From positions 992,001 through 1,056,000 of the forward strand of contig CM034141.1 of NCBI GenBank assembly GCA_019914995.1: DNA of 64,000 nucleotides, in the 5' to 3' direction. How positions within the stretch are numbered: the first letter of the stretch is position 1; every line of letters starts with the position of its first letter. A model generated the notes under the pieces. That model made no database searches, was not told where the DNA came from, and worked only from the letters and a program-made list of their open reading frames with translations. Position numbers and translations under genes: made by a program. The stretch comes from Acanthochlamys bracteata (taxonomy: Eukaryota; Streptophyta; Magnoliopsida; Pandanales; Velloziaceae). Positions 1-64,000 of the stretch are shown here, one piece after another.

Positions 1-901
1 TGCACTATTTCTGTTCTCTTTGAACTCATTTTTTCGATCAAAAATTTATTTTAAAACTCACTTCTAAATACTGTCAAATAATAAAAATTTTACTTTTTAA
101 TTCATTTTAAATACAAAAAAACTCAAATTAATTTTTAAACCAACTTTTAGAGAATTCACTTATGACAAATTTATTTCACTGCAACCAAATAAACTATTAA
201 GAGAATTTCAATTCCCTTGAATTAGGAAGAAACTAATTAATCATCAAGTTAAAAATTGTCAGTGAATTAAATCATATACTTATAGTTAAACAAGATCGAT
301 AATGTAATTACCCGATCTTTCTTTTTATTGTATTATTTTGAATAAAATTTAAAATGTTCAATAGATTCTCTATCGATATGAATTTGTAAACATGGTATAT
401 ATCAGTTTTAAAATTTTATTTGCAAGTGATTGCAATACATGAATTGAGTTAATGATTTGCAACAACATATATATTAACTGTTATAGAATTCATGCGATTT
501 GTTTGCTGAAAATCATGCATATCCTTGCAACATTGTTCAAAAGAAATTAAAGAATAATTGTCAGAAAAAATTAATTACAGTTCTTAGTTAGGAAATATTT
601 CATATGTTGAAATTAAAAAGTTTCATTGCCAAATGATCAAGTGACAAGACTTGGAATAATTGTTCATGTGCAAATTGATCAACACATGAAATTAAATAAA
701 TGAAAATTGAAGTGTTTGTGATAGTGATATACAAGTGGAAAGAATAAACACAAAGGAGCAATTTTTGAAAAGTGATTTTCTAAAACAGTAATTCTACTTC
801 TATCTAGATGTTTTTTTAAATAATTTTTTGTCCAAACTTTTATTGCATATATGGAAAAAATGAAAAATATTTATCATTTATGATTTAGTACAAAATTTAG
901 G

Positions 902-1116
902 CGCTGTTTTGGAAATGCATTTCAATATATTTTTGTTTCAAATTTTTTAATAAATTTTTTATAATACTGTGTATTTTTTTAATTTAGAAAATATAAAAAA
1001 TTTTAAGACCTTATTATTATTATTGTTTAATTAAAAATTTATTTTTAAAAATTTTTGTATTATATTTTTTATTTAAATTTATTTACTTTATAAGTATTTT
1101 TAAATATCTGTTTAGC
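902..1116. repeat. AT-rich MITE-like element, family A
   Basis: The copy opens with GGCGCTGTTTTGGAAATGC and closes with a block ending TTTATAAGTATTTTTAAA. The inside is almost pure A/T with runs that mirror each other around the centre. This is the same layout as the better copies at 15252-15499 and 21539-21791. Ends are approximate and no target-site duplication is certain. Confidence 0.4.
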
Positions 1117-1617
1117 TTTTAGTACATCAACTGACAAAAAAAGAACGGCCTTATACACAATAATCGGTCCAGCAAAGTAATTGTCTTGGACAATATATGC
1201 CCCTAATAGGCCCATTAAAAACCCAATCTCAGTAGTGAAGACATGCATGATCATATGGCCCATTTACAGATATGACAACTTCATATTAGCTCAAACTGAG
1301 TGTTTATTTGACATGATCAGAAATTTACTCTCGCGTCATGACAATATCAGAAAATTTTAATTTTTTTAAACTCATTTTTAATAGAAAATAAATAAATTTT
1401 TAAAATAAATTTTTTTTATAAAATTTAATTTTAAAACTTACTATTAATCAAAATTAAATATATAAATTTATTTTTTATTAAATGTTTTTATATTTAAATT
1501 TATTTTTAAAAATGAGTTTATGTACGAATAAAACACACCCAAAATGTTGGTGACATCCATTAGAAAGAGCACGTGTGAGAGAAATCAAGCTAGAAAATAG
1601 GTTTGCGATTTTGGATA

Positions 1618-1812
1618 CGTTTGGTAATGCTTTCAAATATTTATTATTTCAAAATACTTTATATATTTTTAAATAAAATTTTAATATTTTATAAATTTTA
1701 TTATATAAATATATATATGTATATTAGTTTTTAATAGAAAAAGTTAAATTTACTTTAAAAAATTTTATTTTGAAAAATTTTATTGTATAAGTAATCTAAA
1801 ATAACCAGACCT
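1618..1812. repeat. AT-rich MITE-like element, family A
   Basis: It starts near ACGTTTGGTAATGCTTTC and ends near GTATAAGTAATCTAAAATAA, with an A/T-only self-complementary core. It resembles the other family A copies of this window. Ends are approximate. Confidence 0.4.
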
Positions 1813-2053
1813 TTGAGCAATATTTGAGAAAGAGAATAACGGCCCGGTGCTCCAGGCAAACAAAACAAAATCATGCCTTTCTCTCCTCTCCTCTCTCTGA
1901 TCGATCACATGGGACATTTTTATATTTGTGCGCTTATCAGAAACCAAACTGTAGACTCACATGTTTCTCACAATAACAATGCGCGCATGCTAATAAAGCA
2001 CTTTCCCTTCTTTCTTTGTTTCTTTGTTTGTTTCAATGATTTGTTTATATGTA

Positions 2054-2248
2054 GGATGTGTTTAACTTTACATAAACTCACTTTTTTAAAATTTAAATAA
2101 AAAATTATAAATATTTAATAAAAAATAACTTTTTGTATTATAGTAAATTTTAAAAATAAATATTGAAATTTTTGTTGATAAAAAGTATTTATTTCATATT
2201 AAAAATAAATTTTAAAAAATAAAATTTAAAGATTTAATAAACACGTCC
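2054..2248. repeat. AT-rich MITE-like element, family B
   Basis: Left end GGATGTGTTTA (2054-2064) and right end TAAACACGTCC (2238-2248) are inverted repeats with one mismatch. The trinucleotide GTA flanks both sides (2051-2053 and 2249-2251) and may be a 3-bp target-site duplication. The core is A/T-rich with an AAACTCACTTTTT block shared with copies near 1320-1555 and 13549-13777. A 3-bp duplication would fit the PIF/Harbinger superfamily, but that is inference. Confidence 0.5.
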
Positions 2249-3632
2249 GTAATCAAAATAAATAATTCTAGTATCACCGCATATTAATTGAATTGAATTG
2301 AATTGGAAGATTATCAAAAGTTCATATTGGAGTTAGTAGTGGATGTAGCAATTGGAGACATTTGAATATATTAATTTTGTTGAAGTGAATTTTTTAAAAA
2401 ATATAAATAATTATTATATGACCGTTTAGGTAAAATTCTCATAGGTTTAATACAACTATAGAGATTCATATTGATATAGATGTATTTACATTAAATAAGT
2501 AATTTAGAGTATTAGTGTTTAATTGCATTTAAAACTTTTTATATTATAAACTATTTATAATCATAAATATTTATTTAATTTAAAATGTATCATAATCGTT
2601 ATTGTAGACCTTCGCTGTCCAAATTTTCTAAAAAATAATTTTTCTACACTAAACCGAGAATAATAATTTCGGTATACTTCCTAAATAACGACATAAACAT
2701 TCATTCGAAATATTTTCACTATTTTTTCAAATTATTAACTCAGCTACTATAATGTTAAATCTCTAAATAACATTCAATAATTACACCTTTTCATTGACAA
2801 AAGTCGAAAGAGTCATTAGAAGCTTTTGAGATTCCCTACCTTATCCTGTATTCCTATAATCAAAGAACAATATTAACTTTATTATTAAAAGATATATTAT
2901 ATCTATTGTCATAACTACTGCAATCGCTTGATTGAATCATAATTATTATGAACGGTTTAAACAAAAAGTGCACAGAATATCTATAAAAGCTTAAAGAAAA
3001 TCAATACATTCTTTTTTTGTTTAATTTGAAATAAATTCATCTTTTAAAATTTAATATAAAACTAATTTAAAAATTAAAATATTTAATAAAAAAGTTATGT
3101 TTATATTAATTTTGTATTAGTAAGTTTTTGAAATTGAATTTAAAAAAATTGATATACAAAATTTTATTTAAAAATTTTATTAATTTTATATTAAAAATAA
3201 ATTTAAAAAATAAAGCTTGAAAGGTAGATAAACACGTCTTATTTCCTTTTCATCATAGTTAACTTTCTTTCATCAAAAAATAAATTTTAATCATTCATGT
3301 GTTTATTTAGATTAAAAAAATTATTTTTGTTATTTAATTTTCTTACAATAAATTACATTTTTAACAACTAATTGTTATTAATTATTTTTTAATAATTTAT
3401 TTTTTAAACTTACTTAAAACATTTAACTCGTCTCTATTCCCATAAACTCCAAAAAATTTCCCAAAGAAACCAATCAAACAGCCAAAAAAAAATATTTCTT
3501 TCCATTAAAAAAAATAAATACCTGCTCAAAAGAAGACCAATAATTCCTCACACAACTTTCTTCATTTGTCCTTATAGTTGTTGTTGTCACAATCTCCACA
3601 CAAAAACACAAACCACCGTTCACGGGTTCCCC

Positions 3633-6160
3633 ATGTCTACCACCACTACCACAACCATTCTCTTCATCTTCTTCTTCTTCTTCAACACCAGAGCAATCGC
3701 CGGCGGCCAACACCGGCGGCAAAAACCCTTCACGGCGAAACCAACACCAATCTCAATCCCGACAAACACACCCTCTTCAATCCTCCAAGCATGCAGAGCA
3801 ACGAGGTTTCCAGACTCTTGCGCTGCCGCTCTCTCTACGGCTACCAATCTTCCTCCATCTCCGACACCTCTCCAACTCACTGCTGCTGCGGTTTCCATCT
3901 CCGCTTTGAATCTTACTACTGCTCAGTCTCAGGTTAACTCAATTCTCGTTTCTGCAACAAATAATCCTAACCGTACCAACGCGGCCAAGAACTGCATAGA
4001 ATTCTTGTCACTTTCTTCTCGCCGTCTTTCGAACGCGTCTTCTTCATTAAACTCTGAATCAATGTCTACTTCTTATTCGAAGGCGGGGATTCTAGATGCT
4101 CATGCATTCGTCGGAGCAGCGTTGTTGTATCAGTACGACTGTTGGTCGGCGTTGAAGTACGTTAACACGACGAGCCAAATTGGGTCTACCATGCAGTACT
4201 TGATCGATCTTACGTCGTTAACCAGCGATGCCTTATCTATGATTGCTGCATACGAACGGTACGGCGGGGACTCGACGAAATGGTCCCCACCACAGACTGA
4301 ACGTGACGGTTATTGGCCGGAGTTATCTGCATCTTCTGTTATAAAATCTTCTTTTGTTAGTGTTGATAGCGCCATCGCTGCTGGTGTAAGTGCTGCCAAT
4401 GTCGATGTTTGTAAAGACGGGACGTGTAAATTTAAGACTATTCAGGCGGCTGTGGACGCGGCGCCGGAATTGGGGACCGGGAAGTATGTTATTTTTATTA
4501 AGGAAGGGATTTATCAGGAAACTGTGAGAATTCCGTTCGAGAAAACGAACGTGGTATTTGTTGGCGAAGGAATGGGGAAGACGGTGATCACAGGATCGCT
4601 CAACGCCGGGATGGTCGGAGTTTCAACTTACAATACTGCTACTGTTGGTAAGTAAAATTTGCTACTCCTCTTTCTATTTGCGTTGTTTCTTTCGCTCGTT
4701 AGCCGACTAAAGATCGTTTATGGAGACGTTTCTGAGATTTTCATGCTCGAAAATTTTTATATTTTTAAAAAACATATATATTTTTTTATAATTTTTTTAT
4801 TATAGATAAATTATATATGCTACAATTTATGTATATTTATAATTTTTATTAATTTCTGAAGCAAGAAATTAGACCTTTTTGAAAAAAAATTTAGAATAGT
4901 TTTTGTTTCATAAAATTTTTTATTTCTCTTAAATACTACTTTTTTAATTTTAATTTCACAATTATACTAATTTTAACTGAAAATATGTATAAATATCATA
5001 CATTATAAAGTTATCAATAAATATTTTTAAAAAAACTATTTTATCAAAATAGTTTATTTAAGTAATCTTAAACAACACCTGCATATTCAATACGTAGGAC
5101 ATTCTTAGATGATTTAATGTAGAGTCGCAACTCAGGGTCCTTTTTGAAAAAACGGCATTTTTCATTACTTACGTAAAGCATAGTATGCGGGACTTGATTA
5201 GTATATTTCAGCCACGTTTATTTGCAGAAAAGTAATTTCATAAAAAATGGCTTTAACAATAATTAAAAAATTATATATAAACTAAATAGAAAAATAATAA
5301 ATTTAGTTTTAAATTAATTTTTGTATTTTCGGGATGAAATAAAACACGCCCTTTCTCAAATGTAAAGCGAGTCTTTGCAAAATTTGTTGACTAATTTTGA
5401 CAATGAAAAACTTGACTCTTGACCTTTGACTGTTATTAGTGTAGTAGGAGTTCATTTATCTATCGCTTCAACAGGGGTGACTGGAGATGGTTTCATGGCG
5501 AGCAACTTAACATTCGCCAACACCGCCGGCCCGGATGCCCACCAAGCGGTCGCATTCCGTTCTGACAGTGACTTTTCGATAATCGAAAACGTCGAATTCT
5601 TAGGACACCAGGACACTTTGTATGCACACAGTCTCCGGCAGTACTACCGTAATTGCCGTATTTCCGGCACCGTTGACTTCATATTTGGCAACTCTGCATC
5701 CGTCTTTGATTCGTCCTACATTTCTATACTTCCTCGGCAACTCAACCCTGAGAAAGGTGCGTCCAACACCGTCACTGCACACGGTAGGACTGACCCTGCT
5801 CAACCTACAGGGTTCGTGTTCCGCAACTGCATCGTTAACGGAAGCGACGACTACTACTTCTACTACCGTCAGAAACCCGCCCTCCATAAGAGTTATCTCG
5901 GCAGGCCTTGGAAGGAGTACTCAAGAACAGTTTTCATGAACTCGTACTTAGCCGAGATTATAAGGCCGGAGGGATGGCTGCCGTGGGACGGCAGTTTCGC
6001 GCTTAAGACTTTGTTTTATGGCGAGTACGGGAACACCGGACCGGGATCGAACACTGCGGCGAGGGTTAACTGGAGTACCCAGATTCCGGCTGGCCATGTT
6101 GGCGTTTACTCCAATGAGAATTTCATTCAGGGAAATCGATGGATTCCTTATGATCAGTAG
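3633..6160 (+). CDS. Pectinesterase/pectinesterase inhibitor (type I PME, PME51-like)
   Basis: Two exons, 3633-4647 and 5475-6160, with a GT-AG intron of 827 nt, give about 566 residues. The protein should remove methyl esters from cell-wall homogalacturonan. After a signal peptide comes an inhibitor (PMEI) domain at about residues 45-190, then the catalytic right-handed beta-helix. Visible catalytic-region motifs are GIYQE, QAVAFR, GHQDTLY (oxyanion Gln and first Asp), GTVDFIFG (second Asp) and [12 protein letters not shown] (Arg and Trp of the active cleft), so the enzyme looks intact. No dibasic RRLL-type processing site stands out between the domains, which resembles Arabidopsis PME51 rather than the RRLL-cleaved enzymes. 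The intron holds AT-rich MITE remnants. The start is the first ATG of the long frame and begins a good signal peptide. Confidence 0.93.
4743..5360. repeat. AT-rich MITE remnants in the PME intron
   Basis: The intron is filled with A/T runs like those of the neighbouring spacers, including a block ending TTTAAGTAATCTTAAACA near 5055-5075 and one ending ATAAAACACGCCC near 5339-5351, which match the ends of families A and B. Individual elements are too degraded to bound. Confidence 0.35.
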
Positions 6161-6415
6161 CAACAAGTACTATAGCTTGACTTCGTTCTGTTTGTCAAAC
6201 CAGTTTTTCGAATAAGAATAAGCTGTTCGTTAAAAGTTGGATTCTTTACTCATTCCGAAATTAACAAAATCGAAATTTGAATCGATAATCTTTAGAACTG
6301 TTTCGTTATTTATCCCACATAAACTAGATTCAGAAAAAAAATTAACAAAATGGTAACAAAATGAATGAAAAGAAAATATAATAAAGAACACAAAAAGACA
6401 AACATCGATCAGGAG

Positions 6416-9035
6416 TTACGTAGCTCTGTTTTTCTCCGGCACGGCAACGACCCCGTCGACGGCCGCGGCGGGGTCAGTCCAATTAGTTTCTCCCCAATGC
6501 TTCAGCATATCTTTCCAATCACAGTACTCGCCTATGCAAATGTCCATCCTCTTATCTCTTATCTTCCACTTCCAATGCCCATCGGAAAAGTTCGCCTTCG
6601 CCGCTTGTCGTCGGTTCCATTCGATCCCTGCTTTCCTTCTCGAGTCAAGCAGACAGTACTCCTGCAACTTCTCCGGCATCGCGTCGTGCACCTTCCACCA
6701 TTTCTCATGCGCCTCGTCGCTTGCAAACTCCCGTTGATCTTCCACGTCCCAGTTGCAATCGTAGTCCCTACGGAAAAAAAAACGCTAATCTGATTGAGGT
6801 TCAATATAGTATGAAAATTCAACTAAGCGCTAGCATTGCAATTTACCTATAACACAACCAAGGTTTAAGGCCAAGGTAATGCAAGACGTAAAGCACCGGC
6901 GGGTCTGCGGTGAACAGCTTTGTCTTCTTTGCCTTCACCGCATCATCGTCACCGATCCAGAAGTTCTTCAAGAAGTTCATGTGCTTCGGAACACGGTGCC
7001 ACCAAGTAAAAATCTCATTCAAGTACCCTTGGTCGCCGCCGTTGTACGATTCGATCTCATTGATATATTCCATCAACAACGAGAATGTGCAGTTCGACGG
7101 CTCGACGACCATGACCCCGGAGTTGAATAACGTGGCGTTGTTTCCTGTCGCAGATATCTCCGGCAAAGAAAAAAGATCGTCGATATTTCTGAATATGAGA
7201 AGATCGGCGTCGATGAAGACGAGCTTGGAGTAGTCTGTGAGCTGCCACAGCCGGAACTTGCTGTAGTTCCACTCGTTATATGCGTCCCGTTGAGCTTTGG
7301 GGTTTCGAATACGGTCGACGGTGCGAACTTTCCATCCGGCGGATTGTAATCCTCGCCGATTTCGGTCGCTAATGCTGTCGTCGACGAGGATGACGAGGTC
7401 ACGCGTGGATCCTGCCATGCGGATGCTCTGTGCGGCGACGATGGCGCCACAGACGTACTCGTCGGCTGAGTGAAGGATGGTTACGTATGCTTCTCTTTTG
7501 CCGGAGTTTGATCCTGCCTTTACTTCATTGTTTTCTGTAATGTTCAAAAACACCGGCTTTACGTTTCTACTTTCTACTCTTTTCATTCTAATAATTAACT
7601 TTTTCAATAAATAATTTATAATATTTTAAATTTTTTAAAATCTATATTCTAAAATAATAATCTAATTATGGTTGGGGTGAAGAATTATATATATAATCAG
7701 AAGCAACATCTCTTTATGTAAAATTTAGTTGATAAACATATCCTATTATTATACAGTTTCGGATCATCACAGCAAGGTATTATCAAAATTAAAAAGAAAA
7801 TTATTGATAAGCAGATCCATGTTTTTCAGTTTTCGAAAGTTGGAATATTAAAAAGAAAAAACTTCAGTTAACAAATATTAAGTCATAAGATAGTTGACTA
7901 ATAAACTCAAATTCTAACAATATCTATTTCTTTAAAGGGTATGAAATTTGGTTACTGACCTGCTTCAGCGTTGAGAGGAAGAGCAAGCTCACAAGAACCA
8001 ACCGGTAGCTGGAGCTTTCGCCGGAGATTATCCAACTCAGGCCTGTAAAGCCACACATTTCTACCCTTATGAACAATCTCATTACACAGAAAAATATTCG
8101 GAATCGGAAAAAAATCCGTCAAAATTAGCACGTTAGCTGCATAATGATCTCCCCTTCTTCCAAATCCTGCTGCAATTTTCGCAGCTGTTAACTGCAAATG
8201 CAACCTTGTAATATCTCTAGACCAGTTCTTAGTCCCCGGAGATGGAAGTTTAACTGCAACAAGATCAAATATTGTTCCTATTTGTATTACAGGATCAGGT
8301 AATCGTGGACAAGTTGGAGTTTCTGATTCTTGTTCTTCGTCAATCCATTCAGGATACAAAGTGTTCCAAGTGATGCTATCATCAACAGGTTCAAGATGAA
8401 CAACAGAAATTTTGGCATGAGGAATGAATCTCTTCCATTGTTCAGTTTCAGTACCATTGAAATTCAAGAGAGCGATACTAAGTCTTTCTTTTCTTCGGTT
8501 TAACTTCGATAACGCTTTCGATATTTCGTTCCAGTCGATTTCTAAATGCGATTCGTAGCTTGGATCATTCGTTGAAACTCTTCTCCAAATCCAATTGACA
8601 TCAACAAACCTGCTGCTTTACAAGAAAATTTTCAGTAATGAAGGATATGAATTTGAAGTTAAATCGAAAGAACGTAATTGATACACGTATGCATTACGTA
8701 CATACCTAGAGCTGTTGTATAGCAAATGATTGCTGGGATTAAAAGCTGCTGGGAAATTGAAGAAAGTATAAATTGTTGCGAGTAAGATCACGGTGAATAG
8801 AAACTTGAAATTCAAACATTTTTCAGTAATAATCGAAAGCATTTTCGATTTTTCAGTATTAATCTTGAAGCATTTTCGGATCCTTCTTCTTTTGCTGCCA
8901 GTTTCATCTCTGCTGTAGCAACAACCCAAAAAAAAAAAACAATTCATGAAAACAATGCAAAAAATTTAAGATTTTTTTCATAATTTTAATTTGTTGAGAA
9001 AAAAATGGAGCTTCTTACCCTGTTACTGAAACCAT
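6416..9035 (-). CDS. UDP-glucuronate:xylan alpha-glucuronosyltransferase (GUX, GT8 family)
   Basis: Five coding exons on the minus strand: 9019-9035, 8706-8912, 7960-8609, 6847-7513 and 6416-6767, giving about 630 residues. GUX enzymes add glucuronic acid branches to xylan in the Golgi. A basic cytosolic stretch is followed by one membrane anchor near residues 27-47, as in a type II Golgi protein. The GT8 domain starts at YVTILHSADEYVCGA. The metal-binding DXD is in FIDADLLIFRNID, and EWNYSKFRLWQLTDY, NGGDQGYLNE, HYLGLKPWLCYRDYDCNWD and the terminal MLKHWGETNWTD are GUX hallmarks. The last two motifs are rebuilt exactly across the 79-nt final intron. The first coding exon carries only 17 nt (MVSVTG). 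It is closest to the GUX1-GUX3 clade; paralogue unresolved. Confidence 0.92.
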
Positions 9036-9198
9036 GATCTTTGCTATCATGCAGATTTCATCATTGCAGAGAAATGAACGCGAGCAAAATTAGATGGTTT
9101 TTGTTGCTTTGCTTTTTTGTTTCTGTTGTTATTCTCTGTAGTTCGAGAAAATGTTGAGAGAATGAAGAGAAGATGAGCTGAGCTGGTGATGGTGCAGA

Positions 9199-9206
9199 CT
9201 TTATAG
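9199..9206 (-). promoter_or_regulatory. Candidate TATA box of the GUX gene
   Basis: Read on the minus strand this is CTATAAAG, about 165 nt upstream of the GUX start codon, a reasonable distance if the 5' UTR is about 130 nt. Position and sequence are the only support. Confidence 0.4.
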
Positions 9207-10903
9207 TTCATTTAATTTCAAGCTTGGAGGAATTTATAGGTGGGACAAAATCAAAGTGTATATTACTTAATCAAACAAGGTTGGTTAAAATTTTTCACTC
9301 TCTCAGATAAATTTAAAATTACAGTTACGTAAAAAGTTATTGTTTTCTGTAAAATTAATAAATAGCACTAATCTTATGGCTAGAAAATGTTACATAAATG
9401 TTCATATCTGAAATGAGCTGATTCAGTTTTAACAAAAATGTTATTAAAATATGAGTTTAGTTTTCGTATTCTTTTATAACTAGAAGTGAGATGAAATTAA
9501 ATTTTTATAATTTGTTGAAGTAGTTGTTCTAAGAATTATTTTCAGTGGATTGTGGAAAAAAAATATTCAAACTCAATAAAGAAAGGTACTTAAATGGTAG
9601 TTGGAGTTGAAAGAAGATCTAATTATCCTTTTTAAATGATTGGTATTAAGTGAAATCTTTACCTAAACACTAACCAATGACCTACTTCTAAGTTCTAACC
9701 ATCTAATTCTCCTTACTTTACGATAATGCTTAAACACATCCAACTTAAAGTAATCAATTATTTAAAGAACATGCTCCGAAAGTAAAACTTTATGAAAAAA
9801 ATGAAATTTTTTATGTCAAATTAAATTTTATTAAATTTAGTTCGTATTTAATTGACTTTTATTTATAGTTGTTTTAATTGTACAGAATTTATTTTATTTC
9901 GCTAGATTTTGAATTCAAAGTCGATTATTTAGGTCTAGTTTATCAGAAACTCACCTATCTCATCTCTAATTTAATTTTACTGAACTCTATTTTATGAAAC
10001 TCACTTCATCTTATAGTGTATTTTAATTGGTTAAGTGAGTTTTATATAACTTAACGCAAAAGAACTACTCCAATAAAAAGTGGATTAGAGTAGTTTCTTA
10101 AGTTTGAAATAATTAAAATAAAAAATAAGTTTGTATTTAAAGTCTGACGGAAAAAAAAGTGAGTTTAGTACAATTGTAGCACATCTTCGATATAAAAAAA
10201 AAGTTCAACTTTGCAAGACAATATATTTTTATATTTCTAACTAAAAACAACTGTTGAAACACTCTGATTAAAGCTATTAATTACTCTTTAATTGTTGGAG
10301 ATGAGGTACTACAGAAATTGTGGCAATGATTCTAGAGAGACAAGAACATGTTGAGCTGTTATTTTCTCTTAAGCTGGTTGTGTTGTTGTATTAATTTGTT
10401 GTTGGAACAATTAAAGTTGGCAGAACAGAATCAGACTAATAACATTAATAAACTATAATTTTACCAAAAACTGAAATAGTGCTAGTCATAGTTGAATGGT
10501 TGAATACAATCCATAACTAGGGAAAAATCTTTGAGAAATTGAACCAAATGTTTTTGCATTATTGATTAGGTTAGATGTTGTAATGGATGCAGGTATTGCA
10601 CCAACTATAGCTGTACATCTCTTCTTAAAAAGGTAGGAACAAAAAAAAAAAAAAGGAAAAAATAATATGAACATTATAGAACTGTTATCTTATACTTCAC
10701 ATACATAACAAAAAAAATACACAGTGAAGTTTCTTGCAAGACATTCAAAGAAAGAGTAGTCGCTGCATTGCAAGCAAAGCAAAGCAAAGCAAAAGAAAAT
10801 AAACAGAGCAGGGTGGTCTTATCTCTACATACTCAAAAAATGAATAGCTCAAGTAGCTAGCTTTAAAGGCACATATTTTGCTTCAGTGGATGCTTCGGAG
10901 CGG

Positions 10904-11400
10904 TCGTTTGAGAAGAGCTTTTCACATAAACTGATTATTATTTTTATTTTATATTTTTAAATATATTTTTTATAAATATATAAAGACATTATTTAAAAAT
11001 TTTTAAAATTTAAAAAAATTTTATATAGTAAAATTTTTAAAATTTAAAAAAATTTTATATAGTAAAATTTTTTATTGCTTATTGTTATTATTATTTTTAG
11101 ATAAAAAAATAAAACTCGTTTTTTAAAATAGATAAAAATATTTTGATTTCAGAAAATCTCTATTTTATAAATATTTTCAAACTTCTTCTGAATATTTTTA
11201 ACTTTGTTTATTTTATATTTTAATAAATTTTTTATAATATTTTATAAATTTTTTAGGTTTTAAAAATTTAAAAAATTATATGTAAAGAAAATAAAATTAG
11301 TTATTTTTATTAACTTTTTTAAAATAAAAAACTTTTTTTATAAAAAAATTTAAAATATTTTTATTTAAAAAAATTTTGTTTCATAAATACTCTAAAAAAT
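10904..11400. repeat. Compound family A MITE region with internal duplication
   Basis: Two family A copies lie head to tail. The first begins near TCGTTTGAGAAGAGCTTTTC and runs to TTTATAAATATTTTCAAAC at about 11170-11190; the second ends in TTCATAAATACTCTAAAA. Inside the first copy a block of about 34 bp (TTTTTAAAATTTAAAAAAAT and what follows) is repeated in tandem at about 10996-11070. Confidence 0.45.
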
Positions 11401-13548
11401 CCTATGCTGGTCTATCAAAAAGACTTGAGCAAAGTTTATAAGTGAAGCTAGCTCAAATTTGAATTAGAGATGCAATCTTTGAAGATTAAGACTTATTATC
11501 TTGATTTAGATTTTTAAAAGTATTTTGTGTACTCTAATAATATGAAGACATGTTTTACAAGTGAAGTTTTTCGTTGCAAGCAGAAATCATCTATTGAATC
11601 CTTGAGCAATTAAGGTTTTTATTCTTAAAGAGATAAGCCTTACAACTAAAATTTTTCTGTAATTTTCGCTTCGAATTCAAGTTTTTTATAAAAAAAAATT
11701 TATTTTTTGTTTTTCTTCAACAAAACTCGTCCAAGATCGATATTCTTAAATTTGGTTTAGGCCACTTCTTAGAACTACTACCAAATCTTAGTTTCACGTC
11801 ATCATTTTAGTTACGCATGACATTTTATAAATATTGCATAAAAAATGTAACAAGATCAAATAAATTAAATGAAAATTGGTGACCAAAAGTAAGCATCGAA
11901 GAATAGCCTTTCTAGAATTCGATATGAAAATTTTTTATTTTAACTAAAACTTAGTGGTATCATCATTCAATTTAAATATTTTAATTAATTGTTTATATGA
12001 TGTCAGAGAGCCATATGTCTAATTAGTATTGTGGACATTTGGAATTCATCCAAAACCAATCGACAATAATGGCATATTTTAATTAAACTTTCACTTTTAA
12101 TTTTATTTTTATTTCAACACCAAATATTATTTTTATTTGTAGTGGAATGCGAATGTGAGTTTAAATCTCTTAAACACCTATTTTAAAATGAAACCTGCTA
12201 TGAAGACGGGTTTAAACATCTTAATAATTTTTCAGAAACAAAATCGACTAAAAAATAGTCCAAATCTTTCAAAACTTGCCATAATTTGAAGCAAGTCATG
12301 AAGATTTATTTAAATTTTTTAACAGATTTAAATAATGTGTCGATTTAGCCCGACCCATTCAGATAGAATATAGCATTGAATTTCAGTGTAAAATCAATTG
12401 CCATTAGAATAAGTGAGTCAAGTATTACGAATATTATATCAGAATTATTGATAAAAAATATAAGATTAAAGTTTTTAATATATAGTAACTCATAAACAAA
12501 AAGGCTATTCTATTAACTCTAAAAAAAATACTTTCTTGACTAAATTTGTGTTTTTAACAGCTCAAAATTCTCTTTAGAAAATAACTAATTTGTGTGTGCT
12601 CTAATAGAATATAAGAACTTTCATATTAACTATAGCATGATCATTAATTAATAGAAGTTGGTTACTTATTAACCACTTATCTCTTAGTTCTGGGCCATAA
12701 AAAACCTATGCACAAACAATATAAATTAGTTGTTACTTTTAGACTAATTAACTATCAATCAAATATTAGTTTTAGTTACCTACCAAATTGCCTTGATCAT
12801 TGATGTTGCAATTTCTGTACAAAAAATAATAATAAAGATCAGTAATAGGAGATGAATGTAGTTGTTGACCCAACTAACAAGTTCATGTCTTGACTAGTCT
12901 AGTCTAATCTAAGATATTACATAGAGAAGATAGCCCACCAATTTTCACCAAACCATGTCTTGACCTCTTGTTGCTTTCCTATGTTTTTTCTTTAGGAAAA
13001 AGTAAAACAGTTTTTTTATAAAAAAAAAATTTAAAGGTGACCCTTTTTTTAAAAAAAAGGAAATGCCACACTTATTAAAAACTTAATTTTCAGATATTAT
13101 TTTTGTGAAAAAAAAATACATTTTTTTCTATTCATACATATCAACAAAGATTTAGAGTGTGTTTTAATTACGTAAAAGTAAATTTTTATAAAAATGAATT
13201 TTGTAAAAATAAAATATAATAAAAAATAAATCTCTATTTAAAATAGTAATTAAAATGCGTGAATTGGAGTTTATAGCTAAAGTTTATTAAAAGTAAAATT
13301 TGATATAAAAATTAATATAAAATTTAGAGTGATAATTGAAATATATAAAATGATCCAACTCAAAATTTGAAGCAAGAAAATAGAATTTTTTGAATTGAAA
13401 GATGCCCTTATTGGTGTTTTAGTTTAAAATAAGGTGAAGATTAATGGCTGGATAATGCTTTAGAATATAGCTTGGGCCTTTAGCTTGGGCCTTCAGTGGG
13501 CTTCGAAATAGATATCTTTGTTGCCGTTTAAAAATTAAATGAAGCTTT

Positions 13549-13777
13549 GGACGCGTTTAATATGCTATCTAAATTTTATTTTTTTCAAACTCATTTTTTA
13601 TATAAAATAAATAAATATTTTAAATAATTTTTTATCATTTTTTTTCAAATTTATTTTCAAAACTTACTAAATAACACAAAATTAATATATAAACTTATTT
13701 TTTATAAATTTAATTTTTTGTTTAATATTTTAAATTATTTTTTTAAAAAGTGAGTTTACCTAGATATACACGTATCC
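13549..13777. repeat. AT-rich MITE-like element, family B
   Basis: Left end GGACGCGTTTAA and right end ACACGTATCC are imperfect inverted repeats of the family B type. Just inside are CAAACTCATTTTTTA on the left and AAAAAGTGAGTTT on the right, complementary to each other and shared with the 2054-2248 copy. Ends are approximate. Confidence 0.45.
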
Positions 13778-14712
13778 TTTGTATTTATTAAAATGATGTG
13801 GATTGTTTTAACATAAGCAAAGATCTATCAAAAAATCAGGTAATGTAACTCGGATGAAAAAAATATTTAAAATACAGTAGTGTGTACGAACAAAAATAGC
13901 ACAGCGAAATATTTAGCACATATTAGAATCTTTCAATTCAAGTTGAGATTGTTAAAAATGAATAAGATAATTACACAAATACAAAATATATGTGGAAAAA
14001 ATAAAAAAAATTTCACGGTGATATGTTTATACCAAAAGAGATATCACTATGGGATGTGATTACAATATAAATTTACAACTTTATTTTTTTATTTGTATAT
14101 TTCTTACAAATTTTACACATTTGGGACATATATATAGGATATAAAAAAATCTTTTAATAGCTAGTCCAATAAATAATTAATTCTTCAAATCAACTCCTCG
14201 GTTTGGTAACCATCTCTTTGGCATTGATTTCTTGACATAATTTTCTATGGTAGTTAGAATGAATCTAAACATAACTTCTTCATAAATCTGAATATAAATT
14301 TTTCATGAATTTGAATATAACTACTATAGCAGTTATGTTGAACTAAATGATAGACTATCAGTAGCTATTTGTGGACTGCTTGATTAGAAATTCATCGAAG
14401 TGTCCTTATATCTAACAAAAGATGTTTCCAAAGTTTGAGATGTTGGTATTCTAATGAAAACGAGAGCAAAGAAAAGTTAAAAATTGATAATGAAGAGACT
14501 ACTATCTACAAATATTCATACTTCAGTTAGATTAGAAGTTCCTGTAACATACTTCTGAAGAGTTGTTAATCTTAGTTTCCTCATAGGAGCAAAAAAGAGA
14601 GAACTAACAAATTGCGTGGGCATGTTAATGGGCTTTAATAGGCCTAATCCAAAATCCAAATTTTCTACCTGCTCCCATCTAGCTCATATGGGGCATTAGG
14701 CAATGCGTTTGA

Positions 14713-14937
14713 AATGATCATCATTTTAACCAAGTATTTTATATATTTCAAAAAGATTTATATAGCATTCTATAAATATTTCTAAAAAATTTTAAAATAT
14801 ATAAAAAAATTGTATCTCGTATAACTTTTGTAGATCTAATTTTTAAGATAAAAAAATTCAAACTCATTTCACAAAAAATTCTTAAAATATTATTCATTTC
14901 AGAAAATTTTATTTTTTAAGCATTTTTCAGACGACTC
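14713..14937. repeat. AT-rich MITE-like element, family A
   Basis: It starts at TGCGTTTGAAATGATCATC and ends near TTTTAAGCATTTTTCAGACG. The first bases match the canonical copy at 15252-15499, and the last are the inverted complement of that type of end. It lies within the first copy of the local duplication. Confidence 0.5.
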
Positions 14938-15251
14938 TATAATATTTTGAATGCCATAATATTCCCTATCTAGCTCATATATTAAATGGGCTCATAGTAG
15001 GCCCAATCCAAAGTCCAATTTTATTTTTCTAAAATGTGATTTTTAAAAAAATTTTTTTTTTGAAAAGTAAGTTATTGATAAATAAATAATTATGAAAGAG
15101 CATAAAATGTTTTGGCTAATAAAATTATTTTCTAGATAGAAAAGAAGCATCCTACTGATTCTTTTCTCCCCTTCAATACTAAACTACATTTGAGTTTCTT
15201 TGGGAGCAAAAAGCTAACAAATTGCGTGGGCATATTAAGGGGATATTTGAG

Positions 15252-15499
15252 GCTGCGTTTGAAAAGTTATTTATTAATTTTTTTTAATTTTTTTTATTTA
15301 TGTTTTTAAATATATATTTTTAAAGTATATAAAAAATTTATTTAAAAATTTAGAAAGTGTAGAAAAATTTTACGGAGTGAGATCTTTTTATTGTATATTT
15401 TTATTTTTTTTTAAAATAAAAAAATAAAACTTATTTAAAAAAAATAAAAATATTTTTTATTTTAAAAAAATTTTATTTTATAAGCATTTTTAAACGCCC
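15252..15499. repeat. AT-rich MITE, family A, best-preserved reference copy
   Basis: The ends are GCGTTTGAAAAG on the left and TTTTTAAACGCC on the right, an imperfect terminal inverted repeat around an almost pure A/T core of about 248 bp. The asymmetric middle, AGAAAGTGTAGAAAAATTTT then GAGTGAGATCTTTTTATTG, is repeated almost base for base on the opposite strand in the element at 21539-21791. That proves a repeat family and not chance A/T composition. There is no coding capacity. Confidence 0.65.
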
Positions 15500-15655
15500 T
15501 AAATAAACGATAAATCAATTTCTTTACCTGCCCCAATATAAGACCATCCTTTTCCAAGTCCTATTTTGATTTTAGTTCACCAACTACGTAACCAATCAAA
15601 CACATAATTAATATATATATATCATATCATACTATTCAATTCATACTTATAATAG

Positions 15656-15853
15656 TGTATTCGAAATATTTTTTAAAAAATATTATATTTTGATAAATAC
15701 ATTTTTTATTATTGATCTAACAAATAATAATAATAAATTATAAAAAAGTTTTGAATTTTTTAAATATTTTTAATTTTAAATAAATTTTATAAAAATTATA
15801 AAGAATTTTTAAAATATTAAAATAAAAATAAAAAAGTTATTTTCGTTGCGAAA
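15656..15853. repeat. AT-rich MITE-like element, family A
   Basis: It begins near GTATTCGAAATATTTTTTAA and ends with TTTTCGTTGCGAAACGCCCC. Core composition and end sequence match family A. It lies about 170 bp upstream of the first dirigent gene and may overlap its promoter region. Confidence 0.45.
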
Positions 15854-16078
15854 CGCCCCTTTAATCATGTATTATAAGAATATACATTATTATTTTTTAA
15901 AAGAAACTTTGATTTTCGGGACACATCAGGTTCAGTTGAACACAACACCTAACACAGGTTGAAACAGAACTGAAATGAAAGCAACTACTCACCAAACCAA
16001 AAGCACTCACAACTAATACACGCCATGTTCTATTTCCCCAACTCCCACATTTACTCTTCTGCTAACTCTTCTCCGGCA

Positions 16079-16741
16079 ATGGCCTACACCCTTGTCTTAA
16101 TGCTCCTCAGTCTCCTTTCTTTCTCCGGCACCGGCGTTAACGCGGAAACCGAAACCCAACTGCACTTCTATTTCCACGACATAGTCGCAGGTCCGAACCG
16201 GTCAGCCATCCGTGTCGCAGAAGCTCCTTCATCGAACTCATCCGCAACGAGTTTCGGGGTCGTCGTAATGATCGACAACCCGTTAACAGAATCACCGGAC
16301 GTGAACTCGAAACTCGTCGGAAGAGCACAAGGGACGTACTCGTTTGCTTCACAAGAAGAAGTTGGAGCACTGCTCATGGCAATGAACTTGGTTTTCTTGG
16401 AAGGTGATTTAAACGGTAGCAGTGTTACCGTGTTCGGACGTAACTTGGTTACCAGTGATGTTCGAGAAATGCCGATTATCGGCGGTACAGGAAAGTTCCG
16501 GCTAGCTCGAGGCTACGTGCTAGCTCATACAAATTATTTTGATCTAGTTACTGGTAACACGATTGTGGAGTATAACGCTACTGTGTTGCATAATAATGGA
16601 GCAGCTGTAGTTGATAGTTCTACTAGCAGTGGTACTACAAGCACTGCAGCTACTACTGATGCTTCTTCTGGAGTTGCGAAGGAGTTGCAGAAATTGTTAC
16701 TGATTTCGTGTTTGTTTTTGTCTTTCTATAATCTTTTGTAA
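16079..16741 (+). CDS. Dirigent protein with a predicted GPI-anchor tail
   Basis: Intronless. The start at 16079 is preferred because it opens directly into a signal peptide (MAYTLVLMLLSLLSF, cleavage likely after GVNA). An in-frame ATG at 16025 would add 18 residues in front of it. The dirigent beta-barrel runs from ETQLHFYFHDIVAGPN through NPLTESP, GRAQGTYSFAS, GRNLVTSDVREMPIIGGTG, KFRLARGY and ends at EYNATVLH, as in DIR22/DIR23-type proteins. Such proteins normally stop there. This one continues about 50 residues: a Ser/Thr-rich linker, small residues (DASSG) that could serve as omega site, and a hydrophobic end (LLLISCLFLSFYNLL). Dirigents steer phenoxy-radical coupling or related cyclisations in the apoplast; a membrane-held form is inferred. 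An AATAAA lies near 16772. Confidence 0.9.
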   Translation: MAYTLVLMLLSLLSFSGTGVNAETETQLHFYFHDIVAGPNRSAIRVAEAPSSNSSATSFGVVVMIDNPLTESPDVNSKLVGRAQGTYSFASQEEVGALLMAMNLVFLEGDLNGSSVTVFGRNLVTSDVREMPIIGGTGKFRLARGYVLAHTNYFDLVTGNTIVEYNATVLHNNGAAVVDSSTSSGTTSTAATTDASSGVAKELQKLLLISCLFLSFYNLL

Positions 16742-18182
16742 AATTTTTGTGGATGTTCATTATTTTTCATACAAATAAAGCTCTGCTTTGAATATCGTGT
16801 TATTAATTTGAGCGCATAATAAAAGCTTTCTGCTAATTCAAAGTTTTAATTGTTTGCTGTTTCTGGATGGTGGTGAGAAAAAAGACACCGCTGATTGAAA
16901 CGTCTTTCAAATTCAATAATTAAAAAAACAAGCAAAAAATTAGAGACCATTTGTAATTAATTAGAGATCATTTAACAATTGCTTTAATTAGAAGATCACA
17001 AGTACTTGGGCTAACCTGCGCCAATACAGCCTGGCCCGTATATGGTGGTATCACATATGGCCCATAAGGATCAGCCCATCTTTCTCGCCCATAAAATATT
17101 GGTTATGCAGTGCCGTCGGTGTGGATTGAAGATAATGTTTCAGAGTTGGTTGAGCAGAAGATGCTTACGTGGCTTGGAGATGCTATACGATGGCGAAGCT
17201 GATGCTTGCTTTGGTTCTAATTCTTTTGGCAAAATAACGGCGACCACATGATCCGAGTCCGGGCGATTTTTCTGTCTAATGAACGAGGAATCTGTTTTGA
17301 AATCGTTGAACCTGCACCCACTCGGTGCTCGAGTATATGATTCAACTGGAATCACACAAGCGTAGATTGATAGAAATTTTCAGTACCTGCAAATTTAGAA
17401 GGTAGATAGTAGAGGAAATCAAATTTGAAAATAAACTTTAGAGTGATTATTAAAATATTTTAAATATTTTAAACAAATAAAGTTGAGTTCAGAGCAACTA
17501 AAATATTAGTCATCATTTCATTTTAATTTTTATTTTTCATATAATTTTTTAATTTTAAAAAAATTAAAACATATAAATAAATTATATCTTATAAAACTTA
17601 TATATGTTATATTTTAAAATAAAAACTAAATTTATTTTTAAAAACTTTATTTTAAGCAGTTGGAAAGGACTTCTAAATTACCCAATTGAACGTGGATCAT
17701 TCCACTGTTAATCATGGATTAGTTGCGAGCTCCTATTTTATTTTTACAAAAGAGAGTATTTAGAAGTGTTTATAGAATATATTTTATTTTTAAAAAATAA
17801 GTTTTATTTTTTATTTTTAAAATAATAATAATAATATAGAATGAAAAGACTAATTACATAAAAATATATTTTTTAAATATAACATTTAAATATTTATAAT
17901 ATATATTAAAATATATAAAATTAAAAATTAAAGAATATCGTTAAAAAATATAATCCCAAACGAGTACATGCAAATCCCACACTTTTAGTTGCCATCTGTC
18001 CGACATGTAGTTGAGTTTTGGCAACTCTCAAAACCATTAATCAATCCTACTTAAGCTAACCCTAACCACTCCACCCTAACCACTAATAAATTCAAACCCA
18101 ACCCATTTCACTCGCTACAAATACTAACTAAACACAATAGCACCACCTTCGTGTACGCACAACTCTCCTTCAATATCAAACA
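16742..18182. other. Spacer between the first and second dirigent genes
   Basis: No supported gene. Two family A-like AT-rich elements are visible at about 17455-17660 and 17760-17955. The interval 17040-17400 is less A/T-rich and open in both directions, but nothing in it is recognisable. The last 60 bases lead into the next dirigent gene, with a TATA-like CTACAAATAC near 18115. Confidence 0.6.
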
Positions 18183-18731
18183 ATGGCGCCCTATACCTCT
18201 CTAACGACGACATCCATTCTCTTCTTGTTCTTATTCATCGGCTCCGGCGAAGCGATAACAAGCGCTAGCAGAAAACTCTCAGACACAGAGACTGAAACCC
18301 AGCTGCATTTCTACTTCCATGACATAGTGACCGGGCCGAACCCAACTGCTATTCGAGTAGCGCAAGCTCCATTATCTCTTTCAACTGCCACAGGATTTGG
18401 AGCTGTTGTCATGATAGACGACCCGTTAACAGAAGAACCCGACCCAAATTCTAAGCTTGTAGGTAGGGCCCAAGGCATGTATGCACTTGCATCACAAGAA
18501 GATGCAGGATTGCTCATGACAATGAACTTGGCTTTTGTCGATGGAGATTTCAACGGGAGCAGTCTTGCATTGCTCGGCCGGAATGCGGTTTTTAATGATG
18601 TTAGAGAGATGCCGATCGTCGGAGGAAGCGGAAAATTCCGGCTTGCTAGAGGTTATGCTCTTGCCAGGACTCATGATATGGATGTTGGAGGGAATGCTTG
18701 TGTTGAGTACAATGTTACTGTCTTGCATTAA
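18183..18731 (+). CDS. Dirigent protein (DIR22/23-like), second of the tandem cluster
   Basis: Intronless, 182 residues. A signal peptide (hydrophobic ILFLFLFIGSG) precedes the dirigent domain ETQLHFYFHDIVTGPNPTAI, with DDPLTEEPDPNSKLVGRAQG, FNGSSLALLGRN, DVREMPIVGGSGKFRLARGY and a normal ending EYNVTVLH. It is highly similar to the first gene across the domain (ETQLHFYFHDIV, NSKLVGRAQG, VREMPI, GKFRLARGY) but lacks that gene's C-terminal extension. This points to tandem duplication followed by divergence at the C terminus. The role is stereocontrol or acceleration of radical coupling in the apoplast; the substrate is unknown. Confidence 0.93.
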   Translation: MAPYTSLTTTSILFLFLFIGSGEAITSASRKLSDTETETQLHFYFHDIVTGPNPTAIRVAQAPLSLSTATGFGAVVMIDDPLTEEPDPNSKLVGRAQGMYALASQEDAGLLMTMNLAFVDGDFNGSSLALLGRNAVFNDVREMPIVGGSGKFRLARGYALARTHDMDVGGNACVEYNVTVLH

Positions 18732-18926
18732 TCCTGATCCATTATGCATTATACGTTCATGTACATGTAAACACATGCGGGTAAACTTGGTATCCTTTGA
18801 CGGCGCTTAACATTAGTTATCAAAATTTTATTTTAATTTTTTATTTCTTAATAAGCATTCTACAATTATTTAATTTTTTTTAATTTGAAAGATATAAATA
18901 TATATATATATATGAAAAAATAAGAG

Positions 18927-19290
18927 CACTACAGGTTTTATGCACACACTCTAAGGACGTTTATAGCTATAGAGATCTTCAAATCTAATTTATATTATTA
19001 GATATGAAGAACTATGAGTTGGTAACATGTCAAAAAAATTTCATCTCAATTGAATTATAAATCGACCTCCATCCACCGATATATATATATAATAATTTTG
19101 TTGAGATAAAAAATCGATGGCAACTATTACTTAGGACAAAAAATAACGGATTGTAAAATAGGTCGCTAAAAACTGGTTCTTGGTTGATCGCTAGTTCGTT
19201 TATTTAGCGATCGATTTCTTCTGATTCCTAATAATTTAGTCGTTAAGAATATTTATTTATTGCAAATTAATTTATCGTAAGCTGTTTATT
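18927..19290. mobile_element. CACTA-like subterminal fragment
   Basis: CACTACAGG at about 18930 looks like a CACTA terminus, and 150-350 bp inward there are several short repeats of the TAGCGACC type: GGTCGCTAAAAACTGG, TAGCGATCG and TAGTCGTTAAGAAT. The same motif class marks the clear CACTA end at 62.3-62.8 kb. No transposase is present. Boundaries are uncertain. Confidence 0.4.
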
Positions 19291-19599
19291 AATGGAGAGT
19301 ACAATGGAAGTACTATCTGTCCGTTTTGGATGAGATAATATTTTGTCATCGGTGAGGGATCGGAGTTGCCGGTTGTTGTTTGCGGTACTCGGAGTTACAT
19401 CTTCTGATCTAATTTGCTAGTGGGCATATGCAACTAAAGATTTACGCCTTGTTTGAGATTACTTCTACGAGCATTTCAAGAGTGATTGTAGGAGATATTT
19501 GGTAGTGATTTTAAAATAAGTTTTTTTAAATAAAAAATATTTTAATTTTTTTTTCAAAGAGTGATTATAGGAGACTTACCTTCGTCAACTATATTTGTG

Positions 19600-19607
19600 T
19601 ATATATA
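19600..19607 (+). promoter_or_regulatory. Candidate TATA box of the third dirigent gene
   Basis: TATATATA followed by G lies 63 nt before the start codon, which would leave a short 5' UTR of about 30 nt. Confidence 0.5.
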
Positions 19608-19669
19608 GTTCTATTATAGAAGATGTATAGCTCGCTTGCTATCTTTCTCTAGTTAGCTACTCTACGACG

Positions 19670-20185
19670 ATGGCTACCTCTCTACCCTTAACCATTTCAA
19701 CTATTCTACTCCTACTCTTCTTCTCTCCGGCGACGATCGTCGAGTCGAAGAAAACCCTGCTCCATTTTTACCTACACGACATCGTTAGCCAGCCGAACCC
19801 TACCGCTGTTCTCGTCGCCGGACCAACACCAGCTCCGTCTTTCGGTGACATAGTCGTCATTGACGACCCGCTTACTGCTGACCCTACTATAACCTCCGAG
19901 CTCATTGGAAGAGCTCAGGGGTCGTACGTTTTCACCGCACTGTCTGCATCGGAGCTGGTTATAACAATGAGTGTGACGTTTGTTTTCGTGACTGGAGAGT
20001 TCAATGGAAGCACTCTTTCAGTGCTTGGCCGGAACGATGTGTTATCGGCGGTAAGGGAGTTGCCTATCGTTGGAGGGACCGGAGTTTTCCGGTTTGCTCG
20101 AGGGTTTATGCAGCTCAAGACAGTTTCTTTCAACAGGACTTCCGGCGATGCAGTTGTGGAGTTTAACGTAACTGTGTTATGCTAA
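19670..20185 (+). CDS. Dirigent protein, third and most divergent of the cluster
   Basis: Intronless, 171 residues. A signal peptide (LTISTILLLLFFSPATIVES) is followed by KTLLHFYLHDIVSQPNPTAV, DDPLTADPTITSELIGRAQG, FNGSTLSVLGRND, VRELPIVGGTGVFRFARGF and the ending EFNVTVLC, all typical of dirigents of the DIR22/23 type. Many positions differ from the two upstream genes (LHD for FHD, VFRFARGF for KFRLARGY), so this duplication is older than the one that made genes one and two. The substrate cannot be deduced. Confidence 0.92.
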   Translation: MATSLPLTISTILLLLFFSPATIVESKKTLLHFYLHDIVSQPNPTAVLVAGPTPAPSFGDIVVIDDPLTADPTITSELIGRAQGSYVFTALSASELVITMSVTFVFVTGEFNGSTLSVLGRNDVLSAVRELPIVGGTGVFRFARGFMQLKTVSFNRTSGDAVVEFNVTVLC

Positions 20186-20582
20186 TGATCATCCATCTTA
20201 ACTTTGAATTTTTTTTTTTTCTTTTGTTATTACATTGAAAATTTTCTTTTGTTATATAATCGTATCATATCATATATATGTAAATTCTAATGTTTTGTCA
20301 ATTGCAATAAAACAAAAATATGTTACTTGTGTACACGTTTCATTTGTACAAGTCAAACAATTAATTCATTGGTCAACTTTTGCTTAAAAAACAAAACAGA
20401 ATTTACACACTAACTAAATGGTAGACACGTTGTGCCTTTTATTTTTAAGCAAGTAACCATTGGATCATGCAACTCTTTGAAATTCTTTCTAATAAAATCT
20501 TTAATTTAACGGTTATAGGTATAGGAAGCCGTATACTCTTTATTCTTAGATCGTCTGCAATTAGAATTAATTATTAGCCTGT

Positions 20583-20770
20583 TTGGCATATCATTTTACT
20601 TCATTTTAAAAAAAATTCATTTATATTTTTTAATAAATTTCTATAATATTATACAATTTATTTAAAATTTTAAAAAATATAAAAAATTTACGTCATAAAT
20701 TTTTTTTATTTTTTTAAAATATAAATAAATAAAACTTAATTTTTAAAATAGAATAAAAGCACTCCAAACA
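20583..20770. repeat. AT-rich MITE-like element, family A
   Basis: It starts with CTGTTTGGCATATCATTTTA and ends near TAAAAGCACTCCAAACATTCC, forming an imperfect inverted repeat of the GTTTGG type around an A/T core that includes TTTACGTCATAAATTTT. The fit to family A is good but the ends are approximate. Confidence 0.45.
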
Positions 20771-21008
20771 TTCCAAATATAATACTGATTTTACAGATAT
20801 GATATATGAGTAACGGTCATGATAGGTTCTCAAATTCTGGCAAATATGTTTCACTTGTTTATTTAATAAAATCAGTTAGTTATATAATATAGCTTATATT
20901 TAGTATCCGTAAATGATCCGAACATGAATTTATGGAAAATCAATTTTTAACAAATAAATTATTAAAAAATGAGTTAGTTATAATATATTGATAAAGTATT
21001 AGAGAACG

Positions 21009-21160
21009 TTTAAGAATATTTTTGAAATAAAATTTTTTTTAAAATATATATATTTTTATTTTTTTGAAAAGTAAATTTTATTTTTTTATTTAAAAAATAA
21101 AATATACAATAAAAAATTATTATATAGAAGTTTTTATATTTTTTTAAATAAAAAAAAAAT
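21009..21160. repeat. Truncated AT-rich MITE, family A
   Basis: It begins with CGTTTAAGAATATTTTTGAA and carries half of the family A core, including AAAATATACAATAAAAAA, which matches the inverted core of the reference copy. The opposite end is missing or degraded. Long Lys/Ile/Phe-rich open frames here are a by-product of composition. Confidence 0.4.
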
Positions 21161-21538
21161 AAACGAAGACTAATACAAAGTATAATGTACATTCATTTCA
21201 TTGTATATATTGTAGGTAAAAATCTAGCCCCTTAAGGATACAAGCGTCTATTATACATAAATACAGCTGCAGTAGAGCCGGAATAAGGAAGAAAAAAAAA
21301 GTTGTTATTTATACGCATTATACGCGCAACATTTTACTCAACAACAACAAGACCGTATGTACAACTAATCAAAACTGTACATGGTGATATCCGTATATAT
21401 GCAATCACGTAGACTTTAACTTGTCCAACTTAAACTTCCGCTACGAAAAAATATTCAAATTCGAAAAAAATAAGTATAACGAATTAACTACTCTACAGAA
21501 AGAATGGACAAGTTTTGAATGCGTACCGAGGTTTTTCA

Positions 21539-21791
21539 GGCGTTTGAAATTATTTATGAAATAAAATTTTTTTAAATTGAAAGATATTTTTATTTTTTTT
21601 TTAAAAACAAATTTTATTTTTTTTATTTTAAAAAAAATAAAAATATGCAATAAAAAGATCTCATTTCGTAAAATTTTTTCTACACTTTCTAAATTTTTAA
21701 ATAAATTTTTTATATATTTATAAAATATGTATTAAAAAATATAAAATAAAAAAAATTAATAAGCAGTTTATGGTAAACCGTGCCAAACACC
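21539..21791. repeat. AT-rich MITE, family A, overlapping the 3' end of the GLTP gene
   Basis: Left end GGCGTTTG (21539-21546) and right end CAAACACC (21784-21791) bound a 253-bp A/T-rich element. Read on the minus strand, the middle AGAAAGTGTAGAAAAAATTT then AATGAGATCTTTTTATTG is nearly identical to the reference copy at 15252-15499. The coding frame of the GLTP gene enters the element from the right and stops inside it at 21718. Confidence 0.65.
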
Positions 21792-23626
21792 CCATTTCAT
21801 CCAAGTATGGTCTGAGTATTGGTACCAAATTCTTGATTTCCTTTTTCAGTGCATTGTAATCTTGGCCTTGGCCAACTAGTAGATCGATGAAGATGTCCTT
21901 CTCAGGTATCAGCTTCAGTGCTACCTTTTACAAAATTAGAGTACGAAACCTTGTTTGCAATAATTCGATTTTCATAGAATTTCATTCGGATTATTGCAGC
22001 ATGTTTAACTACCTTATACGCTGCTGATGAGATCCAACCGTGCCACGGCTTCAACGTGCTGCTGTATGCTTCTTCAACCATCTGCTCAAGCCCCGGTTCA
22101 GAGTCCTTCTCTAATCTTTCTAACAATGCCAGACTGAAATCTATCGCCCTGATAAGGACCGGCACAAAATGGTATAAGTTGATAACTGGGCAATGTAACG
22201 TTCATGCGACTGCAAAGCTGAAGTTGATAACTGGGCATTGCCAGACTTTAAACAAAGGCCTGACATTGTTTTAAGAAAATGAAACCATCAAGCTTAATTT
22301 TACAGGTTCTAAGAATTAGTTTTACATGTATACCTGGTAAGCCATACAACAGCTCTGCTGCAGCTGTCGGCTTTCCTCGCCGTTCCATGATCGGATTCTT
22401 TCTTCAAAACTTCTGCTAAACATGCATAAGTAGAAGGATTTGATACGCAGACATCTTCAAGTCTCTGTATAAGCAGAAACAACATTCACTTCCATACAGA
22501 TTTCTACTCTTGATATATATATATATCAATGAAACAAAGGGACACTTTATGCATAGCAACTCACAAGAAAAAAAAATGTTTTGAACCATTATTGTTAAGA
22601 AAAAAATATAATTTCACATTATTTATCAAAAATTTTAAATAATTTTTCTACCAAAAATTTATTTTGGATAACTTTATTATACTTACTTTCATAATTTTAT
22701 TTTTATAAATTTATTTATTAAAGACATTATTTTTTAAATATATTTTTGAATCACTTTCTGATAAATAAAAAAGTCCTCGGAGGCTCGTGCCACTAGCCAA
22801 TAATAAGTTTCTATGCCAACTAACCTCATCCATAAATCATAATTCCAAAACAGTTTCTATTTCATCTTTTTGTGGCAAAGAAAGATTGAAGCATGCGTTA
22901 GCCACAATCCCCAAGACTTCACCTAGTTTCAAAATGGTTTGGAGCAGATAAAAACACAAACATCAATAACATTAACAAAAACAATCAAACATGATAACTC
23001 TGATTTAGAAGTTGATTTTGTCATGAAATGGAAATTAAAATTTTTTTTCTTTTATAATCTTTTGTTCTTATTCATGAAGGTTGAAAATTGAATAGCGCAC
23101 GTCTGGATTTTCTTGGATACCTGTATGTTTCTCTGTATGTCCTGCTGCAGTACTGCCATGGTCAGCCCGACCTTATCTGCACCATCAAAATCTTAGAAGT
23201 TTTTTTTGTCTAACACTATGACTGCTTGTGTTTGAAATTGAATGAGCAGATCAAAATCATTCACTATATTTGATTAATATTGCATAAAGATTCAATCAGC
23301 AAAGAACAGGAATTTGAGATTGAGTTAAAAAATCTGCTAAGTAATTTACCAAGAACATGAAGAAGAAGATTGGAAACGGCAAGTAATGCAAAGGTGGAAA
23401 CTTTCTTCTCACCACCGCTGCCGCCGTCGACGCTGTTCGCCGATAACAAAACCAATAACTCCTCCACGGGAACCCTTATTTCCGATTGCCGCCGTTCCCC
23501 TGTTTTCAGATGACCACAACCATCATCAACAACAACAACAATAATTTCTTCTCTAATCTGTTCTTCAGCTGATTCATCGTCGTTATTGTTTAAGGAAACA
23601 ACATTCATGCTCTGATCAACTGCCAT
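21718..23626 (-). CDS. GLTP-domain lipid transfer protein (ACD11-type) with a MITE-derived C terminus
   Basis: Five exons on the minus strand: 23350-23626, 23121-23176, 22334-22464, 22013-22148 and 21718-21924. All junctions are GT-AG and in frame, giving about 268 residues. Proteins of this fold move ceramide-1-phosphate or related sphingolipids between membranes; ACD11 is the plant model. Visible domain pieces are LAVSNLLLHVLDKVGLTMAVLQQDI, GTARKADSCSRAVVWLTR (basic headgroup-binding region), AIDFSLALLERL and LKPWHGWISSAAYKVALKLIP with the conserved Trp-His. The N-terminal 65 residues are acidic, low-complexity and probably disordered. After RPYLDEMG the normal C-terminal helix is replaced by CLARFTINCLLIFFILYFLI and a stop, all encoded by the MITE at 21539-21791. 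That tail is hydrophobic enough to be a tail anchor. Ligand and effect are unknown. Confidence 0.85.
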
Positions 23627-25184
23627 GCCTGTTGTTGTTGATCAAGAACCAACACTTCTATCTCTCAATCTTCTTCCTCTTCTACTTTCTTAATAGAAGA
23701 AGAACTACTGCTACTCGTAGTTATCGTAGTATTAGAAGAGGTTTATAAATCTTTCTATATTCTTCTTCATCTCGTTGGTCTTGATGCTATTGTTGATCTT
23801 CTTGTTCTTGTGTTTGATGAAGTTGCCATTGATTGGATTAATATTACTAATAATGGCCCGGGTCAACATGTTGTTGCCTCAATCCTTGTTCTTCAAATTC
23901 ATTTATCCAAAGTTTTTTTAATATTTTTTTCGGAAAGAGGCACTAATTTTTTATATTTAAAAATACTTATTTTTATTTTTATTTCATGCTTTTTATAATA
24001 TTTTTAATATCTATAAACTCTTTATTAAAATTTAACTATAACAAAACTTTACATTATTAAATCTTATTATTATTTAGATTTTAAATAAATTTGAAAATAT
24101 TTTTTATTTCAAATCTTTTTTAATATTGCGTATACAGATTCAAAAAATATTTAATAATATTTTAAATAAATTTTAGTTACCGAAAATTAGATAGTTTTAA
24201 ATTTGAACGTTTTTATTTATTTATCATACGTACAACCCCAATTAATTTATTATCACTTGTAGATTCAAGTTTACGCCATGATTGCAAAGTTAAGATTTGT
24301 TAAGATTAACGTATCGAAAATAATCTAGTATTACATAATAATATAAATATTTGTACAATATTATAATTTCTTTATATTATAAATTATATATCTAAGTTAT
24401 ATTATATTAGAGCAGACTATTATAGTCAGTGTGTGAACATAATTTGTATCTACACGCTATGCATATGGGAAATTGTACATTAAATTCAGTCACATCAAAT
24501 AAAAGTTTTTTAAAAAAAATACTTTATAACGTATAATTTATATTATTTTGAATTTTTTTAAAATAAAAATTTTTAAAATATATTTATTAAAATAATATAA
24601 CTATTTAAACGCACAGCTAATATGTCTTAAATTTTAAGAAAAACTTACGAGTGTTTTTAAAAAAAGTTTTTTGAAACAAATTACTTTAAAATTTTTTATA
24701 TAAATTTTGTTTTTTATCAGAAACAAAATAATACTAAATTTTTACCATACAAATTTCTATTTTAATTTTTTTTAAAAATAAAAGATAAAAAAATTTATCA
24801 TAATTAGATATGTTTAATTGTTAAAAAATAATTTAGTTTTATATTGCTTATTAATAATTCTGAGATAATATTTATAAAAATTTAAATTTATTTTTTTATA
24901 ATAAATTAGTTATAAAAAAAATTCTAATTTCATCGCACTATTTATATAGACAATGGTCGTTATGGTAATGTTAAATTCCCTCGACATTAGTATACTTTTC
25001 TTGTGGTTCATTATTATTGTACGTTTTTTTCTGGTCCTCCTGATGCCTTGTTGTAAAGACACTTCAATTGATACTATTTTTTATGCAACTTTTGCCAAGG
25101 TTTCATCACTTGTGGACCTGGTATAGAGGTCATGAAATGCATATACATAGAGATCATATTGGAGAGACTGGCTGTGAAGTTACT
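23627..25184. other. Intergenic spacer between GLTP gene and receptor kinase
   Basis: The first 150 bases are CT/GA-rich 5' leader of the GLTP gene. The rest is A/T-rich with weak family A-like blocks, for example about 24640-24810. No gene or RNA was recognised. Confidence 0.6.
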
Positions 25185-28100
25185 TTACACTGGAGACTGA
25201 CAGCATGAAATCAAGGAAGGAGAAGTTATAAGAGGCTCAGAGGATCTGGGATAGCTACTGCAATCTCCTGTCTTGGAAATTCGTATCTCTTCTTCCGTTA
25301 GAATCTGATACTCAAGCCTGATCTCTTTCAGCATAGCTGCTACGTCCTTCATTGATGGGCGTTGATCAGGTGCTGGATTTACACAGAGAACTGCTATACC
25401 AAGCACTTGGATGGTCTCTTGCACCTCCAGATCCGTATGCTTCAGTAGCTGGTCATCTAGCAGGGAGGCAGCGTTGGAGTTTCCTCTCCCATGTTCCCGT
25501 CTTACCCAGTCTACTATGTGGCTGCCGCCTGGGATCTGTGCATCACTTGGTCGAAACCCAGTTAAGATCTCTAACAGTAGAACTCCATAACTGTAAACAT
25601 CGCTCTTCTCCGTTATATTCAAAGTATAGCTATATTCTGCACGCATAGCATAAAAAAAGGAAAAAAAAAAAAGAAAGATTATAAGGATAGCGATGATCAA
25701 TACTTTGGATTGCAACTACGGAGTCAGAGCATAATGGAAATTCCAACATTTCCTTTTTGTTTGAAAATTATGGATTACTATTTTTCTGTATGATGGAAAC
25801 TGACAGACATCTACTTGTTCATGATTTGCTAGCAGGTTTCTTTTTCCGATGACGGCAAAGACAGAGCAAAAGCAGACTTACCTGGTGCTATGTATCCAAA
25901 GGAACCAGCAACTACGCTGAATGATTTTCTATGCTCTGAATGACTGAGGAACTTTGCAAGTCCAAAATCTGCTATGTAGGGTTCAAATTGACGCCCTATT
26001 AAGATGTTGTTGGACTTGATATCGCGGTGAATTATCGGAGGATTGCAACCATGATGAAGATAAGCCAATCCCTCAGCGACGCCTAATACTATCTTGTACC
26101 TTGAATTCCAATCCAAGAAAACCTTTCTCTCATACAGCAATTTATCCAAGCTTCCATTGCACATATAATCAAACATAAGAAGCCTAACGCTGCTGTTTCG
26201 CCTGGAACCACATCCTAGTAGCCTGACTATGTTCTTATGCCTTATTGAGCCAAGTATCTTAACCTCTGCAGTGAAATAATCTCTATAGACTGGTTCCCCA
26301 ATTTTCTTATCTGACGAAAGTTTCTTCACAGCAATTGGTATCCCTGTATCAGTCTGGACTCTGTAAACTGTGCTGGAAGAGCCTTCTCCGATTACATTTG
26401 ATTCCAGAAGGCCTTTCACCACATCATTAAAGGTGAAGGATAGCTTCTGAAATGGAGTGATATCCCATTCCCATGCATTATCTTCTTCGTTTTTGTTCTC
26501 TGTCACTGTTCTTGGAGACCGGAGGATCAGGAGCAATCCGAAGAATACTGAGAAAATGACCAATACTGTTATTCCAACGACTAGACTAAGGACCAACCTT
26601 CTTGTAGAATTGTGCCTCTGATAACTGGTGGCAGAACACTTGGATCCATTCATGCAGAGTCTTGGATTACCAGCAAAGGCCCTCCGAGGAAGATCTTGGA
26701 AGAATGATGCATCAGGGAGATTTCCTGAGAAATTGTTGTAGGATACATCAAGTGCTACCAAGTTATCGAGCTGACTTAGTACAAGTAAAGATCCTGTCAG
26801 CATGTTATGTGAGATGTCAAGGCTCCCAAGCTTGGAGAGATTAGCAATTCCTTTAGGAAGAGGACCAGAGAGAGAATTCCAACTCAAGTTTAGCACTATA
26901 TCAAGTCCTTGAAGCTGACCAATCTGATCAGGTATTGAACCTGTAAGCCTATTGCTGCTCATGTCCAGATATTCCAAGTTCTTACACATAGCTATTGAAT
27001 TCGGTATGAATCCAGTAATATAGTTTCTGTTTATTGTAAGCTTGTTCAGAGTTGTGAGCCTACCAAGGACGTCCGGAACTTGTCCTGATAATTCATTCCC
27101 TGAAAGGTCTAATACATTGAGATGGACAAGAGATTCAATGGAAGGAGGAATGATACCTTGGATATTATTTTCATGCAAGTCTAGCATTTCTAGTTGTGTA
27201 CAGTTTCCAATTTCTGGAGGTATCTCACCAGACAACTGATTTTCTGATAATTCTAGAAAGTTCAAGCTTTTGACAAGTCCAAGTTCTGGTGGAATGTGAC
27301 CAGTGAACTGATTGGTTCCTAGCCGTAAACGTACTAGACTGGTGCAATTAGCTATAGCTGGAGGGAGGTCACCTGAGAACCCATTTGAGATTAGCATGAG
27401 CTTGCTCAAGCTGTTAATTCTGAATAAGGAACTTGGAAGAAGACCAGTGAAGAAATTACATGAAAGATCTAATGACTGAAGTTTCTTGCAGTTGCCTATC
27501 TCCTCAGGTAGACTCCCATGCAGCTGGTTTTGCCAGGCAAAAAACTGAGTTAACTGTTCTAACTGTCCTATGCCTGTTGGAATCTCACCTTTCAATTTAT
27601 TGTTATCCAATTCCAGCTGCTTTATGATAGAGAGATTACCAATAAATTGCGGAAAGTTGCCAGAAATGTTGTTGTAAGAGAGCAGAAGGACCTCTAACTG
27701 ATTTAAATTCGAGAGCGATGATGGTATCTCACCAGTGAGAGCATTTAAAGAGACATCCAACACTCTCAAGTTTGTACAGTTACCTAGAGACTGAGGAATT
27801 GAACCTACGAGGCCATTCTTCCATAGCAAGACTCTTTCGAGATTATTCAGAAAGCCAACCTCAGGTGGAATTTCTCCAATGAGCTGGTTCTGAAAGAGGA
27901 AAATATCTTCCACCACGGAACAGTTGGATATCTCTGGTGGTATTGATCCTGAGAGATTTGAGGTGTACACTGAAAGTGTTCTCAGCTTCTTCAACTGTCC
28001 CAAACTTGATGGTATCTGTCCGGATATAGCAGTATTTGCAATGCCGAGAAAGACAAGCTCTCGACAGTTTGATAGATTTGCCGGTATTTCTCCGTAGATT

Positions 28101-28711
28101 CCTGCATTCCCCCCTGCACGAAATACTTCAAGATTAGACAACATTCCTAGCTCTGCTGGAATCTTGCCCCAGAGTTGGTTATCAACAATCTCCACCTCTC
28201 TGAGCTGAGAGCAGTTGCTAAGCTCTTCTGGAATTGGACCATGCAGTAAGTTGGAACTCAAAAATAAAAATCTCAACTGAGGTAGCTTTCCAATGTCCTT
28301 TGGTATGTTTCCATGTAGTTTATTGTAACTCAAGTCGAGCTTGACAAGCGACTTTAGATTGGCTATTGAATAGGGAATTTCTCCAGTTATATTTGCATCA
28401 TGAAGGACTAGTGTGGTGAGTGAAGTAAAGTTGAGGATATGCATGAGAAAGCTGGTTGAAAGGCTTATGGATTGGATTCTAATTTCTGATACTAAGCCAT
28501 CATTCGAACAATTTATGAAAGCCCATAGACAAGGATCTTGGGCAGATGGATCCCATGAAGAGAAGAAAGGGTAGGAAGCTGAGGTATTGAATGTTGAAAG
28601 CCATGAAATCAGAGAAAGGCCTTCAGGGTTCAAACCATAGCTAGACGAAGTAAACCCTGAAATTGATAAAATTAAGATGGCAAGTACTACTCTGACATGC
28701 ATACTGAGCAT
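25185..28711 (-). CDS. LRR receptor-like kinase, LRR-XI subfamily (RGI/RCH-like)
   Basis: Two exons, 25882-28711 and 25185-25636, with one GT-AG intron in the kinase activation segment, give about 1093 residues. Order: signal peptide; cap with DPCLWAFINCS; more than twenty LRRs of the plant IP-type (for example LSYNKLHGNIP, LSENQLSGEIPPEIGNC); a membrane span near VLSLVVGITVLVIFSVFFGL; a kinase. Kinase landmarks are VIGEGSSSTVYRV (glycine loop, third Gly replaced by Ser), the IAVKKL lysine, the HRDIKSNNIL catalytic loop (RD type), DFG and AGSFGYIAPEY rebuilt across the intron, ITEKSDVYSYG and DQRPSMKDVAAMLKEI. RGI receptors bind sulfated root-growth-factor peptides; whether this protein does is unknown. 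Start at 28711 or the ATG three codons later. Confidence 0.93.
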
Positions 28712-29606
28712 AACTTTGCAATTCTTTCTGCTGAGGCTTCATTACTCCGTTGCTACTAAAGGAAACCTGCTTTAAGGCAATTATTGCTTCATCTTTGCTG
28801 TCATATTGGCTTCATATTGCTCAAATTTTCATCATGCTGAAATTAGATAGGTTTCAAGCCTCGTGGTGTTTCAACTATCAGACTGAATGTGGTCCTTGTT
28901 TCCAACAGAGCTCGTGCATCTCTTTCCAGTTGCAAGGAATTCTGACAATCTACAAAAAGATCTATGTACAAACTCCAAAAGATGTCTTGATGAAAACCAA
29001 TGAAGGAAATTCAGTTGGTGGATTGTCTTCTATATATTGGATTCTTATGAGCACAGAATAAGATTGTCAGGTAGTGTCGCTTCTTTCTCTTTCTTCACTG
29101 TTAGGATAACTTAATCCAGCGCCATTTACACTTATGAAGTGTACATGCCATTTATATCATTCTTCTTGGATTTTTATCAATGCAGTCAAAATACTTGCAG
29201 CAAGGGGCAGGCATGAGTTGCATTATTGTTCCTATGAAACGAGGATGACTCTAAAAAATCAGATGCAGATATGCTGTCGTGCCGAAGTGAGAGCATGCAA
29301 GTTGTAATAGCTTCTTGTTATATTTTACTTGACATTGTCTAGCAATATAGGCGAGGAAAGGAAATCTAGTTATGATCGGTTTTAATTTTCAAAGATTCTT
29401 TTTTCTTTTCGTTTACTGGTGGAGTTGTACTGCATAATGTCAATCTTAATTTTCCCTGCCTCACACTGAGGCTGTAAAATATTTCATAAATTATATGTAT
29501 TAATCAGTCGCTTTCTAGTCGATAATAATTCGGTTGTTGTTGTGCTAATAATTTTGCTCCTAACGTTTTGCATACGCGTTCTAATATGAGGGTATCGGAA
29601 GCGCAT
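28712..29606. other. Intergenic spacer with receptor-kinase promoter side
   Basis: No gene seen on either strand. A 103-codon plus-strand frame at 28750-29061 has no domain and lies in the likely 5' region of the receptor kinase. Composition is less A/T-rich than in the spacers to the left, and no MITE was noted. Confidence 0.6.
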
Positions 29607-29679
29607 GGGGATGTAGCTCAAACGGTAGAGCGCTCGCTTTGCATGCGAGAGGTACGGGGTTCGATACCCCGCATCTCCA
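29607..29679 (+). tRNA. tRNA-Ala (anticodon UGC)
   Basis: A full 73-nt cloverleaf. The acceptor stem pairs GGGGATG with CATCTCC plus discriminator A. The D arm has GCTC and GAGC around AAACGGTA, the anticodon stem CTCGC/GCGAG holds loop TTTGCAT with TGC in the centre, and the T arm is CGGGG TTCGATA CCCCG. A-box and B-box (GGTTCGATACC) are intact. A TTTTT about 14 nt downstream can serve as the Pol III terminator. There is no intron. Confidence 0.97.
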
Positions 29680-30836
29680 AACGTCAGCTTTGTTTTTCTT
29701 TATTTTTTGTAGAGCAAATTTAATAAAGAAATTATTTAAAGAGCTATCTGGGCCCGGTCTACGCAAATAGACAACCCACGTTAACAACCATATCCGGCCC
29801 ATGTATATCCTCACTAGAGACCTCGCTGCTTTAGACCTCTCACACAGAACCCATCGCATCATACTTCTTAAATCCCAACCTTTCATCTTTCTTCATATTC
29901 AATCCAACGGCTACCCTGCAGATCCTACTGTACCGGTTGAGCATCTACTGTCATGTTGTCCTAAGCTGTCTATCTCAACCGTTCATCTCATGTATATACC
30001 GTAGATACGTTGTCACGGTGCGGTGAGTGTATATGTGTGTTTTCTCTATCACTGTAACTCCATTGCTGTGCTGCTACCTTTTGTTTTCTGCTATGGCGGT
30101 GGTGGTGCTGTTCGGTTCTTCTCGGAGAAGAATTGTATCTCTTCAAATTAATTAAAATTGATACCTAACTTTAAAAAAAAATTCTCAAATCTTTAACTTC
30201 GAATTCGTTGATCTATGATTCTGATTAGGGCAGTGGCATTATTAGGAGTTGATTAAAGAGGTGATCTTTTTCTTCTCTGTAGGTTTTTTATTTTGTTGTA
30301 ACAGATCTTTTTAATGTGTTTGGGATCCGTGATTTTTCATTGGTTTTTGTTTTTTCAAGAAATGCAATTTGTAGTGAATAAATGTTTTTAAATACAATTT
30401 TTTTTAATGGGTGTTGATTGTTTGATATTCCAGAATGTTGAGTTGAGTAGCTTGAAATCTAGTTTTTAGTTGAAAAGTTTCGCCAAAAACTTTTTATTTT
30501 TCAAGTACTCTTTACTAATGCATGTACAAAAGTGAGATTTTAGTTCACATTCTGTTTTTCGTTGCAGGAAGAAGTAACACAAATCTTCTAAAAACTAGGG
30601 GTAGACAAAAGTTGTACCTTTTAAGCCAGTGATTTGTGGTTGTCTGTGATATATCTTCTTGTATTGTGTTATCACTAAATGTTTTGAGTTTGCTTAGTTG
30701 TAGCTGATATAGTGGTTATGGTTCTTCCTTGTGGCTTCTGCAGGAATAGGTGCACCTGTTGATACTGAACTGGGACGATTTTCTTGGTTTCTCACACAGA
30801 ATTTTCGTTGTTCATTGGAGGGCTGATGACGCTGAC
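29680..30836. other. Presumed ancestral promoter and 5' region of the TOL pseudogene
   Basis: GGGCCC and CGGCCCATGT near 29749-29800 resemble the site II type elements (TGGGCY) found in housekeeping plant promoters. A leader-like stretch with possible UTR introns runs to the first VHS-like exon. No open gene is seen. Confidence 0.4.
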
Positions 30837-33800
30837 ATGGTTAGTGTGGTGAGTAGCAAGAAACTTAAGGAAATGGGCTGGACGACAAGTATTGAGATCT
30901 GTACGAAATTGTTGCATGTGATCCAGGGTATGATGTCTGATGCCTTATGTCAAAATGATGGTGCTCATATTAAGAATCAATCCGACAATGTGTCTTGTTG
31001 ATAGATAGATTTGTGAGCTGGGTCCTTTTGAGGATCGAGTTTTAGCTTTGCATATGCTCTAAGATTTATTGCGTAACTGTTTGCTAACAACTTTGAGAAC
31101 CACATGTTAGCTCCCTTAACCATAATTATTATCTGTTATACTATGTGACTGTATTTTGGAGAAGCAAGTAGGCTTGGATAAATGTTCAGTTAAAGCAATT
31201 ACCGCTGCTGCTACAATGCTGCTACAACTAAACTCGACCTTAGCCTTTTGTATCTGGATGTGTTTTGTAAGAAGTAGATGATAAGATTTCATAACAATTG
31301 AGTCTAATTTGAGTGGTCAAAACGAACATACTTTGGGCCCATTTGGGTGAGCTGAAAAAAGTGCTTATTGAAATAAGGAACTTACGCTTACTTTTGAAAT
31401 ACGAATTTTATTTTATAAGTGTGTTCGGATGAAAATGGTTTATTTCCTAAATAAGTTGAGAATGATATTTGGGTGAAGAAATAATTGAAACATTGTTAAG
31501 TATATGGGTGATATATGTTAAATTTGTGAATCCCTTTCCATAATTAATTAAATATTTATTTAATTTTTAGAAATAAATTAGTAAATATTGTGAATCCCTT
31601 TTCATATATAATTATTAAATATTTATTTAATTAAAATTATAGAAATAGATTAGTAAATAGTAATAAGAATTGGGTTGAGACACAGGCAAAATTTGGTGAA
31701 ATAAGAAATTTTGTCTGAAATTTTGGTACACGCCTGTTAGTTTTAAAATATAATTCTTAAGGGTAAAAAATTATTTCACATCACTGCGCTGCTTTTAAAT
31801 AAGCCGCTTATTTAGATAAGTAATGCTAGCGTTATTTTATCGATAAGCAGCTTATTTTGTGAATAAGCCAGCACATCCAAAATGCACGTCTTCCCTGCTG
31901 GTTGCTCTTTAGGGCTTAATCTCCCCTGTTGGTTGCTTATTCGGGCTTATTAAGCCCAAATAGGCAATCCCAAACAGCGCCTTTTGTCTACTTGTTATCT
32001 GTTAGTAAATCAGCTGGAAATCTCATTACTTTTGTGGACATTGAATATGTGAAGCTATTATGCTGACATTATGTTTGTCGCCACATGATGAATAGGCAAG
32101 CAAAAGATGTCATCAAATCCATAAAGAAACACCTTTGTAAGAAAATGCAAATACACAGTTTTTTGCTGTAATGGTGAGTGTGCTAACTGTATATGGTGTG
32201 GTTTTTCTGCTGCTTTCAGTTGTTATTTTACTGGAAGACCTTTTTTGAGTTTTTCATGGTGGTTGTTTATATTTGGGACTTGACATTTAAATATCGTAAC
32301 AAAATAACATTTAGCATTAATTTTGAGAATGAAGGAGATTATTGTATATCCTGGTTGTACTGGTGGAATTATCTGAGTTTTTTTTTCTTTTAATAATTAT
32401 TTTTAAATCTTAGTTTTAAAAATAAATTAATATGTGTTTCTGTTGAATGCTCAGAATGTTGATGTCTTCAGTTTATAAAAATTTCTCTCTTATGAATGTA
32501 CTGTAAACTTCTTGGTTTTGTCTGTAATAGGATGATCAACTTGTACAGGAATATGATTTGATGTGGTTATTTTACTTGCAGTTGCTAGAAATGCATATGA
32601 ATAACTGTGGCGAACAGTTTCACAAGCAGGTGATTGATAATGGCCTTCTCACCAATACTCGTGAATATAGTGAAGAAAAAGGTAACTAGTGTTGCTGGTA
32701 CCTTAGTAGGCACCTCCCCTGTTTAAGAAATTATTTTACCATTAGCTGGAATTTGCGCATCTCTATCTTGCATATTCAGTAATAAGAAATTCTTATTAAA
32801 TTGCAGACGGATTTACCAGTAAGAGAAAGGATATTTCTCCTCTTAGACGCCACACAGACAGCCTTTGGTGGAGCTTCTGGAAGGTTTCCCCGGTACTATG
32901 CTGCATATTATGAGCTGGTGCTAGGCATCTAAACCTGGTTCCTTGTATCGTCATAGACCATTTGAATGCCTTGTTGAAAAGTGATGTGGATTACCTATGT
33001 TGTTTATGATAAAGTTATAGTAGTATTTGAAATATCCAAAATTTTCTTGGATAGGTCTATACCCTTCCATCTTTAGCTCCAATTATCATTTTTGCTTCAA
33101 ACTTTAATTAGGCAGTATCAGTATCAAAGTTTGATGTAGGGTATCCCTGGAAACCACTTCTGTACACTTTTGGCTTTCTTTGGTTTCGTTTTTATGCTCC
33201 GATCAAGTTGATAGTGTTATTTGATTTGACTACAGTTCTTACATTATTGATCATATTCTGTTTTCACAGATATTTCGTAAGAACTTAATCAAGTATCTGC
33301 TAATGTATCTCATATGGTCTTTGTACTTCAATTATAGTGATAGAAAATAAGAATTATGTTGAGTTCTAAGACACACCAGATGCTTAGTTCTGAGTTGTCT
33401 CACCAGGTATATTGAGTGGGCCATTCTTTATGCATATGATTAACCAGAGGAAACTTCTTGGCAGTCTGCATGAGTACAGATTCCGTAGAGGTTCGTCTTC
33501 CTGCTCAAGAAGCTATACCCAAGCCTACAGTGGAAATTCCAGTTAAGAAACTAGTCTCTCAGAAATATGAAAATGGTGGAAAGCAAGCTAACACTGATAT
33601 AACTTCTGAAGCAAGGAATATGGCGTTGTAGTTTAAATTGTACTGGTGTAGGTTGTCTATGTTGATATTTCATCACTTTTGTGTTGCCGGTTCTGCCTTC
33701 ATTATCATAATTTTTCCTGGTCAAATTAGTAAAATGCCGTATTTATCCTCCTTTTGTGTTTGTTTAGATTGGTTTAAACTTGGTTGCAAGCTGCACTTGA

Positions 33801-35624
33801 TATGATATTCTTTTTAGACCGCTAGTTGTATATCTTTTCTAACCTTCTCTTCAATATATGATATCTTCTTCCTATAAGTTTGACAAGTCCGGTATCCGTC
33901 CTTTGTTTAAACTCACTTGTTTACTGTTTCAGCGTCATCGAGAAGGCTACTGCTGTTTTGAATCTTTTGGAAGGGAAGTATCAAATGCAATCAATAACAG
34001 GACCAAAGACTGGGACTTGAGTTGGATCATGACTTGGAACTACTTTATTCTTTTGGACTAGGTCAACTAAAGTAAGCAGGTTGATGGAATCCAACCCTAA
34101 GCATCCAGGGTTATGTTGGGGTGGTTTGAGTTTTGCTCTTCTGTCTTATGCGAATGACTCCATTGGTATGTCAACATGGAATATTTTAGCATGTTTTAGG
34201 TATGATCATGACTATAACTTTGTTCCAAGTGGCTTCAACACTGTTGGTTGTACTAGGTACTTTTAGGTCATTCATCCTGAGATTATGGTCATTGCAGGGA
34301 GAGGGTGATGAATTTGTACTCGATCTTGTGGAGCAATGCTTATTCAGAAGCAGCGTGTGATGCATCTTGTTATGACCAATAGGTATACTGTTGTAGCCTT
34401 CTTACCATTTAGTTTACCTTGAAAATATATTCTTTGGTGGCTTTATATGAAACCTAGCTTGATGTGAAGCTTTTTATTAATAGTAACATCAGGCCTTTCT
34501 GCTGCATTCATGGAGCATTGCTAAGCTTTTATTAAGTTTAGTTTTTCAACCATTTGCAGATTTGTGTGAGTTATTTCTCCCTTCAAATTTTCTACAGCTC
34601 TGCCTTTTTCCTTTTTCGTGTCTTTTGTATCTGTCTAGCTCTTTGTTATTCAAGCTTCTAGCAAGTTCATCTGATTGAATATCAAATGCTTGTTCTCATT
34701 AATGTAGTTGTTATTTTCAGTAATGAGAAGGTGGTCACTGGTGCCATTGAACTTAATGAAGATTCACAAGGCACTCACAAAACATGATATGCTTTTATCA
34801 TCTCGCTCCACAACCACAAATTCCTCTTCTCATGAATCAGCGGAAGAGGAAGAAGAGAGGAACACCAATTTAGAAGGTAAGTTTTGTTACCATAGGTTGG
34901 CTTCTTGTGGAAGATTTTTGATGAGCTTGCTTAGTTTAAATAACTACATGTACTGCTTTTCATGATTTAGTTAGGAAATCCAAGAATTGCTACAGTTAAT
35001 GTAGAGACACCAAAATTTTGCTCCAGGCTGCACACAGCTTAGCACTTTACCTTCACCTTTCTTGAGAAAGTCAAACTTTTAAAACTTTGGATAAAGAGAT
35101 GCGTGGCTTCATAGGGTCCGAAAATAGTGTATAATCGTTTCTTTTTTGCTTTGACCTTTGAAATTATAGATTGCTTATCGCTTTGGTAATCTGTTGAAGA
35201 TGAGGTTTGATAAGATTTGGTGTTGCTATTTCAAGAATGATGTCCTTTATGACATCCCAACCTTCAGCGATTGTCTTTGTATATACCTTCCAAGCATCAC
35301 ATATACAATAAGCAGTGAAGATTCACTCTTCTGAGAAACTCTTTATCTCTAACAAGTGCGAACTATTTGATAATTTTGTTTTCTGCAGAATACGCAAAGG
35401 AAGAGCTTGTGTTGAGGACCAAGAGAGCACATTGGGTTCTCTTTCAGATCTATCCCAGATGAGAAAGTTTCTCAGACCAAAGCCACTCTTCATTTATCCA
35501 TTGGATTTTGATGGTCAACCACCTCCAGCAGTTCCAATACCACAACCACCGTCAGTTTCAATACCACCACCTCCGGCAAAGCACATATAGGGAAAAGTTC
35601 TTCAAAGAGAAACAGTTTGGATAA
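30837..35624 (+). pseudogene. TOM1-like (TOL) protein pseudogene, VHS-GAT ubiquitin adaptor
   Basis: Collinear remains of a TOL gene of the At2g38410/At4g32760 type, recalled from memory. Exon-like pieces: GWTTSIEICTKLL (30885-30925); QAKDVIKSIKKHL (32097-32140); LLEMHMNNCGEQFHKQVIDNG (32581-32650); [20 protein letters not shown] then [13 protein letters not shown] (32810-32920), the end of the VHS domain; SVIEKATAVLNLLE and EFVLDLVEQC (33935-34355) of GAT; IQKQRVMHLVMTNR; VVTGAIELNE and HKALTKHDMLLSSRS (34725-34815); IRKGRACVED and IPPPPAKHI (35390-35590). The frame breaks at about five places: near 32147, 32655, 34352, 34765 and 35588. Intact TOLs pass ubiquitinated cargo to ESCRT. Splice sites are often still good, so decay is recent. 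No working product is expected. Confidence 0.85.
31335..31981. repeat. Palindromic MITE-like element in TOL pseudogene intron 1
   Basis: Left end GGGCCCATTTGGGTGAGC and right end AATCCCAAACAGCGCC form an imperfect inverted repeat sharing a TTTGGG core. The inner flanks carry repeated AATAAGC and GCTTATT words on both sides (31370-31450 and 31795-31950). Length is about 647 bp with no coding capacity. A hAT-type origin is possible but no 8-bp duplication was identified. Confidence 0.5.
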
Positions 35625-36217
35625 CTTAGCTTTGCCTGGTCAATTTTAAGAGCTTGTTGTGTCACAGTGGACGCAATGGTAGTACAGCAGTGACTTCAGT
35701 GATCTTGGATTTCGAGATTCATAGCTAAAGCAGTAGGTAGTCATTGTGCACAAAGATTTTATGTTTATGTTTCAACTGCAGCATCTAACCAAATTCAGTC
35801 ATTTACGTGATCGTTGAATTTGTTTGCAACGAGAATTATTAGCCTGTGATTGTTTCAAGGCTGCCTCTAACAGCAGTCAGTGATTACTAGTCTCTAATCC
35901 AGCTATTCTTGGTCTGGGAGATTTTGTATAGAGGAACGCAATTGGCATTTGATCCCTTTTTAATCTATAAAAAGTAAGCTCTTTTTAAAAAAATTTACCA
36001 AAAGTCATTTTGTATTAAAAGCACCTTAATTTAATCAACCCCGAAATTCAATATGTAACCAGCCTTCTAATTCATATCTTACATAAACTATATTTAACAT
36101 CAGTTGTGAGAAGTATTCACAAAAGACTTGCACAATAAAGAATCATAAAAACAGAGTCTCAAAACAAAAGAAAGAATTTTTCAGCAGCAGGTTTTCATAA
36201 TATTCTGAACAAAGAAT
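35625..36217. other. Spacer downstream of the TOL pseudogene
   Basis: Contains the probable former 3' UTR of the TOL gene and then A/T-rich sequence. Nothing else is recognised. Confidence 0.5.
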
Positions 36218-36613
36218 CTAGCGGATGCCAGGACGAGCATGGAAAGGGAAGCGTGTTGCTGGTTTGGCTGCTTCACCAAGGTTACTCTTTCTCTTGACTT
36301 TCTCCTTCATATGTTGCTCCTTATTCTTCTCTTGTTTCTCCGTCTTTTCAGCAGCAGCACTCACTGGAGAGAGACTTCAACGAGTGCCAGAAAACAAGAC
36401 TTCATGTTGAATCCCATTCTATGAGCTTTTCCTTGGGTATTCTAACTGAGTTATGAGAAACAAGTTAGTACACAATATCTCATCATATGTATATAGAGGG
36501 AAGATGAGTAACTAAGAATTAAATTTCTTTGTAGCAAAGTAACCTTGTAAGACTTTCTGCTGGTTGACAACGAGGAAGAGTTTTATAAGCTTCCTTGGCA
36601 GCCAAGTTCAACT
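36218..36613 (-). CDS. Unassigned coding-looking 3' gene end
   Basis: On the minus strand two pieces join in frame: about 36544-36613 (LNLAAKEAYKTLPRCQPAES) and 36218-36374 (SLSPVSAAAEKTEKQEKNKE, then HMKEKVKRKSNLGEAAKPA and TRFPFHARPGIR, stop at 36218). They are separated by a 169-nt interval with a GTTACT donor and a GTTGAAG acceptor. The Lys/Glu-rich, then basic, then FPFHARPGIR ending looks like a genuine, possibly nuclear, protein C terminus rather than random sequence. I do not recognise the family, and no convincing upstream exon was found to 38.1 kb, so this may be a gene fragment. Confidence 0.35.
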
Positions 36614-38108
36614 TTGAAGAATAAAAGTTTGAGAAAGTCAATTCAATTCTTCTTTTTTTTTGTTTAGTTTTATTTCTTAATTACTTTTGATTACTTACCT
36701 TAGCTTTTCAACTAGGAATAATAGAGACAATAAGCTAGTTCGAGTGAAGGAAGGGATAGCTTAACCATACTTCAATAACTTTCGACCATTCCGCTATAAT
36801 TTGGCAAGGTCTTGACGCTAATGTATCAACCGCAAATCAACAAACTTTAGTATCACATCTTATTCAGTAGAAAAGTATGCAAACTATTTAAAAGAGTAAC
36901 GTCTTTAGCAGATTACAGCATCATAGACAACAATGCCAATATGCCTAACAAATCACATACAAAACAAGTTTTGTTCAACTTAGCTTTTGTAAAGTACAAG
37001 TTTAGTTAGACAGCATTTCATAATCAGATATCAGGATATATTAAAGTCTGTAGCAAGGGATGTTGACGTTGTCGAAATACTCGTATACCCAAACAAAATG
37101 CAAATATGTCATTTTCATGTGAAGAATGAAAATGTTGAAAAGTCATGGTTGCATGTAGAATCTGAATATTACTAACATACAGCTCCTTACCGATACCAGC
37201 TTGTATAAATATGCTTTCCATATCACCACACTATCTAGCTGGATGTACTACCACGCATGCTCTGAGCTTCCACATCAGGAGCTATACCACACTATAGTGT
37301 CATGGTTTCTGCTAGGAAATAAAGAATAGACACATTAGTTAAAATCATTGAAACGATAAAAAAGTATCATATGTTAAGATGTAACTTGATTGCAAGAAAC
37401 TGTCCGATCTTATGAATTAAAATGCAACAATGTATCTGTAATCATGGTTTATTCATGTCTCTGCACCATATTTTGTTCTTCATGTCCCTTGACTACTCAA
37501 TATTGTCCTTTGACTACTAAATAAGCGACAACATCAATAATCAGTATAACATTTACTACCTAAACAGGAGCTAACAGTCTAATGCAAATTTAGTATATAT
37601 GGTACTCTCAGTCAATCTTGAGGGCTATGACATGCATATAACAGAAACTCAAGGTCATAATCAAAAGATAATAATAACTCTGGTTTCAATTAAAACACAA
37701 TCTTCTCCTAAAAGATATGGCAATGGCAACCACATGTAATATAGTCTGATGCTTCATCAAAGAAGTACCTTCTGTTCATATCCAATATTAGTTCTTTTTG
37801 TTATATAAACTTCAAAATGTACCCGTAAACCATGTGAACATCTCACCTCCCTTCTTAGATTTAACTAATATATGACTTTTCCTGCCACCAGTAGCACCAT
37901 GCTCTACATGTTGGCCTTCACAAACATGCTAGTCCACTGTTTGGTGGTAGTCCTAAAGTAAGAAAGAAAGATTTAAGGATATCATGTCTTTTAATAATTA
38001 CCATAAAAGCAAATGAGAGACAAATCATGCCTTTGGTTGTCAGCATTCTTTCTGGCAGATGTGGAAAGTGTAATGCTATGGAACTGGCTCCACTCGTCTT
38101 TATCACTT
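36614..38108. other. Spacer between the unassigned segment and the PPR gene
   Basis: No coding region could be supported. A GCTAAG/GTAAGT donor-like site near 36700 on the minus strand could belong to an upstream exon of the unassigned segment. The part near 37.9-38.1 kb is the presumed 3' UTR of the PPR gene. Confidence 0.45.
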
Positions 38109-40902
38109 CTACAAATAATCACCACAAGAGCATGAACCCCATGAAAAATGATGAAAGCGGCTTGAATCTCTGAGGATAATATCTCTTCTCTCGGTCTCTG
38201 ACAACATCTGCAATAATCTATGGCAATCCTCGTGCACTCTCAAATTTCTCATAACTCGAATAGGTGCTGGCTCTGGCAAACAAATAATTCCAAGAGACAC
38301 TGCCATCATTTCCCCATAGCTGCTTGATAAGATTTCTTTCCATTTATGACTGTCATATCTAAACTCCAAGAAACTTAGATTGGCATTCCGATTCTGCTTT
38401 AATCTGGATGACATTTCTTTTATTTTACTGAAAATCGCATGACTGTGGGGATTAGAACTACTGCCAGCCATAAAAGTGTAAACTGATGCTCCTATCTCGA
38501 TCCAGCAGACAGCAACTTCCTTGTTCAGTCCACGTTCTCTCATTAAACCTCTTGTTCTCATTGCTAAGGATACCTTCTTTATATCTAGGTATATGTTGTA
38601 TAAAACTATGTACGATGCTGCAGAGGTAGGCTCCAACTCCAATAACAACTCAGCAACATGTAGAGTCCTCTCATTGACCCCATGGAATTGACAAGCGCCT
38701 AAAAAGGCCCGCCAAACAATGGGATTATTGGTAAATCCTGACTGCAATATGAAGTCCTCTGCATCAGCTAGTCGTCCAGCCCAACCAAGTAGGTTTACAA
38801 TGCATGTACAATGCCTCACATCAGGATCAATGCCATACTCCATTTTCATGCTATCAAAATACCTGGAAAAATCCAATTAGTAGCTTAAGTAACACAGTTG
38901 GATGGAGTATGAATCGATGGCTACTTCCCATTGTTAGACGGCTTTTTTGGCCTCTTAAATACTCATTGCTATCTTAGGCTTCAAAATCATGTCAACCGTG
39001 AAGGACATGAATCTTCTAATAATTCCATAAGGTTTAAGAAAATATTCAAGCTGAGGTTGTACTGTTGGTACTATCATGAGTGTTGCCACTTCATTAACAT
39101 ATTGTATCTTGAAGCCATCTTTTTATCGAGATAGTTGGCAATTTTAATTAATATGAAAGAATTTGAATTGCTTATCACCAACATTCAGAGCTTTGCTAAA
39201 AAATAATTAAGTTCAAGTTAGTGATTTTGCAATCCACATAGTTAATTTCCATCATGGAACAGTGACAAAAAAGGGCCAGCGAGCCATGTCAGTCTACTTA
39301 AAATTATATTTTCTAATTGTTAGTGTTCAGCTCAATGCATACTTGCTTATAAATCATTTCGAAAATGCCCAAAAAACTTTACCTTAGGCCTTCATCAAGC
39401 AGTTGTCCATTGCTGCAAGCAGTGAGAACAGCAACAAAGCTGAATCCATTAGGGGCAACTTCACACTCTTTCATCTTTTCAAAAAGCATTAAAGCATCTT
39501 CTGGAGAATTGCTTAGAGCATGGGCTAAGATCATGGTAGACCAAGACATACTATCAAGGGCTTCTATGTACTGAAAAGTCACGAAGGCTGCACCCTTATC
39601 CCCAGATTTAGCATACATGCTAATTTGTGAATTATTATAGACAGTGAATTGATCAAGCCCTGATTTTGTAGCATAAACTTGCACCTGTTCCCCCAATTTT
39701 ATCAACCCTAGATATGAGCACGCAATCATTATGTTAGATAGTATGTATTGGTCAGGTTGATTTCCAAGGCCCAAGAATTCTTTAAACACATGCGTCGCTC
39801 TTTCAAAATGCTCATTATGGACATACCCTTTAATCATGGAAGTCCAAGTGCTTGCTTCTTGCCTAGGAGTAGAATTGAAGCATCTCAGACTGTCTTCTGT
39901 GGAGCCTGATTGGGAGTACATGCCTATTAATGTACCTCCAATAAACTCATCCTCTTGGAGATTGCTCTTTATAACTTGGGCATGAATTTGCTTCCCAAAA
40001 TTGAAGGCCTCAGTTAACTTACAGGCTTCCAGCACACTTTTGAATGTGAATTTTGCGGGAGTTAGTCCTTGTTTAATCAACTCAGAGTAAAGCTTCAAGG
40101 CGCAAGCTCTAACATCATTTAACTCTGCCTTCAACCTACAAAAGCCTGCAATTATTGCATTGCAAACTACCACACTAGGATTTGATATGCTATCAAAAAC
40201 AATAATTGCTTCATCCAGCCCTCCACTCTTTGCATAAATATCAACCATAGCACTGCCGACAAAATAATCCACATCTAATCCAACTTTTATCACACAGCCA
40301 TGGAGCATTCTCTTTACCTGTTTAGAATCTCTCAAAACCAGGCATTCATTAAGAACAATAGCAAGAGCATCGCAATTCAACTTTACTCCATACCTGTGCA
40401 TCCATACTAGAATGTTTGTCGCTACTTCTGGCCATCCAACTTTAACATAAGCAGAAAGCAACAAGTTCCATGACATGTCATCTAATTCCTCTGCATGGTC
40501 AAACACAATCCTCACGTCATCAATTCTCCTACACTTGGAATACATTTCCATCAGCGAATTGATCAGAAACGTACGACAGCTCAACCCGCTAACAACAACC
40601 AAACCATGAACTACCTTCCCCTTCTTCAAGTCTCCCTTGGCACCACACACACCAAGCATACCAGCATAACCAGACCTATCAGTCACAATCTCCTCACGCC
40701 TATCGTCTCCAAGAAAATCCATGTCTCTAAACCACATACCCATCTGTGAATATCCAGCCACGGATGAATCCCAAGATACAAAATCCCTCTTCGGCATTCG
40801 ATCAAACAACTGGCGTGCAATCCCCATTTCACCGCATATACAGTAGAAGCTGAGAAGATTATTGTGGATAAACAATCCTGGCCGATACCATGATCTTATC
40901 AT
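38109..40902 (-). CDS. Pentatricopeptide repeat protein (PLS class) with a degenerate DYW domain, At3g13880-like
   Basis: Two exons, 39383-40902 and 38109-38862, join in frame across a GT-AG intron to give about 757 residues. PLS-class PPR proteins bind organellar RNA and usually direct C-to-U editing. Repeats are seen throughout (VSWDSSVAGYSQMG, TWTSMIKGYVHNEHFERA, SWSTMILAHALSNSPEDALMLF), then E motifs and a DYW-like tail ending FHHFSWGSCSCGDYL. The deaminase core is damaged: the HSE of HSEKLA reads YGE, so the zinc-ligand His is lost; the CGDCH motif reads HEDCH, losing one Cys; and DYW reads DYL. Binding may persist but deamination is unlikely in cis. The frame stays open about 20 codons above 40902 without an ATG, so the protein may be N-terminally shortened or have an unseen first exon; the transit peptide is not evident. 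Confidence 0.8.
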
Positions 40903-40932
40903 GTAGGAATGAACTACTTTTTCCAAGATCAA

Positions 40933-41345
40933 GTTTTTGGACTTGATGGATTTATAGAGATGTTCATTTTGTTGTTTTCTTTATGGAGAAAATTTACAAA
41001 GATGTTCATGTTTGGTGGAAATATTTCATGTGACTGTAGATAACATAAAAAATATATATACCATAATGCAAAAAGGGACCTACTTATATTTAAATAAGTC
41101 CTTTTAAGATAAACTGTAACCGTTAAAATTGAAACTACCGACCTCTTCTAGAGTAACTACCCGCTTTAGATACAAAAGCTATGAAATTTATTCACATGAA
41201 AAAACTAATTAATTCAGATAATGGAACATAAACTCCATATAAATATGTTTCTTGATTAACAACAACGTCCAACTTTCGAACAAGTTTTAACGCATGTTTT
41301 GCTTCATAGCAACCACACTTTCAATACAACATTCTCGAAACTGAT
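40933..41345. other. Spacer between the PPR gene and the PLD pseudogene
   Basis: Short A/T-rich region with the PPR 5' flank. Nothing else noted. Confidence 0.5.
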
Positions 41346-43438
41346 TTGGTTTGTTATTTTGCCAATGCATCAGAGAGCATAATGTGCCCGAGGACCTTAA
41401 CCCCGATATCCGGGAAGCTTTCATGTCCAGGTAAAGACCTGATCTTCCCACATCTCTCGACATGGATTGGGTACCACATCAAATGTCCCTTGATCTCCTT
41501 ATTCTCTGTGGCAACAAAACAAAGGCAGTTTTTCATCAGCAAGTTGATTTACTTGATGAACATAATCGGTAGTTTGCGCTTCTAGAAAGCAGCCTTCGAG
41601 CATCCTAGACTCCTAGTTTCTCAGACCAGAGTGACATTCTGTAGCCCTAAACCTGCACAATTGTAGAAGTTTTTAGTAACTTTCCAGGTACTACTTGCAT
41701 GTTAGAGTACTTGCACTTGATCATTCTTTGAGGGGAATGAGAATTGCAAATCTGTCCATGGGGATGATCCTTCTTTTCAGCCCAGCCCAGGCATGGTGCG
41801 GCTGATATGCGCCCTTTGCTAAGTCAGTGTCCCTTCAACCCTCCAAAGATCTCTGGTTGATGTTTGCAGAACCAATGATCACACACTCATCATTGACTAT
41901 CATTCCTTTGGCATGTACGTATATCATAAATCTGCGGAACTTTTTTGTGCCATGCTCTGCAAGGAAGTATGGGAGCTTAATGTAAACTCAATAAGCACAT
42001 TGAAACTATTGTATTTTATCATTTTTCATAATATAGGAAACAAAAACATTCCTGGATTGTTGCACATTGGTCTTTAAGCAAGACGGCTCCAACAATAATA
42101 AGAGATCAGTTCGTCCGTTAATAAGATACTCAAGAAGGTAGTTGTAAAAATGTAAACACACTTCTGATGGTATATCGAGGAGATAGCACACCATGCACAC
42201 TTGAATTTGTGAAGAACTTTCTAGTTTCTTCGTCGTGAGTATGCATAGCACCATCCCTCCATCAACCTATAAATATGCCAATCGAATTATTCACTTTTTC
42301 TCTGGTTCACTTAAACAGCTACCATTCAGGAAGGCTTTCTGTCTACAATCAACTTACTTGAGTTATAAAAGAATTTTGAAGTGCTTGAATATGGAGAAAG
42401 CAGATTTTTATGAGTTTTCCACGAGAGGGTAAAATCATAGAAGGTGAAGTGATTAGAGTCTGTACTTTCTTTCTTCCTTTTCTTTTTTAATTAATTTGCA
42501 CTTTTTGACACTTGAGCAATATTGCACGGACTAGAGCATACTCTGAAACACCTCTCCATGCACAAACAGTTGCAGAAGATATTTATGACCAATTTAACTA
42601 GAGATCTTAGAGGATAGGAATAGAGAAAGAAATAATACCATCTTCAGCAGAAACTTATCACGAGAGATTTTGTCATCCCAAATTAACATAAGAACACGCA
42701 CTCCTTGTGACTTTTGAACTTCAGCAACTCTCCAAGAGTTAGTTCTCCTCTATTAGGAAGCGAAAAATTGTTGGCTCCCAAACCAGCTTTACTATGAAAA
42801 TCTGAGCAGCCAATGACATAGATAAAGTGATGGGGTTCTAAATTTGCATGCACAAGTCTTCCCAACATTTATCTTCCTCATAGAACTTTTCACCATCCAG
42901 AGGGATTTTTGGCAGCATGCCATCAGGTATGTGTGCATCCTGATACAGAGTAATACAACATCCTTTTTCAAGGGGAAGTATGTTTTTACGCACACCTAAG
43001 TAATCAGGACCAGAGAGCCAACTCCATCTTCGTACAAAAGGTTGTTCTCGTTAGACCGATATTGCAAAGAAATGTGCAACTCAGGATAAGGTTTCGCTGT
43101 ATCTCCATAAGTACTAACAACAAGAACCAACCCTGAGCTGTTATTCATGTCAGTTCTTCTACAGGTATCGAGACCATGACAATTAATTGTGCCTCAAAGA
43201 TATCTTCGTCCTCTTGAAATTTCCCTTGAGAGACTGGCTGAGCACAGTCCCACAAAGTGTTCATCCCATTTTTGGTTTCACAGTTTGGGATAACTCGAGT
43301 TGAGCTATTGTACCTCCAGCAAGACAAACTTAAACATAGGAAATCCGTATGTCCAGATCGCCATGAAGGTCTTAATTTCTCCAATCTCCTTAACTTTTTC
43401 AGCATATTCTCAGAGGCATTACCTGTCTCACTGTCCAT
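41346..43438 (-). pseudogene. Phospholipase D pseudogene (C2-PLD, delta-like)
   Basis: Minus-strand fragments lie in the order of a plant C2-PLD but in shifting frames. C2 domain: STRVIPNCETKNGMNTLWD and FEAQLIVMVSIPVEEL (43145-43330). Then LYEDGVGSLVL (about 43000), CITLYQDAHIPDGMLPKIPL (42890-42960), HHFIYVIGCSDFHSKAGLG and LTLGELLKFKS (42710-42860), GVRVLMLIWDDKISRDK (42650-42690) and THDEETRKFFTNSSVHGVLS (42170-42240). The second HKD region is [20 protein letters not shown] and SANINQRS (41850-41930), where the HKD Asp appears as Asn. The C terminus is KGHLMWYPIHVE to PDIGVKVLGH (41346-41500). The first HKD block was not found between 42150 and 41950, and no long frame survives. Intact PLDs hydrolyse phospholipids to phosphatidic acid. 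Introns are not apparent, so a processed origin or intron-poor parent should be considered. Confidence 0.85.
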
Positions 43439-44263
43439 CTAAGAAATTTCAGGATGCAATAAAATCATCTGACCATTGATCCTGATTAACGTCATGTACT
43501 GTAGATAACTCCCTTGATTTCGTTGATCCTCAAGCTTATAGATCCACCAAACAACAATGGACGAGAAACTATATAAAGCCAGGTGCTACTCCAAATACTT
43601 CTTAAGGTACCAATCTTGAAATTAATGCCCAGTAAAATATTCCGTTGGAGGAGAGATCAACTCTCAGTATAATGCATTTATGTTGTACTGCTGTAAGCTT
43701 GAACCCTCATATCTGCAGATAAGTTGAACTTGAAAACGTAAGGATAAAGTAAATCTCTGGTGTGACTACCTCAAATCATAGGCTTCAATGAAGATGATGC
43801 TACACCCGAAATGAGGAGCTGAGTGAGATAATGAACTAAGGTAGAACAGTCTCTCCAAGTTGCAATAGTTAGCTTGTTTAGCATAGAATAAAAGAAACTT
43901 GGGGGGAAACCAGTGATTGTAGCACTGATAAAGAACAAGAATCGCCGTTGTTGTGGATTGGATTCAAATCCTCGACCGATTTCTGCTCCGTGTTCTTTGG
44001 CAGGAAAAGACAAAACCTTCCTCTCTAAATTTAGCAATGCCTTCGATTGTACAAGTTTTGACAGTTTTCAAACTCCATTAAAAGCCTTCTTCTGCTATTT
44101 GATATAATTGAACGTCCAATTGCAAATAATAACGATGTGAATTTTAGACCTTAGAAGGTTAGAACTGCTTTTAATAAAGTTTACGTTTGCATATAATAAC
44201 AAACAGCCTGAATACGGAATACCACATCTGAAATTGGTATACTTAATATTAGGAGGATTAGTT
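43439..44263. other. Spacer between the PLD pseudogene and SAC1
   Basis: No gene seen. The frames at 43771-44107 on both strands lack recognisable content. The right part is the SAC1 promoter. Confidence 0.5.
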
Positions 44264-44270
44264 TATAAAG
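44264..44270 (+). promoter_or_regulatory. Candidate TATA box of SAC1
   Basis: TATAAAG lies 142 nt upstream of the SAC1 start codon, leaving room for a 5' UTR of about 110 nt. Confidence 0.4.
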
Positions 44271-44411
44271 CAAAATACAAATGGCCTTATATTGTACGTT
44301 AAATTTAATGTGGTAAATAGTTTAATCACAGAACCAAAAAAACAAACTGAATCCTTTCTCTTCTCTGCCGCCGCCGAGCTCCGCCGCTCGCCGGAAACTC
44401 GAAACCCGATA

Positions 44412-47400
44412 ATGGCGAAACCCGACCCTGTTCCTGATCCTGAACCAGACCCTTCTTCTTCTACGCTCGAGAAGTTTCGGCTCTACGAAACTCGCGCTGT
44501 AATTTAATTTCAATTTTCTGCAACAAATTGATTGCAATTTCAAGAAATCAACAAACAAACTCTTTTTGTTGTTTTTGATTGGATGGTTGATTGGTTGGTT
44601 TTTATGTAGAGATTTTATTTGATCGGGAGTGATAGAGAGAAGAGATGGTTCAGAGTGTTGAAAATCGATAGGTCGGAGCCTTCTGATCTAAACATCAGTG
44701 AGGATCCGGTTGTTTACACTCAGCAAGAGGTGAAGAATTTGTTGCAGAGGATTGCTGAAGGGAATCGATCCACTGGTGGGTTATCTTTCGTCGCCAAGGT
44801 CTACGGAATTGCCGGTAGTTAATCAGTCTGCTGTAAACTCTGTGCTCAGTTTTCTTTATGTTGTCTGTAATTGCAAATTTGATCTAATAACAAAAGATAT
44901 AAATGATGCTTGTTGCTTCAGCTTCTGGTTTTGTTTTAGGAGAAAAATTATTGTTTTGGGAAATTTTTAGTTGGACTTTAGATTGCATTTTATAGCAATT
45001 TTAATAATAAGCAAAGATACAGATGAATTTGTTGCTTTGCTTCTAATTTATATTTGAATTTTCTTCAGTGTAGTAGGAAAGTGAATGATGAATAATCTAT
45101 GTTTTATATGTTTCTGTGTTATAGAAAGATAACTTCTTACTGGCTGCTCTTGGTACTAGGATGCATTAAGTTCTTGGAATCGTATTACCTGATTCTGGTT
45201 ACAAAAAGGAGGCAAATTGGTTGCATCTGTGGTCATGCAATCTATACTATCGATGAGAGTCAACTGATAACTGTGCCACACGCATCAATCCAGTCTGATG
45301 TTGCACATTCCAAGACTGAGCTGCGGTAAGTCCTATACATCAAGATAGTTTGCACTGTACGAATTAATGTTTTGACTGACATATTCTAATAAAGTGATTA
45401 CATTAAAGTAATAGTTAGCAGCCATGATATTTGTGGTCTTAGTCGGATCATCGATTATATGGCTTTGGAACTTTCCTTGAGTTAGGGATAGTTTGATTTC
45501 TTAATAGGTTTTTGTTTATGCTTTATTGTAATGTCCTTTGCTAATATGCGTCTTCCTAAAATGATTCTTCTACCATTTCATGATATACCCCAACATTGGA
45601 ATGCTTTTGAGTATTAAGGTAACTATAGTGAATGGTTCTTGAATCATGCTTATGGTTGTCTACCACTCATCTTGTCACAACTCTCAAGTAATTGTCATTG
45701 CGTAGTTTGCTTTTGGCTTCCCAAGTTTTGTTTCTGATAACCTACCTCTTCTATGCAGGTACAAGAAATTGCTGTCTAGTGTTGACCTAACAAAAGACTT
45801 CTTCTATAGTTACACCTACCCAGTCATGCAAACCTTGCAAAGAAATGTATTGGGAAGAGGCAAGGAGAGTATGCCTTATGACAATATATTTGTGTGGAAT
45901 GCCTATTTAACTCAAGCAATACGATCAAGATGTAATAATACCCAGTGGACAATTGCTTTGGTTCATGGCCACTTTAAACAGGTCAGTTCTAAATCTTGAA
46001 GTTCTATTCTATCATTTATGTACAGAAAGCTTTGCTATATTGCTTGGATATTGACCCCTATGCCAATGGTGTTCAGGTAAGATTCAAATTGGCATTTACC
46101 TGCAGAGGAGTTGTGAGTTACTTTGTGATGCATCTTTTATTGAGAATGGTGTTATTTCTTGACAGGTTAAATTATCAGTTTTTGGAAGAGAATTTGGTGT
46201 AGCCCTAGTTTCCCGGAGGTCTCGTCACTTTGCAGGGACACGGTATTCTTCATGTAGAACAATATAAGCGCAGATGTGCCTCTACTGGGTTGCTGTTTTA
46301 TTTTATCTATTGTATCCTGCATTTTTTTTACTGAAGAACTTCCAATTATAGGTTATGTGCTCTTTTCTTGTCCTCTCATTTTTACTCCCCCATATTGTGG
46401 ATTTAGATGATTTTATAGATCTAGTTAATTGTCTTACTGCAATTTAATTGCCACAATTTGCCATCCATTTGCCTTGTCATTAATTCACAAGTTTGCTGCT
46501 AATATCCTAAGAAATTTAGTCCACTTTAGGAACCAGTTACTTTTTCCAAATGTGGTTTGCAAGATTTTCTTTTAGATAACCGGCACTGCTGGATTCAAGT
46601 CTCAATAAAAAATCACGCTTGTTTTGTACTGAGGGTTGACCTGAAATGAAGAAATCATGTGGCATTGTTCAGATCGTCATTCCTCCTCTGGGTCTAAGTA
46701 TATCTTGGATTTCTGTTTTGCTATGTCTAGATAAAAAGGACATGATAGTTTAGATGCTTATATTACACTTTTAAGAAAGCCTTCTATTGCAATGAGATTT
46801 CAAAGTTTGATAGTGCTGGCAATTTAGGCTCAATGACTTTGGATTATGTATCCATGGATGTTCTTACTGTTATGTTTCTAGAATCATTTTTATGGCTGAC
46901 AGCATTTTCTTTCTGTAGTTATTTGAAGAGAGGAGTAAATGACAAGGGAAGAGTTGCAAACGACGTTGAAACTGAACAAATAATCCTCGATGAAGAAGCT
47001 GGGTCATGTGGGGGAAAGATGAGTTCTGTTGTTCAGATGCGGGGTTCAATCCCTCTTTTCTGGTCACAGGAAGCTTCAAGATTTAGCCCTAAACCGGATA
47101 TTATTTGTAAGTGCTACATCTTTGTCAATGTAGTAAATTTCTTAAAATATTCTTGAAGGAAATTGGAATAAGGTAAAAGGGAGTCAAAGATATGAATCTA
47201 AGCTTGAGTGGCTTAATGTTTCTGTGAATACATTGTATTGTGACCTTGTCATGACTTGATTTTCCTGTATCTTCATGTAGAACCCTGGTTGTTACATTTA
47301 CTTTTTATTTTGCATTTCCAGTACAAAGATATGATCCTACATACCAAGCTACCAAGTTGCACTTTGAAGACCTTGCCAAGAGATATGGGAATCCAATTAT

Positions 47401-50400
47401 TGTTTTGAATTTGATTAAGGTAAATTTTGTAAATGTTTGCCCTTTTATTTTGTTCTTTGATATACTTGCTATTGTAATAGATATCACCTGTGGCACTTCT
47501 TTCTTGGTATATATGTCGATATAATGTGCATATTTGTATCGTATGCTTACATTCGTACATGTGAAGGATGAAGCACATGTTTTGAATATTTATTGTGTCT
47601 CTATTTGCTTGATTATACTGGAAAGACATAAAAGACAAAAAAGAATGTGTGGCTTTATGCTGTAAGTTATTTGCAATGTCTCACCAGAGACATAGCTTGA
47701 CATTTTTTATTTTCCTGGTCGGTTCATGCAGACTGTTGAGAAAAGGCCTCGAGAAATGATGTTACGCCGAGAGTTTGCAAATGCAGTTGGATATCTTAAT
47801 CAAATTCTCCCTGAGGAAAACCATCTGAAGTTCATCCATTGGGATTTCCATAAATTCGCTAAAAGGTTACATATTTCTTCATAGCTTTTCCATATGCTGA
47901 TACAAATGTGACGTAAATAGTTTGGGCTGATTGTTTACTTTTGCTAATAGTAAGTCTGCCAACGTATTGGCTGTTTTGGGGGCTGTGGCAAGCGAAGCAC
48001 TTGATTTGACTGGGTTCTACTATAGTGGTAGACCTATCAGGCTTAAGAAGTCCTCTCAACCTACTCGAACAAGTACTGGAAGGTACTATCTGTTTAACAG
48101 CTTCAAGTGTTAGGAATTCACTTTTATTTTAATTTATTTTTTCTTTTACGAGCCCTTCCTCGTAAATCTTTGCTGGGATTAAGTGAAATTCTTCACATGT
48201 ACTATTCACCATTACAAGGGAGTGATTTAACAGTCCGCCTACTGGTAGGAAAAATTGGGGCCAGACTTCCGTCCTCTTACCTATTATTTTTGTAACACAC
48301 AGCCTAGTAATTGTTAATGTGTATTTATGTATTATATTTGTGATTCTTTGCTTCGAAGTAACTGTACCTTCTAGTTAATGTTTTTTTGGTTCTAATAGTG
48401 TAATGTGCATGAGTTGAACGTTGTTTCCATTTTCATCGGTAGATTGAAAAGATATTTGTGGAAGTTTGTATCAGTAGATTATGATGCATAGGTTTAAAAT
48501 AAAAAGAAATTTGGGTTATTTGGAGTCTTTGACAAGGATGCATCTTCTTCATGGTAGGGCTAGTGCTGGAGACCTTGCAAGACTTGCGTCAAGTATGGAT
48601 AGTTTAAGCTTAATGAATCTTCAAAATAGAGAAACAGAAAATAGTCAGGAAAATAAAAGTATAACTGGAATGCAGCTACAGAGTGGAGTCCTGCGTACTA
48701 ATTGCATTGACTGCTTGGATCGAACTAATGTGGCACAGTATGCTTATGGTCTAGCAGCATTGGGTCGACAATTGCATGCAATGGGTTTGACGGATGTTCC
48801 TAAACTTGACCCAGATAGTACCATTGCTGCAGCTCTCATGGATATGTACTTGAGTATGGGTGATGCACTTGCTCAGCAATATGGAGGCTCTGCAGCTCAT
48901 AACACCGTACTTTTTTACCCTCTGCATCACAAGTTAGGCTGTTTAATTCAGTTTTTCTCAGCACGACTTGATGATTGCTTTTTAGGTCTTTCCTGAGAGG
49001 CAAGGTAAATGGAGGGCAACTACACAGTCTCGTGAGTTATTTAAGTCAATCAAAAGATACTACAGCAATACATACACAGATGGTGAAAAGCAAGATGCAA
49101 TGAACTTGTGTGTTTCCCAATTTTAGCTGGTTAAAGTGAATGTTTTATGAATATTTCACTTAATCATGAACCGTGTTTTCCTCAGGTTCTTAGGTTATTT
49201 TCAACCACATGATGGAAAACCAGCTCTTTGGGAACTGGATTCAGATTACTATCTCCATGTTTCAGCCATCGGGGATGAGCCAATTCCTGAAATGGATAAT
49301 AGGTAGTGGTTTTACTTTTTTTTGCATGTTCTGAATATAGGATGAATGCTTTTGTGGTATAAATTTAGTATTTATCCATTTTCTCTACCCTGAAGGTTGT
49401 GAATCATTCTGCAACAATGTTGATATCAATCTTGTGTTTTCTCTTTCTACATAATATCCGGTGTCTTCGGTTCGAACTCTTTGCAGTTTGCCTGCTATTA
49501 TGGATGGAGTTGGAGCTGCTCTTGCACCAGTTCCTGCTTACAAGCAAGACTTTCATAGAGTGAAGCTGACATCATTTGATAAATTGATAGAGAAGACATG
49601 CAGCTTAATAAGGAATGTTAGATTCTCTAATGAATCTGACATAAAACCCAGTGGCAGTGCGGGAAATCATGGAGTGGCACCAGATGCAGTGTAATTATTT
49701 TTTGCCTTGGTTGTTACTTCTGCTTTTGACTATTGATTGTTCATTAGGTGATTTTTTGGTAAAACGAAAGTTGGCTTTAGCATAGTATTTTCCCCCTGAG
49801 CATCACGATGTATATAACCTCCGCGAATCTTGTATCTTATAATCATAATTCATATTGCCTACTATCCTGGACGAACTTGTAGGATGGTTTGTGGTAATTG
49901 GACCACAGTCCTGGTGCCACTTTTAGAAGCACCTGAAATTTCAACTACACTATTTTTTGCATTCTTGCTTCCACATTGATGTCTCTTTAAATTTGCTTCA
50001 TTACAGTAACATCTCCTTTAGATGAGACACATATTAGGAATCCTCTTCGCTCACTAACTGTGTCAACTTCTTAGTTTAAAAAAGACATTGAGCTGAATAG
50101 ACATTACTTCACCCTAGTGCCTGTAGCTTAAGGAGGACTTCCTCTAATTTTATTGTCTTCAAAAGTTCCATTTTCTGTAACTCTCAAGGGAATGTCAATC
50201 TGTAAGGCTTTTGTCATGTGAAGAAGTCTTTTTTCTATATCAAGTAATATTAGTAGATGCAAGCTACTTCTTCAAATCTTCAAGTGGCTTACTCAGGGAA
50301 TATTTCTTGCTACTCTAACGTGATTGAAATGCCTTTTGCAGGGAAATACAACTAAAAAGCCCAAATTGGTTATTTGGAAAGTATGAAGATAATGCACCAG

Positions 50401-50949
50401 CCTCAAAGATTGTGGATAATGAAAATCCAAATGATAATGAAGATAAAGAGGGCGCAAACTGTTGTGATTTTAGTTGGCTTTCCATGCCTTCTGATATTTC
50501 TGAGGAGGACATTTTCAAGAGGTATTGTATTTCCTTGTAAATATTCTGCCTTTGATACCTCTAGGCAAGTTTCTTTACCCCATCAAATGGTATTGCAGTT
50601 ATTCACCTAGGCAATGATCTGACTGATGGATTATGCTTAATCAATATTTGGCAAAGATATCGTATATTGTATTAGTGAAAAGACCCTGTTGTTTTTCCAG
50701 TTATTTTACAGCAACTTCAGTTGATGGAGGTGCTGATTGGTATGGTGGAACGCTGATATATGACCAAGATGAGAACAGTGAGGTTTATAAGCACTATGCT
50801 GAACTTTCTCAGGTAATAATGCATATTTCTTAACGGTTCTTCAATGTTCAAAGTTTATACTCACAGAAATACGAAGCAGAGAAACGAAGCTCATGTTATC
50901 TACCTGGTTTAAACTCCACAAGAACAAAGGCGGTGCACTGTTTTCTTTA

Positions 50950-51043
<94 letters not shown>

Positions 51044-51511
51044 CCTTCATTTTAATTACAACTAGAATTTTGGTAAATTGCAAAATTCGAATTTTGTGCT
51101 AACTAGCTTTTAGGCATTTTTATAGGCATTAGAACTTTATGTATTATTATGTTCTGTGCTTTATCTAAGTGAGAATGAATCTAGTCATGGACATGCCTCT
51201 TAAAGCTTTACTTTTGAGTATGGCACTTCCATAGAAGCTGACTGTGCTTAATTTTTGATCAGGGTCCTCTCACTGACACCTTCGAGCACGATCCTGAAAA
51301 GGAAAAACATTACTTTGATGTGCTTCGCATGGAGGTGGATGTTCCAAGTGATGCCATGGTCGAAGCAGAGATGGAGGCTGCTCTCAAGGAGTATGAATTA
51401 ATTGGATCTGATCTTGGAATTTTTCCCTCTCGTAAAGATGTGGCTGAAGATCCAAGTAGGTTGACAAGATGGATAATTGGAGAAGAGAAGGTTCACTTGC
51501 GAGCAAAATAG
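44412..51511 (+). CDS. SAC1: SAC-domain phosphoinositide phosphatase (SAC1/FRA7-type)
   Basis: Sixteen exons: 44412-44498, 44610-44814, 45160-45325, 45759-45981, 46166-46242, 46919-47106, 47322-47419, 47732-47865, 47951-48082, 48492-48906, 48986-49107, 49186-49302, 49487-49690, 50342-50521, 50701-50812, 51263-51511. Joined they give about 902 residues, close to the 912 I recall for Arabidopsis SAC1 (FRAGILE FIBER7), a Golgi enzyme acting on PI(3,5)P2 and needed for secondary walls. Diagnostic parts: [67 protein letters not shown], the catalytic CX5R(T) in [39 protein letters not shown] and a plant C-terminal half with [12 protein letters not shown] and [12 protein letters not shown]. All junctions are GT-AG. 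The start of exon 10 (acceptor at 48490-48491) is the least certain. A possible extra 51-nt exon lies at 46026-46076. Confidence 0.92.
50956..51042. repeat. (AT)n microsatellite in SAC1 intron 15
   Basis: About 43 uninterrupted AT units. The repeat reads Tyr-Ile in any frame, which creates false open frames on both strands. It is likely to vary in length between individuals and can form a hairpin. Confidence 0.98.
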
Positions 51512-52561
51512 GACCAAACGTTTTTGTAAATAGTTGCTCTTGCATGCTATTGTATAGGTTCTTTTTTTTCATTTTCTTTTACCCAGGTTTTCCAATCTGG
51601 CCTTCTTCTGAACCCCGATCTCCAGCAAGTCAAACCTCGTCCAGCTACATGGTCTGTAAATACACTAGATAGCATAGGGAATTATTCTTCCCTCACAGAT
51701 GGCGTCTGTATCTAACAGATAAGGCCACCATCTCTGTGCTATAGTGTGATTGATTACTAGGTGACATTATGAAGTAAACAATGAAAAGTACCAATTCCTT
51801 CTAATGTTTTGCTTTCCTAAAGCAATGACAGGATTAATCTTTTACATTACATTTTCTTATTGTTATATGATGTTACTATCATTTTGGTCTGGCAGTGATA
51901 ACTAGCAACTTTCCATACCATAGTTTGTACGTGTGTTGTTAAGATCTAGTGTTAACCGTGACATTAGTACATTAACACTTCTGAAGAGATCAACCCTTTC
52001 ACAGCTTAGCAATGCCACACACGAAGAGGTGAAGAAAACATTTGCAAGTTTGTAGCAATACCGTTCTTCACCAACTACAATCTGTCGCTTAAAGTTTGTT
52101 CATTTGAATTGAGAGTGAGTTATTAAAAATAAGTTATTGAAGAGTGAATTATTGTAAATATTGCTATTGAAAATATATTTATTTTAATATTTTCTTAAAC
52201 AAAGTTAGCTGAATTTTTTTTTTGGTAATTGAAAGTGGACTGAAATTAATTCTTTAATAGAAAGAAGTGAATTATAAGGGTGTTCATCAAGTTACACAGA
52301 AATTCTGTTCATTCAACTAAATTAGTATATAAGTGTTAACATTAGGCTACAATCAATGACGGTCATATTGGTTTCTGCCTCTATCAACCGTTCCAATAAA
52401 TACTGATACAGAAAAAATTACAACAAAAACAAAGAAGTCAAAAGGCACTCAGCAAAACCATGGTACAGCTCTTGAGTCCTCCAAATTTGAAAGCGGTAGA
52501 TCTTAAACACTGAGCACAGTATAGTTACGAGTTCTGAGATGATCGAACTCTTGACCTTTGC
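51512..52561. other. Convergent 3' spacer between SAC1 and SKIP30-like genes
   Basis: The two genes point toward each other, so this should hold both 3' UTRs. An A/T-rich, low-complexity zone lies at 52080-52290. No further gene. Confidence 0.6.
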
Positions 52562-53620
52562 CTAAATTTTCAGCACAGCACATCCCAATATACTCCCACA
52601 GCAGCGGGTCATGGGTGCTACACGACGCCATGATGGCCTCTCTGCTGTGATGGCCAAGGCATCAACATCAGACAATTGTTTGATGCACTGATTCCTTGGA
52701 CCAGGTCCTATCACACCCCCGATCACATAAATCTCATCCCTAAGGCCTATTATCCCAAAACCGATGCGGCTATGAAATTCTGATGCAGATGAGACCACCT
52801 TGTCAGGTAAGCTTCCTCGTTGCTGCCTCAAAATGAGTCCATTGCTCAGAACATAGGGCTCACCACGCACCAATGCCATTGGACCCTGTAACCAACCATA
52901 ATCTTCCACATTCCACTCATGGGCTCCATCGTCCAATATCTGCACCGTCGAAAGTCCTTTGTGTAGAACATGCATCCTTCCCCCGATAACAATCCCAGTA
53001 CATGCTGAGCTATGAGTTTGACGGAGATCAGGAAGAGGTTGCCATGAATCTGCCTCCGGATCATACATTTCTGCCTTTGAGATTGATTTTCGGCAATTCG
53101 TAAAGCCACCTGCCACAATAATCTTCCCATCCAAAGTACAGCATGCAAACATTGCCCGAGGAACATGCATTGGAGCTCGCTTGGTCCATTCACAGCATAA
53201 GGGATTATAAGACCAAACTTCATCTGTAGCAAAGATTTTATCATGATCTCCAGTTGCAGGGTCAACACGATCACTACCACCTCCAACAACAAATAACTTC
53301 CCAGCAACAGAAGTGATACCACAGCGAGCAAGATGCCTAATTTCTGAAGGCATAACTGGAAGTGTCATCCATTGGTCTCGGAGAGGGTCGTACATCTGCC
53401 ATATGTTCTCAGGTTCAAATGCCAGCACACAGAGCAGCTCTTCTGAAGCATCTGCCTCACATCTAGCCTTAAAAAGTTCATGACTTCGGAGGGCTGATCT
53501 CCAAGATTGGCATACAAGCTGAAGTTTTCCATGCAAGACAAAGGGCACACGTGCAATGCAACGGAGAGCAACTTCATCAGGAAGACCCTCAATTAATCGT
53601 GACATAGAGTCACAAGTCAT
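52562..53620 (-). CDS. F-box/kelch-repeat protein, SKIP30-like
   Basis: One uninterrupted coding exon of 352 residues. The F-box sits at about residues 8-50 (LIEGLPDEVALRCIARVPF, then LVCQSWRSALRS) and should bind the SKP1 (ASK) subunit of an SCF ubiquitin ligase. Kelch repeats follow: LFVVGGGSDRVDP, VWSYNPLCCEWTKRAPMHVP, KIIVAGGFTNCRKSISKAEM, YDPEADSWQPLPDL, HVLHKGLSTVQILD and IYVIGGVIGPGPRN, probably a beta-propeller for substrate binding. The whole length, including DVDAL and the ending RVAPMTRCCGSILGC, matches SKIP30 as I recall it. The substrate is unknown. The start is the first ATG after an in-frame 5' leader with a UTR intron. Confidence 0.92.
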   Translation of the reverse strand: MTCDSMSRLIEGLPDEVALRCIARVPFVLHGKLQLVCQSWRSALRSHELFKARCEADASEELLCVLAFEPENIWQMYDPLRDQWMTLPVMPSEIRHLARCGITSVAGKLFVVGGGSDRVDPATGDHDKIFATDEVWSYNPLCCEWTKRAPMHVPRAMFACCTLDGKIIVAGGFTNCRKSISKAEMYDPEADSWQPLPDLRQTHSSACTGIVIGGRMHVLHKGLSTVQILDDGAHEWNVEDYGWLQGPMALVRGEPYVLSNGLILRQQRGSLPDKVVSSASEFHSRIGFGIIGLRDEIYVIGGVIGPGPRNQCIKQLSDVDALAITAERPSWRRVAPMTRCCGSILGCAVLKI

Positions 53621-55260
53621 TTGAATGTTAGGTCGAGAAGTCTAATTGTATTCCACCAAGTAATCTCTGAAATTGATACATATATAGATTAGAAAACAAG
53701 GAGATCATGTCATCTGAACTTGCAGAAAGATTAGAACACCTACCAGTTTAAATACCATAGCGAACTTAAGAAAGACTGTCTATCAGCAGGCAAAATTTCC
53801 TACAATTCCTTGTTTCATTAACCGCGAATACTCATATAACAAAAAGGAGTTTCCCATACAATAAAGATGGAAGAGTTCAGCATCATGTAGACTAAAGGAT
53901 ACATGAGACAGAACCTAAGGGAGATAAAGATGGGTACTGCACTGTTCTGACATAGATACAAAGGAATATTGAGGTATCATATATGTCCTCCCTTTATCAT
54001 CCTTGATTAGGATCTCATGGTCTATAAAGTGGCAGGGCACATATATAAGGTGCTTTTACCTTAAGGCTAGAATCTTACAGGACCCACAAGTCCATGCAAG
54101 GTAACCTACTGACATTTAATTACCAACAACCATCAGAGAAATAAGTTTATCTTAATATGAAACATTTAAAGATTGCCTCTTTCTTTGCATAATATAAAAC
54201 AAGGTAACCTAAACTTCTTGTTTGTCTCTTTTAATATTTGTTCAGGAATCACTATTTCAGAATAAACCACTGTAAGACTGACTTAGTCATTATCTCGTGT
54301 GCATCTTCCAATGAAAAAGCTCAGACTAATAAAGGTCAAACTATTGCTTTAACACTTGGCAATTATAAAAAGTCAAATGTGTCATCTCCTTATGTCTATT
54401 CCTTAGCATAACTGGTAGTATCCACATAATGGATTCACTCTTAATAATCCAACCAGGTTTATAATTCAACAGCCTATCTCCTATAAAACAACAATGATGT
54501 TAAACTACTTTCTTTGGTGTCCTTTAGGAAATGACGCATATTTTGCCCATTTCCAACAAGGCACAATCAAAAGGAGCTCACTGATTAAGAACCTATCCAG
54601 CAAGAAACCACAGCAAGACCTAAGGAACTACAATGAGGTGAAACACCAATCAGATGATTCAAATTGAGTCTTTATACATGACTAACAAGTATAGAAAAAG
54701 CTCATCCAATCGATAACCTGGAATATGCACTTGAATCAAGTCTAATCTGTCAGACTTGATAAATCAAGCATGCTGCACTAAAAAATGAGAAATAATCTAC
54801 AGAAATCCATCATGAAAATGTTGCAAGAATTATGTTATCTACTTTATGCAATTATCAGCAAAAATTTAGAAAAAAAGAACAAAGAATAAAATCATAATCC
54901 AAAAATTTGCAACTATGTTGCAACATTCAATATTCCAAGTCACAATTTACAACTTGAGGCTAACAACCAAAAATTTCCAAGCTAAAAAGGCACCATTTTT
55001 TGAAACCATAAAAGCTCATAGGTTTCATTCACTAATCAATTCAATTATAAAAAAAACTCGCAATTGAAATAGAATCAGATGAAAAGAACCAAATTTCACC
55101 TGAAAATTTAGAGTGATCGATAGATTTGAGAGATCCAAGTAGTCGCAGATCAAAGAATAGCGAGCCCCAAATTTGTGTGTGTGTGAGAGAGAGAGAGAAT
55201 GAATTGGGTAAAAATCACTTCAATGAAAGAAATAAGAACAGAGCAGAAACAGAGGGCTAG
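53621..55260 (-). other. 5' UTR of the SKIP30-like gene with a 1.4-kb intron
   Basis: The leader continues upstream of the start to an acceptor at 53667-53668 (minus-strand TTTCAG then AGATTACTTGG). A matching donor, TTTTCAG then GTGAAATTT, occurs at 55099-55100. This gives an inferred intron of 1433 nt (53667-55099) and a first exon up to about 55260. The first exon holds a GT/GA short repeat at about 55175-55197. No other gene lies in the intron. Confidence 0.55.
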
Positions 55261-55374
55261 GGGCTTACTAAGGTCTGGCGATGGGTTAAGTCCAGATCTT
55301 ATTATTAAGACCCATTTCAAACCAGACCCAGACCTTTTGGGCTTAATTTAATCAAACCCATCTAGCGTAGATAA

Positions 55375-55892
55375 GGATGGCAATATAAATTTGCATATAA
55401 TAATAAAAAGTCAAAATTATTCAATCTTAATCCAACATATATATTTATATCAATTAAAATTATTAATTGTAATTTAATTTATTTAATAATTAGATCAAAC
55501 TAGAATTGATTTATTTTATAATCAAAATTATTAACTAAAAATTATAAATCTTGATTTCTATCAAAAATAAAAATTATTATGTATCATATATTCAAGGCAA
55601 AAGAATGTTAATTTTGACAAAATTCATAAATTAAGAAAGAAATTAATTAAGTATGATAAGCTAAAGAAAAACATATACAAGTTAAATTAAAATTTAATAT
55701 CATTGTCATTGTTATAAATATTTTGTAGTTATTATGTAACGTATACTACACAAGATTATACTAGTTAAATGAATCCATTCGGGTCAACCTAAATCAATTT
55801 AACTTACTAGATCAATTTCGGATTAATTTTAATTTGAATAAAATAGATTGGTTTCGAATTTGGTTTACAGTTCGGATTATATATTGCCATCT
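55375..55892. repeat. hAT-like MITE
   Basis: GATGGCAATATA at 55376-55387 and its exact complement TATATTGCCATC at 55880-55891 form a perfect 12-bp terminal inverted repeat. Flanks read GTAGATAA on the left and GTAGAGTC on the right, a possible degenerate 8-bp duplication. The ends resemble the common plant hAT MITE type with GATGGCAAT termini. There is no coding capacity. A relative appears to start near 62936. Confidence 0.6.
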
Positions 55893-56249
55893 GTAGAGTC
55901 GAGCTTTGAACACCAAGGCTTATTTATGTGTTATAAAGATTACCTTTTAAAAATAAAATTATTAGAAAATAAAATTATGAGAAAATATTTATCAAAAAAG
56001 TTTATTCAAAATTTATTTTTAACGAAAAAAATGATATTTTACTATTTTATATTTTGTATTTCATTCAGTAGTCCATTTCTTATTAGTTTTATACTGATTG
56101 GAGATCAGTTTGGTGGCACTAGAGTGTACAGTCAAATAATTCTTTGCAGAGTTCTCTCGGAACAAGTTGAAGTTGAAGATGACAAAAAAAAGTGTAGTTA
56201 TCTACACCGTTAACAGCATATACACAAAAGTTCCATTATGGAGGTGCTG

Positions 56250-59200
56250 CTACTCTTGGAAAAAATCATACACAACATGAGGGTATAACAAGGAGTTGTC
56301 TTCCTTGTAATGTAGGAGATAGTAACATTTGATACAGAAGTTGCAAGGGTTTTTTGGAGCCCACTTATCGTCAACTGTCATTTTTGTCGCATGGTAGATC
56401 TTGCATACGGAGCATTTCCTTGAACGAGAACGGAGTTGAAATGTTAGGAGAGGGTAATCTGCCCAATTTTGTGAATCCTCCGGATGAAATAGTCTCATGT
56501 CTCTTATTACAATGATGTGCTTACAATTGCCCTGCATTTTTCCATGGATAATGAAGAATTAGGTGCATACCATTCATAATAAAAATAAAACAGAAAAGAC
56601 AGGAAGTCCACAGCACTAACTTTTTAACCTTGAATACTTCTTAGCAAAGCAATTAATGCAAACTAGAGGAAATGAATTATCACAGTAATTCAGGAAACTA
56701 GAGCAATTAATGCAAACTTTTTCCATGGATAATGAAGAATCAGGTGCACATAGACTTTGTTGCCATAATACCTGATGACAGTAGAGATATCCAGCACCTA
56801 ATCGAAATCGCAAGTCTGAAAAGTGGGTTTTCTGCATTGCAGCAGATTTGAAGTCTGGTAAACTTGAGATTTCTGCATCGCCTAATAGCTTTTTCTGCTT
56901 CTTCTTTAGTTCGCCAGATATGACAAATTCCCACTTCTCTGCTACTTCATTCTTGCAGTTTCTAAGCCAATCAAATATAGGTATTGTATAATTAGTTGCA
57001 GAAGGGTGCCGCAAGTCATTGTAAAATTTATCCTGCCGTGGAAGGAAAAGGTTAGGATTCCATAGAATTAGTTCAAATGAACAATCAAGATTCAAGAGAT
57101 GGATTGCCTCTATAAGGAAGTATCCAGATGGGTCGTGCTCTTCAGCTGCCTGCATCAGTTTATCTGTCAGGCAGTAGATGTTATCCCTCAATTCAGTTAA
57201 CAATTGGCTTCCCAATACCAAAAACTCTTGTGTCTGCAATCAAAAAGAGCAGCAAAATAAAAACAGGATATGAGATTAAAGGCATATACATGAACTTTGA
57301 TTTTATACAGTAAGGCTGGCCACAAAACAAACATGAAATTAACATCAATTGAACCTAAGAAGTTGCTATCCAGAAAAAGATTATAATAAACAAAAAAAGA
57401 CTATCCAGTAAAGGACCTAGATATTTTGCTTTTTTGTCTTTTTATCATTTCAGAGCTACAGAAGATACTTAAGTTCCTCTATGTCATAGCCAATTATCTT
57501 CTTTGAATTCATGAATAGATAAACCAGATATACCAAACAAGGCTCCAGTGAAGAATGCTAAATTGTGTACACCGTGTTGGCCATCTAGAATTTGTCATCA
57601 AACGTGGGTGTTCATATCGGAACTTGAATCTCAAGTACAGGGGAAACCAAAAGCAACTCTTTCCATGTAAAAAAGAAATTTAAAAAACTAGTAACTTCAA
57701 CTTTTCCAGTTTACCTTTTTGGAGATATTACTTCTGTCGTAAATCTCAACACACAAAACAACTTCCTGACAAGATACAGGTATTTGCTCCTTGATTGTGG
57801 AAGGTTTCACCTGTATAAGTATGGAAGAACATTAAAAAAAAAAAAAAAAAAAAAAAGAACACAAAGAAACCATGCAACTGCCTAAACAGGGGTATTTTGG
57901 TTCAGGGGCTGCAAAGAGAAATTGTCTAAGGACATTGCAAAATAAAAGTTTGCAGAGATAAGTTTGTATGGGAGAGATTAAAAAAAGTCCTTCCATTCTC
58001 ACCTTGAATGGTGATGATATAAACCTTAGAGATGTCATCCTTCCAAATTTCTCTGATGCTGGCATTGTACTATCGAAAGACTTTGAGTTACCACCACTGA
58101 TAAACATTAGTCGCATTAATAAAACCTCAGTAAAAAAATAGTTAAGAAGCCAATTGTTGTCTTGCATGTCATGAAAAATGGCTAAAAAATGTAATGCCCA
58201 AATATTTTCTTAGTAACATAATAAACATTGATAAGGAACAAAAACCTGAAAGAATGTAACCGAGCTGCTAGTTTATCTTCATCCTGCTTTTGCTTAAGCA
58301 CAGCAAGTTCCTTTACTTTAGCAAAATAACTTCCCTAAAGAAAGCACACAGAAATTGTTGCAATACTTAGAATCAGATGCGTAAAAATTCATTATGCAAT
58401 AAACATACAAACACTTAGAATCAACTATCATTTAGAATAGCCATCAAGGTTACACATAATGCACTTGTTTCAGTGGATGCATCTAAATTTTTATAAGATT
58501 GGGTTCTACGGCATCACCTTTCAAAAGTTAAACGTTTTAGTAATTCAATTTTGTGAAATCAGACATCATCGCAAAAATGATTGCAACGAGAAGTAACAGG
58601 GATACCATAGCCGATTTTAAGATATCACAAATTTTCTAAAACTCAAACAGAGTAGAGAGTGGCCGAAGAGAAAAGGAACAGCAGAAGTATAGAATTCCAA
58701 AATACACCTAACTCCAAGTGAGCATCTCTCGCCTCAGCAAATGAATTCTTATCAATGCTTGGATGCTAACTTACATTTGAAAGGCTACCCTTTCATACAG
58801 CAGACAACTAACTATGTCACACAATGTTAATCAAATTGGATTTTGGAGATACGTCTTCAGTTGGTAACTACTTGTACAATCTGATTCCTAAGGTTATCTC
58901 TTCAACTTTCCCACCAACTATTACCATGAAGCAAACAAAGAGATTAGCTTCATGAAGGGAAAAGTTGGATCAGTATCACTATTGCATCATCTTCATATAA
59001 TTTTTTTTTTTTTTTTTTGTAAACAAAATCCAATGACCTTGACTATGAGTTATGAAGTGCAATAATTTACCAAATAAACAAATAGGCTTCAACTAAAGTA
59101 ATGAATCATGCCATATAGCATATGAATTATCACAAGTGAACCAAGCATAAGACCTCTAGTTCGGCTGCTCGACTATTTCTATCAAAGTGCCTTCCTCTTT

Positions 59201-60359
59201 TCCCTTTCTTCTTTGGTAGAAAATCTTTTCCAGAAGAATCTGCATTAGAAGAAGGATTCATAGATGTGCAAGAACCAGGAGCATTACCGATTGCAGGAGA
59301 TTCTAAGCAAAGAGTTTCTTTTCCCAAGGCATCAGAGTGTTCCAGCATCCTGCAAATAAATTCATAAAGTCCTTGATCCAAAATACAGAAATCAGGTATA
59401 GTGCATTCTTGTTTGCACTAAGTCATTTCTCCGAGACATAAGTTATGGGACTACTACGATTTTTGTTGACTCTAGCACTCCAAGAAGATCTCATTCAAGT
59501 TGCAGAACACTCAAATTTAGTGGAACATGCTTTACATCAAAGACAATTAACATAATACTCACTCCCCATTCTTAAACCCCCATGAATTATCCCCAACTGC
59601 TTGAGTATCCTGCACAAGAAAAATAAAAAAAACACAAATTAGCAGCAATTCCAGATTCTAAAAATATCATTATGCTCGTAAACATCTACACATTCATCAC
59701 CTGAGTTTCTTCTTGAAGAGCCTTCTCCACCAGCTCCTCCTCCGTCAAAACTCTGAGATCATCCACACTGCAACAAAATTAATTAACATTTATAAATCAA
59801 CTGCTTACCAAGGATCAATGTTTACACCAAAACACAAATTTCCATGATGAAATATGCAAAGTACTTTCAACAGAAGATATGCCAAATTAAGCACAATGAT
59901 CAACACACAGCACCAATTTCCTTTGAAAGAAAAATAAACAAATCAGCAATTAGCATTCCAATTGCTAACCAAGAAACAATTTTTATACCAAAACACAAGT
60001 TTCCATGATGAAAATTCATGCAAAATACCAACTTTTCAACAGAGAACATGGCAATTAAGCACAATAATCAATACCAAATACCAATTTCCTTTAAAAAATT
60101 CCGAAGAAAAAACTCCTTAATAGAAGAATAAACTTTTTCAGTGAACTCACGAGAGATCATGGTCTTCTTCTTCGTATTCAGTAATAGAGAGTTCGGATTG
60201 CAGAGAACTGAGTTCGTTGAGAAGGTTGGCACGGAAGTCAGGGATGGAAGTGAGTGGGCCGACAAGGTCAGTGACGTAGATGGGACCACCACGAGCGAAC
60301 GGAATACCGCTGTAATCCTCCACAGCCTGTGGCAGCAGCGACTGTGAATCTCCTGCCAT
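56250..60359 (-). CDS. SRD2: snRNA-activating protein complex subunit 3 (SNAP50 / SRD2)
   Basis: Exons on the minus strand: 60151-60359, 59701-59767, 59563-59609, 59154-59349, 58246-58334, 58003-58096, 57715-57810, 57108-57233, 56772-57032 and 56250-56531, about 488 residues. SRD2 is the SNAPC3-like subunit needed to start transcription of U snRNA genes at the upstream sequence element. Landmarks: ARGGPIYVTDLVGPLTSIPD; a Lys/Arg-rich segment KKKGKRGRHFDRNSRAAELE (likely nuclear); VVLCVEIYDRSNISKKTQEF; DPSGYFLIE joined to DKFYNDLRHPSA; FRLGAGYLYCHQGNCKH; and a Cys-rich zinc-binding C terminus (KCSVCKIYHATK, NPCNFCIKCYYLLHY). The join after FLIE uses a GC-AG intron (57033-57107); retaining it adds 25 residues without a stop, so the exact protein is open. 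Confidence 0.9.
56536..56751. repeat. Short direct duplication in the last SRD2 intron
   Basis: TTTTTCCATGGATAATGAAG followed by AAT(T/C)AGGTGCA occurs at about 56537-56568 and again at 56720-56751, about 183 bp apart. GCAATTAATGCAAACT occurs at about 56648 and 56703. The proximal copy adjoins the acceptor of the last coding exon. Confidence 0.7.
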
Positions 60360-60785
60360 GGCGGTTAGCGAGAATTCGGAACGTTGTATGGGGGCTTTTA
60401 TTCGGAATGCTGGAGGGTTTATTTGTAAGTTTTTGTTTTTGCAAAATAAACCAGTGACTTTCTCTTTGGTATTAATATTCCTTAAAGTTTTCCTTTTAGT
60501 AAAATTGGTTCTTTTATTAATTGCTAAATAAGAAATTCATATGAGATAATTGCATAGATTACTTTCATACAATTTTGTACTATAGATGTCAAGAAATATA
60601 TATGTCATAATTAAAAGATACATTAACATCCTATTAATAAAATTAATTTTTTACAAATAAATTTCCTACAAAATTATTAAACATACTATTAATTATAATT
60701 TATAAATTTTGTTATAATTAACTAACATAACTTTTAAAATTAATTTTAGTAAAATAAATATTCTATTAATTTTAAATCAAATTTA
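60360..60785. other. SRD2 promoter side, A/T-rich
   Basis: The SRD2 5' leader and upstream A/T-rich DNA. No distinct motif was identified. Confidence 0.5.
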
Positions 60786-60789
60786 ACTA

Positions 60790-61075
60790 AAACCGACGGC
60801 GGTGGCGTCGGAGCACGGCGGAAACAGACGGCAGGCGGCCGCAGCAAGCGTCAGGTTGCGGCAGCGAGCAGCAGACGGCTGTAGGCGGCGGCAGGGAGCG
60901 GCAGCGCGGCGAGATGGGCTCAATGCAGCGAGCGGCGGTGACGGAGCCGGATGCGATCGGAGGCCGCAGGAGCGGCGGTAGATCCGGTGGCAGACGCGCG
61001 GGTTGGGGGTGGGGGTGCGGCAGCGATTTTCGTCGGGGAGAGGGGGGAAGTAAATTGAAAATTTTGTTAGAAGGG
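60790..61075. other. Isolated GC-rich island
   Basis: About 285 bp of G/C-rich sequence dominated by GGCGGCAGCGAGC-like words sits between blocks of nearly pure A/T. A 111-codon minus-strand frame across it is Pro/Arg/Ala-rich and low in complexity, with no domain. It may be transposon internal sequence or captured GC-rich host sequence. It borders the inverted repeat at 61105-61140. Confidence 0.6.
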
Positions 61076-61104
61076 GGGAAGTAGCAGTGGACTTAATTAG
61101 TTTG

Positions 61105-61140
61105 GTATTAGGGACCAAACTTGAAATTGGTCCCTAATAC
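61105..61140. repeat. Perfect inverted repeat, GTATTAGGGACCAA stem
   Basis: GTATTAGGGACCAA (61105-61118) and TTGGTCCCTAATAC (61127-61140) are exact complements around an 8-nt loop. A weaker relative, TTAGGGATCAA facing TGGTCCCTA, lies at about 61559-61596. Such GGGACCAA modules are common inside plant DNA transposons. Confidence 0.8.
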
Positions 61141-61439
61141 TTTAAATTAAATTTTAAATTAATTAATAAAATATTTATTAAAACTATGACATATATTTTA
61201 TATATGATAATATTACTATTTAAATAAAATTTTATCACATTTGGATCTATATTAGCGTTATGATTTAATTATATAATTTATTAAATCATATGCGTCAATT
61301 AATTATTTATTATTATAAAATATAAAATATTATCTAAATAAAATTAAAAATCTACTAATATGATATATAAAAATATAAATCACATTCAAAAATTTTAATT
61401 TTATTAAACGAAATATTTACTAATTATTTTAATAATTTT

Positions 61440-62798
61440 ATTTTATAAGATAAAGAGATCAATATGAAGCTGGTCTCTAGTGCCAAACTATTAACTGGCG
61501 ACCAATGTTCTACAGTAATAATGACCATATATGGAATCCTTTCTTTATTATCGTAGCATTAGGGATCAACTTAGACAATGGTCCCTATTACTCAAAAAAC
61601 TAAAATTTTCAAATTAATTAAAAAAATTATTTAATAAAATATAAATTATTAAATGTGACTTATTTTCTCATATATTTTATTAATGAATTTTTATATTATT
61701 CGAATGATATTTTCTGCTCCATCACAATTAATAATTGATAGACGTATACGATTTAATAATTTATACGATTGAAATCAGAGTATTGGCTTCTGTCAAAATA
61801 TGATAAAATTTGTGAACAATAATATTGTAGTATTTAATATATCAAATCGTTTAAATAATCTATTTGAGATATAAAAGTAGAATGTTTGTTTAAATAATAT
61901 AATGGAAGAATATAAGTATTATGTTCATAAATTAACTCGTCCTATCGTTGCTTGCTCATTTATTTAATTTACACAATTGTAAGAATAAAATGAAGGTCTA
62001 TACCATTGAATACATCATATACTATAACATTATTGTTCACACAAAGTTTCATAAAGTTTGGATATAACTATTGCTCCGATTTATGCTAATAAATTATTAA
62101 ATTGTATATGTTCATCAAATTTTTATTTTGATTGAGCACAAAAATATCATCCAAATGATCTAAACTCTTGTCAATATGATATATGAAATACATAGTCATA
62201 TCCAACGGTATAGATTTTGATAAATAACTTTTTATAAATAAATTTTTATAAATAAATTTTAATTTATTATTTTTTATAATAATAGTGATCAGGAAAAGCT
62301 GACGGTCGATATTGCTTATCAATCGCGACCAGACATGTACGGTCACTATTATGCTAAAGTAATAACTACCGCCCTTAAAAACGATCATATCGTTCTAAAG
62401 CATTCACGACTATGGACCAGAACGGTCGCTATTGCTTTAAGAAATAGCGTCTGATCAACAACAGTCGCTATTGCTTTAGGACAATAGCAATTCGCTAGCT
62501 GTTTTGATTATTGTTTGTTGTATAATAGTGATTGGGTACACCGCGGTCGTTGATACGGTTAAGTAGCGATCAGTATGTCACGGTCACGAATATCTGATAA
62601 CTAATGTTAGAATTAGTAGCGACCGTAACCATAAAACAGTTGCCGATTCGTAAATACTTGCGACCGTCGATGATGCTGGTCGCTATTACTTTTATAACAG
62701 CAACCGCTTTGATGCCGGTCGCTGTTGGTTTTCATTAGCGACCATTTTTTCTTAGTCGCTAATTATTTGGTCGCTAATGACATATGTTTCTTGTAGTG
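61440..62798. mobile_element. CACTA (En/Spm) element fragment with one intact terminus
   Basis: The right end reads TTTCTTGTAGTG (62787-62798), the complement of the classic CACTACAAGAAA terminus. Inward, from about 62290, there are many subterminal motifs of the type TAGCGACC or GGTCGCTA in both orientations (for example 62421, 62616, 62681, 62736, 62769). No matching CACTA start and no transposase frame was found to the left, so this is a one-ended or internally deleted copy. The left bound given is only where related GACCAATG-like words begin. Confidence 0.65.
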
Positions 62799-62935
62799 TA
62801 TGTTATAAAAAAGAATCTCCAGCAGACCGATAGCAGATAATTTCTTTCCTAAAATTTTCTTAAAAATTTTTAGTTGAGGGCCTTTATATCTCTTTTAAAG
62901 AAAAACCTTTCGTTAACTTATTTTCTTGAATCAGT

Positions 62936-63540
62936 TAGAGGTGGTAATATATGACCCTATCCGTGAATTCAATATGAAAGTGATTTATTTAAATCGACTT
63001 CGGATTAGTTTCGTATCAATTTAAAATTGATCCGATAATTTAAATAGATTTGAGTTGGGCGTAGATTGATCTGAAATTGACATATTTAATCTATCTACTT
63101 GCTTGTGTAGTATATATTTTCTAAATATTAAATATTTAAAATAATTATATTAAATTTTAATTTAATTTATATATATATTGCTAGATTTATTATATTTTGT
63201 TAATTTTTACTTAATTTAACAATTTTATTAATTCAACTTTTTTATTTATTTTGGATATATGATACTCAATAATTTTCACCTATTCTTGTTAGAAATCAAT
63301 TCTATAGTTCTTCTTTTAATAATTTGAATATTAAATAGGTCGACCAAAATTTGATACGGTTACTAAATAAGTTAGATATGATCGATAATTTTAATTTTTA
63401 AATATATAGATGAGATTATAGTTGAAAATTTTTGATATTATTATTAAATAGATCGATTCGAATTTAATTTATTAATCTATATCTTAATTCTTCAAATTTG
63501 GTATCCGCAAATCATTAACTTATATGCTCAAATCTACTCA
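62936..63540. repeat. Degenerate relative of the hAT-like MITE
   Basis: GAGGTGGTAATATATGACCC near 62938 followed by CTTCGGATTAGTTT and ATTTAAAATTGATCCGA resembles the inverted right half of the element at 55375-55892. A matching other end was not found, so the bounds are loose. Confidence 0.35.
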
Positions 63541-63564
63541 TATATATATATATATATATATATA
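63541..63564. repeat. (TA)12 microsatellite
   Basis: Twelve TA units followed by (TTTA)n-like sequence. Confidence 0.95.
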
Positions 63565-64000
63565 TTTATTTATTTATTAAGATTTTCTTTTTGATAATTT
63601 CATTTCATATGGTATTCTTAGTAGTGCATCCATTCGTTAGCTTGCATTTTCATCACGCTATTTTTTCTATATTTTACAAATTTACCACTTCAGTATTCAA
63701 TCAAATCAAAATATTTATTAACGTTACCACCGTTTCGTAAAATTTCTTTTAAAGTTTGTTAGTTGTTATCTTTCCATCGCATAAAATAAGCTATCGAAAG
63801 AAGTGCTTCTTTAACTTTTGATCTATCGCTCCATTTTTTTAAGCTATGAGATATAAATCATGCAAAGGAGTTTTGATTTTTATTATTAGAGGCTTCGTTT
63901 TGCAAAACATTTATAGAGGTAATTTGAATTTTAATATAAATGAATTTTTTATTACTTTTCTTTTGTTAGATAAAAATCCCGAAGTTCGTGGACCGTCTGC
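63565..64000. other. Terminal intergenic sequence
   Basis: No gene or named repeat is recognised to the end of the window. Confidence 0.5.

Follow-up and report, generated by a model that had tools for sequence, protein, structure and literature searches.

Whether a MITE that inserted into a coding exon can turn a soluble lipid carrier into a membrane-bound protein, or simply damages the gene, is the question raised by a GLTP gene on the minus strand of contig C16. The gene lies in the window, the whole 64,000-nucleotide stretch analysed here (G000:C16:992001-1056000, from a 195.5-Mb genome). It is probable, on our reading, that a young MITE insertion truncates or disables one of two duplicate GLTP genes, that the copy on contig C18 keeps the function, and that the hydrophobic tail encoded by the element is a by-product.

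Structure of the interrupted gene

The six exons of the window GLTP gene are predicted models (Table 1). Exons 1–4 share a single open frame with the beginning of exon 5 (from 21924), and the exon 5 protein reads ...EIKNLVPILRPYLDEM, followed by the repeat-derived GCLARFTINCLLIFFILYFLIHIL and a TAA stop (21720-21718, minus strand). This bears out the preliminary description, in which the exon ran into the MITE and stopped at 21718-21720; the element follows directly on RPYLDEM. The tail at the protein end (GCLARFTINCLLIFFILYFLIHIL) is indeed element-encoded, with a count of 24 residues in place of the approximately 23 reported before.

Table 1. Coordinates of the features in the window and of one counterpart on C18
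Feature	Position	Strand	Remarks
Predicted exon 1, GLTP-domain gene	23350..23626	(-)	ATG at 23626; frame and donor common to the C18 duplicate
Predicted exon 2, GLTP-domain gene	23121..23176	(-)	
Predicted exon 3, GLTP-domain gene	22334..22464	(-)	
Predicted exon 4, GLTP-domain gene	22013..22148	(-)	Pfam GLTP, E 1.7e-10 for 22024-22162
Exon 5 open frame	21718..21924	(-)	Native to 21793 (...RPYLDEM), then 24 element codons and stop
MITE, provisionally Tourist/PIF-Harbinger-like	21539..21793	(-)	About 255 bp
Three AATAAA motifs within the MITE	21589..21627	(-), gene strand	5' bases 21627, 21618, 21594; motif match only
12-nt leftover of exon 5 end	21527..21538	(-)	Then old intron 5 donor TCG/GTACGC; compared with C18 donor TTG/GTAACA
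Old intron 5 (predicted)	21441..21526	(-)	Acceptor TTTTTTCGTAG
Surviving ancestral last exon 6 (predicted)	21405..21440	(-)	RKFKLDKLKST and stop; matched also by the homologous 3' region of C18
Second copy of the same MITE family	15252..15499	(+)	Aligns with family; 11.6% from consensus
GUX/glycosyltransferase-like gene, window	6843-7625	minus	Exon open
GUX/glycosyltransferase-like gene, C18	L048:984-1667	minus	In-frame stops
Three tandem dirigent-like genes	15974-16741, 18141-18731, 19631-20185	plus	Between GUX-like and GLTP genes

The C18 duplicate (1133456-1130978, minus) shares 81% protein identity with the window gene over 231 codons, and 87% over 150 codons in the GLTP part. Its frame is intact and its penultimate exon ends with RPFLDEIYETL, followed by a 101-bp intron (GTAACA to TTTGCAG), homologous to window intron 5, and an open exon 6 of 11 codons (RKFKLDKLKTK and stop). 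Exon 5 had been taken for the final exon of the window gene, a view that must be abandoned, with a predicted exon 6 encoding a normal GLTP end starting 98 bp past the element. Both this exon and the acceptor of the old intron 5 are intact. Candidate last exons were also found in the paralogues on C1, C2 and C3 (AEVGLDNLKAS, AGVGLDDLKAS, and ENVDFYNSKAP), the three GLTP loci covered by this comparison. These were first seen as frames and then extracted with a pattern requiring 11 codons, so that their equal length is partly built in. The last exon in C18 and the window, together with these candidates, suggests that the ancestral GLTP gene most likely had six exons, which would put the MITE some 12 nt upstream of the donor of exon 5.

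Lipid-transfer family of the predicted protein

Exon 4 contains a match to Pfam PF08718 (GLTP) above the cut-off, and the best PDB matches were FAPP2 (3.9e-15) and GLTP (4.3e-10), compared with 5.2e-5 for ACD11. According to PMC8953657, the glycolipid-type motif is DxxxNxxK...WxxR...H, while that of CPTP and ACD11 is DxxxK...RxxxRxxR...H. By eye, the window sequence DIQRNIQR...WLTR...H fits the glycolipid motif at five of the six named positions, with R replacing K. It fits the ACD11/CPTP motif less well, having N at the K position (DIQRN) and W at the middle R position (RAVVWLTR), with R kept at the remaining two. The lipid-motif residues are present in exons 2–4. The motif of the predicted protein is GLTP-like, and the label ACD11-type, used in the preliminary description, is to be dropped. 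The protein is similar to human GLTP and the GLTP domain of FAPP2 in its Pfam assignment and in a motif of the form DxxxNxxR...WxxR...H, but differs from both in the R for K, an N-terminal extension, and a replaced C terminus. In CPTP, the C-terminal region is reported to be close to both the bilayer and the recognition centre (PMC8953657); judged from this position, replacement of the native C terminus would be unlikely to be neutral. The available parts of PMC8091061 and PMC3097243, which deal with GLTP, contain nothing decisive on the C terminus.

The inserted element and its family

The 253-bp element described before is real, with a length closer to 255 bp (21793-21539). From 4,501 first-look candidates, 40 copies were scored, comprising the window copy and 39 others at 85–91% identity. 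A 34-base core of the element had 2,141 matches with at most three mismatches in the 195.5 Mb, versus 0 for the reversed control. The element is short and of high copy number. So many near matches of the core represent a notable load for one element family. We aligned 42 sequences: the window copy, the 15252 copy, 38 of the 39 other scored copies (C10:7807982 was left out), and L091 and L092, which came from the tail protein search and were picked for a tail-like product. The second copy in the window, previously put forward as near-identical in its asymmetric middle and as verification of the repeat, aligns with the family, but its divergence from the consensus (Table 1) is too large for near identity.

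Terminal inverted repeats, with ends like GGG..YGTTTGG and CAAACGCCCC, were recognised by eye in many aligned copies; the 3' end of the window copy appears shortened. In a strict joint test (an exact 3-bp flanking repeat plus at least 8/12 inverted match), 7/42 copies passed, with flanking repeats ATA in three, TAA in two, and TTC and TCA in one each, and 35/42 failed, among them the window copy. No target duplication is recognisable at the window insertion. Comparison by eye with the empty site in C18 suggested that the 3' element end and the target duplication are eroded, and that the leftover 12 nt give no obvious return to the C18 frame. In small size, high copy number, and inverted ends the element resembles the plant Tourist (PIF/Harbinger) MITEs (PMC12595863). 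Those MITEs have short AT-rich target duplications, with a 3-bp TWA as the expected form. The Tourist-like assignment is likely but not proved.

An assembly artefact, in which the MITE is absent from the real chromosome or from the sequenced plant, is extremely improbable. The sequence comes from a single assembly in which a second allele was not seen; no element-free allele is present there, and the flanks match only the window itself and C18. Against an artefact, the MITE carries variants of its own that set it apart within the family, and the sequence on either side is colinear with the C18 gene and the region 3' of it.

Flanks of 40 fetched copies (mostly 300 bp; for L091 and L092, no more than about 200) were also checked, and 4/240 side-frames are open for at least 80 codons into the element. 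These four, beside L066, L089, L054, and L082, may be other genes that read into the MITE, or chance.

Predicted consequences for the transcript

In the mechanism that we favour, a high-copy Tourist-like MITE would have entered one gene of a syntenic GLTP-type duplicate pair, landing in the penultimate exon close to the splice donor at its 3' end. The usual limit for nonsense-mediated decay is 50–55 nt. If the old donor after 21527 is used, the MITE stop lies 191 nt upstream of the old last junction, past this limit and therefore in a decay-prone position, and transcripts that still splice intron 5 would be decayed. Alternatively, transcripts may end at AT-rich signals within the MITE: three AATAAA motifs lie downstream of its stop and could end transcripts inside the element. 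Early polyA sites may be introduced by TEs within genes, as noted for Arabidopsis gene-TE chimeric transcripts (PMC10241880). By either route the window copy would become null or weakened, and the intact C18 copy would carry the function, as in gradual duplicate loss.

Another outcome is that some transcripts splice around the MITE, from a donor after 21826 or from one at the element edge after 21791. Nine GT dinucleotides from exon 5 to the old donor were tried, and none recovers the full normal end. Two of the nine are phase-0 donors, one far upstream and the other after 21826 (TTG/GTACCA). Use of the latter would join ...EIKNL to RKFKLDKLKST and stop (predicted product ...EIKNLRKFKLDKLKST), giving a protein with the normal end that falls 15 residues short of the C18 arrangement, while the donor after 21791 would give a short frame-shifted tail, GGSLSWTS. 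Scored with an approximate plant matrix, these donors reach -1.43 (after 21826) and 0.32 (after 21791); the C18 donor has 0.07, and the old donor retained in the window 0.64. The intact acceptor and exon 6 are compatible with such splicing, and there are reported precedents: a MITE is spliced out of a transcript in sorghum (PMC9048912), MITE-related alternative splicing occurs in mulberry (PMC6593561), and isoforms of Arabidopsis RPP4 that preserve the original frames persist despite an exonic ATCOPIA4 (PMC10241880). The RPP4 case differs in that ATCOPIA4 is an LTR element with documented transcripts, whereas the window case is a MITE known from sequence. However, the matrix gives the in-frame donor a low score, and the resulting protein would be without the segment before exon 6; we regard splicing around the element as unlikely. 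The preliminary description had named transcripts spliced to a downstream exon with a normal GLTP C terminus as evidence against its reading. Such an exon is present in the DNA, but among the donors tried here the one in-frame splice close by that reaches it would lose the 15 residues.

The hydrophobic tail

The tail ends, at the extreme C terminus, in an unbroken stretch of 19 residues, FTINCLLIFFILYFLIHIL (KD 2.45; -1.85 on the summed Hessa scale). The best segment elsewhere in the GLTP protein reaches KD 1.59 and Hessa +7.0. The protein thus has a single C-terminal hydrophobic segment and none elsewhere, as in tail-anchored proteins. The earlier statement that the open frame takes its stop and a hydrophobic tail from the MITE is supported.

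The same frame was read in the 39 other aligned copies as a control, with the window copy excluded and L091 and L092 left out because they had been chosen for a tail-like product. KD was at least 1.6 in 12/39 copies and Hessa 0 or below in 5/39, and the window tail was equalled or exceeded in 3/39 by KD and 2/39 by Hessa. The tail is therefore at the hydrophobic end of the family yet not unique. Across all 42 aligned sequences, 15 had KD of at least 1.6 (unrounded scores), and six-frame reading of the copies gave 25/252 copy-frames that reach KD 1.6 (scores rounded to two decimals). The copies L061 on C3 and L054 on C8 have more hydrophobic same-frame tails, with KD 2.84 and 2.67. Run-on translations of random AT-rich window sequence reached KD 1.6 in 277/8,250 cases, or 277/1,534 of those with at least 19 residues, and 61 were at Hessa 0 or below. 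Intron 5 of C18, if retained, would encode a KD 2.34 stretch with Hessa +0.41. These readings carry a warning: in-frame translation of AT-rich inserts or of retained introns easily produces tails that look like membrane anchors.

Differences from the consensus were found at 4/75 sites of the tail-coding part versus 10/178 in the rest of the MITE, so that, with these small numbers, there is no sign of constraint on the tail codons. The hydrophobic tail is most likely a by-product of an A+T-rich MITE read in one particular frame. Functional membrane anchoring by the tail is possible but unsupported.

A tail anchor would require polyadenylation inside the MITE, escape from decay, and a stable protein whose 24-residue tail anchor makes a soluble sphingolipid carrier membrane-bound. 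The C-terminal stretch, matched by few other copies, the AATAAA motifs downstream of the stop, and the retained lipid-motif residues are in keeping with this scenario, but frame and composition explain much of the hydrophobicity, the tail codons show no constraint, and the native C-terminal segment and the last exon of the gene are lost; we consider it very unlikely. It is also highly improbable that the MITE made a tailed glycolipid-transfer protein in one step by giving both the anchor and the polyA signals, with the duplicate remaining soluble, that is, by instant neofunctionalisation. If the tailed protein were real, a membrane-anchored lipid carrier would have arisen in a single step. Of the two options put forward in the preliminary description, the damaged allele is the better one, and the membrane-bound carrier is not supported, given a decay-prone stop, tails of this kind that are common in this frame, and tail codons with no sign of constraint.

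Relation to known insertions

The Mariam miniature element of wild emmer is reported to lie in the 5-formyltetrahydrofolate gene, within exon 6, where it creates an earlier stop (PMC6824096). As in that case, a short TE-like sequence in a plant coding exon leads to an earlier stop and a shorter frame. Unlike Mariam, which is of low copy number and without terminal inverted repeats, the window MITE is a high-copy element with such repeats, sits beside a splice donor, and encodes a hydrophobic tail. A literature search combining TE, tail-anchored, and premature stop found no related case. The window insertion is ordinary in kind, resembling the published early stop by a miniature element. It offers a clear example of how a gene can be cut short by a MITE next to a splice donor while the upstream frame stays untouched, with a syntenic duplicate as the reference.

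Age of the insertion and the duplicate blocks

The window MITE differs from the family consensus at 14/253 sites, the fewest of the 42 sequences, with a consensus that is biased because most copies were picked for similarity to the window MITE. Only 2/20 differing columns are private to it, suggesting that the insertion is too recent for decay to show. Divergence from the consensus as a sign of age and of selection after insertion was dropped on the same count of private columns. With this dating argument dropped, the fact that the upstream frame is open does not count as evidence for maintenance of the tailed protein.

Divergence between the window and C18 genes is dS 0.51 (NG86) or 0.36 (YN00), relative to which the MITE insertion looks young. 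dN/dS between the two genes in the GLTP part is low, 0.07/0.52 (NG86); exon 6 is too short for this measure. The open exons 1–5 and the low dN/dS, which speak against our favoured reading, point to a gene under constraint for much of its history, and the low ratio may mostly reflect time before the insertion. A relative-rate comparison with the distant paralogues on C1 and C2 was uninformative (1 versus 1–2 polarised sites of 21 differences).

On both C16 and C18, the GLTP gene has genes that we take to be PME-like and GUX-like on one and the same side, and neither their order nor their orientation differs between the two contigs. The PME-like match on C18 contains one frame change, either an intron or a frameshift. 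The query from the presumably dirigent-like gene at 19631-20185 had no match at 1e-4 in the C18 block 1120500-1143500, the second GUX-like exon as query had none on C18, and a kinase query gave one weak 40% match on C18 with no synteny support. The in-frame stops in the C18 GUX-like copy are as expected of duplicate loss, and the gene being lost seems to differ between the two duplicate blocks, in line with ordinary post-duplication loss. The GUX-like gene, open in the window and carrying stops in C18, resembles reciprocal gene loss between duplicate blocks.
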